Shown in pieces: positions 1 to 64,000 of a stretch of DNA of 64,000 nt. A model generated the notes under the pieces. That model ran no database searches. It saw nothing but the letters and a program-made list of their open reading frames with translations, and was not told where the DNA came from. The stretch is taken from assembly GCF_006475605.1 (NCBI RefSeq), contig NZ_SSBC01000010.1, positions 682,001 to 746,000 on the forward strand, given 5' to 3'. This stretch comes from Asticcacaulis tiandongensis. Lineage in GTDB: Bacteria > Pseudomonadota > Alphaproteobacteria > Caulobacterales > Caulobacteraceae. Within the stretch, counting starts at the first letter, position 1, and every line of letters starts with the position of its first letter. The position numbers were made by a program, and so were the translations under genes.

Positions 1-2
1 AT

Positions 3-311
3 AACGGCTTTGAGGACGTTTACCACCTCAAAGGCGGCATCCTGCAATATTTCGAAGAAGTGCCCGCCGAAGAGTCTCTCTGGGAAGGCGAATGTTTCGT
101 CTTTGATGAACGCATTGCCGTGGATCACAACCTGAAACCTTCGGATAATGCCGCGCTGTGCCTCTATTGTGACCACGCCCTGACCGCAGAAGATCAGGCA
201 AGCCCGCTCTACGTCAAGGGCGTCTCCTGCCCTCATTGCCACGGCGACCCCAGATATCAGCACGACCGGCCGCCAACCGATAAACCGGCCAGAGGCCGCA
301 TAAGGTTCTGA
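3..311 (+). CDS. trhO: tRNA uridine(34) hydroxylase TrhO, C-terminal part
   Basis: This is the 3' end of a gene that begins upstream of the window; only about 102 C-terminal codons are present. The visible part contains the rhodanese-family ending [12 protein letters not shown] followed by [13 protein letters not shown], which is characteristic of the TrhO/YceA (UPF0176) family. These enzymes hydroxylate uridine 34 of certain tRNAs in the cytoplasm. A downstream pair of CxxC motifs (CLYC and CPHC) matches the cysteine-rich tail of the family. The rhodanese catalytic cysteine would lie upstream and cannot be checked here. Confidence 0.88.
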
Positions 312-413
312 CCCGCCCCCTCAGGCCTGTGGGTAATTATTACACCGTCTTCATTTGACGCCATCCGACAAACCTTTATTGTGGCCCCTGATTTGGGGGC
401 GACAGGAAGATAT

Positions 414-2186
414 ATGAAACAGTTTCTGATTACGGTTGGCGCGGTTCTGACGGCGTTTTTTCTCTTCTTCATCGCTCTCCCGTTTATACTGATTGTTTCA
501 ATCGCTGCCGCATCAAAGCCGGTGGCGCCCTCGTCGGTCACCTTGCTGGTCGATCTGCGCGAAGGTCTGACGGACCAGAGCCGCCCCACGCCGTTTGATT
601 TCATTACCGGCAAGTCACTGTCGACCATGGACGTCGTGCAGGCCCTGCACAATGCCGCCAGCGATCCCAAGGTTAAATCCGTCCTGATTCGTCTGCCCGA
701 AGGCGGCATGATGCCTGCCGCTGCCGAAGAAATCCGCGCCGCTGTCCTGCACGTCCGCAAAGCCAACAAAACCGTCATTGCGCACTCTCAGGGCCTCTAT
801 CCCGATACACTGGTCATGGCCAGCTATGCGGTCGGGGCCTCGGCCTCAGAGCTTTGGATGCAGCCGCGCTCGGCTTTCCATGTCACAGGTATTGCCACCG
901 AAAGCCTGTTCTATAAGCGCGCCTTCGACAAGTACGGCATCTCGCCCGAAATGGAGCAGCGCTACGAATACAAGAACGCGGTCAACCCCTACCTCTATAG
1001 CGATTTTACGCCTGAACACCGCGAAGCCACCCTCTCCATGCTAGGGGGCATCTACGAGTCCCTTACCTCTGCTGTGGCTCAGGATCGCCCGGAAAAAAAG
1101 CGCGATGCGGCCGCCCTCAGGGCCGTGCTTGAGGCTGGCCCCTATAGTGCCGAAAAAGCACTCGAACTGGGTCTGATTACCAAGCTCGGTCAGGTACATG
1201 AGGCCGAACGCGAAGCCCTCTCCAAGGGCGACGCCAACACCGCCCTTCTGGATGTACGCGACTATAATCGCATGTCGACCTCCAGCGGCTCGGTGACCAT
1301 CGCCGTCATCAACGCCGAAGGCCCGATCATGACCGGCAAAGGCGTGCCACAAGCCTTTGGTGGCGACGCGCAGATCCTGTCTGACGACACCTCCAAAGCC
1401 TTTTATGACGCCATTGATAATGACGCCGTAAAAGCCATCATCTTCCGCGTGTCGTCACCGGGCGGCACCGACACCGCCTCCGAACAGATTGCCCAGGCCG
1501 TCAAGGCAGCCAAAGACGCCGGCAAGCCGGTCATTGTCTCTATGGGCGATTATGCCGCGTCCGGCGGTTACTGGATTTCTGCGGATGCCTCCGCCATCGT
1601 CGCCAACCCGTCAACCCTGACGGGCTCGATTGGCGTCTATGGCGGCAAGCTGGCTATCGGCGACGCCTTAAGCCGTTTTGGTCTTGATATGCGCCAGATC
1701 GGTGTCGGGGGCGACTATGCAGGAGCCTATGCGGCAGGCAAAGAATTTACCCCGGCCCAGAAGGCCTCTATTTCCGGCTGGATCGATCAGGTCTACGAAG
1801 CCTTTATCCAGAAGGTCGCCAAAGGCCGCAATCTCGCCCCCGAAAAAGTGCGCGACATTGCCAAGGGTCGCGTCTGGACCGGCGCTCAGGCGCAAAAAAT
1901 CGGTCTCGTTGATAAGCTGGGCGGTTTTTACACCGCTGTGGATGAGGCGAAAAAACTGGCCAAGATCAGTGACAATACCAAGGTCAAGCTGGTCAATTAC
2001 CCGAACCACAACTCGCCCTTCGCCGCGTTTGGGGCTGCCGCAGATTCGGCCACCAATGGCCTTAAGGCCCTGTCCTTCTTCGGCTGGGCCATGAGTGACC
2101 CTCAGGCCGAAGCGGTGATGCGTGACGTCAAACGCGCCCGTATGCAGGAAGAAGGCGCTAACGTACTGGCCCCACAGCCGTACTAG
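414..2186 (+). CDS. sppA: Signal peptide peptidase SppA, 67K type
   Basis: Membrane-anchored serine protease of 590 residues that degrades signal peptides left in the inner membrane. One N-terminal transmembrane segment (about residues 5-33) anchors a periplasmic body of two tandem S49 domains, as in the long SppA form. The general-base lysine is visible in YEYKNAVNPY (Lys187) and the nucleophile in GDYAASGGYW (Ser383), the usual Lys-Ser dyad split between the two halves. I chose the ATG at 414 over the upstream GTG at 381 because it has an AGGAAGA ribosome-binding site and is followed directly by the hydrophobic anchor. The 3' end overlaps a convergent small gene by 29 bases. Confidence 0.95.
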   Translation: MKQFLITVGAVLTAFFLFFIALPFILIVSIAAASKPVAPSSVTLLVDLREGLTDQSRPTPFDFITGKSLSTMDVVQALHNAASDPKVKSVLIRLPEGGMMPAAAEEIRAAVLHVRKANKTVIAHSQGLYPDTLVMASYAVGASASELWMQPRSAFHVTGIATESLFYKRAFDKYGISPEMEQRYEYKNAVNPYLYSDFTPEHREATLSMLGGIYESLTSAVAQDRPEKKRDAAALRAVLEAGPYSAEKALELGLITKLGQVHEAEREALSKGDANTALLDVRDYNRMSTSSGSVTIAVINAEGPIMTGKGVPQAFGGDAQILSDDTSKAFYDAIDNDAVKAIIFRVSSPGGTDTASEQIAQAVKAAKDAGKPVIVSMGDYAASGGYWISADASAIVANPSTLTGSIGVYGGKLAIGDALSRFGLDMRQIGVGGDYAGAYAAGKEFTPAQKASISGWIDQVYEAFIQKVAKGRNLAPEKVRDIAKGRVWTGAQAQKIGLVDKLGGFYTAVDEAKKLAKISDNTKVKLVNYPNHNSPFAAFGAAADSATNGLKALSFFGWAMSDPQAEAVMRDVKRARMQEEGANVLAPQPY

Positions 2187-2364
2187 GGCCTGCGGGCATA
2201 TCCTGCGCCACGGCCTGCGACGTCACCGGAACCCTTACGGCATAGCCCATCACCGGCTCTGGCGTGCATCCGGCCGCAATCAGATGTGCCATAAACAGAC
2301 ACAACCACGCCGTCGCCACATAAAGCGCACGTCTTGACACAAAATGGATCAGCCCAAGCCACAT
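2158..2364 (-). CDS. Small membrane protein, unknown function
   Basis: A 68-residue predicted protein with a strongly hydrophobic stretch (LYVATAWLCLFMAHLIAAG, about residues 14-32) followed by a short polar tail. I do not recognise a family. Three things favour a real gene: a GGGGA ribosome-binding site 5 bases before the ATG at 2364, a membrane-helix composition unlike that expected of a chance frame, and an exact CtrA-type box 32 bases upstream. The end overlaps the sppA 3' end in convergent orientation. Two upstream in-frame ATGs (2403 and 2376) are possible but lack as good a ribosome-binding site. Existence is moderately likely; function is unknown. Confidence 0.4.
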   Translation of the reverse strand: MWLGLIHFVSRRALYVATAWLCLFMAHLIAAGCTPEPVMGYAVRVPVTSQAVAQDMPAGPSTAVGPVR

Positions 2365-2395
2365 AATCGTCCCCATCGCCGGATTGCGACAAGGG

Positions 2396-2410
2396 TTAAG
2401 CAATTATTAA
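2396..2410 (-). promoter_or_regulatory. Candidate CtrA box (TTAA-N7-TTAA)
   Basis: The sequence TTAAGCAATTATTAA is an exact match to TTAA-N7-TTAA, the binding consensus of the cell-cycle regulator CtrA in Caulobacterales. It lies 32 bases upstream of the predicted ATG of the small membrane protein on the minus strand. That would place it over a -35 region, the usual position for CtrA activation. Binding is inferred from sequence only. Confidence 0.5.
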
Positions 2411-2414
2411 GCCT

Positions 2415-2468
2415 GTGAAGGGCCTCAGGCCCTTCACCCGTTAGTCCCGAGGCAGATAACCCTTTCCA
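2415..2468 (+). repeat. REP-like palindromic repeat, copy A
   Basis: First of five related copies in the window. A perfect 11-bp hairpin (GTGAAGGGCCT / AGGCCCTTCAC) is followed by the conserved tail CCCGTTAGTCCCGAGG and a CCCTTTCC end. The related copies are at 13734, 13813 (inverted), 34177 (inverted) and 60433. All are intergenic, usually just after a stop codon. Confidence 0.8.
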
Positions 2469-2498
2469 TCCTCTCCTGTAGCTGGCACCTCCTGAATA

Positions 2499-2554
2499 CT
2501 CCCCTAGCTTGCAGGGGGAGGTGGCATGGAGCGAAGCGAACATGTCGGAGGGGG
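2499..2554 (-). repeat. C-rich double-hairpin repeat, copy 1
   Basis: On the minus strand this reads as a CCCCCTCCG lead, a small hairpin around TTCGCTTCG, and a second hairpin with CTCCCC/GGGGGAG arms. The same order of parts recurs at 51393 and 63495. I infer a dispersed intergenic repeat, not a gene. Confidence 0.6.
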
Positions 2555-2602
2555 TTTCTTGTTTCGCTTCCCACAAAGCCCCCTCTGATGGGGCGTATGA
2601 GC

Positions 2603-3385
2603 CTATATCGCTGAAATAAGCTTCACCAGCTTCGTGACCCGACGACAATTGCCCCCCAGATCAACCGGCTCATGACGGCTGACCGAACGCACATCGGTCC
2701 CGTTAGGTTCCATACGCACCACGACATCGGACTTAAAGCCAAAATAAGGGTCTTCGTAAAACGCCTCTACCCGCCAGTCGGAACGGCCGAACACGACATA
2801 GCCTTCGCCTTTGAGAATTTCGACGACCCTTTCGACCGGTGCCCGTCCGGCAACGGTTACCGCACCGGCACAGGTCTGCGCATTGATATCGGCCACACGC
2901 CGACCTGCCCATTCATAGGACATCCCCTTCGGCACCACCGGATTATCCATAACCGGGTGGGCATCCGCCCCGCGCGCCTCAATCAGTTTCGCCGAAAACG
3001 TTACCGGACGCTCCCAGTTGGTCGAAACGTCATATATGGGCGGATAGGCTCTCAGCCGCTGCTCATAGGCATAATAGCCCGCCAGCACCAGCCCCGAAAC
3101 AAACACGGCCCCCAGTGCCCACGGCCCGTATTTTTTCGGATTAAGAAAAAGCGAAATCAGAAGCGATAAGACCGAGACAATCGCCACCACCGTGGCAAAT
3201 TTCGGAATGACCCCAAGCGTGATCGTCCGAAATCCCAGTTCATAGCTGAACACGCCGACATTGGTGGCCATCATGGTCGCAACCAGGGCCACAGGTGCTA
3301 CAAAACTCAAGCCCAGCACCCAAGGGGCCAGCCCCCGCTTTGCCTTACGACGCGGCTGTTCTGTTTCCGGTATAGTCTCCGTCAC
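2603..3385 (-). CDS. DUF1499 domain membrane protein
   Basis: A 260-residue protein with three or four transmembrane segments in the first ~120 residues and a soluble C-terminal half. The C-terminal part carries the DUF1499 signatures YPPIYDVSTNW at its start and DVRSVSRHEPVDLGGNCRR at its end. The biochemical function of the family is not established. I chose the GTG at 3385 because it follows GGGAGCAGG at normal spacing. The ATG at 3451 would add 22 residues but has no ribosome-binding site. Confidence 0.82.
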   Translation of the reverse strand: MTETIPETEQPRRKAKRGLAPWVLGLSFVAPVALVATMMATNVGVFSYELGFRTITLGVIPKFATVVAIVSVLSLLISLFLNPKKYGPWALGAVFVSGLVLAGYYAYEQRLRAYPPIYDVSTNWERPVTFSAKLIEARGADAHPVMDNPVVPKGMSYEWAGRRVADINAQTCAGAVTVAGRAPVERVVEILKGEGYVVFGRSDWRVEAFYEDPYFGFKSDVVVRMEPNGTDVRSVSRHEPVDLGGNCRRVTKLVKLISAI

Positions 3386-3521
3386 CCGACCTGCTCCCTG
3401 TCGTGACTTCCCCCCAATACTCAGGCATACAGGGGGCTGCGTCACGGTCATACTTACTAAAGGCGAAATTTAGAGAACATTCCCCGACAAATTTCAACCG
3501 GCACGGCCACCAAAAACCGGA

Positions 3522-4928
3522 TTAAAGGTTTGAGTGCCGCACCCACAGTGTCGGATCAATCTCTGGTTCTGACTGCCGCTCCGCTACGCGCATATCCGCA
3601 TCAGACACATCGTTTTCGCGTGCCGCCACCCGCTTCAGGCGCACCTCGGTCGGCACATCCATCAAGATGGCGCGAAACGCAAACTCACCGGCCAGAGCCT
3701 TTGCCTTACGCACATAGCGGTCATCGCGGAACGTGGCATCGAGAATCACCGACACCCCGCTTTTCAGGAGAACCTCCGCCTGATCAAGCATATGCCGGTA
3801 CACGCGTTCCGTCTGATCTGCCCCATAGGCCTCAGGCGGCAACCGCTCAAGCGACGGCGTTTGCCACAAACGTTTGCGTATCTCGTCACTGCGCAGGATG
3901 ACTGTTCCGGCGGCATGGCCCTGTGATGCCGCCAAAGCCCGCGCATACCAGCTCTTGCCCGATCCTGATAAGCCACCGACGCAGATCAGCTCAGGCCTTG
4001 CCCTCTCAAGAAACCGGTGCGCCGCCCCAAGATAGCGTTTCGCCTGATCCATATCCCCGGCATGGGCCGACACATGACAGCGGACGCCAGCCCGGATCGA
4101 CATATAAAGCGGCAAAAGGCTTAAGGCTTCATACAGCCCCACCTCACCTTCATGCCGCGCAACCGTCTCCAGATAGGCATTGAATACGCGGCTGGCGGCG
4201 GCGTGATGGCCCCTCACCTCCAGATCCATCAGCAGAAAGCCGATGTCATACAGCACATCGATCTGCATCAGCCGTTCGTTGAACTCGATACAGTCAAACA
4301 AAACCGGCGCATTATTTTCGATCAGAATGTTACCCAAATGCAGGTCGCCATGACAGCGACGAATATGCCCGCTGTCAAAGCGCGCCAGCACCTGCGCCTC
4401 ATGCTTTTGATAGACCGCATGCAATCGCCGGCGATAGGCTTTCACCGCCCCAGGCCCCAGATACTCCGAAAACGATTCTATATGTTTCTGATTGGAACCA
4501 ATAACATATTCGGAATTCTTCGCATGGAGTCTATCCTTGCTACGCTCGGCCTGCGCATGAAATGAAGCCACCTCGCGCCCCAGAGCCTCCATCAGTTCAG
4601 GCTCAGGCTCCCATCCTTCGGCCTGCCCCTGCTCGGCCAGAACCATGGAATGATCAAAGCGCCGCATAACCAGCACCGGCTCCCCGTTCACCTCTTCCAG
4701 ACGGCGATAGATATCCGCTGCCGTCCGCCGGTTAAGGTGCAACTCCTTCCCCAAAGCCTCACGACGCTTATCAGCCGTAGTGAAATCGAGAAAACCGAAA
4801 TCAACCGGCTTCTTGACCTTAAAGGCCTCGTCCCCTTTAAGGACTACGGTCGCGCAAGAGGTTTCAATCACCTCATCGGCCCCCTCGGTCAGAAGGGTCA
4901 GCACCCGATCCAAAGCCCTATCTGTCAT
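3522..4928 (-). CDS. Bifunctional aminoglycoside phosphotransferase-like / P-loop kinase protein
   Basis: A 468-residue fusion. Residues ~30-300 resemble the aminoglycoside phosphotransferase (COG2187) fold, with a kinase catalytic loop in CHGDLHLGNIL and a metal-binding LFDCIEF. Residues ~310-468 form a P-loop kinase domain of the COG0645 type, with Walker A GGLSGSGKS. This two-domain architecture is common in Proteobacteria, but its substrate is not established; resistance to aminoglycosides should not be assumed. It is transcribed divergently from the HAD phosphatase, with only 37 bases between start codons, so the two probably share a promoter region. Confidence 0.85.
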   Translation of the reverse strand: MTDRALDRVLTLLTEGADEVIETSCATVVLKGDEAFKVKKPVDFGFLDFTTADKRREALGKELHLNRRTAADIYRRLEEVNGEPVLVMRRFDHSMVLAEQGQAEGWEPEPELMEALGREVASFHAQAERSKDRLHAKNSEYVIGSNQKHIESFSEYLGPGAVKAYRRRLHAVYQKHEAQVLARFDSGHIRRCHGDLHLGNILIENNAPVLFDCIEFNERLMQIDVLYDIGFLLMDLEVRGHHAAASRVFNAYLETVARHEGEVGLYEALSLLPLYMSIRAGVRCHVSAHAGDMDQAKRYLGAAHRFLERARPELICVGGLSGSGKSWYARALAASQGHAAGTVILRSDEIRKRLWQTPSLERLPPEAYGADQTERVYRHMLDQAEVLLKSGVSVILDATFRDDRYVRKAKALAGEFAFRAILMDVPTEVRLKRVAARENDVSDADMRVAERQSEPEIDPTLWVRHSNL

Positions 4929-4965
4929 CCTTGACCTTTACCCTGCAAAACCCGATAGCTTCTCT

Positions 4966-5580
4966 ATGACCTTAATTGCTGATCTTCTACCGCCTGCACA
5001 TAAAAAAGCGCTGATTTTCGACTGTGACGGCACATTGGCCGATACGTTTCCGGCGCATTACCGCGCTTTTAAATCCGCCTTCGCCCCCTATGGCATAGAT
5101 TTTCCCGCGGCCTTTTATGCCGCCCGACTGGGTCTGTCGCGCAGCAAACTGCTTGAGGCCTTCCGTCTGCACTCCACCACCCCATTTGACGTTTCAGCCA
5201 TAAGCGAAAACAATACGGCCCTGTTTGTTGAGCATATCGGGGCCGTCAAGGCCATTGCCCCCATCGAAGCCCTTGTCCGTCACTATCAGGGTCACCTGAA
5301 ACTCGGGGTCGCCTCTGGCGGTCAAGCCGCCATTGTCACCGCCACCCTGAAAGCCATAGACCTTTACCCTATGTTCGACACCGTGGTGACTTTCGAAGAC
5401 ACCGGCATCGGCAAACCCGCCCCGGACCTTTATCTCAGGGCCTGTGAAAACCTTAAGATCGCCCCCGCTGACGCCCATGCCTACGAAGACACAGACGAAG
5501 GGCTTGAGGCCGCCCATGCCGCAGGCCTCAGCGTGACCGACATCCGTCCCTTCTATAGTCCCGACCCGTCGCTTTGGTAG
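4966..5580 (+). CDS. HAD-IA family phosphatase, YqaB-like
   Basis: A 204-residue cytosolic haloacid dehalogenase-superfamily hydrolase. Motif I is ALIFDCDGTLAD, with nucleophile Asp19 and acid/base Asp21. Motif II is in LGVASGG and motif III plus IV in GKPAPDLY ... YEDTDEGLEAAHAAG. The overall pattern, including the helical cap between motifs I and II, is closest to YqaB-type fructose-1-phosphate phosphatases and beta-phosphoglucomutase-like enzymes; the actual sugar-phosphate substrate is inferred. The ATG at 4966 starts just before the first beta strand; the long in-frame extension back to 4780 is antisense to the neighbouring kinase gene and is rejected. Confidence 0.85.
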   Translation: MTLIADLLPPAHKKALIFDCDGTLADTFPAHYRAFKSAFAPYGIDFPAAFYAARLGLSRSKLLEAFRLHSTTPFDVSAISENNTALFVEHIGAVKAIAPIEALVRHYQGHLKLGVASGGQAAIVTATLKAIDLYPMFDTVVTFEDTGIGKPAPDLYLRACENLKIAPADAHAYEDTDEGLEAAHAAGLSVTDIRPFYSPDPSLW

Positions 5581-5581
5581 C

Positions 5582-6232
5582 TTATGGATAAAGCTTTGAC
5601 TGTCGCCATCCCTCACCAGCACGCTCGAATTTCACCCGATCATGCAGTCTGAACGGCTTGTCGCGCCAGAATTCGATAAATTGCGGCACAATGCGAAACC
5701 CCGTCCAATGCGGCGGACGTTCCACCTTGCCCAGTCCGAACTTCAGGCCATATTCGGCAATACGCTTTTCCAGTGCAAACCGGCTCTCAAGCGGACGTGA
5801 CTGTTCCGACGCCCAGGCCCCGATCTGCGAATTGCGCGCACGTGATGCGAAATATTCATCCGCCTCAGCCGCACTGACCGGCTCAGCCGCTCCCCGGATG
5901 CGCACCTGACGGTGCAGGGACTTCCAGTGAAACAATAAGGCCACTTGCGGATTGGCCAGTATCTGCTGGCCCTTGGCGCTTTGCGTGTTGGTATAGAATA
6001 CAAACCCCTGCGCATCGAAATCCTTAAGCAGAACCATGCGCACGTCCGGCAGTCCATTTTCATCGACCGTCGCCACGGCCATGGCGTTAGGATCATTGGG
6101 CTCCTTTGCCCGCGCATCATTCAACCATTGACCGAACAGGGCAAAGGGCTCGGACGCGTCAATCTCAGCTTCATGCGCGGCATGGGCGTCGGCATAGTCA
6201 GGACTAGGCGGGATCAGATCGGAACGGGACAT
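5582..6232 (-). CDS. pdxH: Pyridoxamine 5'-phosphate oxidase
   Basis: A 216-residue FMN-dependent enzyme that oxidises pyridoxamine or pyridoxine 5'-phosphate to pyridoxal 5'-phosphate, the last step of vitamin B6 synthesis and salvage. The sequence runs end to end with the family: [18 protein letters not shown] binds FMN phosphate, the [15 protein letters not shown] strand follows, and the C-terminal signature is [15 protein letters not shown] with LYP at the very end. It converges with the HAD phosphatase gene with a 1-base gap. Several PLP enzymes are encoded nearby (alr and a class I/II aminotransferase), but they are not in an operon with it. Confidence 0.95.
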
Positions 6233-6362
6233 GGCACCTCAGGAACATAACGCGTCAAACGAACCCTATTGTAACAGAGAATCACCATCTGTCGCCTTAA
6301 CCAGTTATTGACCATGTCCGCGTCATAGTGCCGCTTTCTCATTGCTGCACTAATTTTCCTGA

Positions 6363-7085
6363 ATGCATGTATCTGACGCCTTTGCCCTGCTGGGCCTGAC
6401 AGACGAAGCCACTGCGGCAGACATTCGCACGGCTTTCCGCCAGCACGCTATGGCCGCCCATAAGCAGGGCGTTAGTCAGGACAGGCTGCGTCAGCTTATT
6501 GCCGCCCGTGAAATCCTCACAAACAGTGTAAACAGCCACCCCAAAGACATTGTTATTTCTTACGAAACAAAAATCCTTGCCCTTACCCCCCTTCAGGCCC
6601 TGCAGGGGGGGGAACTGACTCTGACCGTCCCGATGCCGCTCGAACTGATTGATGATCGCCAATCAGGCCAGAGCCTGATGCACCAGCAAAATCTGACCTT
6701 GAGCCTCCCCGCCGGTTTACGGCATGGCGAAACGGCACAGCTTCTCGCCGCCCAGACCGGTCTGGCGCGCCACAGCTTCACCATAGAAATCACCCCTCAT
6801 GACGTACTTAGCGTCAACGGCGATGATCTTTGGATGCACCACAGGCTTGATCCCTCAGCATTGCGTTTCGGGGGGCTCATCGACATAGATACCCCGCATG
6901 GCCCGCAATCCGTGCCTATACTGCGTGGCACCCCTTCCGGTGCCTGCCTGTGCCTGAAACACAAAGGCCTGCCTGCCACCGATATCCGCCCACAGGGTCA
7001 TCTCTATATCCGCCTTGAGGCCGTTGCGGCCCCGATGCGCCCTGCGTCCGACCTGTTGAGCGATTTTCAGAAGCGCTGGGCGTAG
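6363..7085 (+). CDS. DnaJ-like protein with degenerate J domain
   Basis: A 240-residue protein. Residues 1-55 align with helices I-III of a J domain (DAFALLGLTDEATAADIRTA), but the HPD tripeptide that stimulates DnaK is replaced by HKQ (residues 33-35). Residues ~65-235 resemble the DnaJ C-terminal substrate-binding domains (LTPLQALQGGELTLTVPMP, LSLPAGLRHGETAQL, GHLYIRL). No zinc-finger domain is present, so the layout is that of a CbpA-like protein. Without HPD, canonical DnaK activation is unlikely, and the protein may act as a holdase or in a specialised complex; that is inference. It lies upstream of aroC, separated by a dispersed repeat. Confidence 0.7.
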   Translation: MHVSDAFALLGLTDEATAADIRTAFRQHAMAAHKQGVSQDRLRQLIAAREILTNSVNSHPKDIVISYETKILALTPLQALQGGELTLTVPMPLELIDDRQSGQSLMHQQNLTLSLPAGLRHGETAQLLAAQTGLARHSFTIEITPHDVLSVNGDDLWMHHRLDPSALRFGGLIDIDTPHGPQSVPILRGTPSGACLCLKHKGLPATDIRPQGHLYIRLEAVAAPMRPASDLLSDFQKRWA

Positions 7086-7087
7086 CC

Positions 7088-7180
7088 AAGCGCATTCCAA
7101 AAAGTGTGCAGCGGTTTTTGGATCAAAATGCGCGACAAGACAAAAACGGACAGCGTTGATCCAACCTATCGGATCAGCGC
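7088..7180. repeat. Dispersed alphaproteobacterial intergenic repeat
   Basis: The element starts 3 bases after the DnaJ-like stop codon. It contains nested inverted repeats GCGCATT/AATGCGC and CCAAAAA/TTTTTGG, followed by a second stem GCGTTGATCC / GGATCAGCGC. I recognise the lead sequence as similar to a repeat that is common in intergenic regions of many Alphaproteobacteria. It may form a transcript end or a regulatory stem between the DnaJ-like gene and aroC. Confidence 0.6.
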
Positions 7181-7259
7181 CTAAGTTAAAATTTGCGCCC
7201 TGTTTTAAACTGGTCTAATCCAGAGCCTTATTTCTTTTAAGCCTGCCCGTTCGGATATC

Positions 7260-8363
7260 ATGTCGCATAACAGCTTTGGTCACCTTTTCCGCGTCACCAC
7301 CTGGGGCGAAAGCCACGGCCCGGCGCTTGGCTGCGTCATTGATGGCTGTCCGCCGAATATCGACCTGACCGAGGCCGATCTGCAAGGGGCGCTTGATCGC
7401 CGCAAGCCGGGCGGCTCACGCTTTGTCACCCAGCGCCGCGAAGCCGACGAAGCCAAAATCCTGTCCGGCGTGTTTGAAGGCAAGACCACCGGCACGCCGA
7501 TTTCCATCATGATCGAAAACACCGATCAGCGCTCAAAAGACTATGGCGAAATCGCCCGCCAATTCCGTCCGGGCCATGCCGATTACACCTATTTTGCCAA
7601 ATACGGCATACGTGACTATCGCGGCGGTGGCCGCTCCAGCGCGCGTGAAACCGCTGCCCGCGTTGCCGCCGGTGGCGTGGCCCTCAAGGTGCTGCAAACC
7701 CTGTTCCCTGCCCTTAAGGTACGTGCGGCGCTTGTGCAGCTTGGGATTCACCCCATCAACCGAGATCAGTGGGACTGGGCGCAGGTCGACCAGAATCCTT
7801 TCTTTTCCCCCGATCCCTCAAGCCTTAAGCTGTTCGAAGAATATCTCGACAGCATCCGCAAGGCCGGTTCCTCCATTGGTGCCGTCGTTGAGGTACAGGC
7901 CGAAGGCGTCCCTGCTGGTTGGGGCGCACCGATCTATGGCAAGCTTGACTCCGATCTGGCCATGAACCTGATGTCGATCAATGCCGTCAAGGGCGTGGAA
8001 ATCGGCGAAGGCTTCAACGCCGCCACCCTGTCGGGCGAAGAAAACGCCGACGAAATCCGCGCCGGTCAAAACGGCGAACCGGAATTCCTGTCCAATCACG
8101 CCGGTGGCATTCTGGGCGGCATTTCGACCGGCCAGACCGTAATCGCCCGTCTGGCCCTCAAGCCAACCTCCTCTATCCTGACCGAGCGTCAATCAATTGA
8201 TATAACGGGTCACGAAGTCGATATCCGCACCAAGGGCCGTCACGACCCCTGCGTCGGCATCCGCGCCGTACCCGTGGCCGAAGCCATGATGGCCTGTACC
8301 TTGCTTGATGCCTTCCTGCGCCATCGCGGCCAGACCGGCGGCGGGGTTTTCAAGCCGGAATAG
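7260..8363 (+). CDS. aroC: Chorismate synthase
   Basis: A 367-residue enzyme of full family length that converts 5-enolpyruvylshikimate 3-phosphate to chorismate using reduced FMN, the last common step to aromatic amino acids. All signatures are present: [11 protein letters not shown] near the N-terminus, [20 protein letters not shown] for FMN and substrate binding, and [17 protein letters not shown] near the C-terminus. The ATG at 7260 begins directly at the family's usual N-terminus. Another shikimate-pathway gene, aroQ, lies 24 kb downstream. Confidence 0.97.
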
Positions 8364-8470
8364 CGTTCCGAATTTCGCAACACCGAGTGCGCGCGGTTAC
8401 ATCTATTCGCAACGACGTTTATCCTTATATTCACGGTCAACACCACACAGATACGTGAAAGGAGATCAAC

Positions 8471-9175
8471 ATGATTGATCCGCGCCCGTTTGAAAGCCTT
8501 TATAATGCCAATCATGGCTGGCTGAATGCCCGCCACCATTTTTCCTTTGCCGATTACCATGACGATAAGCGCATGGGCTGGGGGTCGATCCGCGTCTGGA
8601 ACGATGATGAAATCGCCGCCGGTGCCGGTTTCCCGCCGCACCCCCATTCCGACATGGAAATCATCACCTATGTCCGCGAAGGCGCGATCACCCATCAGGA
8701 CAGCCTTGGCAATCAGGGCCGCACCGAAGCCGGTGACGTTCAGGTCATGTCGGCTGGCACAGGCATCCGACACGCCGAATATAATGCCGAAGACGTCAAG
8801 ACGACCCTGTTCCAGATATGGGTCTATCCGGACGCCCGTGGCCACACCCCGCGTTGGGGGGCCAAGCCCTTCCCCAAGACCGATCGGGCGGGCAAGTTCG
8901 TTGCTCTGGCTTCCGGTTTTGAAGATGACATCGAAAACGGTGCGCTTCTGATCCATACCCCTGCCCGTCTTCTGGGGGCCACGCTCCTTAAAGGGCAAAC
9001 GGAAACCTATGCGCCCGAAAAAGGCCGGTATGTCTATCTGGTACTGGCTGCCGGTCGTGTCAGGCTCAATGGTATTGAACTTAAGGCCCGTGACGGGGCC
9101 GCCATTACCGACGAAGACCTGATAAGCCTCGAAGCGCTTGAGGACTCGGAAATTCTGCTTCTGGACGCGCACTAA
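8471..9175 (+). CDS. Pirin family protein (quercetinase-like cupin)
   Basis: A 234-residue bicupin protein. The N-terminal cupin carries the metal-binding pattern HPHSDME ... GIRHAEYN, with three histidines and a glutamate, as in pirins such as E. coli YhhW. Some family members oxidise quercetin; others act as redox-sensitive regulators, so the substrate is unknown here. A strong AAGGAG ribosome-binding site sits 7 bases before the ATG. The gene stands alone and is followed by an inverted repeat at 9205. Confidence 0.9.
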   Translation: MIDPRPFESLYNANHGWLNARHHFSFADYHDDKRMGWGSIRVWNDDEIAAGAGFPPHPHSDMEIITYVREGAITHQDSLGNQGRTEAGDVQVMSAGTGIRHAEYNAEDVKTTLFQIWVYPDARGHTPRWGAKPFPKTDRAGKFVALASGFEDDIENGALLIHTPARLLGATLLKGQTETYAPEKGRYVYLVLAAGRVRLNGIELKARDGAAITDEDLISLEALEDSEILLLDAH

Positions 9176-9204
9176 AACGACGCCCTCCAGCAAAGTGGAT
9201 TATT

Positions 9205-9230
9205 TCCCTCCGGTATTTATGCCGGAGGGA
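9205..9230. terminator. Inverted repeat after pirin gene
   Basis: A 9-bp perfect stem (TCCCTCCGG / CCGGAGGGA) lies 30 bases after the pirin stop codon. There is no T tract downstream, so it may be a Rho-dependent end or an RNA-stabilising stem and not a classical intrinsic terminator. Confidence 0.45.
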
Positions 9231-9313
9231 ATCTCCGCTACACATGAGCCAACAGTCTGAAAAAAGCCGTTATCCGGTTTCAGCCTGAGACTTCATTTTG
9301 TCAGGCCCTGCAC

Positions 9314-9556
9314 ATGATCCACTCCCCACACCTGCGCCGTTCATGCCTTGTAATTTCCCTACTGGGCCTGCCCTTATTGCTGCAAGGCTGTCTCGCCGCA
9401 GCCGCCACCGGCGTAGTGGTCGGCACCGCTGTCGGCGTCACAGGTGCCGTTGTTGGCACAACCGGTAAGGTCGTAGGCGCCGCCATCCCTGACGGCGATG
9501 ATGACGATGACGACAAAAAGAAAAAGAAATCCAAAAAAGACAAATCGGAGGACTAA
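9314..9556 (+). CDS. Small lipoprotein with Gly/Val core and acidic-lysine tail
   Basis: An 80-residue predicted lipoprotein of unknown function. It has a positively charged start, a hydrophobic segment and the lipobox LLLQGC, so Cys26 would be the lipidated residue. The middle is rich in Gly, Val, Ala and Thr, and the end is highly charged: a run of six Asp is followed by a Lys-rich stretch. The reading frame overlaps an antisense open frame on the minus strand that has no such organisation. The next lipoprotein gene starts 5 bases downstream, so the two are probably cotranscribed. Confidence 0.7.
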   Translation: MIHSPHLRRSCLVISLLGLPLLLQGCLAAAATGVVVGTAVGVTGAVVGTTGKVVGAAIPDGDDDDDDKKKKKSKKDKSED

Positions 9557-9561
9557 GGCCC

Positions 9562-10008
9562 ATGCGTACCTCTCTTGGCTTTGTCTGCGTAGGCCTTGCC
9601 GCGACCGCCCTTGCGGCCTGTAATCAGACCCCGAAGAAAACCCCGACGCCGCCAGCCCCGCGTATCGATACATTGGCGGGCGTCGATCTTAACGCCAACC
9701 TGAGCGTGATTGGCACGGAGCCGTTCTGGGCTCTAACCCTCACGGACGGTCAGGTGACGCTCGAAGGCCCCGATAAGGAGCCAACGACCTGGCCCCGGCA
9801 TATTTTCCTGATCAGCGAGAATTATGAGGACGGCAGCGAACGCGCCGAACTTCTGACCAATGAACTGACCCTTATTCTGTCAGACGAGCCCTGCTCGGAC
9901 GGCATGAGCGACCGCAAATACCCGCTGACCGCCGAAGCGACCATCGGCGATGAGGTGCTCAAAGGCTGCGCCATCGCCACGGCTGAACTGGAAAAATACC
10001 GCCCGTGA
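9562..10008 (+). CDS. COG3650-type lipoprotein
   Basis: A 148-residue protein with a lipoprotein signal (lipobox ALAAC, Cys19), a short Pro/Lys linker and a globular domain. That domain has GTEPFWALTL at its start and CSDGMSDRKYP ... GCA towards its end, the two signatures of the COG3650 family of predicted periplasmic or membrane proteins. Its function is not established. The two conserved cysteines could form a disulfide in the periplasm. It sits 5 bases after the preceding small lipoprotein gene, which suggests a two-gene envelope operon. Confidence 0.75.
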   Translation: MRTSLGFVCVGLAATALAACNQTPKKTPTPPAPRIDTLAGVDLNANLSVIGTEPFWALTLTDGQVTLEGPDKEPTTWPRHIFLISENYEDGSERAELLTNELTLILSDEPCSDGMSDRKYPLTAEATIGDEVLKGCAIATAELEKYRP

Positions 10009-10032
10009 TCTGGCCCTGATCTGGGCTTCAGG

Positions 10033-10683
10033 CTATTTTATACCGACTATTTTATGCGTCTGAACGCTCATGCGCCATTGCGGATTTTTCAGGCAATAGT
10101 CGATGACCGCCTGCGTGTGCGCCGCCCGCACCACCGGATCCTGATCCAGCGGGTCTTTCGGCTGCAGATAAAAGCGCTCGAAATCCATACCGACAAATTG
10201 CGCCGGATCGACATTTTCCTGCGGCCAGACCAGTTTCAGTTCCTGCCCTGACGTCTGATAAAGCCGGTTCTCGCCCTTGGGTGAAACACACAGCCAGTCC
10301 ACGCCTTCCGGTGCCCTGATCGTGCCGTTGGACTCGACTGCAATAAAATAGCCCGCCGCCTTGACCGCCGCGATCAGAGGCGCATCGAGTTGAAGAAACG
10401 GCTCCCCGCCGGTAAACACCACCGCCTTACGCGCCGGATCAAGCCCGCCCCACTGCGTATCAAGTGCGGCCACCACATCGGCAGGGCTGGCAAACTTGCC
10501 ACCATTTTCCCCGTCCGTACCGACAAAATCCGTATCACAGAAGCTACAGGCCGCCGTAGCACGATCCTGCTCCCGCCCGCTCCACAGATTACAACCGGCA
10601 AAGCGCGCAAACACCGTCACGCGTCCGGCCTCACCACCCTCACCTTGCAGGGTCAGGAAAATTTCCTTGAGACTATAGACCAT
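10033..10683 (-). CDS. queE: 7-carboxy-7-deazaguanine synthase
   Basis: A 216-residue radical-SAM enzyme that contracts the ring of 6-carboxytetrahydropterin to 7-carboxy-7-deazaguanine, a precursor of queuosine. The [4Fe-4S] cluster motif is the QueE variant C-X14-C-X2-C, starting at CNLWSGREQD and ending CSFCDTDF, instead of the standard CX3CX2C. VVFTGGEPFLQ is the SAM-binding GGEP motif. I start at the ATG at 10683 because the family begins MVYSLKEIFLTLQGEG. It overlaps the upstream queC by 11 bases, consistent with translational coupling. Confidence 0.95.
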   Translation of the reverse strand: MVYSLKEIFLTLQGEGGEAGRVTVFARFAGCNLWSGREQDRATAACSFCDTDFVGTDGENGGKFASPADVVAALDTQWGGLDPARKAVVFTGGEPFLQLDAPLIAAVKAAGYFIAVESNGTIRAPEGVDWLCVSPKGENRLYQTSGQELKLVWPQENVDPAQFVGMDFERFYLQPKDPLDQDPVVRAAHTQAVIDYCLKNPQWRMSVQTHKIVGIK

Positions 10684-11413
10684 GTTTGCCCCGCCACTGC
10701 GCAAAACCCTTTGCCCGCAACTCACAGGCCGGACAGGTGCCGCAGCCATAGCCCCAGTCATGACGCTTATCGCGCACCCCCATATAACAGGTATGCGTCT
10801 CCTCCAGCATAAGCTCCACCAGCGCCGCGCCCCCCAGTTCGTGCGTCATTTCCCAGGTCTCGGCCTTGGTCAGATACATCAGCGGCGTATCAATCACGTA
10901 GGGGCGTTCAATCCCCAGCCTCAGGACGTTCTCCATCGCCTCAAGCGTATCCTTGCGGCAATCGGGATAACCGGAAAAGTCGGTCTCGCACATCCCGCCC
11001 ACCAGATGATCTATGGCCCGCCGGTCAGCCACCGCCGCCGCATAGACAAAGAACACCAGATTGCGCCCCGGCACGAACGAATTGGGCAAGCCGCGCTCGG
11101 ACATCTTCATTTCCTGATCACGCGTCAGCGAAGATTCCGCTACGGCCCCAAAGCCCCTGAGGTCGACCACATGATCTTCCCCCAGCCTGAGACGCGCCGG
11201 TTCATGCACCTCCCGCAGGCGCTCCAGCACCTTAAGGCGCACCTGCATCTCGACATTATGCCGCTGGCCATAGTCAAAGCCCACCGTCTCCACGCGATCA
11301 AAATGCGCCAGAGCCCACGCCAGACAGGTGGTCGAATCCTGCCCGCCTGAAAACAGCACCAGCGCCGAACGGTCAGCGGGCACATGATCCGGTTGAGACA
11401 GGGTAACAGTCAT
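10673..11413 (-). CDS. queC: 7-cyano-7-deazaguanine synthase
   Basis: A 246-residue ATP-dependent enzyme that converts 7-carboxy-7-deazaguanine, the QueE product, to preQ0 in the queuosine pathway. The PP-loop is LFSGGQDSTT near residues 20-30. The C-terminal zinc site is visible as CYMG ... YGCGTCPACELR, with four cysteines. It is the first gene of a queC-queE operon. queA and tgt, which act later in the pathway, lie about 13-16 kb away. The upstream 228 bases hold a GATGCG/CGCATC inverted repeat (11465-11506), but no riboswitch that I can recognise. Confidence 0.95.
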   Translation of the reverse strand: MTVTLSQPDHVPADRSALVLFSGGQDSTTCLAWALAHFDRVETVGFDYGQRHNVEMQVRLKVLERLREVHEPARLRLGEDHVVDLRGFGAVAESSLTRDQEMKMSERGLPNSFVPGRNLVFFVYAAAVADRRAIDHLVGGMCETDFSGYPDCRKDTLEAMENVLRLGIERPYVIDTPLMYLTKAETWEMTHELGGAALVELMLEETHTCYMGVRDKRHDWGYGCGTCPACELRAKGFAQWRGKHGL

Positions 11414-11641
11414 GGGAAAAACCTTTTCCTCAAAGCATCACAAACGCATAGCACGAAAACGTGTAGATGCGGCTTTTGGCTGATTTTGCAAGGCTTTTAA
11501 CGCATCCCTCCCGGCATGTCTGACTGTTTTTTTTTTGACGCCCGCCGCCCCAAGGCGCAATATGTGCCAACAGCCCCCTTTTTACTTAAGGCAAACCTTT
11601 TTCTAAAATTATTTTTAATTCAGAGAGTTGTGTCAAAAAAA

Positions 11642-12094
11642 ATGCCTCACCTTTCCGACGATATACTCCAGCAACTGGTTGAAACCATCCCCTACATGAA
11701 AGCTATAGGCGCGAGCTATCTGGGCCACGACGCCGAAGGCGTAAGCCTGAAACTACCTTACCGTGAGGACCTGATCGGTGATCCGCATACGCGCGTCATT
11801 GCCGGTGGTGTGGTCACCGCCCTGCTCGATCACGGCTGCGGTCTGGCGGTCTGGGACGCGGTAGGTGAATTCAAACCCATAGCCACGATGGATTTGCGTA
11901 TAGACTATATGCGTCCAGCAACGCCCGAACTTGATCTGATCATCACCGCCAGTTGTTACAAGCTGACCCGCTCCGTAGGCTTTGTGCGCGCCTTTGCCCA
12001 TGACGGCGACATCCATGATCCGGTCGCCGCGGCGCAGTCAGCCTTCATTATCTCCAAGCCGAGCCTCAAATCTCACCAGAAGGCCTCCGCATGA
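11642..12094 (+). CDS. PaaI-family hotdog thioesterase 1
   Basis: A 150-residue single hotdog-fold protein. The pattern RVIAGGVVTALLDHGCGLAV is the hotdog helix with the GGVxxxLxDxxxG-like active region seen in PaaI/YdiI-type acyl-CoA thioesterases. The substrate is unknown; a phenylacetyl- or medium-chain acyl-CoA role is only a family-level guess. The ATG at 11642 gives the usual family start; a GTG at 11630 closer to the GAGAG ribosome-binding site is an alternative. It overlaps the next gene by 4 bases (ATGA), so the two hotdog proteins are translationally coupled and may form a heteromer. Confidence 0.8.
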   Translation: MPHLSDDILQQLVETIPYMKAIGASYLGHDAEGVSLKLPYREDLIGDPHTRVIAGGVVTALLDHGCGLAVWDAVGEFKPIATMDLRIDYMRPATPELDLIITASCYKLTRSVGFVRAFAHDGDIHDPVAAAQSAFIISKPSLKSHQKASA

Positions 12095-12504
12095 TCACGC
12101 TTCAGCCCACCATAACGCCCGAACACCTGTTTGCGCAGATCCCCTTCGCCCGCTTCCTTAATCTGGAGCTGGATATAGCCGGAACCGAGTTGCGTACACA
12201 CATGCCGTTCGCGCCTCACCTGATTGGCAATCCGCTTGTTCCTGCCCTGCATGGCGGCGTTATCGGGGCCTTTCTCGAAATGACCGCTATGGTGCAACTG
12301 GCCGTAGCTGAAAACCTTGAGCAAACGCCCAAGCCCGTTGGCGTCAGCGTGCAGTATCTGCGTTCCGCCAAACCCGTCAGCACCTATGCCGAAGCCCATA
12401 TTAACCGCGTCGGTCGCACCATCGCCAACATCGAGGCCCGCGCCTGGCAGGATGCCCGTGAAAATCCGGTCGCGCTCTTACAGGCGCATTTTCTGATCGG
12501 CTGA
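12091..12504 (+). CDS. PaaI-family hotdog thioesterase 2
   Basis: A 137-residue hotdog-fold protein that begins inside the stop codon of the previous hotdog gene. The core PALHGGVIGAFLEMTAMVQL has the HGG motif of PaaI-like thioesterases, which the first protein lacks in exact form (it has AGG). Tandem hotdog pairs often form one functional unit, so the two proteins probably assemble together; that is inference from the coupling. The physiological thioester substrate is not evident. Confidence 0.8.
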   Translation: MITLQPTITPEHLFAQIPFARFLNLELDIAGTELRTHMPFAPHLIGNPLVPALHGGVIGAFLEMTAMVQLAVAENLEQTPKPVGVSVQYLRSAKPVSTYAEAHINRVGRTIANIEARAWQDARENPVALLQAHFLIG

Positions 12505-12607
12505 CTTGGGCGCAATGACAAGACAACCTCAGGGCGCTTTTCTATTTGCACAATTTATAATTGTGTATACCTTGCCTCGCCCGTTATCAAAGGTTTGGAG
12601 TTGAACC

Positions 12608-13039
12608 GTGACACATCTCGTTCAGACGACTTACATAATGATAGCGCTCGTTTGTCTGCTGGCAGTGATATGGGGCGCGGACCGTGAACGCAAAGGTGCG
12701 CTGATCTTTGGTGTCGTGTCAGGCGTAAATATATTTCTGGCAAACAACAGCGGGTATGCGACTGATGGCCTGCTGATATTCACGGCTATAGCTTGCCTGA
12801 CAGGCTTCGTTGCCCTGTGCTGGAAATCTTCGCATCTCTGGCCCCTGTGGGCCGCTGCGGCGCAGGGCATGGCGATTATGGGGCACGTTCTTCGTCTGAC
12901 CAATCCCCGGATCACCGCAACCACTGCTGACATAATTCAGCTGATTTCCATCTATATCGTTCTGTTCAGTCTGCTGGCAGGCACCGTTTATGCCGCACGC
13001 CACAGAAGCCAAAAGGATAATAGTCCCAATATAGGTTGA
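12608..13039 (+). CDS. Four-helix integral membrane protein, unknown function
   Basis: A 143-residue protein with about four predicted transmembrane helices (IMIALVCLLAVIW, a second near residues 30-46, FTAIACLTGFVALCW and IQLISIYIVLFSLLAG). I do not recognise a family. It starts with GTG after a TTTGGAG ribosome-binding site at good spacing. Its stop codon lies inside the repeated TTTTCC region upstream of the S24 regulator, so it is not obviously in one operon with its neighbours. Confidence 0.65.
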   Translation: MTHLVQTTYIMIALVCLLAVIWGADRERKGALIFGVVSGVNIFLANNSGYATDGLLIFTAIACLTGFVALCWKSSHLWPLWAAAAQGMAIMGHVLRLTNPRITATTADIIQLISIYIVLFSLLAGTVYAARHRSQKDNSPNIG

Positions 13040-13070
13040 TTTTCCTATACATAGATTTATTTTCCTCTAT
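13030..13070 (+). promoter_or_regulatory. Candidate operator of the S24 regulator
   Basis: TATAGG-N8-CCTATA forms an inverted repeat, and TTTTCCTATA is repeated as TTTTCCTCTA exactly 20 bp later (two helical turns). The block lies 31 bases upstream of the S24 regulator start codon. An autoregulatory operator is inferred; AT-rich promoter elements overlap it. Confidence 0.35.
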
Positions 13071-13100
13071 TCGGATCAGATCCTCTCACAAGCAAATCAC

Positions 13101-13733
13101 GTGACCCTCACCCATAGCGACATCTGGGCTGCCATAGATGCCCTTGCCCACCGGCTAAATACCACGCCTTCGGGATTGGCGCGCATGGCAGGTCTTGACC
13201 CGACCAGCTTCAATAAATCCAAGCGCTTTTCGCCTGAGGCCACCCCGCGACCACGCTGGCCCTCGACCGAAAGTCTGGCCAAACTGCTGGAAGCTACCGC
13301 CTTAAGTTTTTCCGATTTTGCCAGCCTGACCGAAAACCGGCACAATGCTAAAGGCATCCCCCTGATCGGTCTGGCGCAGGCCGGTTCCGATGGCCTGTTT
13401 GATGATGCCGGTTATCCGCTGGGTCAGGGATGGGATGAAATCCGTTTCCCCGGTCAGAACAGCGGCCTGTATGCGCTTGAAATATCAGGCGATTCCATGC
13501 TGCCCCTGTATCGGGACGGCGACCGCATCATTGTCGATCCGCACACACAGAACCTGCGTCGCGGCGACCGCGTTGTCCTAAAAACCGCCGAAGGCGAGGT
13601 CATGGCCAAGGAACTGGTGCGTCAATCCGCCTTACAGGTCGAGCTACGCTCCCTGAACCCGCAATTTCCCAACAGGGTCATCGAACGCGCCCAGCTTATA
13701 TGGATCGCGCGCATTGTCTGGGCCAGCCAATAG
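13101..13733 (+). CDS. S24 family repressor-like regulator (HTH plus LexA-type protease domain)
   Basis: A 210-residue protein with an N-terminal helix-turn-helix DNA-binding region (about residues 7-70) and a C-terminal S24/LexA-like domain. The catalytic serine is in ISGDSMLPLYRDGD (Ser132) and the lysine in GEVMAKEL (Lys170). A possible self-cleavage site of the Ala-Gly type is present as LAQAGSDG (Ala94-Gly95). This is the architecture of LexA and CI-like repressors that are inactivated by RecA-stimulated autocleavage; the target genes are unknown. It starts with GTG at 13101. There is no adjacent phage, so it looks like a host regulator. Confidence 0.82.
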   Translation: MTLTHSDIWAAIDALAHRLNTTPSGLARMAGLDPTSFNKSKRFSPEATPRPRWPSTESLAKLLEATALSFSDFASLTENRHNAKGIPLIGLAQAGSDGLFDDAGYPLGQGWDEIRFPGQNSGLYALEISGDSMLPLYRDGDRIIVDPHTQNLRRGDRVVLKTAEGEVMAKELVRQSALQVELRSLNPQFPNRVIERAQLIWIARIVWASQ

Positions 13734-13784
13734 GCAGGCCCTCAGGCTCTGCACCCGTTAGACCCGAGGTGTGAAACGCCTTCC
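13734..13784 (+). repeat. REP-like palindromic repeat, copy B
   Basis: The hairpin region GCAGGCCCTCAGGCTCTGC is followed by CACCCGTTAGACCCGAGGT and an ACGCCTTCC end. It begins at the base after the S24 regulator stop codon and faces copy C 28 bases away in opposite orientation. Confidence 0.8.
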
Positions 13785-13812
13785 ATACTGAACTTCCCTC
13801 CCCCCTTAACCA

Positions 13813-13864
13813 TGGAAGATTCCCAAGACCTCGGGGCATAGGGGTGCAGGGTCCGCGACCCTGC
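13813..13864 (-). repeat. REP-like palindromic repeat, copy C (inverted)
   Basis: The reverse complement reads GCAGGGTCGCGGACCCTGC followed by ACCCCTATGCCCCGAGGT and TCTTCC, a diverged copy of the same element. It forms a head-to-head pair with copy B between two convergent genes, so the pair may act as a bidirectional transcript end. Confidence 0.7.
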
Positions 13865-13870
13865 CCTTGC

Positions 13871-15658
13871 CTAAAACTCATCTTCGCTGAGGGCGAACAG
13901 GTCTTCCGATCCGGCCTTCATGCGCTGCAGGTGCGAATCGATTTCCGGCAGTATGCGCTTAAGGAACACCTGCCCGACCTTAAGTTTAGTGGCATAATAG
14001 GGATCGGTATCACCGGCATCGATCTTTTGCTTCGCCGCCTGCGCCATCTGTGCCCACATATAACTCAGGGCCGTCAGACCGAAGATATGCAGATAATCAA
14101 GCGACCCCGCCGCCGCCGCGTTCGGGTTTCCCATACCGTTCTGCATCAGCCACATAGTGCCATCGAGTAACTTGGCCTTGGCCGATTTCAGGCCTTCGAC
14201 AAATTCCGGCACTAGCGATGACGCTTCATGTTCGGCAACATAAGCATCGATCTCTGCAAAGAAACTCATCGGCGCACGACCGCCCTTTGACGGCAGCTTG
14301 CGCCCCACCAGATCAAGCGCCTGAACCCCGTTCGTGCCTTCATAGATCAGGGTAATGCGGACATCACGCATATATTGCGATGCTGGAAAATGCTCCGTAA
14401 AGCCCGACCCGCCATGCACCTGCATGGAATCCTGTGTGATCTTCAGGCCCTTTTCGGTGAGAAATGCCTTCACCACGGGGGTCAGAAGCCCGACAAAATC
14501 ATTGGCCTTTTCACGCACTGCCTCATCAGGAGACGATTTGGCCAGATCGGCCTGTAACGCCACCCAAGTCAGAAACGCCCGCCCGCCGTCAATCAACGCA
14601 CGGCTTTCCAGTAACATCCGGCGCACATCAGGATGAACCAGAATAGGATCAGCGGGCTTATCCGGTGCCTCAGGCCCCGTCAGCGCACGCCCCTGCAAAC
14701 GATCCTTGGCAAATTCCACCGCCGCCACATGGGCCGCATGACCAATGGCCAGCCCCTGCAAACCAACGCCCAAACGGGCATTATTCATCATGTAGAACAT
14801 GATCTTGAGGCCTTCATGGGCGTTCCCAAGCAACCAGCCCTTTGCGTCTTCATAGATCATGACGCAGGTAGCATTACCGTGAATGCCCATCTTATGCTCA
14901 AGCCCCGCACAATGCAGGCTATTGCGCTCACCGGGGTTACCCTCGGCATCAGGAATGAATTTCGGCACGAGGAACAGGGAAATCCCCTTCACCCCTTCGG
15001 GTGCCCCCTCAAGTCGCGCCAGCACCAGATGGCAGATATTGTCGGTAAAATCATGCTCACCGGCACTGATCCAGATTTTCTGACCGGAAACCGCATAGGT
15101 GCCGTCGCCATTATCTTTGGCCTTAGACCGCAAAAGCCCCAAATCCGTACCGCAGTGCGGCTCGGTGAGGTTCATGGTTCCCGACCACTCACCGGAAATC
15201 AGCTTCGGCAGATAGAGCGCCTTCAACGCATCCGTTCCCCCCGCCGTCAGGGCGGCAATGGCCCCGTCCGTCAGCCCCGGATACATGGCAAAGGCCGAAC
15301 TGGCACCGGTCAGCATTTCCGAAAACGCCATATTCACATAGTGTGGCAGGCCCTGCCCGCCATAGTCCGCATCCCCCCCCAGCGCGGGCCAGCCCGCCTC
15401 AACCATCTGCCGGTAGGCTTCCTTGTAACCCTTGGGCGCGGTAACCGAATGGTCGGCATGAAGCGTACAGCCTTCCTTGTCACCGGAAGCATTCAGCGGC
15501 GCGACCACCTCTTCGGTGAACTTTGCCGCTTCCTCAAGAATGGCTGAAACCACATCGGATGACGCCTCCTCAAACCCTTTGAGATTATTATATTGCTCGA
15601 CCTGAAACACATCGTTGAACAGGAACTGGTAATCACGCACGGGGGCTTTGTAGGTCAT
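13871..15658 (-). CDS. Acyl-CoA dehydrogenase, long FadE-like type
   Basis: A 595-residue FAD enzyme that introduces the alpha-beta double bond in an acyl-CoA, the first step of beta-oxidation. The N-terminal and middle domains show MNLTEPHCGTDLGLLRSKA and YAVSGQKIWISAGEHD for FAD binding. The catalytic-base region is LIYEGTNGVQALDLVGRKL. The length of ~595 residues, with a C-terminal extension after that motif, places it in the large subclass that also includes enzymes with aryl or methylthio substrates; the chain-length specificity is unknown. It lies 29 bases downstream of a MerR gene on the same strand. Confidence 0.92.
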   Translation of the reverse strand: MTYKAPVRDYQFLFNDVFQVEQYNNLKGFEEASSDVVSAILEEAAKFTEEVVAPLNASGDKEGCTLHADHSVTAPKGYKEAYRQMVEAGWPALGGDADYGGQGLPHYVNMAFSEMLTGASSAFAMYPGLTDGAIAALTAGGTDALKALYLPKLISGEWSGTMNLTEPHCGTDLGLLRSKAKDNGDGTYAVSGQKIWISAGEHDFTDNICHLVLARLEGAPEGVKGISLFLVPKFIPDAEGNPGERNSLHCAGLEHKMGIHGNATCVMIYEDAKGWLLGNAHEGLKIMFYMMNNARLGVGLQGLAIGHAAHVAAVEFAKDRLQGRALTGPEAPDKPADPILVHPDVRRMLLESRALIDGGRAFLTWVALQADLAKSSPDEAVREKANDFVGLLTPVVKAFLTEKGLKITQDSMQVHGGSGFTEHFPASQYMRDVRITLIYEGTNGVQALDLVGRKLPSKGGRAPMSFFAEIDAYVAEHEASSLVPEFVEGLKSAKAKLLDGTMWLMQNGMGNPNAAAAGSLDYLHIFGLTALSYMWAQMAQAAKQKIDAGDTDPYYATKLKVGQVFLKRILPEIDSHLQRMKAGSEDLFALSEDEF

Positions 15659-15687
15659 CTTAAGGTCCTATGTTTTCAGGCGCTTCT

Positions 15688-16092
15688 TCAGGCAGGGCTT
15701 CCGGTATTCGCGGCTTCGTAAGCGGCGATTTCGCCTTCCATCCACTCACAGCCCTCGGTCATGTCGCGGATAGCCTGATCTATGTCTTCACGCTGGCGTT
15801 TCAGAGTTTCAATCTGGCTGTGATATTTGGCAACCGTGGCCCGCATCTGGGCGACACCACGGTCTTCACGGTTATAGAGATCAAGGATTTCATGGATTTC
15901 CACCAGAGAAAACCCCATGCGCTTGCCACGCAAAATGATCTTGAGGCGCGCGCGATCGCGGGCCGAATAGATACGCGTCTGCCCCTTGCGCTCAGGCGAT
16001 ATCAGGTTCTTATCCTCATAAAAACGTAAGGCACGCGCCGTAACCCCGAACTCCTTGGAAAGCTGGCGGATAGTGTAGCTTCGGGCATCCAT
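15688..16092 (-). CDS. MerR family regulator, LiuR-like
   Basis: A 134-residue transcription factor with the MerR winged-helix domain at residues ~7-75 (YTIRQLSKEFGVTARALRFY) and a C-terminal coiled-coil for dimerisation (residues ~80-115). It lacks a cysteine metal site. The sequence type and its position directly before an acyl-CoA dehydrogenase match LiuR-type regulators of branched-chain amino acid and fatty acid degradation in Proteobacteria. I use the ATG at 16092 because AGGGAG precedes it. A perfect 16-bp palindrome lies 55 bases upstream, so autoregulation and control of the downstream dehydrogenase are likely but inferred. Confidence 0.82.
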   Translation of the reverse strand: MDARSYTIRQLSKEFGVTARALRFYEDKNLISPERKGQTRIYSARDRARLKIILRGKRMGFSLVEIHEILDLYNREDRGVAQMRATVAKYHSQIETLKRQREDIDQAIRDMTEGCEWMEGEIAAYEAANTGSPA

Positions 16093-16146
16093 ATGAGACT
16101 CCCTGTGTCCTGAGGCGGCGTCCTTTTGGATAAGGACACGCAATTG

Positions 16147-16162
16147 ACGTTTACGTAAACGT
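16147..16162 (-). promoter_or_regulatory. LiuR-like operator palindrome
   Basis: ACGTTTACGTAAACGT is a perfect 16-bp palindrome upstream of the MerR gene. It resembles the TTTACGT-type operators described for LiuR regulators. Binding by the adjacent MerR protein is inferred from position and similarity. Confidence 0.6.
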
Positions 16163-16283
16163 ACAACCGCCCCCATCAGGCGTCAAGCGATGAGCACTGG
16201 CTTCAGCAAAACGTTACCAAGGGGAAGATAAGACGTGCGCCGGAAACAGGATTGGCTATGCTTACGCTCCGCCGCGTCTGCGC

Positions 16284-16343
16284 GTAAATAGTATGCTGAC
16301 GCATACTATTTACCTGCTTGTCGTCGAACCTTTCACGGTTCGA
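16284..16343. other. Two strong intergenic hairpins
   Basis: A 13-bp perfect stem with a TGAC loop (16284-16313, GTAAATAGTATGC / GCATACTATTTAC) is followed by a 7-bp stem TCGAACC / GGTTCGA (16324-16343). They occupy the ~310-base gene-free gap between the MerR gene and tRNA-Pro, which otherwise holds the LiuR-like operator and the tRNA terminator. I see no coding frame here. Confidence 0.6.
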
Positions 16344-16359
16344 ATACATGACGCCAGAT

Positions 16360-16406
16360 TTTAATCAAAAAAGGGATGCCTTTAGGGCATCCCTTTTTTG
16401 ATTAAA
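16360..16406 (-). terminator. Terminator of tRNA-Pro
   Basis: A perfect inverted repeat with 21-bp arms and a 5-base loop begins at the base after the encoded CCA of tRNA-Pro. The arms contain A6 and T6 runs, so each strand shows a GC stem (GGGATGCC) followed by T6 and the site could terminate from both sides. Confidence 0.85.
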
Positions 16407-16483
16407 TGGTCGGGGAAACAGGATTCGAACCTGCGACCCCCTGCTCCCGAAGCAGGTGCGCTACCAGGCTGCGCCACTCCCCG
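16407..16483 (-). tRNA. tRNA-Pro (anticodon CGG)
   Basis: The 77-base minus-strand sequence folds as a standard tRNA: the acceptor stem CGGGGAG pairs with TTCCCCG, the anticodon stem CCTGC/GCAGG encloses loop TTCGGGA, giving anticodon CGG (reads CCG), and the T arm contains GGTTCGAATCC. The 3' CCA is encoded. It lies alone between the MerR gene and guaA, with its own terminator. Confidence 0.97.
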
Positions 16484-16635
16484 AACCGGAACCATATCCA
16501 TATGGAGTATGGAGAAGCGCTGTTTAGCCAAAGGCCCAACGGAAAACAAGTCTGATAGCGATAAATTCCACTTCTGACATAGTCCTCGCGACCATTTATC
16601 GGTGCATTAACTGCCCAATTATACCGGACGCCAAA

Positions 16636-18186
16636 TTATTCCCACTCGATGGTGCCGGGGGGCTTTGAGGTTACGTCATAGACGACGCGGTTGACCCCTC
16701 TCACCTCGTTGACGATGCGGGTGGCGCAACGGCCAAGCACCGCCCACGGGAACTCATAGAAGTCTGCCGTCATACCATCGGATGACGTCACGGCCCGAAG
16801 CGCCAGAACGTCCTCATAGGTGCGCGCATCCCCCATTACGCCTACGGTTTTCACCGGCAGAAGCACAGCAAAGGCCTGCCAGATGTCGTTATACAGACCG
16901 GCCTTACGGATTTCATCCAGATAGATGGCGTCGGCATCCTGAAGGGTTTTGACCTTCTCAGGGGTGACTTCGCCAGGGATGCGGATCGCCAGACCCGGCC
17001 CGGGGAACGGATGACGACCGACAAAGGCGGCATCAAGGCCCAGTTCACGCCCAAGAGCGCGGACTTCATCCTTGAACAACTCGCGCAAAGGCTCAACCAG
17101 CTTCAGCTTCATATAGTCAGGCAGACCGCCGACATTGTGGTGGCTCTTGATGACCGTCGAGGGCCCGCCATGCGGCGACACACTTTCGACGACGTCCGGA
17201 TAGAGCGTCCCTTGTGCAAGGAACTCCGCGCCGTCGATTTTCGCAGCTTCTTCGTCGAACACTTCGATGAACAGGCGACCAATGGTCTTGCGCTTTTTCT
17301 CAGGGTCAAATTCCCCCTTAAGCGCGCTCAGGAACTTGTCCTGCGCCTGAACGTGTATCAGGGGGATGTTATAGTGGTCACGGAACAGGGAAACGACCTG
17401 CTCGCCTTCGTTCTTACGCAGAAGGCCGGTATCAACAAACACACAGGTCAGTTGCTCGCCAATGGCTTCGTGGATCAGAACCGCCGCAACTGACGAATCC
17501 ACACCACCCGACAGGCCACAGATCACACGGCCAGAGCCGACCTGAGCGCGGATTTTCTCAATGGCTTCCTGACGGAACGCGGCCATCGTCCAGTCGCCGG
17601 TCAGGCCCGCCACCTCAAACAGGAAGTTTTTGATAATCTGCGTACCGTTTTTCGTATGCACCACTTCGGGGTGGAACTGAACGGCGTAGAAACCGCGGTC
17701 TTCGTCGGCAATAGCGGCAAAAGGCGCACCTTCCGAAGTCGCGATAACCTTGAAGCCTTCGGGGATCGAGGTCACACGGTCGCCGTGGCTCATCCAGACG
17801 GTTTCGGTCTGACCAACCGATGCCAGACCTTTGAACAAAGGTGTATCAGCGGTGATGCTGATTTCCGCGCGGCCAAATTCGCGGTCATGGCCGCTTTCGA
17901 CCTTACCGCCCAGAAGGTCACAGATAAGCTGCTCACCATAGCAGATACCGAAAACCGGCACTCCCAGTGTAAACAAGGCCTTATCGATCTTTGGTCCCTG
18001 ATCAACGACGCTGTGCGGGCTGCCCGACAGGATAACCGCCTTGGGCGCTACGTTCTTCAGCGCCTCTTCGGCCTTGGTGAACGGGTGGATTTCGCAATAG
18101 ACGCCGCATTCACGCACGCGACGGGCAATGAGCTGCGTCACTTGCGATCCGAAATCGATAATCAGGACTTTTTCATGGGGCGACAT
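16636..18186 (-). CDS. guaA: GMP synthase (glutamine-hydrolysing)
   Basis: A 516-residue enzyme that aminates XMP to GMP using glutamine and ATP. The N-terminal class I amidotransferase domain (residues ~1-195) has the nucleophile elbow VFGICYGEQ and the histidine-glutamate pair in QFHPEV. The ATP pyrophosphatase domain has the PP-loop [10 protein letters not shown] near residue 230. The C-terminal dimerisation domain ends with the family's [15 protein letters not shown]. It is the last gene of a minus-strand operon with guaB, a MAPEG protein and an RsmB-type methyltransferase, and starts 2 bases after the latter's stop. Confidence 0.98.
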
Positions 18187-18188
18187 GA

Positions 18189-19499
18189 TCAGGCTTTCTT
18201 CCTATAGAGCGCGACAAAGAAACCATCGGTGTTAGAGGTTTCCGGCGACAGGCGCAAACGGTGGCCACCTTGCGACAGCCAACCCAGCGCCTCTGCCCCT
18301 TGTGGGGTGATGTGGGGATTATTCAGCGCCTCAATGAGCGGACGCGGTGTAAATTCGGGGTGAGCGGCTTCGAACCGATCTGCTGTTTCTTCGTTCTCAT
18401 CCGGCAGGATGGAACAGGTGGCATAGGCGAGCATACCGCCGGGCTTCACCAGCTTTGCGGCACGCGCCAGAATGGCCGATTGCAACTCATGCAGGCGGCG
18501 CACCTCGGTTTCCTCGAGGCGATGCGCGGTTTCGGGCCTGCGGCGCCAGACACCGGAACCGGAACAGGGCGCATCGACCAGCACCAGATCGGCCTGATTT
18601 TCAAGGTCCTCAAGGCCCTCACCTTCGGGGCCAAGCTGACGTAAATCCGCCTCAAGACCGGCACGGTTCAGGCGTGGTTTGATATTGTTCAGACGGGTCT
18701 TTTCGACATCCGAAGCAATTAGCCTGCCGGATACTTCCCCATTGGCACCGCTCATGGCCTGAAGCAGGGCAAGCGTCTTGCCCCCGCCACCGGCGCAATA
18801 GTCAACAATGGTCATGCCCGGCTGTGCCCCCGCCAGAAAACCGGCCAGTTGCGAACCTTCGTCCTGAATTTCGATCGTCCCCTGACGGAAGGCTGGAAGC
18901 GCACGCACATTGGGCGGCGGATCAGCAGGCAGGCGGATGCCATGGGCAGAAAAGGGCGTTGGCTCAGCCTTATAGCCAAGCATTTTCAGGCCCTCGATCA
19001 GCGATGTCCGATCACCATTTACCCGAAGATCAATCGGCGCGCGCGGCAGCATCAGAGCCTCGGCCTCTTTGAGCCATCCACCTTCACCATAAACCGCCTT
19101 CAGTCGCTCGACGACAAAGGCAGGCAGACCGGACTCAAGCCATTCAGGGGCCTCTCCGACACCGGCCTCAAGTCGCTTGCGCTCTGCAACGGATAATTTT
19201 TGCGGCGCATAGCCTTCGCCGGTATAGAGCGCATCGATTTCCTCAAGCGTCACGCCATCAAGGAAATGCAGCGCCCCCAGCACCAGCGCCCGACCGGAAC
19301 CGTTGTCCATTGCAAAAGACAAGCGTTCGCGTGCACGGGTAGCCTGATAGACCTTATCGGCAATGGCACGGCGATCCTTGGAACCAGCATAGCGGTTGTT
19401 CCGCCCCCAGTCTTTGAGGATTTCCTCAGCCGGTCGGCGCGAATTTTTCAACAGATCAAGGATATCGGCAGCAGCTTGCAGGCGGGCAGCAGGGGTCAA
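18189..19499 (-). CDS. RsmB/NOP2-type RNA cytosine-5 methyltransferase
   Basis: A 436-residue SAM-dependent methyltransferase of the NOL1/NOP2/Sun family that makes m5C in RNA, probably 16S rRNA. An N-terminal NusB-like RNA-binding region covers residues ~1-125. The catalytic domain has [17 protein letters not shown] for SAM, the first cysteine motif in [16 protein letters not shown] and the second in [16 protein letters not shown] start at TTG 19499: it has GGGAG 6 bases upstream, overlaps the MAPEG stop as TTGA, and yields the usual N-terminus [13 protein letters not shown]. The in-frame ATG at 19562 would run into the MAPEG coding region. Confidence 0.88.
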
Positions 19500-19894
19500 A
19501 GGGCACTCCCGATCACAGAAACAGCTACCAGCCCTATCCCCACGAGCGAGACCAGATAGCACGGGCTGCGCAACTTAGTCCCCGCCCCATAGGCCGGAAA
19601 ATACAACAGACGCGCCCCCAGATAAAGCCATGCACCCCATTGCGACAGGGTGTCGGAATGTCCGACAATCGCCGTCACGACGATCAGGGCGGCGATAAAC
19701 GGAAAGGTTTCCAGATAGTTCTGATAGGCCCGACGTAGACGCGCGGGCACAGGCCCCAGATCAAACGGCGTGTCGCGCGGGCTAGCATTCCATTCCCAAT
19801 AGCCTTTTTGCGTCATGGGTGACGCTGCAGCGACCAGAATCTGTATCAGACCCCAGATCGCCGCCAGAACCAGTACCCATAGTTCCTGCGTCAT
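19496..19894 (-). CDS. MAPEG family membrane protein
   Basis: A 132-residue protein with four predicted membrane helices, of the MAPEG superfamily (membrane-associated proteins in eicosanoid and glutathione metabolism). The characteristic central region is RLRRAYQNYLETFPFIAALIVV, and WLYLGARLLYFPAY corresponds to the second conserved block. Bacterial members are of unknown function and may bind glutathione. It lies between guaB (12 bases upstream) and the RNA methyltransferase gene, which starts inside its stop codon, so cotranscription with guanine-nucleotide genes seems likely. Confidence 0.85.
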   Translation of the reverse strand: MTQELWVLVLAAIWGLIQILVAAASPMTQKGYWEWNASPRDTPFDLGPVPARLRRAYQNYLETFPFIAALIVVTAIVGHSDTLSQWGAWLYLGARLLYFPAYGAGTKLRSPCYLVSLVGIGLVAVSVIGSAL

Positions 19895-19906
19895 GTGCCT
19901 GTTCCT

Positions 19907-21397
<1,491 letters not shown>

Positions 21398-21478
21398 CTA
21401 AACTGCCCGCCACGTAAAGGGCATGGATCTACTTTTTGCAGGAAAATATTGTTTCAGACCTGATCCGAACCTTCACGA

Positions 21479-21952
21479 TTATCCGCGCTTTTTGACGCTG
21501 CGTAAGCGCTTAACATTGGCCGAGGTACGTTTGCGTACTGGCTTGAGCGCCTTTCCGGTCAGGTGCGCCGTCTCCCCCGACAGTTTTGACACCTGACGGG
21601 CCCCGTTAAACAGGCTCTGATTCAGGGCTGCCTGATGCGTAAGATATTCAGACGGCGTGCGGCTCATGGAGAGCGACAGGGCATCCTGACCGATATCCAG
21701 TGCCGTTTTAAGGGTCTGCTGGCCAAGACGCCGCTGGATATCCATCCAGTACAGGCCCATGCCCGTAAAGGATTCTGTGGCAGCTTCGATTTTTTCCTGC
21801 CCCATCAGCATCATCTCGGCGGGCGTTGATTTCGCCTCCGCGATCTGCCCCAAACGGCATTCAATGACCTCGGCAGAATCAAACATCATCCGGCTGGTAC
21901 GTTCGGCAACATTCCACCAGAGAAAAAACGGACGGCTAAAATCTGAACTCAA
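21479..21952 (-). CDS. Phasin-like protein
   Basis: A 157-residue, mostly alpha-helical protein resembling the phasin family: amphipathic helices with few aromatic residues (TPAEMMLMGQEKIEAATESF, LYWMDIQRRLG) and a strongly basic tail ending KPVRKRTSANVKRLRSVKKRG-like sequence. Phasins coat polyhydroxyalkanoate granules and the basic tail could bind DNA, but no PHA genes are nearby, so the role is inferred from composition. It overlaps the rlmE stop by 4 bases (ATGA) and is probably translated with it. Confidence 0.6.
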   Translation of the reverse strand: MSSDFSRPFFLWWNVAERTSRMMFDSAEVIECRLGQIAEAKSTPAEMMLMGQEKIEAATESFTGMGLYWMDIQRRLGQQTLKTALDIGQDALSLSMSRTPSEYLTHQAALNQSLFNGARQVSKLSGETAHLTGKALKPVRKRTSANVKRLRSVKKRG

Positions 21953-22680
21953 GACGGTCCCTTATCCTTGTAACCCAGCGCCACGACATATAGCTCGGAA
22001 GAATCAGCGCGGCTGGCCTTCGGCTTAAAGTGCTTGACCTCTCTGAAATGCGTTTTCAGCGTCAGCAAGATATCCTTGGTTTCACCGCCCTGAAACGCCT
22101 TGGTGACAAAGGTGCCACCCGGTTTCAGATTACGCAGGGCAAAATCAACCGCAATTTCAATCAGGCCAACGATCTTAAGGTGATCGGTCTGCTTATGGCC
22201 AATCGTATTATGCGCCATATCGGATAAGACCACATCGGGCTTTTCGCCCATGAGCGCTTCAAGCTGCTCGGCAATTTTCGGATCAGTGAAATCGCCCTCG
22301 ATCAGATCCGCACCGGCAATCGGATCAACTGGCAACAGGTCAATACCGACCACATGCGTCGCCCCGCGCTTAAGGGCGACCTGCACCCACCCGCCGGGCG
22401 CACAACCAAGGTCAACAACGCGTGAGCCTTTTTTAAACAGGCGGTGCTGATCGTCAATTTCCATGATCTTAAAGGCGGCACGTGAGCGCCAACCTTCGGC
22501 CTTGGCCTTTTGTACAAACGGGTCATTTAGCTGACGCTCAAGCCATTTGGCCGAGGATTGCGTTCGGCGTTTGGCCGTTTTGACGGCCGTATGGCCCTTG
22601 GCACGGCTGGTTGCCTCACCACCGGTGGGCGGTTTTACCATCTTGCGGCGCGGGAGATCATTCAGGTCTTCGTTACTCAT
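21949..22680 (-). CDS. rlmE: 23S rRNA 2'-O-ribose U2552 methyltransferase
   Basis: A 243-residue SAM-dependent methyltransferase of the FtsJ/RrmJ family that methylates U2552 of 23S rRNA late in 50S assembly. The SAM motif is VVDLGCAPGGWVQVA, the catalytic Lys-Asp-Lys-Glu set is consistent with SRAAFKIMEIDDQ, VLSDMAHNTIG, FVTKAFQGG and SSELYVVALG. A lysine-rich N-terminal extension of ~40 residues precedes the core. The start at 22680 begins MSNEDLNDLP; the 11-codon upstream extension is less likely. It is divergent from the cyclophilin gene. Confidence 0.93.
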   Translation of the reverse strand: MSNEDLNDLPRRKMVKPPTGGEATSRAKGHTAVKTAKRRTQSSAKWLERQLNDPFVQKAKAEGWRSRAAFKIMEIDDQHRLFKKGSRVVDLGCAPGGWVQVALKRGATHVVGIDLLPVDPIAGADLIEGDFTDPKIAEQLEALMGEKPDVVLSDMAHNTIGHKQTDHLKIVGLIEIAVDFALRNLKPGGTFVTKAFQGGETKDILLTLKTHFREVKHFKPKASRADSSELYVVALGYKDKGPS

Positions 22681-22788
22681 CCGCTCACTATAGCTGATTT
22701 TTGCGCAGGGCATGGCTTTATTTTTTTGAAATCTGCGCCTCGTTCCCGTACATACCCCTTACCCTTTTCCCTTTTGTGGAGACATTTC

Positions 22789-23259
22789 ATGTCCGAAGAC
22801 CTCGAAAACACATTGATCCTGACACTCGAAGGCGGGCCCGTAACCATTAAGCTGCGCCCCGATCTGGCCCCTAACCACGTGGCCCGCATCAAGGAACTGG
22901 CACGCGAAGGCTTTTATGATGGCATCGTCTTCCACCGCGTGATTCCGGGCTTCATGGCTCAGGGTGGCGATCCTCAGGGTCAGGGCTTTGGCGGCTCAAG
23001 CAAGCCAAACCTGAAAGCCGAATTTTCACGCGAACCGCACGTGCGCGGCGTCTGCTCGATGGCGCGTTCGCAGAACCCTGACTCGGCCAACAGCCAGTTC
23101 TTCATCTGCTTTGATGATGCCCGCTTCCTTGATGGCCAGTATACGGTCTGGGGTGAAGTCATCGAAGGCATGGATCATGTCGATGCCCTGCCTAAGGGCG
23201 AACCACCCCGTAGCCCCGGCAAGATCGTATCCATGAAGGTCGCTGCTGACGCTGAATAA
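22789..23259 (+). CDS. Peptidylprolyl isomerase, cyclophilin type
   Basis: A 156-residue cytosolic cyclophilin without a signal peptide. The catalytic core is present: DGIVFHRVIPGFMAQGGD contains the active-site arginine in FHRV, and ANSQFFICFDDARFLDGQYTVWG is the second conserved block. It catalyses cis-trans isomerisation of X-Pro bonds. The ATG at 22789 is preceded by GGAG. The 77-codon extension back to 22558 overlaps rlmE antisense and is rejected. Confidence 0.95.
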   Translation: MSEDLENTLILTLEGGPVTIKLRPDLAPNHVARIKELAREGFYDGIVFHRVIPGFMAQGGDPQGQGFGGSSKPNLKAEFSREPHVRGVCSMARSQNPDSANSQFFICFDDARFLDGQYTVWGEVIEGMDHVDALPKGEPPRSPGKIVSMKVAADAE

Positions 23260-23316
23260 AAAGCTATCAGGGCGGGCTTTTGCAACAAAGTGCAACCCAT
23301 TAAGGCTTTTCTTAAC

Positions 23317-23335
23317 TATCATATGTCATACGATA
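23317..23335. promoter_or_regulatory. Near-perfect palindrome, possible operator
   Basis: TATCATATG-T-CATACGATA forms 9-bp arms with a single mismatch, 48 bases upstream of the STAS-like gene start. No known consensus matches; an operator is only a suggestion. Confidence 0.3.
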
Positions 23336-23382
23336 GATAGAAAACGTTTCAGTTGTTGTACAGAGAGCCAGAGCCCGCCCCT

Positions 23383-23790
23383 ATGCGTCCGCGCCTTAGC
23401 TTCAATATTGATGACTCTCAAAAACTGGTGGTTATCCGATATATCGGGAACCTTCCGGGGCATGAGATCGTGGAAGCCCTGTCGGCCAATCTGAAATCCA
23501 TGGACGCGCCATGGCTTTATGACATGGTATTTGACATGCGGCGTTTCGAAGGCTTTGTCCCCTTTGAAGAACTTACCTTACTGGCCATGAACTGGGCCGA
23601 AATCGCCAAGGGCCGAGACAAGGGCCGCAAGGTGGCCATCATCAGCGAAGACCCGCTGGTTCAGGCCCGCTTTTCCGCCTACAGACAAGAATTTCCCACC
23701 CGCGAATTTCGCGTATTCAAGGATTTCGGCGAGACCTCGGCCTGGATTTCCGGTGCCGCCGCCCATGAGACCCCGTCTTTAGCCTCTTGA
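23383..23790 (+). CDS. SpoIIAA/STAS-like domain protein
   Basis: A 135-residue soluble protein that looks like the SpoIIAA-like (STAS-related) fold: a LVVIRYIGNLPGHEI strand-turn, a LYDMVFDMRRFEGF strand, and KVAIISEDPLVQARF before a final FRVFKDFGETSAWI region. Single-domain proteins of this type are widespread in Alphaproteobacteria, with unknown function; a role in signalling or lipid binding has been proposed for the fold. The ATG at 23383 is chosen over an upstream TTG at 23353. Confidence 0.6.
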   Translation: MRPRLSFNIDDSQKLVVIRYIGNLPGHEIVEALSANLKSMDAPWLYDMVFDMRRFEGFVPFEELTLLAMNWAEIAKGRDKGRKVAIISEDPLVQARFSAYRQEFPTREFRVFKDFGETSAWISGAAAHETPSLAS

Positions 23791-23821
23791 TTTTTACGTG
23801 CATCTCGCTTCTTAAGCGGTG

Positions 23822-24877
23822 ATGCTTGTCTCAGATTTCGATTTTCACCTTCCTGAAGATTTAATTGCCCTGCGCCCTATGGTGCCGCGGGAAGCGGCAC
23901 GCCTTTTGGTCGTCGATGGCGTAAAAGGCCGACGCGACCTGAGCGTGGGGGATCTGCCCGCGCTTTTACGCGCCGGTGACATGCTTGTGCTCAATAATAC
24001 GCGCGTCCTGCCGACCCAGCTTAAGGGTATGCGTCATCGTGACGGGCAGGATGCAGGCTTTGAGGCCACCCTGATCAAATCCCTTGATGGCCAAAGTTGG
24101 GAGGCCTTCCTTAAGCCCGGTCGCAAGATACGTCAGGGTGACAGTGTGCGGTTTGGTGACACCGATCCCCTGACCGCTATCGTCACCGATAAGGGCGAAG
24201 ACGGAATCTACGTCCTGCGGTTTGATCAGTCGCCCGCTGATCTGATCAACGGCCTGCATCGGCTGGGCGGCATGCCCCTGCCCCCCTATATCCGTTCCAA
24301 ACGCCGTGAAGATGCGCAGGATCTGAACGATTATCAGACGGTTTTCGCCCGCACCGAAGGTTCAGTGGCGGCACCTACGGCGGGACTGCATTTCACGCCG
24401 GAATTGCTGGAAAAACTGGCCAATATGGGCGTCCTGACCGAGGAAATCACCCTGCATGTCGGCGCAGGCACCTTCCTGCCTGTAAAGGTTGACGACACCA
24501 AAGACCACAAGATGCATGCTGAGTTTGGCATCATTACCCCTGACTCTGCGGCCCGCATCAATGCGGCACGTGCCGCAGGTGGCCGCATTATCTGTGTCGG
24601 CACCACGGCATTGCGGTTGCTGGAAAGCGCCTGTGACGATCAGCGGGTCATTCACCCCTTTGCCGCAGAAACCGCGATCTTCATCACACCGGGTGTTAAG
24701 GTCAGGTCAGCGGATATATTGTGGACCAACTTCCACCTGCCGAAATCGACCCTGTTTATGCTGGTTTCCGCCTTTGCCGGCACCGAGGCCATGAAGGCCG
24801 CCTATGCGCACGCGATTGAAAACCGCTACCGCTTTTTCTCCTATGGCGATGCCTGTTTTCTGACTAATCGGTCATAG
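23822..24877 (+). CDS. queA: S-adenosylmethionine:tRNA ribosyltransferase-isomerase
   Basis: A 351-residue enzyme that transfers the ribosyl group of SAM to preQ1 at position 34 of tRNA, forming epoxyqueuosine. Family signatures are present: FDFHLPEDLIALRP at the start, MLVLNNTRVLPTQLKG, MPLPPYIRSKR, GSVAAPTAGLHFTPELL and TLHVGAGTFLPV. It acts after Tgt, which is encoded 1.2 kb downstream across one divergent gene. It ends 2 bases from the convergent aminotransferase stop. An adjacent GTG at 23819 is a possible alternative start. Confidence 0.96.
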   Translation: MLVSDFDFHLPEDLIALRPMVPREAARLLVVDGVKGRRDLSVGDLPALLRAGDMLVLNNTRVLPTQLKGMRHRDGQDAGFEATLIKSLDGQSWEAFLKPGRKIRQGDSVRFGDTDPLTAIVTDKGEDGIYVLRFDQSPADLINGLHRLGGMPLPPYIRSKRREDAQDLNDYQTVFARTEGSVAAPTAGLHFTPELLEKLANMGVLTEEITLHVGAGTFLPVKVDDTKDHKMHAEFGIITPDSAARINAARAAGGRIICVGTTALRLLESACDDQRVIHPFAAETAIFITPGVKVRSADILWTNFHLPKSTLFMLVSAFAGTEAMKAAYAHAIENRYRFFSYGDACFLTNRS

Positions 24878-24879
24878 AT

Positions 24880-26010
24880 TCAGCTGTAAGCCTGAAACCA
24901 CGGCACCATGCGTTCAATGGCTTCCTCAACCTGAGGCATGGAGACGGCAAAGCTGAAGCGGATAAAATGCGTGCCGTCGACGGGATCAAAATCTATGCCG
25001 GGGGCCGTACAGACGCCGGTCTCCTGCAACAGTTGCTTACAGAAAGACAGGCTGTCATGGCTTAGATGGCTGATGTCGGCATAGACATAAAAGGCCCCGT
25101 CCGGCGGGGCGATCTGCTTCAGGCCAAGGCGCGGTAAGGCCTCAAGCAAAATCTGCCGGTTACGGCGATAGGTATCGACATGGCCCTCAAGTTCCTCACG
25201 ACACCCCAATGCCGCAAGGCCTGCATGCTGGCTTAGGGAAGGTGCCGTCAGAAACATGTTCCCCACATAGGCGCGGGCCACCGCGACGTGGGATTCCGGT
25301 GCCAGACACCACCCCAGACGCCAGCCGACCATGCTGAAATATTTGGAAAAGCTGCTGATCACCCAAGCCTCAGGCGCATATTCCAAAAGCGAATGCGCGG
25401 GGTCAGCATAGCTCAGGCCGTGATATATTTCGTCCGAGACGATCTGAATGCCGCGTTCCCGACAAACCGTGACAATGGCCTTAAGCTCATCCGGCGCGAT
25501 GATCGTACCGGTCGGATTGGCAGGACTGGCGATAATCACGCCGTCCGGTGCAGGATCAAGTGCCGCCAGCGCATCCGCCGTCAACTGATAACGCACTTCA
25601 GGCCCGCAACCGATTTCAACCGGCGTCATATTGAGCGCTTTCAGGACATTTCGATAGGCCACATAGCCGGGTCTTGCCAGAGCTATGCGCGCACCGGCCT
25701 TAAATCCGGCACTTAAGGCCAGCACAAGTGCCGGTGAGGCCCCGCAGGTCAGAATAAAGCGCTCCGGATCAACTTGAATGCCATAGCTATCGGCGTAATA
25801 GCGCGCCAGCCCCTGCTTGAGCATGGGGCTTTCCCAATAGCCCATAGCCTCAGAATCCAGAACGCGATGCGCCACATCGATGGCGTCTTTGGGCGCACCG
25901 GTTGACGGCTGACCGAACTCCATATGGATTATGGATCGCCCCTGCGCCTTGAGGTCATGGGCAAGACGGCTGATTTCAATGGTGTAAAACGGGGCAATGT
26001 CCTGCGTCAT
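24880..26010 (-). CDS. PLP-dependent aminotransferase, class I/II
   Basis: A 376-residue fold-type I aminotransferase. The PLP lysine lies in [16 protein letters not shown], the substrate-carboxylate arginine in THFIRFSFA, and the pyridine-binding region in [11 protein letters not shown] and SDEIYHGL. The sequence belongs to the broad AspC-like group that includes aspartate, aromatic and alanine aminotransferases, so the amino donor is not determined. It is divergent from tgt with about 80 bases between starts and converges with queA. No link to queuosine synthesis is known. Confidence 0.88.
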
Positions 26011-26089
26011 AGGGGCCTTATACGCCTTTCGCCCTTTAGCACCAGTGCCCAGTCTTTACGTGCCGCTCCAAGCCCGCTATGAGGCGCGC

Positions 26090-27205
26090 ATGGCACGCTT
26101 TCCTTTTGAAATCACCGCTTCCGATGGCCAGGCCCGCACCGGAGTCCTGAAAACGCCGCGCGGCGATATACCGACCCCGATCTTTATGCCCGTTGGCACC
26201 GCCGCCACGGTTAAGGCATTGACGCTCGATATGGTGCGTCAGGCTAATGCCAAGATCATCCTTGGCAATACCTATCACCTGATGCTGCGCCCGACGGCGG
26301 AGCGGGTGAAACGTCTGGGGGGGCTGCATAAATTCATGGGCTGGGACGGGCCGATCCTGACCGATTCCGGCGGCTTTCAGGTCATGAGCCTGTCGCAGAT
26401 TTCCAAGGTCACCGAAGAGGCGGTCACCTTCCGCAGCCATCTGGATGGCTCAAAACATATCCTATCGCCGGAGCGCTCGATTGAAATTCAGGCTGACCTG
26501 TTAGGGTCTGATATCGTCATGCAGCTTGATGAGTGCGTGTCATGGCCTGCCGAAGAAGCCCGCGCCCAGAAAGCGTTGCAGCTTTCGGCCCGCTGGGGTC
26601 TGCGTTCCAAACAGGCGTTTGGCGAACGCGACACTCAGGCCCTGTTCGGTATTCAGCAGGGATCAACCTTTGAAGCCCTGCGTCGCGAATCGACCGACCG
26701 TCTGCTTGAGGTCGGCTTTGACGGTTATGCGATTGGTGGTCTGGCGGTCGGTGAAGGCCATGAGGCCATGTGTGAGACGCTTGATTATTCCGCGCCCATT
26801 CTGCCGTGGGATCGTCCGCGCTATCTGATGGGGGTCGGCAAGCCGATTGATCTGGTCGAAGCCGTCGCACGCGGCGTCGATATGTTCGACTGCGTCTTGC
26901 CGACCCGTTCCGGCCGTCATGGTCAGGTGTGGACATGGGACGGGCCGATCAACATCAAAAACGCCCGCTTTGCCGAGGACGATACACCGCTGGATGCCAA
27001 CAGTGATTGTCCGGCCAGCCGCGACTATTCCAAGGCCTATCTGCATCATCTGGTGCGTGCCGAGGAAATTCTGGGGCAGATGCTGCTGAGCTGGCACAAT
27101 ATCGCCTTCTTTCAGGCCCTGATGATCAGCATGCGTCAGGCGATTGCCGAAGGCCGTTTTGAAGCCTTCCGCAAGGATTTCCGCGCACGTCACCTGAAGG
27201 CCTAG
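26090..27205 (+). CDS. tgt: tRNA-guanine transglycosylase with altered zinc site
   Basis: A 371-residue enzyme that exchanges guanine 34 of tRNAs with GUN anticodons for preQ1. The general base is Asp92 in LTDSGGFQ and the nucleophile Asp267 in [10 protein letters not shown]. In characterised bacterial Tgt the zinc site is three cysteines (CxCxxC) and a histidine. Here the segment reads SDCPAS, so only Cys307 remains, with Ser305 and Ser310; His336 (LLSWHN) is kept. The codons (AGT, TGT, AGC) are unambiguous in this sequence. I start at ATG 26090 after GAGG; the earlier ATG at 25997 would overlap the divergent aminotransferase start. Confidence 0.92.
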
Positions 27206-27207
27206 CC

Positions 27208-27933
27208 TTACTTCTTACGCGGTGCTGGCTTTTTCGTTGGGGCAGGTATCGCCGGAGCTGGAACTTCGGCCTTTACCGTCTCAGCGGTCGGAACAAACCA
27301 CGATGGTGCCGCTGGCGGCGCACAATTTTTGTGCATGCCTATGCCTTTGAGGTAGGCTCGACGCACATGACCGGCATCCACGGCCTTTTCATAGGCCCTG
27401 TGGTGCTTTTCGGCACCCGAGAGCCTGCGTATAACGCTGCGGTAGGGAATAATGTCGGTGGCGGCACCACGTACCGCATCCAGCGTATACTTCGAGGCCA
27501 TCTGACCGCCGCGTTCGGTATAGGTGTCGATTTCGTTCGGCGCAGGCGGTTCATCAAAATCCGGCCCCAGAACCGCATCAAGCTGCCTGACTTCGGCGGC
27601 CATTTCCTCACACTGATATAGCCCGCCGAGGTCATAGGTATTGGCTACGGCCCGCAAAAGCACAGGCGGGATTTCCTTACGCTTGAGATTGAGGTCCACC
27701 AAGGGTGCGGAAACCGCATCGCTAAAACCGCCCCTGACATCACCGGCGCTTTTTCTTACCGTTTCGGTGAATGAGGCATCGTCGTCTTCGACCTTGGGAT
27801 CACCTGCATCGACCGGATGAGACTCAACCATGTTGACGCGATCAGGTTTACTGGCGCAGGCCCCCAGGCTCATACAGATAAGACCGGACATAGCGCCTGC
27901 CCATAGTCTCCATTGCCGGTTCACCTTACGCAT
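27208..27933 (-). CDS. Hypothetical lipoprotein
   Basis: A 241-residue predicted lipoprotein with no family that I recognise. The signal region ends in the lipobox SLGAC, so Cys26 would be lipidated and followed by ASKPD. The middle region is mixed alpha helix with two cysteines (YQCEE and HKNCAPP) that could pair in the periplasm. The C-terminus is a Pro/Ala/Lys-rich tail (PAPAIPAPTKKPAPRKK) likely to be disordered or to contact the cell wall. It ends 2 bases from the tgt stop in convergent orientation. Confidence 0.7.
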   Translation of the reverse strand: MRKVNRQWRLWAGAMSGLICMSLGACASKPDRVNMVESHPVDAGDPKVEDDDASFTETVRKSAGDVRGGFSDAVSAPLVDLNLKRKEIPPVLLRAVANTYDLGGLYQCEEMAAEVRQLDAVLGPDFDEPPAPNEIDTYTERGGQMASKYTLDAVRGAATDIIPYRSVIRRLSGAEKHHRAYEKAVDAGHVRRAYLKGIGMHKNCAPPAAPSWFVPTAETVKAEVPAPAIPAPTKKPAPRKK

Positions 27934-27994
27934 ACGACCCCTCCGGTACCCAAAAATTCATCTTAATCTTAAAACCATATATTCAAACAGCTTA

Positions 27995-28018
27995 TTTCGG
28001 ATATCCGAAATATCCGAA
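27995..28018. promoter_or_regulatory. Palindrome with an extra half-site, candidate operator
   Basis: TTTCGGATATCCGAAA is a perfect 16-bp palindrome, and the half-site ATATCCGAA is repeated directly after it at 28010. A third copy of ATATCCGAA lies at 28382, on the other side of tRNA-Lys. It is 62 bases upstream of the hypothetical lipoprotein start; the regulator is unknown. Confidence 0.4.
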
Positions 28019-28163
28019 CCAGAGCCCCTCGAATACGTCATAGGGGCCACAGGATTGTGTCCGTCTTATGGTATCAAAATTCAATGTCGCTTTGAGATCG
28101 CGCCCGTTCGCACAGCCGTGACAAAGCTATGCTGATTTATGGTATTGACGTCGCTTTTTGGGC

Positions 28164-28199
28164 AAAAAAAACTCACCAATCTTTTGAAAGATTGGTGAG
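28164..28199 (-). terminator. Terminator overlapping the tRNA-Lys 3' end
   Basis: On the minus strand a perfect 13-bp stem (CTCACCAATCTTT / AAAGATTGGTGAG) is followed by an eight-T tract. Its 5' arm includes the last seven bases of tRNA-Lys, CTCACCA, so hairpin and mature tRNA end are mutually exclusive structures. Confidence 0.85.
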
Positions 28200-28269
28200 C
28201 CCGCTGGGACTCGAACCCAGGACCCTCTGATTAAAAGTCAGATGCTCTAGCCGACTGAGCTACGGGCTC
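28193..28269 (-). tRNA. tRNA-Lys (anticodon UUU)
   Basis: The 77-base minus-strand sequence folds as a tRNA: acceptor GAGCCCG pairs with CGGGCTC, the D arm is GCTCAGTCGGCTAGAGC, the anticodon stem CTGA/TCAG holds loop region CTTTTAA with anticodon TTT, and the T arm contains GGGTTCGAGTCCC. The terminal CCA is encoded. Its likely charging enzyme, class I LysRS, begins at the right edge of the window. Confidence 0.97.
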
Positions 28270-28488
28270 AATTGAAACTAATCAATTGTTTCAACCACTT
28301 ACAGACAAGTGAGAATTTGATCAAGCATTATTTTGCCAAATCCGCTCTCAAATGCTCCGTGGCTGTCTCTGTCTTTGGGATATATCCGAACGCAGTCAGA
28401 CTGCTCTCAAAGAGAGATGCGGGCATCTACATAAATACGAACCATCGTGTCAACCATTAGTTCCGATCAACCCACAATCATCTTAGGA

Positions 28489-28836
28489 TCAATTGGCCAG
28501 GCGCCCCTTAGGCAGGTAACGTCCGTTTTCAAAACGGTCAAATATAAGACCGGTTTGCGGATGGCGCAGCGGCTCACCCGTAGTGTCGGCGCTGAGGTTG
28601 GCTTCCGAGGCATAGGCGACATAGCATTCCTCACCATTTTCAGCCAGCAGATGATAAAACGGCTGGTTTTTATCCGGCCTTACAGATGCGGGAATAGCCT
28701 GCCACCACTCTTCCGCATTGGCAAAGGTCGGGTCGACATCAAAGATCACAGCGCGAAAATCAAACAAGCGGTGCCGGACGACCTGACCGATAACGAATCG
28801 CGCGGCGCGCATTGACGGGTCTGATGACGGGTTCAT
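28489..28836 (-). CDS. hspQ: Heat shock protein HspQ
   Basis: A 115-residue protein of the HspQ/YccV family (hemimethylated DNA-binding protein-like domain). The family pattern FVIGQVVRHRLFDFRAVIFDVDP, then QPFYHLLAENGEECYVAYASEANL, is clear. In enterobacteria HspQ is a heat-induced specificity factor for the Lon protease. The start is uncertain: ATGs at 28860 (with GGGGGGA upstream), 28836 and 28812 are all possible. I chose 28836 as closest to the E. coli length. The gene is upstream of, and divergent from, the region before ppx. Confidence 0.85.
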   Translation of the reverse strand: MNPSSDPSMRAARFVIGQVVRHRLFDFRAVIFDVDPTFANAEEWWQAIPASVRPDKNQPFYHLLAENGEECYVAYASEANLSADTTGEPLRHPQTGLIFDRFENGRYLPKGRLAN

Positions 28837-29016
28837 AGATATATCACCGACGTGTTGCATGCGTATCCCCCCAACAGAAGCCCCTGTCAGCACACAGGGA
28901 CTCGATTGAAGCTATTTGTAACGGCTTATGGCCATTACGCCATTACCCTTCCCCCTTTAGTTGATCCTTATCCAGAGGAATTTACATCGTCAGGCGAGAG
29001 CCGCGTCCCCGCCCGC

Positions 29017-29049
29017 GCTCCGTAGCCATAATTCCGGAGCTGTTTTTTT
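29017..29049 (+). terminator. Orphan terminator-like hairpin
   Basis: GCTCCG / CGGAGC form a stem, followed 2 bases later by seven T on the plus strand. No annotated plus-strand gene ends here, since hspQ is on the minus strand. The ~340-base gap between hspQ and ppx holds only this hairpin and an overlapping alternative stem ATTCCGGA / TCCGGAAT (29031-29065). It may end a small RNA. Confidence 0.45.
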
Positions 29050-29175
29050 ACAGATTGTCCGGAATATCTCAGGGGCTTGCTTACAAAAGGCTTTTCATCC
29101 CCCCCTGCCCCTATTAGGGTGAACGCAACTTGCGATAAGCTTTTCAGCGTGTCGCTTCCATTATTAATAAGCGGT

Positions 29176-30369
29176 ATGAGCCACATGCGTAAGGCTCCCT
29201 CAACTCAGGCTGGCCAGCCAGCCCGCCAGGCCGTCAGACGGTCTGGACCATCGCGCCCTGCGCAGGCCACAGCCGTGTCCGGTGGCATCACACCAGATCA
29301 CGCCCCTCTGTATGCGGCGCTTGATCTGGGCACCAACAACTGCCGCCTGATGATTGCCGCCTATGCTAACGGTCAGTTTCGCATCATCGAGGCCTTTTCG
29401 CGCATTGTCAGGCTGGGGGAAGGCCTGTCGCAAAATGGGCAGCTTCAGGAGCGCGCCATTGAACGCGCCGTGGCCGCCCTGAAAATCTGCGCCGAGAAAA
29501 TCACCCGCCGTCAGGTCGTCAAGGTCAGGGCCGTCGCCACGCAGGCCTGTCGCATTGCCCGTAATGGTCAGGCATTTATTCGCCGCGTTGAGGCTGAAAC
29601 GGGTCTGAAACTACAACTGATCACGCCTGAGGAAGAAGCGCGCCTGTCTGTGATTGGCTGCGCCTCATTACTTGATGCCCCGGCCAAGGCGGCGATTGTG
29701 CTGGATGTCGGAGGCGGCTCAACGGAAATATCATGGGTCGAACTGGAAAAACACAAAGCCCCTGAAGGTGCGCCACCCATAAGAGGCGCAAGATACGGGC
29801 TGAATGTATCCAGCCGTCCGCCGGTGCCGAAATACTGGATTTCCATCCCCACAGGGGTCGTCAGTCTGGCGGAACGATTCCCAGAACCGGCGAACGGCGA
29901 CAAACAGGTCTGGTTCGACACCATGACTGCCGATGTCGAATCGGCCCTGTCTTCGTTTAAGGCCCCCGAGGCGCTGAGACCGCACTTTGACGCACAGGAT
30001 GCCTATATTGTCGGCACGTCGGGCGCGATTACGTCGCTGGCCGGTCTGCATCTGCGGCTTGAACGCTATGACCGCTCACGCGTCGATGGCCTGTGGATGA
30101 GCGACACCGAATGCAGTGATGTCATTGAGCGCCTGCTGATCATGGGGCCTGAAGGACGCGAAGCCGAAGCCTGTATCGGGCGTGACCGTGCGGATTTGGT
30201 TCTCGCGGGCGCAGCTATTTTGCAGGCCGTGCAGAATCTCTGGCCTTGTCAGCGCTTAAGGGTCGCGGATCGCGGCTTACGCGAAGGGCTTTTGCTGTCT
30301 ATGGTGCGCAAGAAGCCCCGCCGCCGCAGACGCGGCAAGCGGAAACCTGCGGTACGAGCCGAAGCCTAA
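29176..30369 (+). CDS. Ppx/GppA family exopolyphosphatase
   Basis: A 397-residue protein of the Ppx/GppA phosphatase family, which hydrolyses polyphosphate or pppGpp. The actin-like ATPase fold shows the phosphate-1 loop [14 protein letters not shown] and the phosphate-2 loop [14 protein letters not shown] basic, Pro-rich N-terminal extension of ~40 residues and a very basic tail ([13 protein letters not shown]) flank the domain. The length corresponds to the short form lacking the HD-like C-terminal domain. It overlaps the thiG stop by 4 bases in convergent orientation. I start at ATG 29176; ATG 29185 is an alternative. Confidence 0.88.
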
Positions 30370-31136
30370 ATCAGGCCCGCGAGAGGCGAAGACGGATCAG
30401 CGTAGAGCTTTTTCGGCATACGACCGGCCAGATAGGCTTCACGACCGGCGATGACGGCGTGCTTCATAGCGACGGCCATGCGAATCGGGTCCTTAGCCTC
30501 GGCAATGGCGGTGTTCATCAATATGGCGTCACAGCCAAGCTCCATGCCCACGGCGGCATCCGAAGCCGTGCCAACTCCGGCATCCACGAGCACCGGCACC
30601 TTGGCATTTTCAATAATGATGCGCAGCGTCACGCGGTTCTGGATGCCCAGCCCCGACCCGATCGGCGCGCCCAAAGGCATGATGGCGCAGGCCCCCGCCT
30701 CCTCAAGCTTTTTGGCATAGACCGGATCGTCCGAACAATAGACCATGACGTCGAAACCGTCCTTGACCAGCAGCTTAAGCGAGCGCAGGGTTTCTTCCAT
30801 ATCCGGATAAAGCGTTTTGGGGTCGGACAAAACCTCAAGCTTGACCAGATTCCAGCCTCCGGCCTCACGCGCCAGACGCAGGGTACGCACTGCATCCTCA
30901 CCGGTAAAGCAGCCTGCCGTATTGGGCAGATAGGTAAAACGATCCTGTTTGACATAGTCCATCAGCATCGGCTGGTTCGGGTCAGACAGGTTAACGCGGC
31001 GCACGGCTACAGTGACGATTTCCGCGCCTGAGGCCTCAGCGGCAGCGGCGTTTTGCGCATAATCCTTATACTTACCCGTTCCCACTATCAGACGTGATGT
31101 GAATGTTCGACCCGCTACGCTCCAGCTATCGCTCAT
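30366..31136 (-). CDS. thiG: Thiazole synthase
   Basis: A 256-residue TIM-barrel enzyme that forms the thiazole phosphate of thiamine from deoxyxylulose 5-phosphate, dehydroglycine and the thiocarboxylate of ThiS. The family core is complete: [10 protein letters not shown], the Schiff-base lysine in [23 protein letters not shown] and [14 protein letters not shown]. Its partner thiS lies upstream on the same strand but is separated by an AbrB-like gene on the opposite strand, so the usual tight thiS-thiG pair is interrupted. Confidence 0.97.
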
Positions 31137-31294
31137 GATTTGAAAATCCTGTGACTTATATCTGACGTCTCATATAGCCCCTTGGGCAATGATGACCAGC
31201 CTAAAACCACCCAAAGCGACAAGCTGACACATCTGGCCCGTCGCGTTTGGGCATGCTATGCAAAACCAACAGCTATAAAAAAGTGAGGAACCAA

Positions 31295-31534
31295 ATGAAA
31301 GTCATCAGACAGGGCGATCAGTTAGCCGTTATCTTATCCGAAGATATCATCAATACCCTGAATATTCACGAAGGTGATGATATTGACCTCAGTGTCACGG
31401 ACACCCGCGGCCTGACCCTGACACCTGCCGCCGGCACGGAGCAATGGCTGGAAAACCTGCCGAGTTTTACCAATCTCAATCCGGGCGGATTTGACTATTA
31501 CCGCGCCAATCCGCACGACGAGAGCAAGTCGTAG
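31295..31534 (+). CDS. AbrB/MazE-like antitoxin-type protein
   Basis: A 79-residue protein with an N-terminal SpoVT/AbrB swapped-hairpin DNA-binding domain (KVIRQGDQLAVILSEDIINT, LNIHEGDDIDLSV). A C-terminal tail rich in Trp, Phe, Tyr and Asn (TNLNPGGFDYYRANPHDES) looks like a MazE-type toxin-binding tail. No toxin frame lies next to it on either strand, so it is an orphan antitoxin or a stand-alone regulator. The ATG at 31295 follows GTGAGGA; an earlier ATG at 31247 has no ribosome-binding site. The gene lies between thiS and thiG, antisense to any thiS-thiG readthrough transcript. Confidence 0.7.
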   Translation: MKVIRQGDQLAVILSEDIINTLNIHEGDDIDLSVTDTRGLTLTPAAGTEQWLENLPSFTNLNPGGFDYYRANPHDESKS

Positions 31535-31552
31535 GCGATTAGCCGCCCCGAA

Positions 31553-31774
31553 TTATCCCCCGCCGACGAAATGAACAACCTCAATGCGGTCGCTTTCAAG
31601 AATCGGAGTGGTGTCATAGGCTGATTTCGGAACGATCTCGAGGTTACGCTCGACGGCGACCTTGCGACCATCCAGCCCGATAGACTCTAATAACTGCCGC
31701 ACAGTGGTCACCGTGACCTCGACAGACTCGCCATTCAGCAGAATTTTCGCTGTTTTTGTGTCAATTTCAGACAT
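31553..31774 (-). CDS. thiS: Sulfur carrier protein ThiS
   Basis: A 73-residue ubiquitin-like protein that carries sulfur as a C-terminal thiocarboxylate to ThiG for thiazole formation. The beta-grasp pattern KILLNGESVEVTV, GRKVAVERNLEIVPKSAYD and DRIEVVHFVGGG fits the family, and the required C-terminal Gly-Gly is present as the last two residues. I use the ATG at 31774 because it gives the standard length. I see no TPP riboswitch (THI box) in the 87 bases upstream. Confidence 0.92.
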   Translation of the reverse strand: MSEIDTKTAKILLNGESVEVTVTTVRQLLESIGLDGRKVAVERNLEIVPKSAYDTTPILESDRIEVVHFVGGG

Positions 31775-31861
31775 GAGCTTCGCTTTTTGCACCCTTTAGC
31801 TTGTGAGCGACGGCAACAGGCGATAAAAGACCGCTTTTTACTGGTTGCGCGCTGAGGATAG

Positions 31862-32302
31862 ATGTCCAAGCCCATATATGTCCTTAATGGCCCAAATCTC
31901 AACCTGCTTGGGGTGCGGGAACCGGAAATTTATGGCCACACGACCCTTGAGGACATCAAGGCGCGGTGTGAAACGCTGGCAGCTTCCAAAAACACATCCG
32001 TGGTGTTTCGCCAGACCAACCACGAAGGCCAGCTTATCGACTGGGTTCAGGAAGCGCGTACCGAAGCGTCATTCCTGATCATCAATCCGGCTGGCTATAC
32101 CCACACATCCGTGGCCCTGCTTGATGCCCTAAAGGCCCTGAGCATACCGGTCATCGAATGCCATCTGTCCAATCCCCATGCCCGTGAACCTTTCCGTCGT
32201 CACTCCTATGTGTCGCAAGCGGCTAAGGCAGTTGTCGCCGGTTTCGGGGCCATCGGTTATGAACTCGCTATTGACGCAGGCCTTCGCCTGTTAGATCAGT
32301 AA
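31862..32302 (+). CDS. aroQ: 3-dehydroquinate dehydratase, type II
   Basis: A 146-residue enzyme that dehydrates 3-dehydroquinate to 3-dehydroshikimate in the shikimate pathway. Type II signatures are intact: [19 protein letters not shown], with catalytic Arg and Tyr, [17 protein letters not shown], and the histidine in [18 protein letters not shown]. It forms a plus-strand run with accB (33 bases downstream) and accC, an arrangement common in Proteobacteria. Those genes are functionally unrelated apart from transcription. Confidence 0.97.
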
Positions 32303-32335
32303 CTTACACGCCTTTATATTTCTCAGGGTACATGC

Positions 32336-32812
32336 ATGTCGTCTAACAAAGGTAATTCCATCGATCCCGACCTGATTCGCAAGCTGGCGGACATCCTCAA
32401 GGAAACCGAACTGAGCGAAATCGAAGTCGAACAGGACGACCTGAAAATCCGTGTGGCCCGTCAACTGACGGCGGCACCGGCAGCCGTTTATGCGGCCGCT
32501 CCTGCCCCTGTGGCAGCGCCTGCGGCGGCCCCTGTGGCTGCGGCTGAGGCCGCTCCGGCAGTTACACCTGCCGCCGCGAAGGACGCGGTGAAATCGCCTA
32601 TGGTCGGCACGGTCTATCTGGCACCTCAGCCGGGCGCGGCCAACTTCATCAAGGTCGGTGATCGCGTTAAGGCCGGTCAGACGCTTCTGATCATCGAAGC
32701 CATGAAGACCATGAACCCCATTCCGTCACCGAAAGACGGCGTGGTGGCTGAAATCCTCGTCTCCGACGCCCAGCCGGTTGAATTTGGCGCACCTCTGATC
32801 GCTTTCGAGTAA
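32336..32812 (+). CDS. accB: Biotin carboxyl carrier protein of acetyl-CoA carboxylase
   Basis: A 158-residue protein that carries biotin in acetyl-CoA carboxylase, which makes malonyl-CoA for fatty acid synthesis. A short N-terminal helical region (residues ~8-45) is followed by an Ala/Pro-rich flexible linker (residues ~48-82) and the biotinyl domain. The biotin lysine is in EAMKTMN, about 35 residues from the end. It is followed by accC after 5 bases, the usual accBC operon. Confidence 0.97.
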
Positions 32813-32817
32813 GCCGA

Positions 32818-34170
32818 ATGTTTGAAAAGATTCTTATTGCCAACCGTGGCGAGATCGCTTTGCGCGTTATCCGCGCCTGTAAGGAAATGGGCATCGCCAC
32901 CGTGGCCGTCCATTCCGAGGCCGACCGTAACGCGCTGCATGTGCATCTGGCAGACGAAAGCGTCTGTATCGGGCCTGCACCGGCATCCAAGTCTTACCTG
33001 AACATCCCGTCGATCATTGCCGCCGCCGAAATCACCGGTGCGCAGGCCGTGCACCCGGGTTATGGCTTTTTGTCGGAAAATGCCCGCTTTGCCGAAATCA
33101 TCGGCGCGCACGGCCTGACCTTTATTGGTCCGAAGCCTGAGCATATCCGCCTGATGGGCGACAAGATTACGGCCAAACAGGCCTCGAAAGATTCCGGCAT
33201 CCCCGTAGTTCCCGGTTCTGACGGTGGTGTGGCCACGGTTGAAGAAGCCATTGAGGCAGCCAAATCCATCGGCTTCCCGCTGATCATTAAGGCCGCTGCC
33301 GGTGGTGGTGGTCGCGGCATGAAGGTCGCCAAGGATGCGGACTCTCTGGCCGAAGCGGTCATGAGCGCCCAGTCCGAAGCCGCTGCCGCCTTTGGTGACG
33401 GCACGGTCTATATGGAGCGCTATCTCCAGAAGCCGCGCCACATTGAAATTCAGGTCATCGCCGACAGCCACGGCAATGTCGTACATCTGGGTGAACGCGA
33501 CTGCTCACTGCAACGTCGCCACCAGAAGGTACTTGAAGAAGCCCCCTCGCCCGCCATTGATGCCGACGCCCGCTCAAAGATCGGCAACATCGTTGTCGAG
33601 GCGATGAAAAAGATTGGTTACCTCGGGGTTGGCACGATCGAGTTCCTGTATGAAGACGGTGAGTTCTTCTTTATCGAGATGAACACCCGCCTTCAGGTCG
33701 AGCATCCGGTGACTGAATTCATCACCGGCGTTGACCTTGTACGCGAACAGATTCGCATCGCCGCTGGCCTGCCCCTGTCGTTTACGCAGGAAGATATCGA
33801 CTTCAAAGGGCACTCGATCGAAGTCCGTATCAATGCGGAAAATGCCCGTACCTTTGTACCCTCCCCCGGCACGGTCACCGATTTCCACGCTCCCGGCGGG
33901 CTTGGGGTGCGCATCGATTCGGCGGTCTATAATGGCTATGCCATTCCGCCCTATTACGATTCCATGATCGGCAAGCTGATCGTGCACGGTCGTGACCGGC
34001 CCGAAGCTTTGGCCCGCCTTAAGCGTGCGCTTCAGGAAACGGTTATTACGGGTATTGAAACCACTATCCCGCTGTTCCTTGACCTTCTGAATGAAAAAGA
34101 CATCCAGAACGGGGATTACAATATCCACTGGTTGGAAAACTGGATTAAGGCACAGACAGCAGGGGCTTAG
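32818..34170 (+). CDS. accC: Biotin carboxylase subunit of acetyl-CoA carboxylase
   Basis: A 450-residue ATP-grasp enzyme that carboxylates the biotin of AccB using bicarbonate and ATP. The family start [20 protein letters not shown], the glycine-rich ATP lid [12 protein letters not shown], the metal site [17 protein letters not shown] and the catalytic region are all present and full length. It directly follows accB. A REP-like element fills the 57 bases between its stop and aat. Confidence 0.98.
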
Positions 34171-34176
34171 GGCAAT

Positions 34177-34226
34177 GGACAGGGCCTTCTACCTCGGGTC
34201 AATCGGGTGCGGGGGCTAAGCCCCTG
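34177..34226 (-). repeat. REP-like palindromic repeat, copy D (inverted)
   Basis: The reverse complement reads GCAGGGGCTTAGCCCC, then GCACCCGATTGACCCGAGGT and an AAGGCCCTG end, a diverged copy of the family. Its hairpin (GGGGCT/AGCCCC) ends just before the aat ATG at 34228 and covers the place where a ribosome-binding site would be. Confidence 0.75.
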
Positions 34227-34227
34227 C

Positions 34228-34881
34228 ATGGCTGAGAGTTTTACCCTTGATGATCTTATCGCGGCGTATCGCACCGGCATCTTCCCGATGTCGGATGCCC
34301 GCGATGACGACTATCTGTTTCTGGTCGACCCGCCCATGCGCGGGATATTACCGCTGGATGGTTTTCACATCCCTTCGCGTCTGAAGCGCACGGTGGCCAG
34401 AGATGATTACACCGTCAAAATCGACACAGCCTTTACACAGATCATTGAACTGTGTGCCGAAGAAGCGGCTGACCGGGACAATACCTGGATTAGCCATCCT
34501 ATTCAGTCGCTTTATGAGGCCCTGTTCGCCCGTGGTCTGGCCCATAGCGTTGAGGTCTGGGACGGCGAAACCTTAATGGGCGGGCTTTATGGCGTGGCCA
34601 TTGGCGGGGCTTTTTTCGGCGAAAGCATGGTGTCACGCGCCCGCGATGTGTCAAAAATCGCGCTGGTGCATCTGGTGGCGCGGCTGAAGGCCGGGGGTTA
34701 CCGACTGCTCGATTGTCAGTTTCAGACGGACCACCTTAAACAGTTCGGTGTAATTGAAATTCCGCGTGACGATTACCGGTTTCTGCTGGCTAACGCGCTG
34801 GAAACCGAAGGCGATTTCTATTCCTTACCGGCCACAGTCACCGGCAAGGGCGCCCTGCAGGCCACCACCCAGGCATCATAG
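34228..34881 (+). CDS. aat: Leucyl/phenylalanyl-tRNA-protein transferase
   Basis: A 217-residue enzyme that attaches Leu or Phe to proteins with N-terminal Lys or Arg, marking them for ClpS-ClpAP degradation (bacterial N-degron pathway). Family motifs are AYRTGIFPM near the start, DPPMRGILPLDGFHIPSRLKR, and GGLYGVAIGGAFFGESMVSR, with LDCQFQTDHLKQFG towards the end. The ATG at 34228 gives the normal N-terminus, but no ribosome-binding site precedes it because a REP-like hairpin abuts the start. A GTG at 34207 would be within that repeat. The 3' end overlaps the convergent DUF2155 gene by 64 bases. Confidence 0.93.
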   Translation: MAESFTLDDLIAAYRTGIFPMSDARDDDYLFLVDPPMRGILPLDGFHIPSRLKRTVARDDYTVKIDTAFTQIIELCAEEAADRDNTWISHPIQSLYEALFARGLAHSVEVWDGETLMGGLYGVAIGGAFFGESMVSRARDVSKIALVHLVARLKAGGYRLLDCQFQTDHLKQFGVIEIPRDDYRFLLANALETEGDFYSLPATVTGKGALQATTQAS

Positions 34882-35525
34882 GCCGGATGCTCAAACGGAT
34901 TCAGCCCCGGTGACGAGGCATAGGACCAGCCCTGAAATACCTGACGCGGTTTGGGGATTACCCCCGCTGCTGACGGAGCCGGATTGGTGCGCACCTCAAG
35001 ATAGGCCATGGCATCCGACATGGGTTCTTCCGGGGCGCTGGTTTCACAGGCTTTCACCGTAAAAACAAGGCCTTTGTAGCGCACGGATTTCCCGACCTTG
35101 ACCTCAAACCGCATAGTCTCAGCGGTCACCTTATCGAGGGCCTGAATGACCGCAGAGCCATAGCGAATGCGCTTTTCCGGCGGCGGCGGAGGGGCTTTGG
35201 GGGTTTCCGGCTTTTCTGCAGCCGCAGACGCGGCCGACGCATCCGGACGATCCGGCGTCACATAGGGCGTGCCGCCCGGCGACACAGAGGTCGCTGAACC
35301 CGTAGCAGGGGCTGATGGCTGAGACGGTGTATTGGATGAGGCCTGAGACGGCTGCGCCGGTTTCTGGGCATCCGGCACAAACGGACGATATTCCACGCCG
35401 TCAATATAATAGACCTCAGAATCGTTATTCTGACCCGCATTCTGAGCATATAGCGGAAGGGCAAGGGCCGTTGCCCCCGCCAGCAGCAGCGCCGATTTTA
35501 CAACCGTCATCCGCATCCGTGCCAT
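34818..35525 (-). CDS. DUF2155 domain protein, predicted periplasmic
   Basis: A 235-residue protein with an N-terminal signal peptide (hydrophobic stretch to about residue 27, ending LPLYAQ). A long Pro/Ala/Ser-rich linker (residues ~45-115) is followed by the DUF2155 domain. That domain has VIQALDKVTAETMRFEVKVG and the strong FQGWSYASSPGLNPFEHPAYDAWVVACR motif, with a conserved cysteine pair. The function is unknown, but the gene regularly lies beside the NDUFA12 gene in Alphaproteobacteria. It starts 4 bases after the NDUFA12 stop, consistent with an operon. Confidence 0.85.
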   Translation of the reverse strand: MARMRMTVVKSALLLAGATALALPLYAQNAGQNNDSEVYYIDGVEYRPFVPDAQKPAQPSQASSNTPSQPSAPATGSATSVSPGGTPYVTPDRPDASAASAAAEKPETPKAPPPPPEKRIRYGSAVIQALDKVTAETMRFEVKVGKSVRYKGLVFTVKACETSAPEEPMSDAMAYLEVRTNPAPSAAGVIPKPRQVFQGWSYASSPGLNPFEHPAYDAWVVACRAPLPVTVAGKE

Positions 35526-35529
35526 GTGC

Positions 35530-35922
35530 TTACGGCTTCCACGCTTCGTAATCGCCGCTCGACTTCTGACGCTCGGCTTCGGCGTTCAGTGACCCCTTGG
35601 GGAAACGGGCAAACGGTGTGCCGGAAAAATTCGGCAGGTGCGGCTTTTCCCATGCTTTTTTCGGCAGGGCAGCTTCGGTCGGCGTATCGTCGTACATATA
35701 GTGCATCCAGCCGTGCCAGTCGGGCGGGATCTTCGAGGCGTCGGCATAGCCCTTATAGATGACAAAGCGACGCTTCTTGTCGCCATAGCTTTCTTTCAGG
35801 GTACGGGCTTCGTAATACTTGTTGCCGAACTCATCGGTGCCCACGTGGTTGGCGGAACGAAAAATGGTCCACAGCGTCCCTAAGGTCGCGCCGTTCCACC
35901 AGGTGAATGCCTTATCCAACAC
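35530..35922 (-). CDS. Complex I accessory subunit, NDUFA12 family
   Basis: A 130-residue member of the NADH:ubiquinone oxidoreductase 17.2-kDa subunit family (NDUFA12/B17.2), an accessory subunit found in mitochondria and Alphaproteobacteria. The core shows VGTDEFGNKYYEAR, RRFVIYKGYADASKIPPDWHGWMHY and a Pro-rich end. It probably sits at the peripheral arm of complex I, though the main nuo genes are not in this window. It is the first gene of a two-gene unit with the DUF2155 protein and is divergent from the NrdJ-like gene. Confidence 0.93.
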   Translation of the reverse strand: MLDKAFTWWNGATLGTLWTIFRSANHVGTDEFGNKYYEARTLKESYGDKKRRFVIYKGYADASKIPPDWHGWMHYMYDDTPTEAALPKKAWEKPHLPNFSGTPFARFPKGSLNAEAERQKSSGDYEAWKP

Positions 35923-36144
35923 GGGTTTTTTCCCTTAAAACACTAGATATCAGGCCGCTTGTAAGTCCAAAACGCCCCCAAGGCAAGCCAAAGACGCAAG
36001 CAATACCACGGGATAAACGCCGCGGCATACAATCAACATATTGTGGATCAAATTCACACGCACCACCAGATTTATTGCGCAAAAGGCAATTAACCCTTAA
36101 ACTGATGATAATATGGCGGTGCCCCACAGGAGCCTTGAAGAAAA

Positions 36145-38943
36145 ATGCGCAGCGATTCTTATCTTCCTGCCTCAGATTTCGCACAGCAACTGAACCTCAA
36201 CCTGTCGCCGGAAGTGCGTGAGATTGAACGCCTGGGGCATTTTGAAACGATTCTCTGCCCGCGTGACTGGACGCAGGCGCAGGCCGAAGCCTGGCTTGAC
36301 TGGGCGTCCGCCCTGCCCGCCGATTTACCTCAGGGTACGGATAAGGACGCTCACGCCCCTGACGCCTTCAGCGATATATTCGAAGGGGCCATTGATGCCT
36401 ATGTAAGCCGTCTGAGCGCCTGGGGAAAGGCGCTCGGCTACTTCACAGACGCCCCTGAGGCCAGCCATTTCTGGCGTGAACTCAGGGCGTCTCTGCTGCT
36501 GGGTTTCGCCGCACCGGCACAAAGCCTGCGCGGCGGCCACCGGTTACATCCACTAGCCGAAGACCAGTTACCGGAACCGACCGAAAGCCGGTTTCTGGCG
36601 CTTGATGATCATGCGACTACGGCGGCCCTGCATAATCTTCTGGTGACGGCGCGTTCCGAAACCATCGCCAAGGCCGCCTCTGATCAGCTTCATGCCGCCC
36701 TGTCCGATATATCCGCCGCCATTGCCCGCACAGACGGGCCGCAACGCCTGAGCTTGCAACACAATCCGGCTCTGGCCCGTGCCGCCCTTAAGGCCCGTAA
36801 ACTTGGGGCCACCGATTCACTCATTCAGCTGACCATTCAGTCAAGCCGCAATCTCGGTGAAGACACGCCCCTGCCCGACTGGTCGCAAAAACACGTCACC
36901 CCTGAGAGTGCCGCTTCGGCACCAACCATTGTCACGGCCGCGCGGGACATGATTGCCGCCGGTGATCCGTCTGCGCGTCTGGCGGCGCAGACCGCTTTTG
37001 AAAGCGGGCGTTTATGGCTTTGTTTTGATCCTCAGGCCGCCGAAGCGCTTGAGGCCAGCCTCATGGCCCCGCGTGCCGCTATCAACGCCTATGCGTTTCT
37101 GACAGATGACGGCTTTGACATCGACGGCTTCAGCGCCTGTGTGCGTCTGTGGACCATTGCCCTCGATATTGAGGCGTCGATTGCCTATAGCGCCTCGCAC
37201 ACCGCCGCCGCCCTTCTGAAGCGTCAACGGCCTCTGGCCCTGACCATAGCCGGTCTGAGTGATTGCCTGATGGCGCAGAACCTGAGCTATGGCCATGCAG
37301 ACGGGATCGACTTTGCCACAAGCCTGATGGCCCTGATGAATAGCGAATGCCTGCTGACCTCGGCGCATCTGGCGGTGCGGCTTGGGGCCTGTAAGGGCTT
37401 TAGTTCTGAGCGCGACCATTACCTTCATGGCCTGTCGCAAAAACCCTATCGGCTTGGCGCACTCAAAGGCTCCGGCCAGATCAAGGCGCATTGCCTGACG
37501 GCAGCGCAGGAAACCCTGAAACTGGCCAAAGCGACCGGCCTGCGCAACACCCAGATTGCCGCCCTGTTTGCCGACGAAGACCTGAGCTTACGTATCGGTC
37601 GCCCTTTAGGCGATGCCCCGGTCACAAGGCTTACGGCGACGCTGGAGAGCGAAGACGTCGCAGAAGTGCGCATCCTGCATGATGCAGTGCGCAAGGCCGT
37701 GAGCGATACAGACACGCTCGATAGACTGCGCCTGCATGTTCTGGGTAGCCGCAGCCTCTATGATGCGCCGCATATCAACGCTCAAAGCCTCAAGGCCAGG
37801 GGTTTGAGCGAGGTTGAAATCGGTCAGGTTGATGCCGCCCTGACAACCGCTTTCAATTTGCAATCAGCTTTTTCAACCGCTGTGCTTGATGCCGATTTCA
37901 TAAAGGATATCTGGGGCATAGATGATGAGGCTCTTGAGGCACCCGATTTCAGCCTCCTGAGCCTGATGGGCTTTGAGCCTGAGGCAATCGCCGCCGCCGA
38001 AGCCCATATCTTCGGACATGACACTATTGAAGGCCTTGAGCTCGACAGCGGTCTTAAGGCGGTTCTGTCGCCGCCGTCGCTTAAGATGCGCCTGCATATG
38101 CGTCAGGCCCTTGAGGCCTTTACAGGTGCCCCCGCCTCTGTGCCCATCAGGCTTAACGGGGATCAGACGCCTACGGATGCCCTCAAGCTTATGGCACTGG
38201 CCGCTGCCGAAGGTCTCGGGGCCGTCAGTTTTGTCCATAGACCGGCACCGGTGAACCAGCCACTCGATATTCCTGAATTTGAAGACGCACCGAAACGGAG
38301 TCTGCCCGAGGCCACGCACCCTGCCGAACCGGTGCAAAAGATTGTCGAAAAAATTGTCGAACGCGACCGCAGCCGTCAGAAACTGCCTGACCGGCGTAAG
38401 GGCTACATCCAGAAAGCCAGTGTCGGCGGCCATAAGGTCTATATCCATACCGGCGAATATGACGACGGTGCATTGGGCGAAATCTTCATCGATATGCACA
38501 AGGAAGGCGCGGCCTTCCGATCGCTGATGAACAATTTCGCCATCGCCGTATCGATTGGCCTGCAATATGGCGTGCCGCTCGATGAATTTGTCGATGCCTT
38601 TGTCTTTACGCGCTTTGAGCCAGCAGGCCCCGTATCGGGTAATGACTCGATCAAATCCGCCACTTCGATTCTTGACTATATTTTCCGTGAACTGGCCATT
38701 TCCTATATGGGCCGCGACGATCTGGCCAATGCCGATCCCGATGCGCTCAATGCCGATGGTCTGGGGCAGGGTCACGGAAGCGGCCTTAAGGAGGAAGGTG
38801 ACGGCGAAGCCATGGCCGCCTCACAGTTCATTTCCAAAGGCTTTATGCGCGGGCAACCGGACAATCTGGTCGTTGTCCCCTTCAACCGCAAACCGGAAAC
38901 GCCCCGCGAGCCAGACCACCTTAACGAAGCCAATAACGAGTAA
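36145..38943 (+). CDS. NrdJ-like protein, apparently without catalytic core
   Basis: A 932-residue uninterrupted frame. Residues ~746-910 match the conserved C-terminal domain of alphaproteobacterial B12-dependent (class II) ribonucleotide reductase: KLPDRRKGY, VGGHKVYIHTGEYDDGALGE, FIDMHKEGAAFRSLMNNF and GNDSIKSATSILDY. Weaker NrdJ similarity persists at residues ~313-410 (FDIDGFSACVRLWT) and ~507-690 (INAQSLKARGLSEVEIGQ). I cannot find the glycyl/thiyl-radical loop, the NPC cysteine region, the GSGTGSNFS-like phosphate loop or a C-terminal redox CxxC. The protein is about 270 residues shorter than family length as I know it. It may be a pseudoenzyme with a regulatory or scaffold role. The start has GAAGAA upstream. 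Confidence 0.75.
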   Translation: MRSDSYLPASDFAQQLNLNLSPEVREIERLGHFETILCPRDWTQAQAEAWLDWASALPADLPQGTDKDAHAPDAFSDIFEGAIDAYVSRLSAWGKALGYFTDAPEASHFWRELRASLLLGFAAPAQSLRGGHRLHPLAEDQLPEPTESRFLALDDHATTAALHNLLVTARSETIAKAASDQLHAALSDISAAIARTDGPQRLSLQHNPALARAALKARKLGATDSLIQLTIQSSRNLGEDTPLPDWSQKHVTPESAASAPTIVTAARDMIAAGDPSARLAAQTAFESGRLWLCFDPQAAEALEASLMAPRAAINAYAFLTDDGFDIDGFSACVRLWTIALDIEASIAYSASHTAAALLKRQRPLALTIAGLSDCLMAQNLSYGHADGIDFATSLMALMNSECLLTSAHLAVRLGACKGFSSERDHYLHGLSQKPYRLGALKGSGQIKAHCLTAAQETLKLAKATGLRNTQIAALFADEDLSLRIGRPLGDAPVTRLTATLESEDVAEVRILHDAVRKAVSDTDTLDRLRLHVLGSRSLYDAPHINAQSLKARGLSEVEIGQVDAALTTAFNLQSAFSTAVLDADFIKDIWGIDDEALEAPDFSLLSLMGFEPEAIAAAEAHIFGHDTIEGLELDSGLKAVLSPPSLKMRLHMRQALEAFTGAPASVPIRLNGDQTPTDALKLMALAAAEGLGAVSFVHRPAPVNQPLDIPEFEDAPKRSLPEATHPAEPVQKIVEKIVERDRSRQKLPDRRKGYIQKASVGGHKVYIHTGEYDDGALGEIFIDMHKEGAAFRSLMNNFAIAVSIGLQYGVPLDEFVDAFVFTRFEPAGPVSGNDSIKSATSILDYIFRELAISYMGRDDLANADPDALNADGLGQGHGSGLKEEGDGEAMAASQFISKGFMRGQPDNLVVVPFNRKPETPREPDHLNEANNE

Positions 38944-39015
38944 CCGCGCACCGGACGGTAGCCTAAGGCGCAGAATTTGCTTATAGTCGGGCAGATTATT
39001 GCAAGGTGTCCCAAG

Positions 39016-39504
39016 ATGAAACCCATTGTTCTGGCTATTGCCCTTATCGCCGCGGCGACCACGCCCGCTCTGGCCCAGAATGCCGCACAGATCAACAAGG
39101 CGCGCGGCGGCTCAAGCTGCGCGGGCTGCAATCTGTTTCAGGCTGATTTCTCAAACCGCACCTTAAGCGGCAAAAACTTTTCCGGCGCACGTCTGCGTCA
39201 GGCTGATCTGAGCCTCGGCACCTTCAACCGCAGCAATTTTTCCGGTGGTGACCTGAGGGACGTCAATGCCTTTGGCGGTCTGTTTTCCAATGCAAACTTT
39301 GCCAATGCCAACCTGACTAATGCCAGCTTTGTCGGCACCTATCTTGAGGGCGCAAACTTTTCCGGCGCGAACCTCAGAGGTGTGAACTTCTCAGGTGCCG
39401 AGATGGGTTCGGCACGCGGCATCACCCAGTCCCAGATGGATCAGGCCTGCGGCGACCGCTCCACCATTGCTCCGCGCGGCATCCGCATTCCGGTGTGCCA
39501 ATAG
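39016..39504 (+). CDS. Secreted pentapeptide-repeat protein
   Basis: A 162-residue protein with a Sec signal peptide (MKPIVLAIALIAAATTPALAQ). Pentapeptide repeats of the A(D/N)LXX type follow at about residues 45-125 (ADFSN, KNFSG, ADLSL, SNFSG, ANFAN, ANLTN, ANFSG, ANLRG), which form a right-handed quadrilateral beta-helix. Two cysteines near the mature start (CAGC) and two near the end could form disulfides. The periplasmic partner is unknown. I use the ATG at 39016 since it begins the signal peptide; the frame upstream is not protein-like. Confidence 0.85.
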   Translation: MKPIVLAIALIAAATTPALAQNAAQINKARGGSSCAGCNLFQADFSNRTLSGKNFSGARLRQADLSLGTFNRSNFSGGDLRDVNAFGGLFSNANFANANLTNASFVGTYLEGANFSGANLRGVNFSGAEMGSARGITQSQMDQACGDRSTIAPRGIRIPVCQ

Positions 39505-39505
39505 G

Positions 39506-39757
39506 CTAGACATCACCGCCATCCGTATCATTATCCGAAGAATCATCCCGATCGCGCTTGCGCCCGTAATCGGGATCGATCCATGTGTTCTCATGCCTTT
39601 TGTCTCTGGGTTTCCCCATGCTGTATAAAAGCAGCAAAAAAGGCATGAGCAATATCAGACTGGCAATAAGCAAAGGCCCAAAATCCACATCCGTAAGTGT
39701 TTGCGGCCCGCATCCCGTGAGGCCGCCTAAGGCCGAAACAACAGCTATCAATCGCAT
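39506..39757 (-). CDS. Small predicted lipoprotein / membrane protein
   Basis: An 83-residue protein of unknown function. The N-terminus has a short signal with a possible lipobox GLTGC (Cys16), then a single strong transmembrane segment (LLIASLILLMPFLLLLYSM, residues ~29-47) and a highly charged Asp/Arg/Lys tail. A GGGGA-rich ribosome-binding region precedes the ATG. It converges with the pentapeptide gene with a 1-base gap. Confidence 0.6.
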   Translation of the reverse strand: MRLIAVVSALGGLTGCGPQTLTDVDFGPLLIASLILLMPFLLLLYSMGKPRDKRHENTWIDPDYGRKRDRDDSSDNDTDGGDV

Positions 39758-39895
39758 CCCATCCCCCTCCCGTCATTTCAGTTTCCTTGCGCATTATTTG
39801 GACAAGTACGCGCTCAGGTGTAGCATGGAAGGCAGGCTCACCCAATGGGTGAGTCGCATCCAATCATCCTGAGGATGACAAACGGGAGGAAATAC

Positions 39896-40582
39896 ATGAT
39901 CAAGAAACTTAGCGCCGAAGCCTTCGGCACATTCTGGCTTGTTTTCGGCGGCGCAGGCAGTGCCGTACTGGCGGCGGGTTTTCCTGAACTGGGGATTGGC
40001 TTTGTTGGTGTGTCGCTGGCCTTCGGTCTGACGGTTCTGACGGCGGCCTATGCACTGGGCGGCATATCCGGCGGTCATTTTAATCCGGCGGTATCACTGG
40101 GTCTGGCGGTTGCCGGAAAATTCAGTTGGAGAGACCTTATCCCCTATTGGGTCGCTCAGGTGGTCGGCGGCCTTATTGCCGGTGGGGTTCTGTATCTGAT
40201 TGCCACAGGTAAGGCAGACGCCAGCATCGGCGGCTTTGCCACCAACGGCTATGGTGACTTGTCACCGGGCGGCTTTTCATTGACCGCTGTACTGATTGCC
40301 GAGGTTGTATTAACGGCCTTTTTTCTGATTATCATTCTGGGGGCCACCTCTGCGCGAGTACCGGCAGGCTTTGCGCCGATTGCCATTGGTCTGGCGCTGA
40401 CCCTTATTCACCTGATTTCCATTCCGGTGTCCAATACCTCGGTCAATCCGGCCCGCTCAACGGGGGTCGCCTTCTTTGCTGAAACTGCCGCCGTGCCGCA
40501 ATTGTGGGTCTTCTGGCTCGCGCCGCTGATCGGTGCCGCAATCGGGGGCATAATCTATAAGCTTCTGTGGGATAAGGCCTGA
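39896..40582 (+). CDS. aqpZ: Aquaporin Z
   Basis: A 228-residue inner-membrane water channel with six predicted membrane helices. Both NPA boxes are present, [14 protein letters not shown] and [10 protein letters not shown], with the arginine of the selectivity filter after the second. The residues around them match the water-selective AqpZ type more than glycerol facilitators. The ATG at 39896 follows GGGAGGA; the upstream ATG at 39845 is rejected. A strong terminator lies 23 bases after the stop, so it is transcribed alone. Confidence 0.95.
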
Positions 40583-40604
40583 TCCCTTCCGGTTTTTACA
40601 GAAG

Positions 40605-40634
40605 GCGTCTCCGTTTACCGGAGACGCTTTTTTT
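40605..40634 (+). terminator. Intrinsic terminator of aqpZ
   Basis: A 9-bp perfect stem (GCGTCTCCG / CGGAGACGC) with loop TTTAC is followed directly by seven T. This is a textbook Rho-independent terminator 23 bases after the aquaporin stop codon. Confidence 0.93.
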
Positions 40635-40708
40635 ATGGGCTGCGACCTTACGCCCATTGTCATTTAGCCCGGTCAGCATACACTTGTGCCTGTCCACAGG
40701 AGGTCAAA

Positions 40709-40948
40709 ATGGCTAAAATTAATTTTCGTCTGATTGACAACAATACGGGCGAAGAGGTTAGCGCCTCAGATGATTTCGCCTTTGCGGTCGTGCCCGCTCT
40801 TCAGCATCACATCAACGATCCCGAACTGATCGAGCGCTATGGTGGCCCAGCCATTGTCCAGAAAGTTGTCGAAACCGGCAATAGCTATGACATCTATATA
40901 GACGGGACCGAACAACATATGAATACAGGTGATGCGGATGGCGACTGA
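40709..40948 (+). CDS. Hypothetical small acidic protein
   Basis: A 79-residue soluble acidic protein with no family that I recognise. It has a GGAGG ribosome-binding site 5 bases before the ATG, which supports a real gene. Composition is rich in Asp, Glu and Asn, ending DIYIDGTEQHMNTGDADGD. It stands alone between the aquaporin terminator and a secreted protein gene. Confidence 0.65.
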   Translation: MAKINFRLIDNNTGEEVSASDDFAFAVVPALQHHINDPELIERYGGPAIVQKVVETGNSYDIYIDGTEQHMNTGDADGD

Positions 40949-41015
40949 CGTTTCGCCCATAGGCACGACTCAGTTTCAGCGCTAGTCTCATAGCGCTGTC
41001 ACCAAGGGGGTCATT

Positions 41016-42053
41016 ATGGGGTTCAAATCTGCCTGTATTGTGTTTGCACTTGCCGCCATATCCTTTACGGGTCCGGGCGCTCAGGCCGCACCCCCGCCTG
41101 AAGTGGTCGCGGAGGCCATAGACCTTTATTTCGGCGATTACGATTATTCCGATCCCGAAGACGCCGCCTATGCGCCCCGTCCTGCGCCCAATCAGGCCGA
41201 TATATGGCTCAGGCAAAAGGTTCTACGGACGGTAAATCTGACCGGTGGCGCCAAGCCTGACTGGATGATAGATGTCGAACGCGCGCCCAGCGGCAGCCTG
41301 TGTGGCACCGGCGGTTGTCCTTTACAGATATGGGCCGCGGACGACAGCGGCAGCTACCGGCAGATATTTGCCGATCAGATCGGCTTTTATAAGCTCAAAC
41401 CGATCAAGGGTGAAAAGCACCAGTGGCTAGAGGTCAATCTGCACGGCACAGCCTGCGGCAGCTTTGGGGCCGACCCTTGTGCCTACGGATTTGAGTGGTC
41501 GCCTCAAAACCGGATCATCACCGGGTCCTTCCGATTTACGAAAACCCCTGTTGTGCGACCGGCACCTCTGCCTCAGGGGCATTACTGGGACGAAACCCAA
41601 GCCGATATAACCCCGCCGGATCTGATTGCCTTCCTCAGGCAGCAGCAACAGATATGTGTGGCCCAAGGCGGCGTTTATGACGGTCAGGCCGTTATCAATC
41701 GCACCCCCGACCTGAATGGTGACGGCATTGCTGACTGGAGCCTTGATGCCACAATGGCCTATTGCTATCGCGTAGAGCCGGTCACAGAAGATACCTCTGA
41801 TGATGACTGCAATCGCCTTGCCTGCGTTAATCGTCTTTATCTGTCGCGTAGGGAAGATGACCGCGTGACATGGCATGAGGGGCCGGAACTGGGGACAACA
41901 CCCTATGGCTATGAACTGCACCCCAACGGCACGGTCAGGGTCGTCAAGGTTGTGGCCAATGAAAAGGCCACGGACGACAATCCCTATGGCTGCGACACTT
42001 TTACGCTGCGCGATTGTCAGCTTGAGACGCTTAACCTCTCGCCAAGTCTTTAG
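41016..42053 (+). CDS. Hypothetical secreted protein with Ca-binding-like loop
   Basis: A 345-residue predicted periplasmic protein: a signal peptide ends near residue 24 (FTGPGAQAA), and eleven cysteines, several as near neighbours (LCGTGGC, CNRLAC), suggest disulfides. PDLNGDGIADW is a calcium-binding-like loop of the FG-GAP/dockerin type. I recognise no named family for the full protein. It ends 40 bases before the cytochrome c gene, possibly in the same transcript. Confidence 0.7.
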   Translation: MGFKSACIVFALAAISFTGPGAQAAPPPEVVAEAIDLYFGDYDYSDPEDAAYAPRPAPNQADIWLRQKVLRTVNLTGGAKPDWMIDVERAPSGSLCGTGGCPLQIWAADDSGSYRQIFADQIGFYKLKPIKGEKHQWLEVNLHGTACGSFGADPCAYGFEWSPQNRIITGSFRFTKTPVVRPAPLPQGHYWDETQADITPPDLIAFLRQQQQICVAQGGVYDGQAVINRTPDLNGDGIADWSLDATMAYCYRVEPVTEDTSDDDCNRLACVNRLYLSRREDDRVTWHEGPELGTTPYGYELHPNGTVRVVKVVANEKATDDNPYGCDTFTLRDCQLETLNLSPSL

Positions 42054-42093
42054 GACTCTAGTAGACCCTTGGCTGCACCTGAAGGAGGCGACT

Positions 42094-42609
42094 ATGCGCA
42101 GGATTATGTCTTTAACCGTTGTCACAGGCCTTATGTTCGGACTGGTCGCCTGTGGTTCGGAGCCTTCTGGGCCGACGGGTTCGCAACCCGCTGCCACGCC
42201 GCCGGCCCCTGCCGTAGCCCCCGTTCCTGCGGGCCTTTCGGTTGAGGAAAAGGCTGAGCTTCAGGCCGCCCTGCCCGCTCCCTATAACACTGCCGATCTG
42301 GCTGACGGTCAGAAGCAGTGGAACAAGTGCCGCGCCTGTCATACGCTGGTGCCGGGCGGTGCCAATATGGTCGGCCCCAATCTCTATGGCGTGTTTGGTA
42401 AGGTGGCAGGTACCCACGAAGGCTATACTTATTCAGAGCCGATGAAGGCCTATGCCAAGACCTGGGACTTTGCCACGCTGGATGCCTATCTGACCAAGCC
42501 CTCCGCCGAAGTGCCCGGCACCAAGATGGGCTTTATCGGCATAAAGGATGAGCAGCAGCGCCACAATCTGATTGCCTGGCTTAAGATTGAGACAACGCCA
42601 AAGCCTTAA
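42094..42609 (+). CDS. Membrane-anchored c-type cytochrome
   Basis: A 171-residue monoheme cytochrome c. It has a lipoprotein-type N-terminus (lipobox FGLVAC, Cys20), a Pro/Ala linker and a class I cytochrome c domain. The heme motif is CRACH (Cys79, Cys82, His83), with VGPNLYGVFG after it and a likely axial Met in GTKMGFIGI. It resembles the soluble c2/c552-like carriers that pass electrons to terminal oxidases. GAAGGAGG precedes the ATG. Its stop codon is the first base of a long palindrome. Confidence 0.9.
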   Translation: MRRIMSLTVVTGLMFGLVACGSEPSGPTGSQPAATPPAPAVAPVPAGLSVEEKAELQAALPAPYNTADLADGQKQWNKCRACHTLVPGGANMVGPNLYGVFGKVAGTHEGYTYSEPMKAYAKTWDFATLDAYLTKPSAEVPGTKMGFIGIKDEQQRHNLIAWLKIETTPKP

Positions 42610-42751
42610 GAGACTGTCTCAAAAGGTCATTTTCTGGCCTGCAAAGCCGCATCTTCTGCGCTTCCGATGCTCACGTACCTATGTACGCTGTGCTTCGGTT
42701 CTCGAAGACACGTCTTTTCGCCACAGACTCCAACCTCCTGAAACAGTCTCT
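42609..42751. repeat. 143-bp imperfect palindrome between convergent genes
   Basis: Outer arms AGAGACTGTCTCA and TGAAACAGTCTCT enclose inner arms that pair imperfectly down to a CGTAC-CTAT-GTACG centre. The element begins in the cytochrome c stop codon and ends in the stop codon of the convergent outer-membrane protein gene, so it fills the whole gap. It could be a double-sided terminator or a small mobile palindromic element. Confidence 0.75.
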
Positions 42752-43532
42752 AAAACGCTTTCCATAGCGACAGAGCTGCGCCACTCACCTCAGGGACATT
42801 TTTTCCATAGAGTGTCTGGCGGGCGCTCAGTTGCAGATTGAGGTCATTTTCAGGCCCAAAGGCGCGGACAACACTCAGTTCGCCATTGACCCATACGGCC
42901 TGAAAATTGTCTTCAATATCGGTCCGGCCATCAAAAACCTGCGCCAGAACCATCCATTTTTCATTCGGCTTGAGCCCCAGCGTGACATCGCCGCGCCACT
43001 GATCGGCATCGTGGCTGCGCATACGTCGCGCCAGTTGAATATCAACAAAGGACGGTATGCCCCTGAACGTGAAATTACGCCCCAGATAGCCCCTGAGCTC
43101 GATATCTGTACTGTCGGGGCGTCCGTCCTCAAAGGCGTTGCGCCGCCCCTGCCCCAGCCCTTCGGCGCTGATGCCCAGACTGAGGACCGTTTTCTCTGTG
43201 CGGAGGAAATTATAGCGGGCCCCGATTTCCACGGAACCCAGCCCGGAAAAAGACTCCCACTCGGTCTGGTAATCCTGAAAATTGACCTTGCCCGTCAGGC
43301 TGATGCGCTCGGTCAGGCCATAGTCAACGAAAACAGACACTGACTTTTCTTCCCAGCCATCCAGTTCAACACCGCGATTGCCCTGCGCGTCATAGGCCTG
43401 AGTGGCTCTGGCCAGTTCGGCGCGGCTGATGACCTGTATGTGGCCGATTTCCTGAGGCCATGCGCCCGCAACACCCTGCGCCGGAAACCCTCCGGCGCAT
43501 ATTACCACACATAATCGTAAAAATGATCTCAT
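42750..43532 (-). CDS. Predicted outer-membrane beta-barrel protein
   Basis: A 260-residue protein with an N-terminal signal peptide (to about residue 24) and alternating amphipathic beta strands, for example SVSVFVDYGLTERISLTGKV and GSVEIGARYNF. It ends in Phe (LSLWKAF), the outer-membrane sorting signal read by BamA. I recognise no family; a small eight- to ten-strand barrel is likely. GGGGGG precedes the ATG at 43532. Confidence 0.75.
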   Translation of the reverse strand: MRSFLRLCVVICAGGFPAQGVAGAWPQEIGHIQVISRAELARATQAYDAQGNRGVELDGWEEKSVSVFVDYGLTERISLTGKVNFQDYQTEWESFSGLGSVEIGARYNFLRTEKTVLSLGISAEGLGQGRRNAFEDGRPDSTDIELRGYLGRNFTFRGIPSFVDIQLARRMRSHDADQWRGDVTLGLKPNEKWMVLAQVFDGRTDIEDNFQAVWVNGELSVVRAFGPENDLNLQLSARQTLYGKNVPEVSGAALSLWKAF

Positions 43533-43554
43533 GAGCCCCCCTCGCAAAACCGAA

Positions 43555-44046
43555 TCAGGCCGGTTTTACGAAAAGTCTGCCCTCATAAACCTTAACAACC
43601 TTCACCTTGGCTTCAGGCAGTATGGGGGCCTGATCGTTAGAGGCATGTTCGTAGACCGCAGGCCATTCAACCCCATCCAGAATGACCCGTCCGATATTTT
43701 CGTGCCCGCTGATGTCATCAAAGGCTTCGATGACAATGGCCTCACGACCTACCAGCCGTAAGTGGCTGTCATTAATATCGGGCACCGGATCCTTGACCTT
43801 GAGATAGCGCTTGGCAAGCACCGCCAGTCCCATGGTCAGGACGAAAAATACGACGATCTGCACAAACAAGTTGGGCAGACCTGTCAGGGTCAACAGAGCC
43901 ACTACCCCCGCAGCCGCCGCCGGCCACAACAGCCACTGCGTACCAATAAGGGCTTCAAACCCCAATATGACACCACAGATAACCAGCCAGACCCAAAAGG
44001 CCTGAAAGCCTGCAGGGTGGGCAAACAACAGATCAATCACAGTCAT
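43555..44046 (-). CDS. NfeD-like membrane protein
   Basis: A 163-residue NfeD family protein of the short type: three to four membrane helices (residues ~10-85) and a C-terminal OB-fold domain (LRLVGREAIVIEAF ... GRVILDGVEWPAV). Short NfeD proteins partner with SPFH proteins, and this gene starts 23 bases after the QmcA-like SPFH stop, so the two form a typical membrane-microdomain or membrane-protein-quality operon. Confidence 0.9.
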   Translation of the reverse strand: MTVIDLLFAHPAGFQAFWVWLVICGVILGFEALIGTQWLLWPAAAAGVVALLTLTGLPNLFVQIVVFFVLTMGLAVLAKRYLKVKDPVPDINDSHLRLVGREAIVIEAFDDISGHENIGRVILDGVEWPAVYEHASNDQAPILPEAKVKVVKVYEGRLFVKPA

Positions 44047-44069
44047 ACGTGTCTCCCCCGTTCAAGGGT

Positions 44070-45008
44070 TTATCGGGTCTTGCGTGTGGCGTCGCCGTTC
44101 TCACTGACGGATTTGATCAGTTCTGCCACACCACCGACCGTACCGGCCAATGACGCCAGATCGGCAGGCAGGATAAGGGTTTTTGTGTTGTTAGAACTCG
44201 CGAACTTGCCAAAGGCTTCGACATATTTTTGGGCGACGAAGTAATTGATGGCCTTGGTGTCACCTGACGCAATGGCATCAGACACCATCTGGGTGGCCTT
44301 GGCTTCGGCTTCTGCTGAACGTTCACGCGCCTCAGCGTCGCGGAAGGCGGCTTCCTTACGGCCCTCAGCCTCAAGGACGGCAGCCTGCTTCTGACCTTCG
44401 GCGCGGGTAATCGCTGCCTGACGGTCACCGTCAGCCTCAATGATCTGAGCGCGGCGTTCACGTTCGGCCTTCATCTGACGGGCCATGGCATCGGTAATAT
44501 CCAGCGGTGGACGCAGATCCTTGATCTCGATACGCGCCGCCTTGACGCCCCACGGGGAAGTCGCCTGATCAATAACGGTCAACAGGCGCGTATTGATCGA
44601 ATCGCGCTGCGACAGTACTTCGTCCAGTTCCATGGAGCCGACAACCGTTCTGAGGTTGGTCATGGCCAGCTGCGTGATGGCATGGTTCAGATTATCAACG
44701 CGATAAGCGGCAGCGGCGGCGTCAAACACCTGAATGAATACGATACCATCAACGCGTACCACGGCGTTATCCTTGGTGATCACGTCCTGCTGAGGCACGT
44801 CAAAGACCTGCTCCATCATATTGACCTTCTTGCCGATCGTTTCAACAAACGGAGTCAGGAAAGAAATGCCGGGCTTAAGGGTGCGCGTATAGCGGCCAAA
44901 GCGTTCGACGGTAAATTCACGGCCCTGCGGCACAATCTTGACGATGCTGGAGACAATAAAGAACAACAGCACCAGCAATATGACGATAAAGGTCGAGAAA
45001 ATTTCCAT
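44070..45008 (-). CDS. SPFH domain protein, stomatin/QmcA-like
   Basis: A 312-residue membrane-anchored SPFH/band 7 protein. One N-terminal transmembrane helix ([19 protein letters not shown]) is followed by the SPFH domain ([19 protein letters not shown] ... [12 protein letters not shown]) and a long coiled-coil rich in Ala, Glu, Arg and Gln (residues ~190-255). Such proteins form large ring-like cages and associate with membrane proteases. It is the first gene of the pair with nfeD. Confidence 0.93.
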
Positions 45009-45091
45009 AAGCGCAGCCCCTTGAATGCGTAGTATTGATTTAATCAGGTCACCTTAATGTATTTCACCAAGGTCACCACTTAAATTATTCG

Positions 45092-45505
45092 TCATTTTTG
45101 CGACAGGGTGCGGGCACGACGGATCACATCCTTCAGGTCAGGTTCAATCATCAGAGCCTCGGCCTCATCAAAACTGACAAAGCGTGCCTCTGAGGCGTCG
45201 TCGGCCGCCTGCGGTTCGCCCTCAATATATTCCGCCAGATAATCCACCAGCACGTAATGAAACCCCTCCTCAATCAGTTCATAGACCTGAATGAGGCGAC
45301 CTATTCTGGCCGTACAGCCGGTTTCTTCATGAAGCTCGCGCAAGGCGGCGTCATGCAGGGTTTCGCCAAACTCCAGTTTGCCGCCGGGAATGGACCAGTG
45401 CCCCTGTCTGGGGGGCCTGCCGCGACGGATCAGCAGGACGTTATCGTCACGTATACAGACAACGCCGACACAAACCTTGGGCGTACCTGTATTAGGGGCT
45501 TGCAT
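45092..45505 (-). CDS. NUDIX hydrolase
   Basis: A 137-residue hydrolase of nucleoside-diphosphate-linked compounds. The Nudix box is complete: GGKLEFGETLHDAALRELHEE followed by TG, i.e. Gx5Ex7REUxEExGU with its metal-binding glutamates. The sequence resembles ADP-ribose pyrophosphatase or ADP-sugar types (YLAEYIEG), but the substrate is unknown. It is divergent from the FAD dehydrogenase gene. Confidence 0.9.
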   Translation of the reverse strand: MQAPNTGTPKVCVGVVCIRDDNVLLIRRGRPPRQGHWSIPGGKLEFGETLHDAALRELHEETGCTARIGRLIQVYELIEEGFHYVLVDYLAEYIEGEPQAADDASEARFVSFDEAEALMIEPDLKDVIRRARTLSQK

Positions 45506-45583
45506 TGATGACCTCCCTCACTTAACGAAACCGAAAACCCTCCTTAGCACCCTTTCCAGATTGTTCACCCCAGATTGGTTACC

Positions 45584-47014
45584 ATGAGCCAGCCCGTTTT
45601 CGCCGAAGTTCCCCCTGTTGCCGCTGAAGTGATCGCTCAGATCAAGGCCGTGGTCGGTGACGCCGGATGGTCAGACGATGAACTGCGCGTCACGGCCAAG
45701 CTTACGGAATGGCGCGGCAAGTGGAAGGGCACCACGCCCCTGCTCGTTTTGCCGAAGACAACCGAGGAAGTCTCGGCGGTGGTGAAGATTTGCTACGAAA
45801 ACGGTGTGGCTATCACCCCTCAGGGCGGCAATACCGGTCTTGTAGGCGGTCAGATTCCGTTTGGCGAAATCCTCATTTCGCTTGAGCGTATGCGCACCAT
45901 TCGTGATGTCGCGCCGACGGATGACACCATGGTGCTCGAAACCGGCATTACGCTTTTGGAAGCGCAGGAAATCGCTGAAAAAGCCAACCGCTATTTCCCC
46001 CTGTCTCTGGCTGCCGAAGGCACAGCCACGGTCGGTGGTGTGATCTCGACCAATGCCGGTGGTACGGCGGTGCTGCGTTATGGGGTGACCCGCGATCTGG
46101 TGTCGGGCCTTGAGGTGGTGCTGCCCAACGGTGAGATTTTCAACGGCCTGAAGCGTCTTCGCAAGGACAATACCGGCTATGACCTCAAGCAGTTGTTTAT
46201 CGGTGCCGAGGGCACGCTTGGCATCATCACCGCTGCCTCGCTCAAGCTGTTTCCGATCATGAACTCGCGCAGCGTGGCCATTGTCGGCTTCGACAGCGCC
46301 CAGAAAGCCATCGATCTTCTGGGACGCGCCAAGCAGGAAACCGGCGGTCAGGTCGAGGCCTTTGAGCTGATGGGCCGGTATGGTCTGTCACTGGTGCTTA
46401 AAAATATCCCTGACACCCGTGAACCGCTGGAGGGCGAATATCCCTGGTATGCCTTGATTGAGGTTGCTTCCGGCGATCCGGACGGAGCCGAGGCCTCGAT
46501 GGAGCGCCTGCTGACAGCGGCCTTTGAGGAAGAGCTGATCCTCGATGCCGCCATTGCGCAAAATGAAACGCAGGCCGAGGCCTTCTGGCGTCTGCGCGAG
46601 GAACATTCGGCGGCTGAAAAGGTTGAAGGGGCCGCATGGAAGCACGATATATCCGTGCCCCTGTCGCAAATGGCCGACTACATCGAAAAAGGCGCGGCAG
46701 CCGTTGAGGCCTTCCTGCCCGGTGCGCGTCTGGTGACGTTTGGCCATGTCGGTGACGGCAATGTCCACTTCAATGTCATCGTGCCCGAAGGCATGGATGC
46801 GGCCACCTTCAATGACCTGCGCGATGCCGGTGCCAAGGTCGTGCATGATCTGGTCAATGAATATAACGGCTCGATTTCTGCAGAGCATGGTCTGGGCCGT
46901 ATGAAAACGGCGGAAGCGCTTCTGTACAAAGATCCGACTGCGGTTGCCGCCATGCAGGCCGTTCGCGCCGCGCTTGATCCGAAGCGCATCATGAATCCGC
47001 ACGTTCTGTTCTAA
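45584..47014 (+). CDS. FAD-linked D-2-hydroxyacid dehydrogenase
   Basis: A 476-residue flavoprotein of the FAD-linked oxidase C / GlcD-D2HGDH group, which oxidises D-2-hydroxyacids such as D-lactate or D-2-hydroxyglutarate. The PCMH FAD-binding domain (TPQGGNTGLVGGQIP, GTATVGGVISTNAGGTAV) is followed by the C-terminal domain with the metal-binding HVGDGNVHFNVIVPE and the final EHGLGRMK. The exact substrate is not determined. A neighbouring ATG at 45575 is a possible alternative start. A hairpin with seven T follows the stop. Confidence 0.92.
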   Translation: MSQPVFAEVPPVAAEVIAQIKAVVGDAGWSDDELRVTAKLTEWRGKWKGTTPLLVLPKTTEEVSAVVKICYENGVAITPQGGNTGLVGGQIPFGEILISLERMRTIRDVAPTDDTMVLETGITLLEAQEIAEKANRYFPLSLAAEGTATVGGVISTNAGGTAVLRYGVTRDLVSGLEVVLPNGEIFNGLKRLRKDNTGYDLKQLFIGAEGTLGIITAASLKLFPIMNSRSVAIVGFDSAQKAIDLLGRAKQETGGQVEAFELMGRYGLSLVLKNIPDTREPLEGEYPWYALIEVASGDPDGAEASMERLLTAAFEEELILDAAIAQNETQAEAFWRLREEHSAAEKVEGAAWKHDISVPLSQMADYIEKGAAAVEAFLPGARLVTFGHVGDGNVHFNVIVPEGMDAATFNDLRDAGAKVVHDLVNEYNGSISAEHGLGRMKTAEALLYKDPTAVAAMQAVRAALDPKRIMNPHVLF

Positions 47015-47039
47015 ACCGGATACGCGCGTCGGTTTTTTT
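47014..47039 (+). terminator. Terminator of the D-2-hydroxyacid dehydrogenase gene
   Basis: AACCG / CGGTT form a short GC-rich stem at the stop codon, followed by seven T (47033-47039). The neighbouring minus-strand gene ends 45 bases downstream with its own T-rich end. Confidence 0.55.
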
Positions 47040-47083
47040 GATGCGCTAACGCTTCGCTCTTTGAGCGCAAGGCGCGAAAAAAA

Positions 47084-47890
47084 TCAGGTGCCAGCCACCT
47101 CAGCGGCCTTGGCCTGAATCTTGTCGCGCGATACCGTCGCCATGGCATTCAGCAACTCAGGCATGACAAAGGGCTTGGGTAATAATATCTCAGCCCCGAC
47201 TTCCTTGGCGGCTGCCAGAACATGCATGGCCCCGATCTTGTCATCAATGCCCTGAGACATGGCAACGGTGCGTATGTGCGGGAAATCCTTGCGTATCTGA
47301 GCGATGCCTTCGACGCCGCCAATACCCGGTATAAGAATGGCCGTCAGAACGGCGTCTATCAGCCCGAGATTGTGATCGAAAAAGGCGTCTTCCATATTAT
47401 CGGCGACAGAGACCTTATAGCCGACCTGTTTCAGCACCGCCGCCAGATGGTTACGCAGGTCAATATCCGGATCAATCACCAGCACATGAAATTCGGTGCG
47501 ACGCGCCCGATGATAGGCGTTGGTTTCCTGAAGCAGGTTCTTAAGCCTGTCCGGATGCAGCGGCTTGGTGATCATAAAATCAGCCCCTGCCGCCTTAGCG
47601 GTTTCCTGCGCCGCCTTTAGCGCCTTGGCCCCTTGCCAGGCATGGGCCATGATCGCCAGAGGCGTATCCGACGCCTGTCCCTTGATGGCGTCGATGTGGC
47701 TGATAATGTTTTGCCCGTCGACATAGGAATCGAACATCAGAAGGTGGAAGCGACTGTTTCGTAACAGTTTAAGGGCCATATCCTGATTGAAGCTCAGAAC
47801 AGATGTCCAGTTTTGCTGCCCCAGCAGACGCGAAACGGTTCGTGCCTGTTCGCGGTCACTATCAAGGACAAGTACGCTGCCCAAACTCAT
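47084..47890 (-). CDS. Tandem double-receiver protein, second domain degenerate
   Basis: A 268-residue protein with two response-regulator receiver domains (residues ~4-125 and ~134-258) and no output domain. The first keeps acidic residues near the start (LDSD) and the phospho-acceptor in LLMFDSYVDG (Asp54) with Lys109. The second has VLVIDPD and LPKPF, but at the acceptor position it reads LTAILIPG, so Ala184 replaces Asp. The paralogue 171 bases upstream keeps Asp184. It may integrate one phospho-signal, for instance as a phosphorelay intermediate; that is inferred. Confidence 0.85.
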   Translation of the reverse strand: MSLGSVLVLDSDREQARTVSRLLGQQNWTSVLSFNQDMALKLLRNSRFHLLMFDSYVDGQNIISHIDAIKGQASDTPLAIMAHAWQGAKALKAAQETAKAAGADFMITKPLHPDRLKNLLQETNAYHRARRTEFHVLVIDPDIDLRNHLAAVLKQVGYKVSVADNMEDAFFDHNLGLIDAVLTAILIPGIGGVEGIAQIRKDFPHIRTVAMSQGIDDKIGAMHVLAAAKEVGAEILLPKPFVMPELLNAMATVSRDKIQAKAAEVAGT

Positions 47891-48061
47891 ATATTGCGGC
47901 CCCCTGTCCTGTACCGCTTGCCGAAATTGGCATTATTGGTTTTTCCGTGACGGATCGGCGTTCTTAGTTGCTCCGATATGCCCGTCAGGACTATCCTGTG
48001 AATAACACTGTATCCTGAGAGTGTTAACGAGTCGAAAAGCGCATAATCGGCCACAAATCCC

Positions 48062-48847
48062 TTATGCCGCCAGATATTTTTCAGCCATAACCACCTCAAC
48101 CAGTATGGTCAGGTCCGAAGCGGTGAACGGCTTGGGCAACTGGGCATTGGCCCCAATATGACGCGCCGCCGACAGGGCCTGGGTGTGGTTGACCTTTTGC
48201 TCAATACCGGCAGACATGGCGATGACACTGACCTCGGGCCAGGTCGAACGAATGATCTGTATCCCCTCGATGCCGCCCATGCCCGGCATGAAAATATCGG
48301 TGATAACAATGTCGACATGGGCAATGTCTATACGCTCAAAAGCCTCTTCCATACTGCGGGCCTCGGACACACGATATCCCTTTGCGGCCAAGGCCATACC
48401 GGCCAGTTTGCGCACCACGCGACAGTCATCAACGACAAGCACATGCGTAGGCTTGATCGGCGCACCGCGCATGCGGATAGCTTCCTCAAGGATGATGCGC
48501 ATGTCATCCGGCGTGAACGGCTTTTGCAGCACGAAATCCGCCTGAGCGCGTCTGGCGGCATTGAGCGTTTCGTTCAGCGCGGAACCGCCTGCGCCGCCTG
48601 CGGTCATAATGGCCACAGGTACGCCCGGTGCCAGTTGACGTATCTCAGGCATGTGCATCAGCGTGTTGCCGCCTTCGACATAGACATCAAGCAATAAAAG
48701 GTCGACCTGACAGGACCTTAGGGTAGAAAAAGCCATCTTGTGGTCAAAGCTCAGAACGCTTGACCACTGACAATTTTCCAGCATCTTTGATATCAATTGC
48801 GCCTGAACACGGCTATCTTCCAGTACGAGTACTGTACCCCTTGACAT
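48062..48847 (-). CDS. Tandem double-receiver protein
   Basis: A 261-residue protein with two complete receiver domains and no output domain. The first has LEDS, Asp54 in LLLLDVYVEG and Lys109 in LQKPF. The second has VVDD, Asp184 in VITDIFMPGMGG, AMSAG and LPKPF, so both domains look phosphorylatable. It is 57-residue-for-residue collinear at key positions with its neighbour (acceptor sites at 54 and 184 in both), evidence for tandem duplication. No histidine kinase lies nearby. Confidence 0.88.
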   Translation of the reverse strand: MSRGTVLVLEDSRVQAQLISKMLENCQWSSVLSFDHKMAFSTLRSCQVDLLLLDVYVEGGNTLMHMPEIRQLAPGVPVAIMTAGGAGGSALNETLNAARRAQADFVLQKPFTPDDMRIILEEAIRMRGAPIKPTHVLVVDDCRVVRKLAGMALAAKGYRVSEARSMEEAFERIDIAHVDIVITDIFMPGMGGIEGIQIIRSTWPEVSVIAMSAGIEQKVNHTQALSAARHIGANAQLPKPFTASDLTILVEVVMAEKYLAA

Positions 48848-48994
48848 ATGTTTCGCCCCATCTTTTGACGTAACATAGGTCTCTGAGGTTAGTTTCTGGT
48901 TAAAATCGATACGAATGATGCAAAAACGTCTTTAAATTCATCATACAACTAAACACCTGATCTGCCTGACCTTTTTTAAAATAGTGCAAAACAC

Positions 48995-49762
48995 ATGCTT
49001 ATCCTCCTGTCCCCTGCCAAGTCACTTAACGAAGCCCCTGTTTCTAAAGACATTTCCACCAGTGCACCCCGTCTGGGGAAAGAGACAGAAACCCTGCTAA
49101 AAGTGACAAAAAAGCTGAAATCAGCCGATTTAAAGGCGTTGATGGGGATATCTGACAATCTGGCCGAACTGAACCGCGCACGCTTTGCCCATTTCGACGA
49201 TCAGGCGGTGACACCGGCGGCCATGTTGTTTGACGGAGATGTCTATACGGGTCTGAAAGCCCGCGAACTGGATGCCGCAGGTCTGGACTTCGCCCAGCAG
49301 CATGTGCGGATATTATCCGGTCTTTATGGCGTCCTGCGACCGCTGGATGCGATCCGGCCCTATCGTCTGGAGATGGGGACATCTTTGAAGACAACTAAAG
49401 GTAACAGCCTCTATGCCTTCTGGGGCGAGCGCATCGCCACACAACTCAGCGAAGATGCCAAATCTGCCGGTACGGATACGGTGCTCAACCTCGCCAGTCA
49501 GGAATATGCCCGCGCCGCCCTGACCAAGGGCCTTAAGCTCAAGGTGGTGAATGTCAAATTCCTTGAGATCAAGGGCGACAAGACGCAGATGATTTCCTTT
49601 TTTGCCAAAAAGGCGCGCGGCCTGATGGCGCGTTATGTCATCGACAATCGTATTACCGATCCCGAAGCGGCTAAGGGCTTTGATTACGAAGGCTATCGCT
49701 TCGTGCCGGAAGCGTCAGATGACAGGCAGTGGATCTTCTCACGCAAGCATCCGAACGCCTGA
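48995..49762 (+). CDS. yaaA: Peroxide stress protein YaaA
   Basis: A 255-residue member of the YaaA (DUF328) family. The start LILLSPAKSLN, the RILSGLYGVLRPLDAIRPYRLEMG block and the end GFDYEGYRFVPEASDD are signatures. In E. coli YaaA lowers intracellular free iron during hydrogen peroxide stress and binds DNA. It is a single gene divergent from the double-receiver proteins. Confidence 0.95.
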   Translation: MLILLSPAKSLNEAPVSKDISTSAPRLGKETETLLKVTKKLKSADLKALMGISDNLAELNRARFAHFDDQAVTPAAMLFDGDVYTGLKARELDAAGLDFAQQHVRILSGLYGVLRPLDAIRPYRLEMGTSLKTTKGNSLYAFWGERIATQLSEDAKSAGTDTVLNLASQEYARAALTKGLKLKVVNVKFLEIKGDKTQMISFFAKKARGLMARYVIDNRITDPEAAKGFDYEGYRFVPEASDDRQWIFSRKHPNA

Positions 49763-49865
49763 CCGGTAAAATTGTGCGCAGGCACGCTTTTTACCCCTCC
49801 CCCTCTCGACGCGCCAGAACCGCTCAGGCAGTATCGTGGCCCAAGTCTCAATACGGAGTCCCCCT

Positions 49866-51215
49866 ATGATCCGCTGGTGGTTTGCCATTCCCCTTTGGGG
49901 ACGCGTCTTTATGGCACTGGTGGCCGGTATTGTACTCGGTCTGGGGCTTCAGGCCGGTCTGAAAGCATGGGGCCTGCATATCGGTATCGCGCCGGATCAG
50001 GCGCAGGCCGTGGCGGCAGGCTGGATCAAGACCTGGCTTGGCCCGTTTGGTGACCTGTTTATCCGCCTGTTGCGCATGATCATTGTGCCGCTGATTATGA
50101 CCACGCTGGTGGCCGGTATTGTGCAACTGGGTGATCCGAAACGTCTGGGGACGGTCGGGGTAAAAACCCTGCTGCTCTATGTGGTCATGACCCTGATTGC
50201 CGTCAGTATCGGTCTGACCTTTGGGACGGTTCTTCAACCCGGCAGCGGTCTGGTGCTGACGGATGTCGGTGCCGGTGCGGTGGCTTTTGAGCCAATGACC
50301 ATATCCGAGCGACTTCTGGCTATTGTGCCGCAAAATCCGGTCGAAGCCATGGTTAAGGGCGATGTCTTATCGCTCATCTTCTTTTCGATCCTGTTCGGCA
50401 TCGGTATCATCCTGTGTGGCCCGTCAGCCATACCGGTAGCCGATGTGTTTACCGCCGCCTCCGAGGCCATTCTGAAGGTCACCCAGATCGTCATGGAGTT
50501 TGCGCCTTTGGGGGTTTTTGCCCTTATGGCCTATACGGTCGCCAGTCAGGGCATTGAGATTTTTGCCTCGGTCTTCAAGCTGATCGCCTGTGTCTATCTG
50601 GCGCTGATCACCTATATGCTTCTGGTCTATGGGGGCATTATCAAGCTGTGGCTGAAACTGCCGCTGTGGCGCTTTTTCTTTGGCATGGCCGATGCGCAGG
50701 CCGTGGCCTATTCCACCGCCTCAAGTTCCGCCGCCCTGCCCGTCACCATGAACTGCACCACGCAGAAGCTGGGGGTGCCACAATCGATTGCCGGTTCAAC
50801 CCTGCCGCTCGGGGCCGTCATCAACATGGATGGTACAGCGCTATATCAGGGCATACTGGCCTGCTTTGCCGCTCAGGCCTTTGGCTACCACTTGGGGCCA
50901 GCGGAATATGCCATCATTCTTGTGACCGCGTCGCTGGTGTCGATCGGCACGGCCAGCATCCCGTCGGCCTCACTGTTCCTCATGGCCATTGTCATGTCGA
51001 CCTTTGGCGTCACGCCCGAACAGGTGGCGATGATCCTTGCCTTTGTCCTGCCGGTTGACCGGATCATGGACATGGCCCGCACCACCGTCAATGTGGCTTC
51101 CGATGCGGTGGTGGCGCTGGCGGTCGCCAAGACCGAAGGTGAGTTCGATTCGGAAATCTATATGGGGACAAAGGTTTATGAGCCCACGGCACGTGAGCGC
51201 GATGACCTTGTCTGA
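49866..51215 (+). CDS. Dicarboxylate/amino acid:cation symporter (DAACS family)
   Basis: A 449-residue inner-membrane transporter with about eight helices and two re-entrant loops. The first loop carries the serine-rich motif ASSSAALPVTMNC and the second region INMDGTALYQ, the DAACS signatures of Glt/DctA transporters, with SIGTASIPSAS as a further conserved stretch. Substrates are probably glutamate, aspartate or C4-dicarboxylates driven by sodium or protons. The ATG at 49866 precedes the first membrane helix; the GTG at 49836 is possible but has a poor context. Confidence 0.92.
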   Translation: MIRWWFAIPLWGRVFMALVAGIVLGLGLQAGLKAWGLHIGIAPDQAQAVAAGWIKTWLGPFGDLFIRLLRMIIVPLIMTTLVAGIVQLGDPKRLGTVGVKTLLLYVVMTLIAVSIGLTFGTVLQPGSGLVLTDVGAGAVAFEPMTISERLLAIVPQNPVEAMVKGDVLSLIFFSILFGIGIILCGPSAIPVADVFTAASEAILKVTQIVMEFAPLGVFALMAYTVASQGIEIFASVFKLIACVYLALITYMLLVYGGIIKLWLKLPLWRFFFGMADAQAVAYSTASSSAALPVTMNCTTQKLGVPQSIAGSTLPLGAVINMDGTALYQGILACFAAQAFGYHLGPAEYAIILVTASLVSIGTASIPSASLFLMAIVMSTFGVTPEQVAMILAFVLPVDRIMDMARTTVNVASDAVVALAVAKTEGEFDSEIYMGTKVYEPTARERDDLV

Positions 51216-51392
51216 GGGGCGGTAAATTCCGTCATTTTCACGCTTAAATTTGCCGCTTAAGCAGATAATCTGAAAAAATAAGGCGTAAAATGCCGTAACT
51301 TACGACTGTTTCAGGCGTAGGATGGCTCCGAATATGTGCGGCGACTAAAGGCGGATGGCGAGTCTGGCTTGCTTTCGGAAGAAAGTAAGTTA

Positions 51393-51448
51393 CCCCACCA
51401 CCCCGATCCTCACGGATCGCGGTCCCCCTCCCCATTAAAATGGGGAGG
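51393..51448 (+). repeat. C-rich double-hairpin repeat, copy 2
   Basis: A small stem CGATCC-TCAC-GGATCG is followed by a 10-bp perfect stem CCTCCCCATT / AATGGGGAGG. It has the same part order as copies at 2499 (inverted) and 63495. It occupies most of the 282-base gap between the symporter and alr; I see no gene in the gap. Confidence 0.65.
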
Positions 51449-51497
51449 TATATCCCTGAAGAGTCACCCACGCCTTGTGCGACAATGGAATACGGCT

Positions 51498-52637
51498 ATG
51501 AGTCTTAAAACGCCAGATGGATTACCCGCTGAATTAAATGGCGGTGCCGGGGGATATCTCGGTATCGATCTGGGGGCTTTGCGCGACAATTACATAGCCC
51601 TGTCAGAACGTGCCGCGCCTGCGAAAACCAGTGCGGTCGTCAAGGCCAATGCCTACGGTCTGGGGGCGTCGGAAGTGACACGCACCCTCTATGAGGCCGG
51701 TTGCCGCGATTTCTTTGTCGCCATCGCCCGTGAAGCCTTCGATTTGCATCCTTTGCTGGCGGATGATGTTCATATTTATATCCTCAACGGCCTGCTGCCC
51801 GGATCGGAAACGCTTTGTGCTGAACATGGATTTATTCCCGTGCTCAACAGCCCACAGCAGATTGAAAACTGGGCAAACGCCGCGCGGGATACCGGCAAGT
51901 TCCTGCCTGCGGTTTTACAGTTTGATACCGGCATGTCGCGGCTTGGTTTGTCACCAGATGAGGCCCACGCTCTGGCCGAAAGCCCTGACGTCCTCAAATA
52001 TTTCGATCTGCGCTATCTGATGAGCCATCTGGCCTGTGCCGACGAACCGGACAATCCGGCAAACGATGCGCAGTTGAGTGTGCTTGGCGAAATGACGGCC
52101 CTGTTTCCGGACGTGCCGGTCTGTTTTGCCAATTCCGGCGGGATTTTTATGGGGGGTGATTATCGTCAGGCGCTCGTCCGGCCGGGCATTGCGCTTTATG
52201 GCGGCGCCCCCAACGCAGAGCGGCCCTCACCCATGAAGCCGGTCATAAGCCTGCATGTCGCCGTTATCCAGACCCGCACGGTACCCGCGGGGACGCAAAT
52301 CGGCTATGGCGGTACGGCGACGGCTGAAACGGAAATGCGTCTGGCAACCCTGTCGGCGGGCTATGCCGATGGCCTGCCGCGCGCCCTGAGCAATAGGGGC
52401 AGCGTCTGGTTTAATGGCATCAGGCTGCCGATTACAGGCCGGGTATCAATGGACAGCATCATTGTTGATATCAGCGCCCTGCCCGAAGGTGCGCTGGGCA
52501 TAGGGGATTATGTCGAAGTGATCGGGCCGCATCAGAGCCTTGATGAACTGGCGGCGGATGCCGGTACGATTGCCTATGAGATACTGACCGGACTGGGGCG
52601 ACGTTATCAGCGTCAGTACAGCGGAGGGGTGTCATGA
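51498..52637 (+). CDS. alr: Alanine racemase
   Basis: A 379-residue PLP enzyme that interconverts L- and D-alanine, supplying D-Ala for peptidoglycan. The PLP lysine is in [15 protein letters not shown], the D-Ala site region in [12 protein letters not shown] and the second catalytic tyrosine region in [14 protein letters not shown]. The ATG at 51498 is preceded by the 162-base repeat-containing extension of the same frame, which is rejected. The last 4 bases overlap dadA, giving an alr-dadA operon as in other alanine-catabolic systems. Confidence 0.95.
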
Positions 52638-53881
52638 AGGTCGTTGTCTTAGGGGCCGGTGTTACCGGTGTGACCTCGGCCTGGTATCTGGCCAAGGCCG
52701 GTCATGAGGTCACCGTGCTTGAGCGCGAGGCAGGCCCCGCCCTGCAAACGAGTTTCGCCAATGCCGGTGAACTGTCCTACGGCTATTCGTCTCCCTGGGC
52801 GGCGCCGGATGTGCCGCTTAAGGCCATACGCTGGCTGTTCATGAAGCGGGCCCCGCTGATACTTCGTCCGACGCTTGATCCACGCACTCTGGGCTGGCTG
52901 TTGCAGATGCTCGGCAACTGTACGGCAGGCCGTTATGCCGTCAATAAAGACCGGATGGTGCGCATTGCCGACTATTCGCGGGATTGCCACAGAGCCTTAC
53001 GCGAGGAAACCGGTATTCAGTTCGACCATCGCGCCTTAGGGACGCTTGAGGTTTTCCGCACCCAGAGGCAATTCGATCATATGGCGAAGGACACGGAGGT
53101 CCTGCGTCAGCGGGGTGTGCCGTTTGAAATCCTTGATGCCGATGGCTGTTTGCAAGCCGAACCCGGCATTGCCAAAGACAAGCTTGTCGGTGGCCTGCGT
53201 TTGCCGGAAGATGAGACCGGCGATTGCTTTATGTTCACCAATGCGCTGGCGGAAAAAGCCGTGGAACGGGGTGTGTCGTTTCGTTACGGCGTCGATATTC
53301 ACCGGTTCAAAACGGAAAGCGGGCGCATCAGGGCGATTGAGACCTCGGAAGGCGATATAGAGGCCGATGTCTTTGTCGGCTGTATGGGGAGTTATACGCC
53401 GCGCCTGATCAGGCCTTTGGGGCTCAGGCTGCCGGTCTATCCGGTCAAGGGCTATTCCCTGACGGCACCGGTGCTGAATGAGGCGCGTGCGCCGGTATCA
53501 ACCGTCATGGATGAGGCGCACAAGGTAGCCATGACCCGTCTCGGGCAAAGGGTGCGCGTGGGCGGCATGGCTGAAATTGCCGGTTTCAGCCATGATCTGC
53601 CGAAGGCGCGCACCGATACCTTAAGTTATGTCGTCAATGATCTGTTTGAAGGCGCGGCGGACCTGTCAGCGGGGGAATACTGGACGGGATTGCGTCCCAT
53701 GACGCCTGACGGTACGCCGGTGATTGGTCGCACGGCTTATGATAACCTTTATCTTAATACCGGCCACGGCACGCTGGGCTGGACCATGTCCTGCGGTTCG
53801 GGGCGGGTCTTAAGTGATCTGGTGAGCGGTCAGACACCTGAGATCGAGACCGCTGACCTGAGTTTGGCGCGCTATAGTTAG
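52634..53881 (+). CDS. dadA: D-amino acid dehydrogenase
   Basis: A 415-residue flavoprotein that oxidises D-amino acids (mainly D-alanine) to oxo acids and ammonia at the inner membrane. The FAD dinucleotide motif is [21 protein letters not shown], with family blocks [29 protein letters not shown] and [17 protein letters not shown]. It begins in the alr stop codon (ATGA). The pair converts L-alanine to pyruvate through D-alanine, so the operon is probably induced by alanine; regulation is not visible. Confidence 0.95.
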
Positions 53882-54023
53882 ATAATTTAAGGGCGTTGCG
53901 GCGGGTCAGGCTTGCAATTCCCATCATTTTTTTATTTGACCTCAGACCCTATCCGTCCTTTTTCAGAGGTGGATGTAAAGAATCCAGTTAAGTTTCGGGC
54001 TGAACTCATCAGGTAATATCATC

Positions 54024-56192
54024 TTGCGCGCGTATATACTGGCCTGTCTGATCGTTTCCGCCCTGTCTCCGGCAGGGGCACAGTCGCAATCGGCGTCGCC
54101 ACTGGACGTTACTAATTCCGGGACTGATTCCGGGGCGGTTACCGATGCCGAGCCGGAAACCCCGATCCTTGATGACGAAAGCTTTGAGGCGGCACTTCCC
54201 GATCTGGAGCCGGAAACGGATCTGGTGACAGATGATGGGCTTGACACCACCCCTTCGCCGGTCGATGCGCTTTTGCCACCGACAGATGAGACTACCGCCG
54301 AATTAACTGATCTTGAATTACCTGAAGCGCCGCCACTCAGTGATCCGGCGCTTGAGGCCGCCCTGCCGCCGCTTGAGACCTATGACCTGACGGCGGCACC
54401 GGACGCCGAGGTCGTGGCCAATAATGATTCTGATACGCCGCCGCCGGTCCGGTATGACACGCGCTTCGAAGGTTTTCATGCCACTCATATCGACCGTGCC
54501 TTCAAAGACCTTAGTGTTCTGAGGGATGGCAAGGGTACGGCAGGTAATCTGAGCCAGCTTCGCGCCCGTTTACAGGAAGATGAAATTCTGGCGCTGCGGT
54601 TGCTGAAATCGCATGGCTATTATGATGCTGTGGTTCGTTCGCGCATCGACCTGCCGAGTGCCGATAATCCCGAAAGCCGCGCAACGGCGGTCATTTCGGT
54701 CGTCCCCGGCGAAATCTACACGCTGTCGTCTATCGCTATTGAGGCTGATCCGACCGAGCCGCCCACTCTGATCCGTGACGCCTTGCCGCTAAATCCGGGG
54801 GACGCCATTGATGCCGATCTCATCAAATCCGCCGAGGCCAATGTCACCCTGACCCTGCCGCAGCAGGGCTATCCGTTTGCGCAACTGGGGCTGAGGGATG
54901 TGGTGATCGATCCACAGACCCGTAAGGGTGACTATACGCTGCCGGTCACCACCGGCCCGCGCAGCCGCTTTAATGGCATAAGGCTGGAGGGTGATCCGGT
55001 TTTCAAGGCCGATCATATTCGCACCTTAAGCCGGTTTGAGAGCGGCGATCTTTATGATGTGCGCATGGTCGATGACCTGCGGGAAGCCATGACCGCCACC
55101 GGCCTGTTTGCCTCGGTCGGGGTTGAGCCGGAATTGTCGGGTGAAACCGCCGAAGATGGTACGGCCTATGTCACGCTTAAGGTGACGCAGAATGCCGGTA
55201 AGCCGCGCACGCTGGCGGGTGATATCGGTTTCTCGACCGGTCAGGGTCTGCGGACTGAAGTCAGATGGACGCACAGAAACCGTTTCCCGCCTGAGGGTGC
55301 GGTGATCTTCAGCGCCGTGGTGGGGACGCAGGAACAGGGGCTTGGGGCGTCTTTCCGTCGCTCAAATGCCAAGCGTCGTGACCGCACGGTGCAGGCGGGC
55401 CTCAGCTTTGCCAATCAGACCTATGATTCCTATGAGGCCATGACACTGTCGCTGAGTGGCAGTGTGTCTCGCGTCTCTACGCCCCTTTGGCAGAAGAAAT
55501 GGACCTGGAGCTATGGGGCGGAAATTCTGGCGACGCAGGAAAAAGCCTTTGACCTGAATACGACGCAGAACCTGCGCGACAACTATTTCTATGCCTCGCT
55601 GCCGACCAAAATTGGCTATGATGTCACCAATGACCTGCTTAATCCGTCGCGTGGTTTCCGTGCCGGTGTGCAGGCAACGCCGTTTGTCTCATTGAGTGGC
55701 GGAGGCGGCAATTTCTTCGTTAATGTCGGTGACATCAGCTATTACCGCGAGGTATCTCCGCAACTGGTTCTGGCGACTCGCGCCCGACTTGGGTCGATCT
55801 ATGGAGCTGATCTGACAGCGATTGCGCCATCGCGGAGGCTCTATGCCGGTGGCGGTGGTTCGGTGCGCGGCTTCGGCTATCAGGAGCTTGGCCCGCGTGA
55901 CATCAATAATGACCCGACCGGCGGGCGCAGTGCCGTCGAACTGGCGTTCGAAGTGCGTTATCGCTTCAAGGATTTTCTGGGCGGTAACTTAGGCATTGTG
56001 CCATTTGTTGATGCCGGTCAGGTCTATCACGCCGAATTCCCCGAATTTTCAGACATCCGCTTCGGGGTCGGCATCGGGGCGCGTTATTACACCAATTTCG
56101 GCCCCTTGCGCGTCGATATTGCCACCCCCATCAGCCGCCGTGACGGGGAATCACCGGTATCGCTTTATGTCGGTATAGGACAGGCTTTCTGA
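54024..56192 (+). CDS. tamA: TamA-like outer-membrane translocation protein
   Basis: A 722-residue BamA-family outer-membrane protein. It has a signal peptide (to about residue 20), an unusual acidic, Pro/Thr-rich low-complexity segment (residues ~20-140), POTRA domains (residues ~150-390) and a C-terminal 16-strand barrel that ends in Phe (YVGIGQAF). The barrel's GGGGSVRGFGYQELGPRD is the conserved loop of the family. The start is TTG at 54024, which gives the best signal peptide, LRAYILACLIVSALSPAGAQ. It is 2 bases from tamB, so the two form the TAM module. Confidence 0.92.
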   Translation: MRAYILACLIVSALSPAGAQSQSASPLDVTNSGTDSGAVTDAEPETPILDDESFEAALPDLEPETDLVTDDGLDTTPSPVDALLPPTDETTAELTDLELPEAPPLSDPALEAALPPLETYDLTAAPDAEVVANNDSDTPPPVRYDTRFEGFHATHIDRAFKDLSVLRDGKGTAGNLSQLRARLQEDEILALRLLKSHGYYDAVVRSRIDLPSADNPESRATAVISVVPGEIYTLSSIAIEADPTEPPTLIRDALPLNPGDAIDADLIKSAEANVTLTLPQQGYPFAQLGLRDVVIDPQTRKGDYTLPVTTGPRSRFNGIRLEGDPVFKADHIRTLSRFESGDLYDVRMVDDLREAMTATGLFASVGVEPELSGETAEDGTAYVTLKVTQNAGKPRTLAGDIGFSTGQGLRTEVRWTHRNRFPPEGAVIFSAVVGTQEQGLGASFRRSNAKRRDRTVQAGLSFANQTYDSYEAMTLSLSGSVSRVSTPLWQKKWTWSYGAEILATQEKAFDLNTTQNLRDNYFYASLPTKIGYDVTNDLLNPSRGFRAGVQATPFVSLSGGGGNFFVNVGDISYYREVSPQLVLATRARLGSIYGADLTAIAPSRRLYAGGGGSVRGFGYQELGPRDINNDPTGGRSAVELAFEVRYRFKDFLGGNLGIVPFVDAGQVYHAEFPEFSDIRFGVGIGARYYTNFGPLRVDIATPISRRDGESPVSLYVGIGQAF

Positions 56193-56194
56193 TC

Positions 56195-59100
56195 ATGACC
56201 GATAACGACACCTTGACCCCTGTTCCCCCCGCCTCTGGCCCTGAAGACGATCTGCCCGCGCCGAAGCGTGAGCCGGAAAAAAAGCCGAAAAAGCGCTTTC
56301 CGGTGAAAAAAGCGTTTATGTGGGGCGGCGGGATTGTGGGTGGGCTTCTGGGGCTGACGGCTATCGGGCTTGTGGCGCTGGATACGGCACCGGGCAAGCG
56401 CTTCATCGTCAATATGGTCGCGTCGCAAAAGCCAGCCAATGGCCTGAAGATCGCGGTCGGGCGCATAGACGGGTCGATCTATGGCGACATGACCGTGCGT
56501 GATCTGAAGCTGTCCGATCCGCGCGGGGTGTTTTTTCAATCCAAAGCCATAAGGCTCGACTGGCGGCCCTTTGCGCTGGTGGGCAAGCATGTCGATGTTC
56601 GCGAGTTATCGTCGGATCGCGTGGAATTATTGCGTCTGCCCGAACTGATTGCCTCGGAAAAGAAAGAGTCCGAACCGTTTAAGCTGCCGGATATTCGCAT
56701 TGATGCGCAAAAGGTCGAGATCAAACAGATATATCTCGGCCAAGCGGTGACCGGTGAAGCCCAGACCCTGACGCTTAACGGCCACGCGCACCTTAAGAAA
56801 GGCCGCGCTCAGATTGACGCCGCCCTTAACGGGGACCGCGGGGATCGCGCCGTACTGAAACTCGATGCTGCGCCCGATGATAACCGGCTTGATCTGTCGG
56901 CGCGTATTAACGCGCCTGCTGACGGGGCCATTGTGCCGCTTCTGAAGCTTGAGGCCCCGCTGAATGCCTCGCTTGAGGGCAAGGGTGACTGGAAGCGCTG
57001 GGATGGTAAGCTTCTCGGCACTCTGGGGGAACAGTCTCTGGCGGACCTGACGCTGACGGCGCGTGATGGCCTGTTTGGCGTCAAGGGCATTGCCCATCCC
57101 GACCGTATTCTGGGGCCGTCGATGCAGGCGCTGTTTGCACCGGCTCTGGCCATAGACTTATCGACTACCTTCAAGGATCGCCGTGCCGATGGTCAGGTGT
57201 CACTGGCGTCCGACGGTCTGAGACTGGCGGCCAAAGGCGCGGTCGATCTGGGGAAAAGCCGTTTCGACAAACTGACGCTTCGGGCCGATGTCCTCAAGCC
57301 CGCCACGATCACCAAGGGCCTTAATGGCAATGATGTCTCGGCTGATTTTTATCTCGATGGCCCGTTCAAACGCCCGCTGATTGATTACAAGATCGATGCG
57401 AAGACCATCGGCTTTAATGACATCGTCGTGCACGAACTGCATGCCGAAGGCCGCTCACGCATTGATGGTGACCATGTCAAAATTCCGGTCAAAGCGCGTG
57501 CCAAACATATTACGGGTCTCAATGCCGCTGCGGAATCCCTGGTCAGCAATGTCACGATTGACGGTGATTTGGCGCTGGATGGCGATATGCTACTCAGCGA
57601 TAATCTTAGGATACGTTCGGACAAGATCAATGCCACGGCCATTGTGATCGCTGATCTGGGCGAAGGCATCTATCAGGGGGCCTTGAAAGGCCGCATTAAT
57701 CAATACTTGATTGATGGCATAGGCATTGTGAATCTTGTGATCGATGCCGATCTGAAGACCCTTCCGGGGGGCGGCTTTGGTCTGGTGGGCAAGGTCGATG
57801 GCCAGACCGTGCGCATCGATAATTCGGGCCTTGCCGGTTTCCTTGGAGGGAATGCGAAGTTCTCCGGTGCGGTCAATACCGCCGCCAATGGTGACATTAT
57901 TCTGCAACGACTGACGCTCAATGCGCCGGATTTCAGACTCACTTCGGCCAGCGGACGTTATTTCCAGAATGGCAATTTGCGGTTCAATCTGACGGCGCAG
58001 TCTGAGGCCTATGGCCCTCTGGCGGCTGAGGTCGGCGGCAATATTAAAGCGCCGACGGCCGTATTGCGTGCCGAGCGTCCGGGGCTGGGGCTTCAGATCG
58101 AAAATCTGGTGGCGCGTCTTGAGACCCAGACTAACGGCTATCACGTGACCGCCGAAGGTGAGTCTGCCTATGGTCCGCTTTTGGCTGACGTGCTGGTGCG
58201 CACCGGTCAGGGGCCATTGACCATTGATGTCACTCAGGCCCGCGTTGCCGGGATTGATGCCGCAGGCACCATTGTCCAGAGCAATACCGGCCCCTTCACC
58301 GGCACCCTGACCCTTACGGGGACGGGTATTAACGGCACGGCCAACCTGCTGGCCTTCGGTGAGGTGCAGGGTGCGAAAATATCAGCCCGTGCCACTAATT
58401 TCCGTACACCGGGCGAAACCGAAATCGTCGTCGGTCGCGCCATTATTGAGGCCACGGCCCGACTTGAGGATCAGGCGCTGATTACCGCCGATGTGCAACT
58501 GGCGGAAGTCAGCTATCAGGATATGTGGCTGTCTAAAGGCCGTGCGAAAATCGACCTCAAAGGCACCGACGGCACTATCAAGATGGTGGCCAGCGGCGAC
58601 AAGGGTGCGCCGTTTGATCTGGCGGCCAATGCGCGTCTCAGTGGGGATGTCATCACGGTGGCTGCCAAAGGCGACGCCAGCGGCGTGCCGTTCTCGCTGG
58701 AGAAACCGGCCCGCATCGTCAAGCGTGGCGACGACTGGGTGTTGGCCCCGACTGTTCTGGCCACGCCGCGCGGCAAGGTCAATCTGGCCGGGCGTTTCGG
58801 TGAGGAACTTAAGGTTCAGGCGCGGTTCGACAGCTTTGATCTGAGCCTCGCCAATATGGTCAGGCCTGATCTGGGCATTAGCGGCACCGCGACGGGCAGC
58901 GTCGATTACACCCAGCGAGGCAACGCCTTCCCGACCGGACAGGTGCGCCTGAGCTTTGACAATCTGACCCGCGCCACCGTCGGCAGTATTTCCACGCCCC
59001 TTGATATGCAGCTTGAGGCGACGCTCAATGGAGAGCGTACCCGCGCCCGTGGTGTCCTGCGTCAACGGGGTTCAGCCATTGGCCGATTTGACGCCACTAT

Positions 59101-60433
59101 TGCACCGGGTGGTGAAGGGGCGTGGGTTGATCAACTGATGTCAGGCAGCCTGAGCGGCGGCCTGCGCTTTAATGGCCCCGCCTCGGCCCTGTTCTCACTG
59201 GCCGGTCTGGCCGATCAGCAGATGAGCGGCAATGTCGCTCTGGCGGCGGATGTCTCAGGGTCGATCAATGCCCCTCGCCTTAATGGACAGGTGCGCGGCA
59301 ACAACCTGACCTATGAAAACCTGACCTTTGGCACACGCATCCGCCAGATCACACTTGAGGGCCGTTTCAATCAGGATCAGCTTGATCTGCAACGCTTTGA
59401 TGGACGCGCGGGCGAAGGTACGGTTGAGGCGTCTGGCTTCATCAGTCTGGCGGCTGCCGATGACTTCCCGCTGCGGCTTAATGCCAAGCTGAATAATGCT
59501 CGCATCGCCAATTCGGAGGCCATCAGTTCGACCGTTTCCGGGAACCTCGACATCACCAATTCGACACAGGATGGCCCGTGGATCAGGGGCGATCTGCGTC
59601 TGCCTGAGTTGCGTTATGAGGTGGTTTTGCAAAGCGCATCGCAGGTGTCCGAGCTTGAGGGCGTGCGCATCCGTGGCGCACAGCCGCCGCGTCAGACCGA
59701 AACCCGAAGCGCACCGCAACTTTGGAACCTCGATATACGTATTCGTGCCGATAACCAGATCTTCGTCAATGGCATGGGCCTTGAGTCCGAATGGAAGACG
59801 GATATGCGCGTCAGGGGCACGACCGTGACCCCGCGCGTCGCCGGCAATATGACTGTCGTGCGCGGCACCTATGCCTTTGGCGGACGGGAGTTTGATATTG
59901 AAAAGGGTGAAATCACCTTTGACGGCGGCAATCTGACCAATCCGAAAATCGAGATACTGGCGACCGCCGAAGTCGATGACATTACCGGAACTATCAATAT
60001 TGATGGTTTGGCACAGAATCCGCAGATCACCTTTGGTTCCATACCGTCCCTGCCACAGGATGAGGTGCTGGCGCGTATTCTGTTCGGGGAAAGCGTCACC
60101 AACCTGTCGGCCACTCAGGCCCTGCAACTGGCGGCGTCACTCAACAGCCTTCAGGGTGGCGGTGGCGGGCTTAATCCGCTGGGCAAGCTCAGGACCGCTA
60201 CGGGGATTGATCGCCTCAGGGTGCTGGGGGCCGATGATGCGGCGGGGCGCGGTACATCACTGGCGGCGGGTCAGTATCTGACCAATAATATCTATATTGA
60301 GATCGTCACCGACGCCAAGGGCTTCACGGCGACGCAGCTTGAGATCGCCCTGTCACGCACCTTGAGTGTGCTGACCCAGACCGGATCGACTTCAGGGACG
60401 GCGGTAAATCTCAGATATTCGCGGAATTACTAG
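56195..60433 (+). CDS. tamB: Translocation/assembly module inner-membrane component TamB
   Basis: A 1412-residue AsmA-like protein. An N-terminal basic region precedes a signal-anchor helix (AFMWGGGIVGGLLGLTAIGL, about residues 45-65), and a very long beta-taco periplasmic body with repeating strands follows. The C-terminal DUF490 domain (last ~330 residues) contains GGREFDIEKGEITFDGG and ILFGESVTNLSATQALQLAA, which are typical. It partners with TamA in inserting some outer-membrane proteins or moving phospholipids. The last base of its stop codon starts a REP-like repeat. Confidence 0.95.
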   Translation: MTDNDTLTPVPPASGPEDDLPAPKREPEKKPKKRFPVKKAFMWGGGIVGGLLGLTAIGLVALDTAPGKRFIVNMVASQKPANGLKIAVGRIDGSIYGDMTVRDLKLSDPRGVFFQSKAIRLDWRPFALVGKHVDVRELSSDRVELLRLPELIASEKKESEPFKLPDIRIDAQKVEIKQIYLGQAVTGEAQTLTLNGHAHLKKGRAQIDAALNGDRGDRAVLKLDAAPDDNRLDLSARINAPADGAIVPLLKLEAPLNASLEGKGDWKRWDGKLLGTLGEQSLADLTLTARDGLFGVKGIAHPDRILGPSMQALFAPALAIDLSTTFKDRRADGQVSLASDGLRLAAKGAVDLGKSRFDKLTLRADVLKPATITKGLNGNDVSADFYLDGPFKRPLIDYKIDAKTIGFNDIVVHELHAEGRSRIDGDHVKIPVKARAKHITGLNAAAESLVSNVTIDGDLALDGDMLLSDNLRIRSDKINATAIVIADLGEGIYQGALKGRINQYLIDGIGIVNLVIDADLKTLPGGGFGLVGKVDGQTVRIDNSGLAGFLGGNAKFSGAVNTAANGDIILQRLTLNAPDFRLTSASGRYFQNGNLRFNLTAQSEAYGPLAAEVGGNIKAPTAVLRAERPGLGLQIENLVARLETQTNGYHVTAEGESAYGPLLADVLVRTGQGPLTIDVTQARVAGIDAAGTIVQSNTGPFTGTLTLTGTGINGTANLLAFGEVQGAKISARATNFRTPGETEIVVGRAIIEATARLEDQALITADVQLAEVSYQDMWLSKGRAKIDLKGTDGTIKMVASGDKGAPFDLAANARLSGDVITVAAKGDASGVPFSLEKPARIVKRGDDWVLAPTVLATPRGKVNLAGRFGEELKVQARFDSFDLSLANMVRPDLGISGTATGSVDYTQRGNAFPTGQVRLSFDNLTRATVGSISTPLDMQLEATLNGERTRARGVLRQRGSAIGRFDATIAPGGEGAWVDQLMSGSLSGGLRFNGPASALFSLAGLADQQMSGNVALAADVSGSINAPRLNGQVRGNNLTYENLTFGTRIRQITLEGRFNQDQLDLQRFDGRAGEGTVEASGFISLAAADDFPLRLNAKLNNARIANSEAISSTVSGNLDITNSTQDGPWIRGDLRLPELRYEVVLQSASQVSELEGVRIRGAQPPRQTETRSAPQLWNLDIRIRADNQIFVNGMGLESEWKTDMRVRGTTVTPRVAGNMTVVRGTYAFGGREFDIEKGEITFDGGNLTNPKIEILATAEVDDITGTINIDGLAQNPQITFGSIPSLPQDEVLARILFGESVTNLSATQALQLAASLNSLQGGGGGLNPLGKLRTATGIDRLRVLGADDAAGRGTSLAAGQYLTNNIYIEIVTDAKGFTATQLEIALSRTLSVLTQTGSTSGTAVNLRYSRNY

Positions 60434-60482
60434 CAGGGCCTCAGGCCCTGCACCCGTTAGCCCCGAGGTATAAGGCGTCTTC
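60433..60482 (+). repeat. REP-like palindromic repeat, copy E
   Basis: The clearest copy: a perfect stem in GCAGGGCCTCAGGCCCTGC, then CACCCGTTAGCCCCGAGGT and AAGGCGTCTTC. It begins in the last base of the tamB stop codon and ends 10 bases before the stop of the convergent Sel1 gene. Confidence 0.85.
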
Positions 60483-60492
60483 AATTGCGGGT

Positions 60493-61251
60493 TTAGAACA
60501 GGAAGCGTCTTTTTGCGTTGCGCGGAAGGCGCCTGGCTTCAAATTCGCTTTGGGCAGCGGCCAGTTGTTCCGGCGTCAGGCGAAGCTCTAGCCGTTGCAG
60601 GTCCGGTGACGGCGGCAGCGTTTTTTCATCGGCATGGCGCGCATCATGGGCCAGGGCATAGAGCACATAGGCCCTGACCGGATCGGCCTCTATCCCCTCG
60701 CCTTTTTCCAGCCGTTCCGCCAGTTCAATCTGCGCCGCCGGATAGTTGCGACCGGCAGCTTTTTCGATCTGTTTTATGCCATCGGCGCAGTTGGCTTCAA
60801 TGCCGCGCCCTTCGCACAGCAATTGCCCCAGACGGTATTCTGCCGGTGCATATTCCTTAAAGGAAGCCCGCTGTACCCAGATATAGCCTTCGCGGTCATC
60901 ACGCGGCACACCTTCGCCATTCAGATAATGCTGACCCAGCTGGTACTGGGCTTCGGCATGGCTCTGGGTCGCGGCCTTGGTGTACCATTTGACGGCTTCG
61001 GCCTTGTTGATCTCGGTCTGGAAGCCTTCGTCATAGGCGCGCGCCACAAAGACCTGTGAGTTCAGAACCCCCAGTTCGGCATATTCCAGTTCATACTGAA
61101 ACGCCGTCTTATAGACCTGAACGCCTTTGTATCTCTCATATTGCTGATAGCCCCAGATGCTGAACAGCGCCGTCGGGATGATCACCAGCGTGATTTTCAG
61201 CACCGTCATCAGGGGGCGTTTCTTTTTTATGGGTTCGTCCGTCAGGGCCAC
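60493..61251 (-). CDS. Sel1-repeat membrane protein
   Basis: A 252-residue protein with a single N-terminal transmembrane helix (LKITLVIIPTALFSIWGY, residues ~18-35) and Sel1-like tetratricopeptide repeats facing the periplasm, for example AEAVKWYTKAATQSHAEAQY and EGYIWVQRASFKEYAPAEYR. A third unit follows with DGIKQIEKAAGRNYPAAQIE. Sel1 proteins mediate protein interactions in signalling or envelope assembly; the partner is unknown. GTG at 61251 has AAGGA at 8 bases; ATG at 61209 would remove the N-terminal basic stretch. Confidence 0.82.
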   Translation of the reverse strand: MALTDEPIKKKRPLMTVLKITLVIIPTALFSIWGYQQYERYKGVQVYKTAFQYELEYAELGVLNSQVFVARAYDEGFQTEINKAEAVKWYTKAATQSHAEAQYQLGQHYLNGEGVPRDDREGYIWVQRASFKEYAPAEYRLGQLLCEGRGIEANCADGIKQIEKAAGRNYPAAQIELAERLEKGEGIEADPVRAYVLYALAHDARHADEKTLPPSPDLQRLELRLTPEQLAAAQSEFEARRLPRNAKRRFLF

Positions 61252-61262
61252 GTAAAAAGTCC

Positions 61263-61724
61263 TTATAATGTACCAATGGCCAGAAGCTGCCAGCGGCAGT
61301 CAACATAGGCATAGTGCAGTTCCGTCTCATCCGTCGCATGTCCGCGGTGCAGGGTCACTACGGCAAAAACATCGCCGTTGCGCGCCTTGCTGATGACCTT
61401 GGAGGCATTACCCGATGTCATGAGGCTGTTCAGGCGCCCCTTACGGCCATTGCAGCTAAACAGATCACAATAGAGACCCTGACGGTTATTCAGTTCGGTG
61501 GCAAGGTCGGTCTGGCTTAAGGCGCCGCCTTCGGAACCAATTGTAAGACCGTCAGGGCCGATAAGCGTGAGGAAATCCTGCGTTTGGCCCAAGCGCACAG
61601 CGTCACGTGTCTGAGTTATGGCCCTATCAAGCGTGGTTTCAGGCGGCGCACAGCCTTGCGCGGCGCAGCCTTGCGCGATGAATGACACTATCGTGGCTAT
61701 GGCGATGGTTTTCATACCGTTCAT
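61263..61724 (-). CDS. Hypothetical secreted protein
   Basis: A 153-residue predicted secreted protein with a signal of MKTIAIATIVSFIAQGC type; the Cys after AQG would fit a lipobox. The remaining domain, with LTLIGPDGLTIGSEGGALS and a C-terminal HYAYVDCRWQLLAIGTL, has four further cysteines. It resembles SnoaL/nuclear transport factor 2-like folds only in general pattern, so I assign no function. The ATG at 61724 follows GGGGACGG. It is 11 bases from the Sel1 start and probably cotranscribed. Confidence 0.65.
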   Translation of the reverse strand: MNGMKTIAIATIVSFIAQGCAAQGCAPPETTLDRAITQTRDAVRLGQTQDFLTLIGPDGLTIGSEGGALSQTDLATELNNRQGLYCDLFSCNGRKGRLNSLMTSGNASKVISKARNGDVFAVVTLHRGHATDETELHYAYVDCRWQLLAIGTL

Positions 61725-61876
61725 AACATCCGTCCCCTCAGTTATGCGGCATAGTAACCCAACTTGCCCCATTTGACAGCCGGACTGTTAATTACAGCGC
61801 AAACGGGCGTTTAACCAAGTTCTAAACCTTGGTATGGTAAGGTTCGTATTCATCGCGTTTGTTTAGAAAGCCTGAC

Positions 61877-62107
61877 ATGCCTGTTGCCCAAAGCGAACTG
61901 GAAGCCCGTTTGAAAGCCGCCTTCCCCGAAGCGGATATTGTCGTCGAGGATCTGGCGGGAGACGGTGACCACTACAAGGCCTATATTTCCGATGCCGGTT
62001 TTGCCGGAATGCCAAAGGTCAGGCAGCATCAGAAGGTCTATGCCGCCTTAAGTGATATCATGGGCGGGGCCTTGCACGCGCTGGCGCTTGAAACCCGCGC
62101 GCCGTAA
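61877..62107 (+). CDS. BolA family protein
   Basis: A 76-residue BolA/IbaG-like protein. The core AAFPEADIVVEDLAGDGDHYKAY ... KVRQHQKVYAALSDIMGGALHALAL has the class II KH-like fold, and the C-terminal histidine (ALHALAL) is the usual iron-sulfur ligand in complexes with CGFS glutaredoxins. Such a glutaredoxin, grxD, lies 1.0 kb downstream. I prefer ATG 61877 to the TTG at 61859. The AKR-fold gene starts 2 bases after its stop. Confidence 0.92.
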   Translation: MPVAQSELEARLKAAFPEADIVVEDLAGDGDHYKAYISDAGFAGMPKVRQHQKVYAALSDIMGGALHALALETRAP

Positions 62108-62109
62108 CC

Positions 62110-63006
62110 ATGCGCTATCGCCCGTTGGGACAATCAGGCACCGCCCTGTCCAGTCTGGGCCTGAGCCTTGGGCCGGAGGCCTTTGGCCGTGGGCGTCAGC
62201 ATGTCCAGAAGCTGATACTGGCGGCGCTTGAGAACGGCATCAATACCTATCATTTTGACTGTAGCGAGCCGGACTTCCTCAGGGGCGTGGCCGAGGCCTT
62301 TGACGGGATTGACCGCAAGCTTCTGTTTTTGTCGTTTAATGCCCATGCCGATCTCAGTCAGGACCCGGTGAGTGATTACGCGCTGCGCACCCTGCGCGAA
62401 CGGTTGCGGGCACTGGTGCAGGATTATGGTTTTGGCACCATTGATCTGTTAATGTTCCATGCGAACGGTTTCGATAAAATACCTGAGTCTTCATGGATTT
62501 TTCTTGAAGGGCTTATGGACGCCCGTCTGATTCGTTATCTGGGGGCGTCGGCCAATACCGACCGCATACGGGCCGTCGTTGATCATGGGCGCTTCGATAT
62601 ACTGAAAACGGTTTTCGATCTTGATACCAACTGGGATAAACGCCACCTGCTCGATCACGCCATATCCAAAAGCATGAACATCATTGGCCATGACTATTTC
62701 CCGCAGGCCTATCACAGGGCGTCGGATATCGTGCCTCGCGGGGCACGGCGCGGTCTGTTCCGTTTCAAGGCGGCCGATCCATTGGCCGGCAGCGGCACCT
62801 ATGCCTTTTTGCATCAGACACCCGCCTGGAATGCGGAAGAACTTTGTCTGGCCTATACCTTAAGCCAGCCGTGCCTGACCTCTGTGCTCATCAGCCCCGA
62901 GACGCCTGAGGCGCTTCAGGCGCTGGCAGAGGTGACCGAACGTAACATGCCCCCCAGTGTTCCGGCCCAGATCGAAATGGCGCGGTTCTCAGCCCAGAAC
63001 CCGTGA
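62110..63006 (+). CDS. Aldo/keto reductase-fold protein, catalytic residues incomplete
   Basis: A 298-residue protein with the (beta/alpha)8 AKR layout: GQSGTALSSLGLSLGPEAFG at the start, GINTYHFDCSE, IDLLMFHANG and LIRYLGASAN. In active AKRs the tetrad is Asp, Tyr, Lys and His. Here Asp50 and His117 are recognisable, but the Tyr that should follow (DTA..YG) is replaced in SEPDF, and the Lys strand reads LLFLSFNAH, with no Lys. Reductase activity is therefore doubtful. It lies 2 bases after bolA and 118 bases before grxD. Confidence 0.75.
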   Translation: MRYRPLGQSGTALSSLGLSLGPEAFGRGRQHVQKLILAALENGINTYHFDCSEPDFLRGVAEAFDGIDRKLLFLSFNAHADLSQDPVSDYALRTLRERLRALVQDYGFGTIDLLMFHANGFDKIPESSWIFLEGLMDARLIRYLGASANTDRIRAVVDHGRFDILKTVFDLDTNWDKRHLLDHAISKSMNIIGHDYFPQAYHRASDIVPRGARRGLFRFKAADPLAGSGTYAFLHQTPAWNAEELCLAYTLSQPCLTSVLISPETPEALQALAEVTERNMPPSVPAQIEMARFSAQNP

Positions 63007-63124
63007 CCCAAACGTGATACAGCCGATAAAAAAGCAAAAAGGCTGATCTGCGACACTAACGCCTCTGGATTTCACTAGCAGCGACGCCTATATCGGACAA
63101 AACCTTTGCCGGAGTTAAACCGTC

Positions 63125-63466
63125 GTGAGCCAAGACATTCAGCCTGAAATCCGCCAGTTCATCGAACAGACCGTCCAGAATAATCCGGTCGTCGTGTTTA
63201 TGAAGGGCAGCCCTGATCAGCCACGCTGCGGCTTCTCGTCACTTGTGGTGCAGGTGCTGGATCACTTAGGCGTCGAATTTGCCGGTGTGGATGTGCTTCA
63301 GGACGAAGGCTTACGCGAAGGCATCAAGGCCTATACCGACTGGCCGACCATTCCCCAGCTTTATATCAAGGAAGAGTTTATCGGCGGTGCCGACATCGTG
63401 CGCGAACTGTTCCAGTCAGGTGAGTTGAAGACGCTCCTGACCGAGAAAGGCATTGTGGAGGCTTAA
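63125..63466 (+). CDS. grxD: Monothiol CGFS glutaredoxin (Grx4 type)
   Basis: A 113-residue monothiol glutaredoxin that binds and transfers [2Fe-2S] clusters. The active site is PRCGFSS; VVFMKGSPDQ and TDWPTIPQLYIKEEFIGGAD are the glutathione-binding regions. It starts with GTG after a GGAG motif. It partners with BolA, encoded upstream across the AKR-fold gene, so the three-gene run is probably concerned with iron-sulfur handling. Confidence 0.96.
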   Translation: MSQDIQPEIRQFIEQTVQNNPVVVFMKGSPDQPRCGFSSLVVQVLDHLGVEFAGVDVLQDEGLREGIKAYTDWPTIPQLYIKEEFIGGADIVRELFQSGELKTLLTEKGIVEA

Positions 63467-63494
63467 GCTTAGCCCCCCGTTCCTGCGTATAAAA

Positions 63495-63546
63495 CCCTCC
63501 GTCACCTTGCTGACGCAAGGCGCCACCCTCCCGCAGAGCAGGAGGG
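63495..63546 (+). repeat. C-rich double-hairpin repeat, copy 3
   Basis: Starts CCCTCCGTCA, then a perfect stem CCTTGC-TGAC-GCAAGG, then CCCTCC / GGAGGG arms. It lies between grxD and lysS. Related copies are at 2499 (inverted) and 51393. Confidence 0.7.
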
Positions 63547-63609
63547 AGAAGATAAAGCGGGTAATGCGCTTTTGCCCCAATGGAATTGACGCGGCGCAAC
63601 ACAAAGCTT

Positions 63610-63656
63610 AAAGCCTGATCCTTCTTTTCATTTTCAAAGAAAGATCAGGCTTTTTT
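63610..63656 (+). terminator. Terminator-type hairpin immediately before lysS
   Basis: AAAGCCTGATC pairs with GATCAGGCTTT, extended inwards by TTCTTT/AAAGAA, and is followed by a six-T tract that ends 1 base before the lysS ATG at 63658. The only ribosome-binding-like AGG lies in the 3' arm. It may end grxD transcripts, or act as an attenuator in a lysS leader. Confidence 0.8.
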
Positions 63657-63657
63657 C

Positions 63658-64000
63658 ATGTCTTCTGAGCTTACCCTTCTCGCGCAAACAGGCCGTGCAT
63701 GGCCTTACGAGCAAGCCCGCAATCTGATTGCGCGCCTGCTGAAAACGCGTCTGAAAAGCTTTGAAGACCAGAAACAGGCCAAGGCCCTGATTGAGGCCGG
63801 AAAAACCGATGAGGCGCTCAAGGCCTTTGAGGGGCTTAACCGTCCGGTTCTGTTTGAAACCGGTTATGGCCCGTCGGGTCTGCCGCATATCGGCACCTTT
63901 GGCGAGGTGGCCCGCACAACCATGGTGCGTCAGGCCTTTACGCTTCTGACCGGCGGACACTGGGCGACGCGCCTCGTGGCCTTTTCCGACGATATGGACG
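63658..64000 (+). CDS. lysS: Lysyl-tRNA synthetase, class I (partial)
   Basis: The first 114 codons of a class I LysRS, an archaeal-type enzyme that replaces the class II form in many Alphaproteobacteria. The HIGH-type motif is visible as [20 protein letters not shown], and FSDDMD follows at the right edge. Class II LysRS shows none of these. The gene runs off the window. Its ATG directly follows the T tract of a strong hairpin. A tRNA-Lys gene lies at 28193. Confidence 0.95.

Follow-up and report, generated by a model that had tools for sequence, protein, structure and literature searches.

The locus and its genes

The window, by which we mean the whole stretch of DNA that was analysed, comprises 64,000 nt of Asticcacaulis tiandongensis (contig NZ_SSBC01000010.1 of assembly GCF_006475605.1, positions 682,001-746,000) and carries an intact gene for a dead class II ribonucleotide reductase (RNR), here called pseudo-NrdJ. 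Its parts, upstream elements and neighbours are as follows, in window coordinates:

36145..38943, + strand: pseudo-NrdJ, a dead class II ribonucleotide reductase of 932 aa with an unbroken frame
36145..37074, + strand: N-terminal part, residues 1-310, diverged and reduced in length (alignment)
37075..37785, + strand: barrel remnant, residues 311-547 (PF02867, alignment and model), PTGT phosphate loop gone
38374..38724, + strand: core of the TSCPD domain, residues 744-860 (alignment; Pfam PF12637 at 758-851)
38827..38874, + strand: short post-TSCPD motif SKGFxR...NLV, residues 895-910 (alignment)
36031..36046, + strand: first NrdR-box-like 16-mer, beginning 114 bases upstream of the ATG
36063..36078, + strand: second NrdR-box-like 16-mer, beginning 32 bases further downstream
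35530..35922, - strand: NDUFA12 gene (PF05071), divergent neighbour and marker of the ancestral nrdJ locus
34818..35525, - strand: DUF2155 gene (PF09923), second locus marker
32818..34881, + strand: genes for a biotin carboxylase (accC-type) and a leucyl/phenylalanyl-tRNA protein transferase (aat-type), further locus markers

The frame opens with an ATG and runs through its 932 codons without an internal stop, just as an earlier note on this DNA had read it. That note also remarked that finding an ordinary nrdJ beside NDUFA12 and DUF2155 would be no surprise, and synteny agrees: pseudo-NrdJ occupies the ancestral nrdJ locus.

Descent from class II ribonucleotide reductase

The gene descends from the class II ribonucleotide reductase NrdJ. 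Pfam places a barrel match (PF02867, E 5e-16) over residues 311-547, spanning only model positions 230-459 of 523, and a TSCPD match (PF12637, E 3e-10) over residues 758-851, whose 40.7 bits pass the gathering cut-off of 22.8; the NCBIfam model of the full alphaproteobacterial NrdJ, NF005736, gives 412 bits, below its curated cut-off of 1737. In a phmmer search of the PDB, residues 311-707 match the R. sphaeroides class II RNR 7b9p (E 6e-23), so that similarity beyond the C-terminal domain is significant. The close match of some 170 C-terminal residues (about 744-912) to the end of class II RNRs, and the weaker upstream segments in NrdJ order, had both been described correctly; the suggestion that only the C-terminal domain was kept needs correction, for AlphaFold models the body with confidence, and the best PDB fold match of that model is again 7b9p (E 1e-25, TM 0.52, rmsd 9.8), in a comparison aimed at the ten-stranded RNR barrel.

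Within the N-terminal part, the stretches where live NrdJ has its NPCSE finger loop and its first redox cysteine have been deleted or replaced. The protein is indeed shorter than its family, falling 256-338 residues below the eight live proteins of the order (1188-1270 aa). An assembly or frameshift artefact was considered and rejected, as comparable length and losses recur across many genomes.

Loss of catalytic residues

Catalytic positions were compared across an alignment of 59 proteins, 47 dead (pseudo-NrdJ included) and 12 live. All 12 live proteins, and none of the dead ones, have the radical cysteine, the two redox cysteines of the active site and the redox pair at the C-terminus, and the same division (12/12 against 0/47) holds for the N.C.E string, which marks the radical cysteine of the NPCxE finger loop, and for the PTGT string. 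In the numbering of L120, the cysteines missing from all 47 are C179 and C465, which we take from RNR chemistry to be the active-site redox pair, and C1175 and C1187 at the C-terminus; at the aligned phosphate-loop positions, P650 persists in two dead proteins, T651 in none and G652 in four. The corresponding C-terminal cysteines of S. nassauensis NrdJ, C933 and C945, are proposed as a redox pair in the accessible part of PMC5704485. Four further cysteines, proposed as zinc ligands, persist in 25/47 dead proteins and are absent from all 20 aligned rows of the host genus.

Pseudo-NrdJ itself retains seven cysteines (38, 293, 332, 374, 402, 416 and 450), none within catalytic motifs; it has no cysteine at the aligned catalytic positions and no N.C.E, PTGT or C-terminal CxxC. 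Alignment and string search thus confirm the loss of radical and redox cysteines, phosphate loop and C-terminal CxxC that the earlier note had reported, and the contrary outcome it envisaged, catalytic cysteines or motifs surviving at shifted positions, was seen in none of the 47 dead proteins. More widely, 84 loci were labelled dead, two of which (L059 and L064) start within a contig-cut gene and carry PTGT; their label is wrong or undecided, and both were excluded from the alignment, the tree and the rate comparison. L059, on a contig titled Brevundimonas, has what reads as a live-type barrel fused to a tail like those of the dead family, a point against the explanation favoured below. Among distinct dead-labelled proteins, some of them contig-cut, 74/76 lack both N.C.E and PTGT. 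Five family genomes with long open frames, considered as possible sources of live enzymes, all proved to lack the catalytic motifs.

Judged by their residues, proteins of the pseudo-NrdJ type are very probably incapable of ribonucleotide reduction. It is highly improbable that pseudo-NrdJ is still an active reductase, working through displaced residues or by completing another subunit in the manner of split NrdJa/NrdJb; the overall RNR fold would, according to the model, be partly kept, but the motif strings and aligned redox cysteines are missing from all 47 aligned dead proteins. In the survey for a second reductase that had been proposed, class I NrdB occurs in 61/61 genomes (weakly in G044, a live-NrdJ genome), and a further one-piece RNR barrel, of any class, in 7/61 relatives and not in the host genome, which also tells against completion of another subunit. 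No second NrdJ partner was found there, the only other barrel being class I NrdA, which carries NLCAE.

Selection and retention

Purifying selection acts on pseudo-NrdJ. The earlier note had inferred as much from the stop-free frame and suggested dN/dS across orthologues as a check; among host-genus pairs, the 14 closest give 0.055-0.136 for the whole gene and 0.00-0.05 for TSCPD, with 0.05-0.18 for the N-terminal part in close pairs, far from neutral and far below 1 in every region. The barrel remnant too is under purifying selection within the host genus, and TSCPD may therefore not be the whole function.

We give next to no credence to the view that this is a slowly decaying pseudogene. The catalytic residues are gone, the body evolves fast and one family genome (L124) holds a frameshifted copy, but none of the 24 other host-genus genomes examined has a broken frame (two are only split at contig ends) and TSCPD is found in 191/199 Caulobacteraceae genomes; such retention, together with dN/dS, led us to reject decay. 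The gene is absent from 8/199 family genomes and 4/61 relatives, which counts against the explanation that we favour below.

Rates were compared after scaling by the AccC identity of each genome pair. At AccC identities of 70-75%, TSCPD identity is 71.0% and that of the rest of the protein 19.8% in dead Caulobacterales pairs (n=100), against 69.0% and 68.0% in live pairs (n=17): within the order, TSCPD is about as constrained in dead as in live NrdJ. TSCPD identity is 62.2% (sd 13.3) in dead pairs against 66.7% in live ones at AccC 65-70%, and 51.6% (sd 12.1) against 65.3% at AccC 60-65%, the dead figures in these two ranges including five dead loci from outside Caulobacterales. There the domain is looser in dead forms, which again counts against our explanation. 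Conservation of the C-terminal part at the nucleotide level was considered and set aside, mean pS there (0.56) being only slightly lower than elsewhere (0.61-0.65).

The TSCPD domain and its distribution

Across the 59 aligned dead and live proteins 60 columns are invariant, and 58 of them fall in the TSCPD core. The SKGFxR...NLV motif behind it is present also in three barrel-less versions, and is followed in many other dead NrdJ by a zinc ribbon that the host genus has lost. Foldseek with the TSCPD model returned no relative at E 0.001 or better (ISCU chains ranked 27 and 47, with E about 1), a sequence search of the PDB no convincing relative (best E 6), and the accessible parts of the open-licence literature no function for TSCPD, which is weak evidence of absence.

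Reduced forms extend to distant Alphaproteobacteria, and three of them, in genomes from two other families, have no barrel at all; the stand-alone TSCPD protein has 272-278 residues and occurs in genomes of 1.2-1.4 Mb. The tree test rejects a single clade for the dead forms as a whole (p-AU 0.005). A single loss within Caulobacterales is not rejected (p-AU 0.448), and several losses are therefore claimed only for the class, across which TSCPD has been retained repeatedly.

Survival without any RNR body could mean that TSCPD has a job unrelated to deoxynucleotides, such as RNA work or respiratory-complex assembly, and sits in NrdJ for historical reasons. In favour of this, NDUFA12 is often conserved next to the gene in relatives, and the NrdR-like pair described below is missing in 17/19 dead genes tested outside Caulobacteraceae. 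We nevertheless consider it unlikely, as TSCPD is also part of full-length NrdJ enzymes, where its constraint is much the same, and the neighbours are part of a longer conserved stretch, so that adjacency may reflect old gene order only.

Upstream boxes and the class I reductase

The two upstream 16-mers are imperfect matches to NrdR boxes set at helical spacing (p 0.005 for this gene). Such a pair precedes 19/20 tested genes of the host genus and 13/19 in the rest of Caulobacteraceae, compared with 3/117 controls; elsewhere it was seen in 1/11 other dead Caulobacterales, 1/8 dead genes outside the order and 1/8 live Caulobacterales, a rarity that counts against the explanation favoured below. 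The pair contains 18/19 invariant upstream columns. An nrdR gene is present in the genome, and NrdR would be predicted to bind at these boxes.

Pseudoenzymes often regulate or scaffold a live relative. Dead NrdJ might thus be devoted to regulating or scaffolding class I NrdAB, binding NrdA, NrdB or the reductant and tuning activity or assembly: NrdB is found in every examined carrier of dead NrdJ, in Caulobacteraceae the box pair points to joint expression with nrdA, and a real NrdJ deprived of its C-terminal domain lost its dATP-induced oligomers (PMC5704485, accessible part). On the other hand, NrdB also occurs in those genomes of the order whose NrdJ is live, so that its co-occurrence with dead NrdJ says little, and the body, which would be the natural RNR-like contact, has diverged most; we regard such a role as improbable. 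As to the two functions offered by the earlier note, a domain with its own role fits better, because TSCPD survives also without the barrel; a scaffold of another reductase fits less well, a class I RNR role being possible.

A proposed role for pseudo-NrdJ

We hold with moderate confidence that pseudo-NrdJ is a pseudo-reductase derived from an ancestral nrdJ and retained for its TSCPD domain, likely a non-catalytic binding or regulatory module in DNA-precursor supply. With class I NrdAB supplying deoxynucleotides, the NrdJ active site would have been free to erode, and the ancestral alphaproteobacterial nrdJ would have stopped ribonucleotide reduction and become a pseudoenzyme, mostly retained because the C-terminal TSCPD has another job. 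The folded, fast-evolving barrel remnant would be a platform at most, and TSCPD would most likely engage a conserved partner in DNA-precursor supply; in Caulobacteraceae, pseudo-NrdJ may be made together with the real reductase under NrdR control. Both the link to dNTPs and the binding role of TSCPD are what we infer from this pattern. Far more tentatively, TSCPD might be an alphaproteobacterial core module, perhaps sensing or steering dNTP supply for replication, that outlasted reduction as several lineages independently kept it at the ancestral locus; this wider reading is possible, if doubtful.

The matter bears on annotation, since in the accessible parts of two papers the Caulobacter crescentus orthologue CCNA_01966 is tabulated as a vitamin B12-dependent ribonucleotide reductase (PMC5869019) and assigned to a B12-linked nucleotide-reduction pathway (PMC6538847). 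The open-licence literature, so far as accessible, held no description of a dead NrdJ, again weak evidence of absence. The route proposed here explains how B12-dependent activity can vanish while the gene stays. In class II RNRs, TSCPD would carry a job kept by selection after catalysis was lost, and deletion in the genetic model Caulobacter offers a way to test that job.

Comparison with known systems

In viral pseudo-R1 proteins the body of a class I RNR is reused, without reduction, for non-RNR functions; pseudo-NrdJ, in contrast, is class II, bacterial and still at its ancestral locus. With the long-C-terminus alphaproteobacterial NrdJ (NF005736; 7b9p/7b9q) it shares locus, segment order, partial barrel fold, TSCPD and the SKGFxR motif, but it is without the radical, redox and phosphate-loop residues, and in the host genus the zinc ribbon is gone as well.

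The remaining comparisons draw on the accessible parts of two papers. TSCPD sits where these place the C-terminal domain (the CRD of S. nassauensis NrdJd in PMC5704485; PMC9669993), and the six-cysteine spacing of full-length relatives agrees with the C-termini in both to within one residue. Class II C-termini are described as IscU-like plus zinc-finger domains, with no role reported for the former (PMC9669993), and electron delivery, effector affinity and oligomers are ascribed to the whole CRD of live NrdJd (PMC5704485). There the C-terminal domain serves a live enzyme, whereas the TSCPD of pseudo-NrdJ outlives catalysis. In the split NrdJa and NrdJb of Pseudomonas the C-terminal domain is likewise separable onto its own chain (PMC5704485, PMC9669993); the other chain there, however, is an active barrel, whereas the only other barrel of the host genome is that of class I NrdA.

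The gene and its own genome

The gene under study occupies a single stop-free frame that retains two recognisable domains of a class II ribonucleotide reductase (RNR).

36145-38943, + strand: pseudo-NrdJ, 932 residues
residues 311-547: partial RNR barrel, PF02867, profile positions 230-459 of 523 (Pfam, E 5e-16)
residues 758-851: C-terminal TSCPD domain, PF12637 (Pfam, E 3e-10)

NF005736, the NCBIfam model for complete alphaproteobacterial NrdJ, gives the protein 412 bits, the cut-off being 1737, and its closest solved structure by sequence is the R. sphaeroides class II RNR 7b9p (residues 311-707, E 6e-23). Class II RNR of R. sphaeroides is also the top Foldseek match (E 1e-25, TM 0.52, rmsd 9.8) of the AlphaFold model of the whole protein (mean pLDDT 82.8, pTM 0.74, 515 residues at 90 or above). 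TSCPD has block means of ~65-83 in that model, and its core 94-97 when predicted alone. A likeness to IscU has been reported for long class II RNR C-termini (PMC9669993); for TSCPD it is unconfirmed, because Foldseek gave its model no match at E <=0.001 and the ISCU chains on the list, ranked 27 and 47, had E near 1. By eye, an island NPALARAAxxAR is retained upstream of the barrel (window 36757-36849, residues 205-235), where N207, L210 and A217 are almost invariant across the aligned proteins. In the full-length NrdJ L120, residues 276-344 weakly resemble the N-terminal domain of YebC/TACO1 (E 4e-4, under its cut-off).

Pseudo-NrdJ is present as a single copy in its genome (3.22 Mb, 99.98% complete), where the sole other RNR barrel found by Pfam is a 625-residue NrdA, class I by its NLCAE motif and with a C-terminal ECLAC, and where NrdB and NrdR are encoded once each.

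Degeneration at the ancestral locus

The same gene order surrounds shortened nrdJ-type genes and full-length ones: accC and aat are followed by DUF2155 and NDUFA12, both on the opposite strand, and these by nrdJ (the families in the window being confirmed by Pfam). Among full-length loci it is found in three of the eight from Caulobacterales (L122, L123, L127) and, for example, in L065, L094, L098, L111 and L112 from other groups; in the remaining five of the order, and in many elsewhere, it was not seen within the available flank. This shared arrangement points to an orthologous nrdJ that degenerated at its own site. A pentapeptide-repeat protein (PF00805, 39013-39504) is encoded downstream, an arrangement shared by most Caulobacterales loci with long enough flank.

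Loss of catalytic residues

Protein alignments of 52 and then 59 sequences, hand-chosen from the fetched loci, separate the family into 12 live proteins with the finger-loop motif NPCSE and 47 dead proteins without it. Residues C179, N452, C454, E456 and C465 (L120 numbering in this section), which we take to be the redox and radical residues from RNR chemistry and the conserved NxCxE motif, occur in 12/12 live and 0/47 dead proteins. The phosphate loop is likewise complete in all live proteins, with P650 kept in two, T651 in none and G652 in four of the 47 dead; a string search of the aligned proteins found N.C.E and PTGT in every live sequence and in no dead one. In the NrdJ of S. nassauensis, C920, C923, C936 and C939 have been proposed as zinc ligands, with zinc measurements consistent with three of the four, and C933 and C945 as an electron shuttle (Loderer et al., PMC5704485). 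By their spacing, C1175 and C1187 are assigned as the corresponding shuttle pair, which is gone from 47/47 dead proteins. All four zinc-ligand cysteines are kept in 25 of these, the ribbon being missing from the 20 Asticcacaulis rows and from L115 and L159. Residue counts in the dead proteins thus indicate that turnover residues were lost and the proposed zinc ligands often retained. Pseudo-NrdJ does not class as an RNR and gives no sign of working like one.

One 5.2 kb contig titled Brevundimonas (L059) combines both types. Its NrdJ gene (L059:2-2119), cut at the 5' end, encodes a live-type barrel (CNLAS, PTGT; ~60-69% identity to live NrdJ of other groups) and a tail that lacks the redox pair and ends in a four-cysteine ribbon of the dead type. 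Its pentapeptide gene resembles those at other loci of Brevundimonas at 72-76%. The contig may be a chimera of metagenome assembly or reflect genuine recombination within TSCPD, and was left out of the 59-protein alignment, the tree and the rate comparison.

Retention and selection

The gene is present in all 24 other Asticcacaulis genomes examined, as a single open frame of 918-959 codons in 22 and split at contig ends in two. Across the 14 closest pairs of the genus (dS 0.13-0.57, with genomes shared between pairs), dN/dS is 0.055-0.136 over the whole gene; TSCPD alone gives 0.00-0.05 and the other regions 0.04-0.24. The gene is not decaying.

TSCPD is present in 191 of 199 Caulobacteraceae genomes at least 90% complete; the search found none in G026, G300, G313, G327, G338, G340, G363 and G404. 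Most Caulobacteraceae genes were classed by frame length alone, among the matches listed, where the five longest frames lack both the finger-loop motif and PTGT. In one Caulobacteraceae genome (G035, locus L124) frames of 615 and 227 aa are separated by a frameshift just upstream of TSCPD, between barrel remnant and TSCPD frame, either a sequencing error or a genuine split.

C. crescentus is reported to use B12 to produce dNTPs, with NrdJ (CCNA_01966) placed in its nucleotide-reduction pathway (PMC6538847). That protein is very probably dead too, to judge from its relatives, because C. vibrioides, a named control, scores above the TSCPD cut-off and below that of the full enzyme (NF005736), and all three loci titled Caulobacter (L034, L035, L040) are dead. 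A 50-base stretch of CCNA_01966, marked (-, I, A), was recovered together with GsrN, a small RNA of Caulobacter (PMC5869019).

Constraint in the tail and the body

Identity of the neighbouring biotin carboxylase AccC served to scale divergence among 28 dead and 11 live loci whose accC is complete and whose genes are uncut. At AccC 70-75%, dead Caulobacterales (100 pairs) share 71.0% in TSCPD and 19.8% in the rest, against 69.0% and 68.0% in live pairs (17); at 65-70% the dead pairs (39) share 71.0% and 19.0%, the live pairs (30) 66.7% and 64.6%, the ~20% outside TSCPD being about the alignment floor. Bins above 75% hold two and one live pairs, and at 80-85% the lone live pair exceeds the dead in TSCPD (92.4% against 80.5%). 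Catalytic death in Caulobacterales therefore freed the body and left the constraint on TSCPD unchanged. When five dead loci from other orders were added (L155, L156, L157, L159, L162), dead TSCPD identity fell below live, to 62.2% against 66.7% at AccC 65-70% and 51.6% against 65.3% at 60-65%, so the domain is retained elsewhere but more loosely. Over the 59 aligned proteins 60 columns are invariant: in pseudo-NrdJ numbering, P39, 58 within residues 744-860, and R902.

Dead and reduced forms in other orders

Across 240 genomes of the class, NF005736 is over its cut-off in 139 and matches at any level in 212. A TSCPD-only search of 27 hand-picked genomes with weak, partial or absent matches found the domain in 11, eight of which were read in detail (the others being G077, G232 and G123). 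L155 (278 residues) consists of TSCPD and the four-cysteine ribbon; L156 (274) and L157 (272) carry TSCPD with a different N-terminus, and Pfam found no barrel in any of the three. Their source genomes measure 1.2-1.4 Mb, and the sequence fetched from each has a G+C content of 27-29%; those of L156 and L157 are AT-rich and 1.2 Mb. The stand-alone proteins at L156:6144-6965 and L157:5909-6724 have ~100 additional N-terminal residues with no Pfam match. Longer forms are L161 (526 residues), L160 (533), L162 (663), L158 (912) and L159, which at 1190 residues is scarcely shortened, yet lacks NPCSE and PTG. NDUFA12 lies close to seven of the eight loci; at L158 none of the neighbour genes was seen.

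The TSCPD tree, built on 101 rows of which 48 are dead and 53 live, has several very long branches and requires at least seven state changes (bootstrap 5-8), two of them forced by strongly supported branches. A single clade of all dead forms was rejected (p-AU 0.005), and one of the 40 dead Caulobacterales was not (p 0.448); catalysis may thus have been lost once within Caulobacterales and several times in the class.

NrdR-like boxes and dNTP genes

NrdR boxes follow the consensus acaCwAtATaTwGtg, usually in two helically spaced copies (PMC4009431). Scanning 250 bases upstream for pairs spaced 31-33 bases apart (p <=0.05) found them before 19 of 20 Asticcacaulis genes and 13 of 19 from the rest of Caulobacteraceae, and in 3 of 117 control regions. 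Other dead genes have the pair in 1/11 (Caulobacterales) and 1/8 (outside the order), live genes in 1/8 and 10/20 respectively. In 14 aligned regions picked from pair-bearing genes, 18 of 19 invariant columns fall inside the two boxes. The genome's own nrdA has a pair as well (p 0.005), and nrdB a marginal one (p 0.06). These results make NrdR control of pseudo-NrdJ, and of dead NrdJ genes across Caulobacteraceae, a likely prediction.

Further one-piece RNR barrels, probably class II, occur in seven of 61 relatives (G026, G029, G030, G031, G037, G043, G053; frames of 582-828 residues). Another Asticcacaulis, G015, apparently has two nrdA genes (G015:C1:278725 and G015:C2:487311). G044, which has a live NrdJ, possesses an NrdA-type barrel, its sole NrdB-like match being weak (G044:C50:19873-20394, E 6e-7).

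Interpretation

The earlier note had proposed an intact NrdJ-derived pseudoenzyme that either scaffolds or regulates another reductase or keeps a C-terminal domain with its own role. The pseudoenzyme holds: the analysis shows that the gene descends from nrdJ, that the catalytic residues tested are gone, that selection acts on it, and that TSCPD is constrained and repeatedly retained. Between the two functions we place more weight on the domain's own role; TSCPD may act as a binding or regulatory module, which in Caulobacteraceae would be produced together with the dNTP genes. Pseudoenzymes as such are a known kind. The open-licence literature searched yielded no bacterial class II RNR that has become a pseudoenzyme over most of a family and whose tail persists by itself in other lineages.
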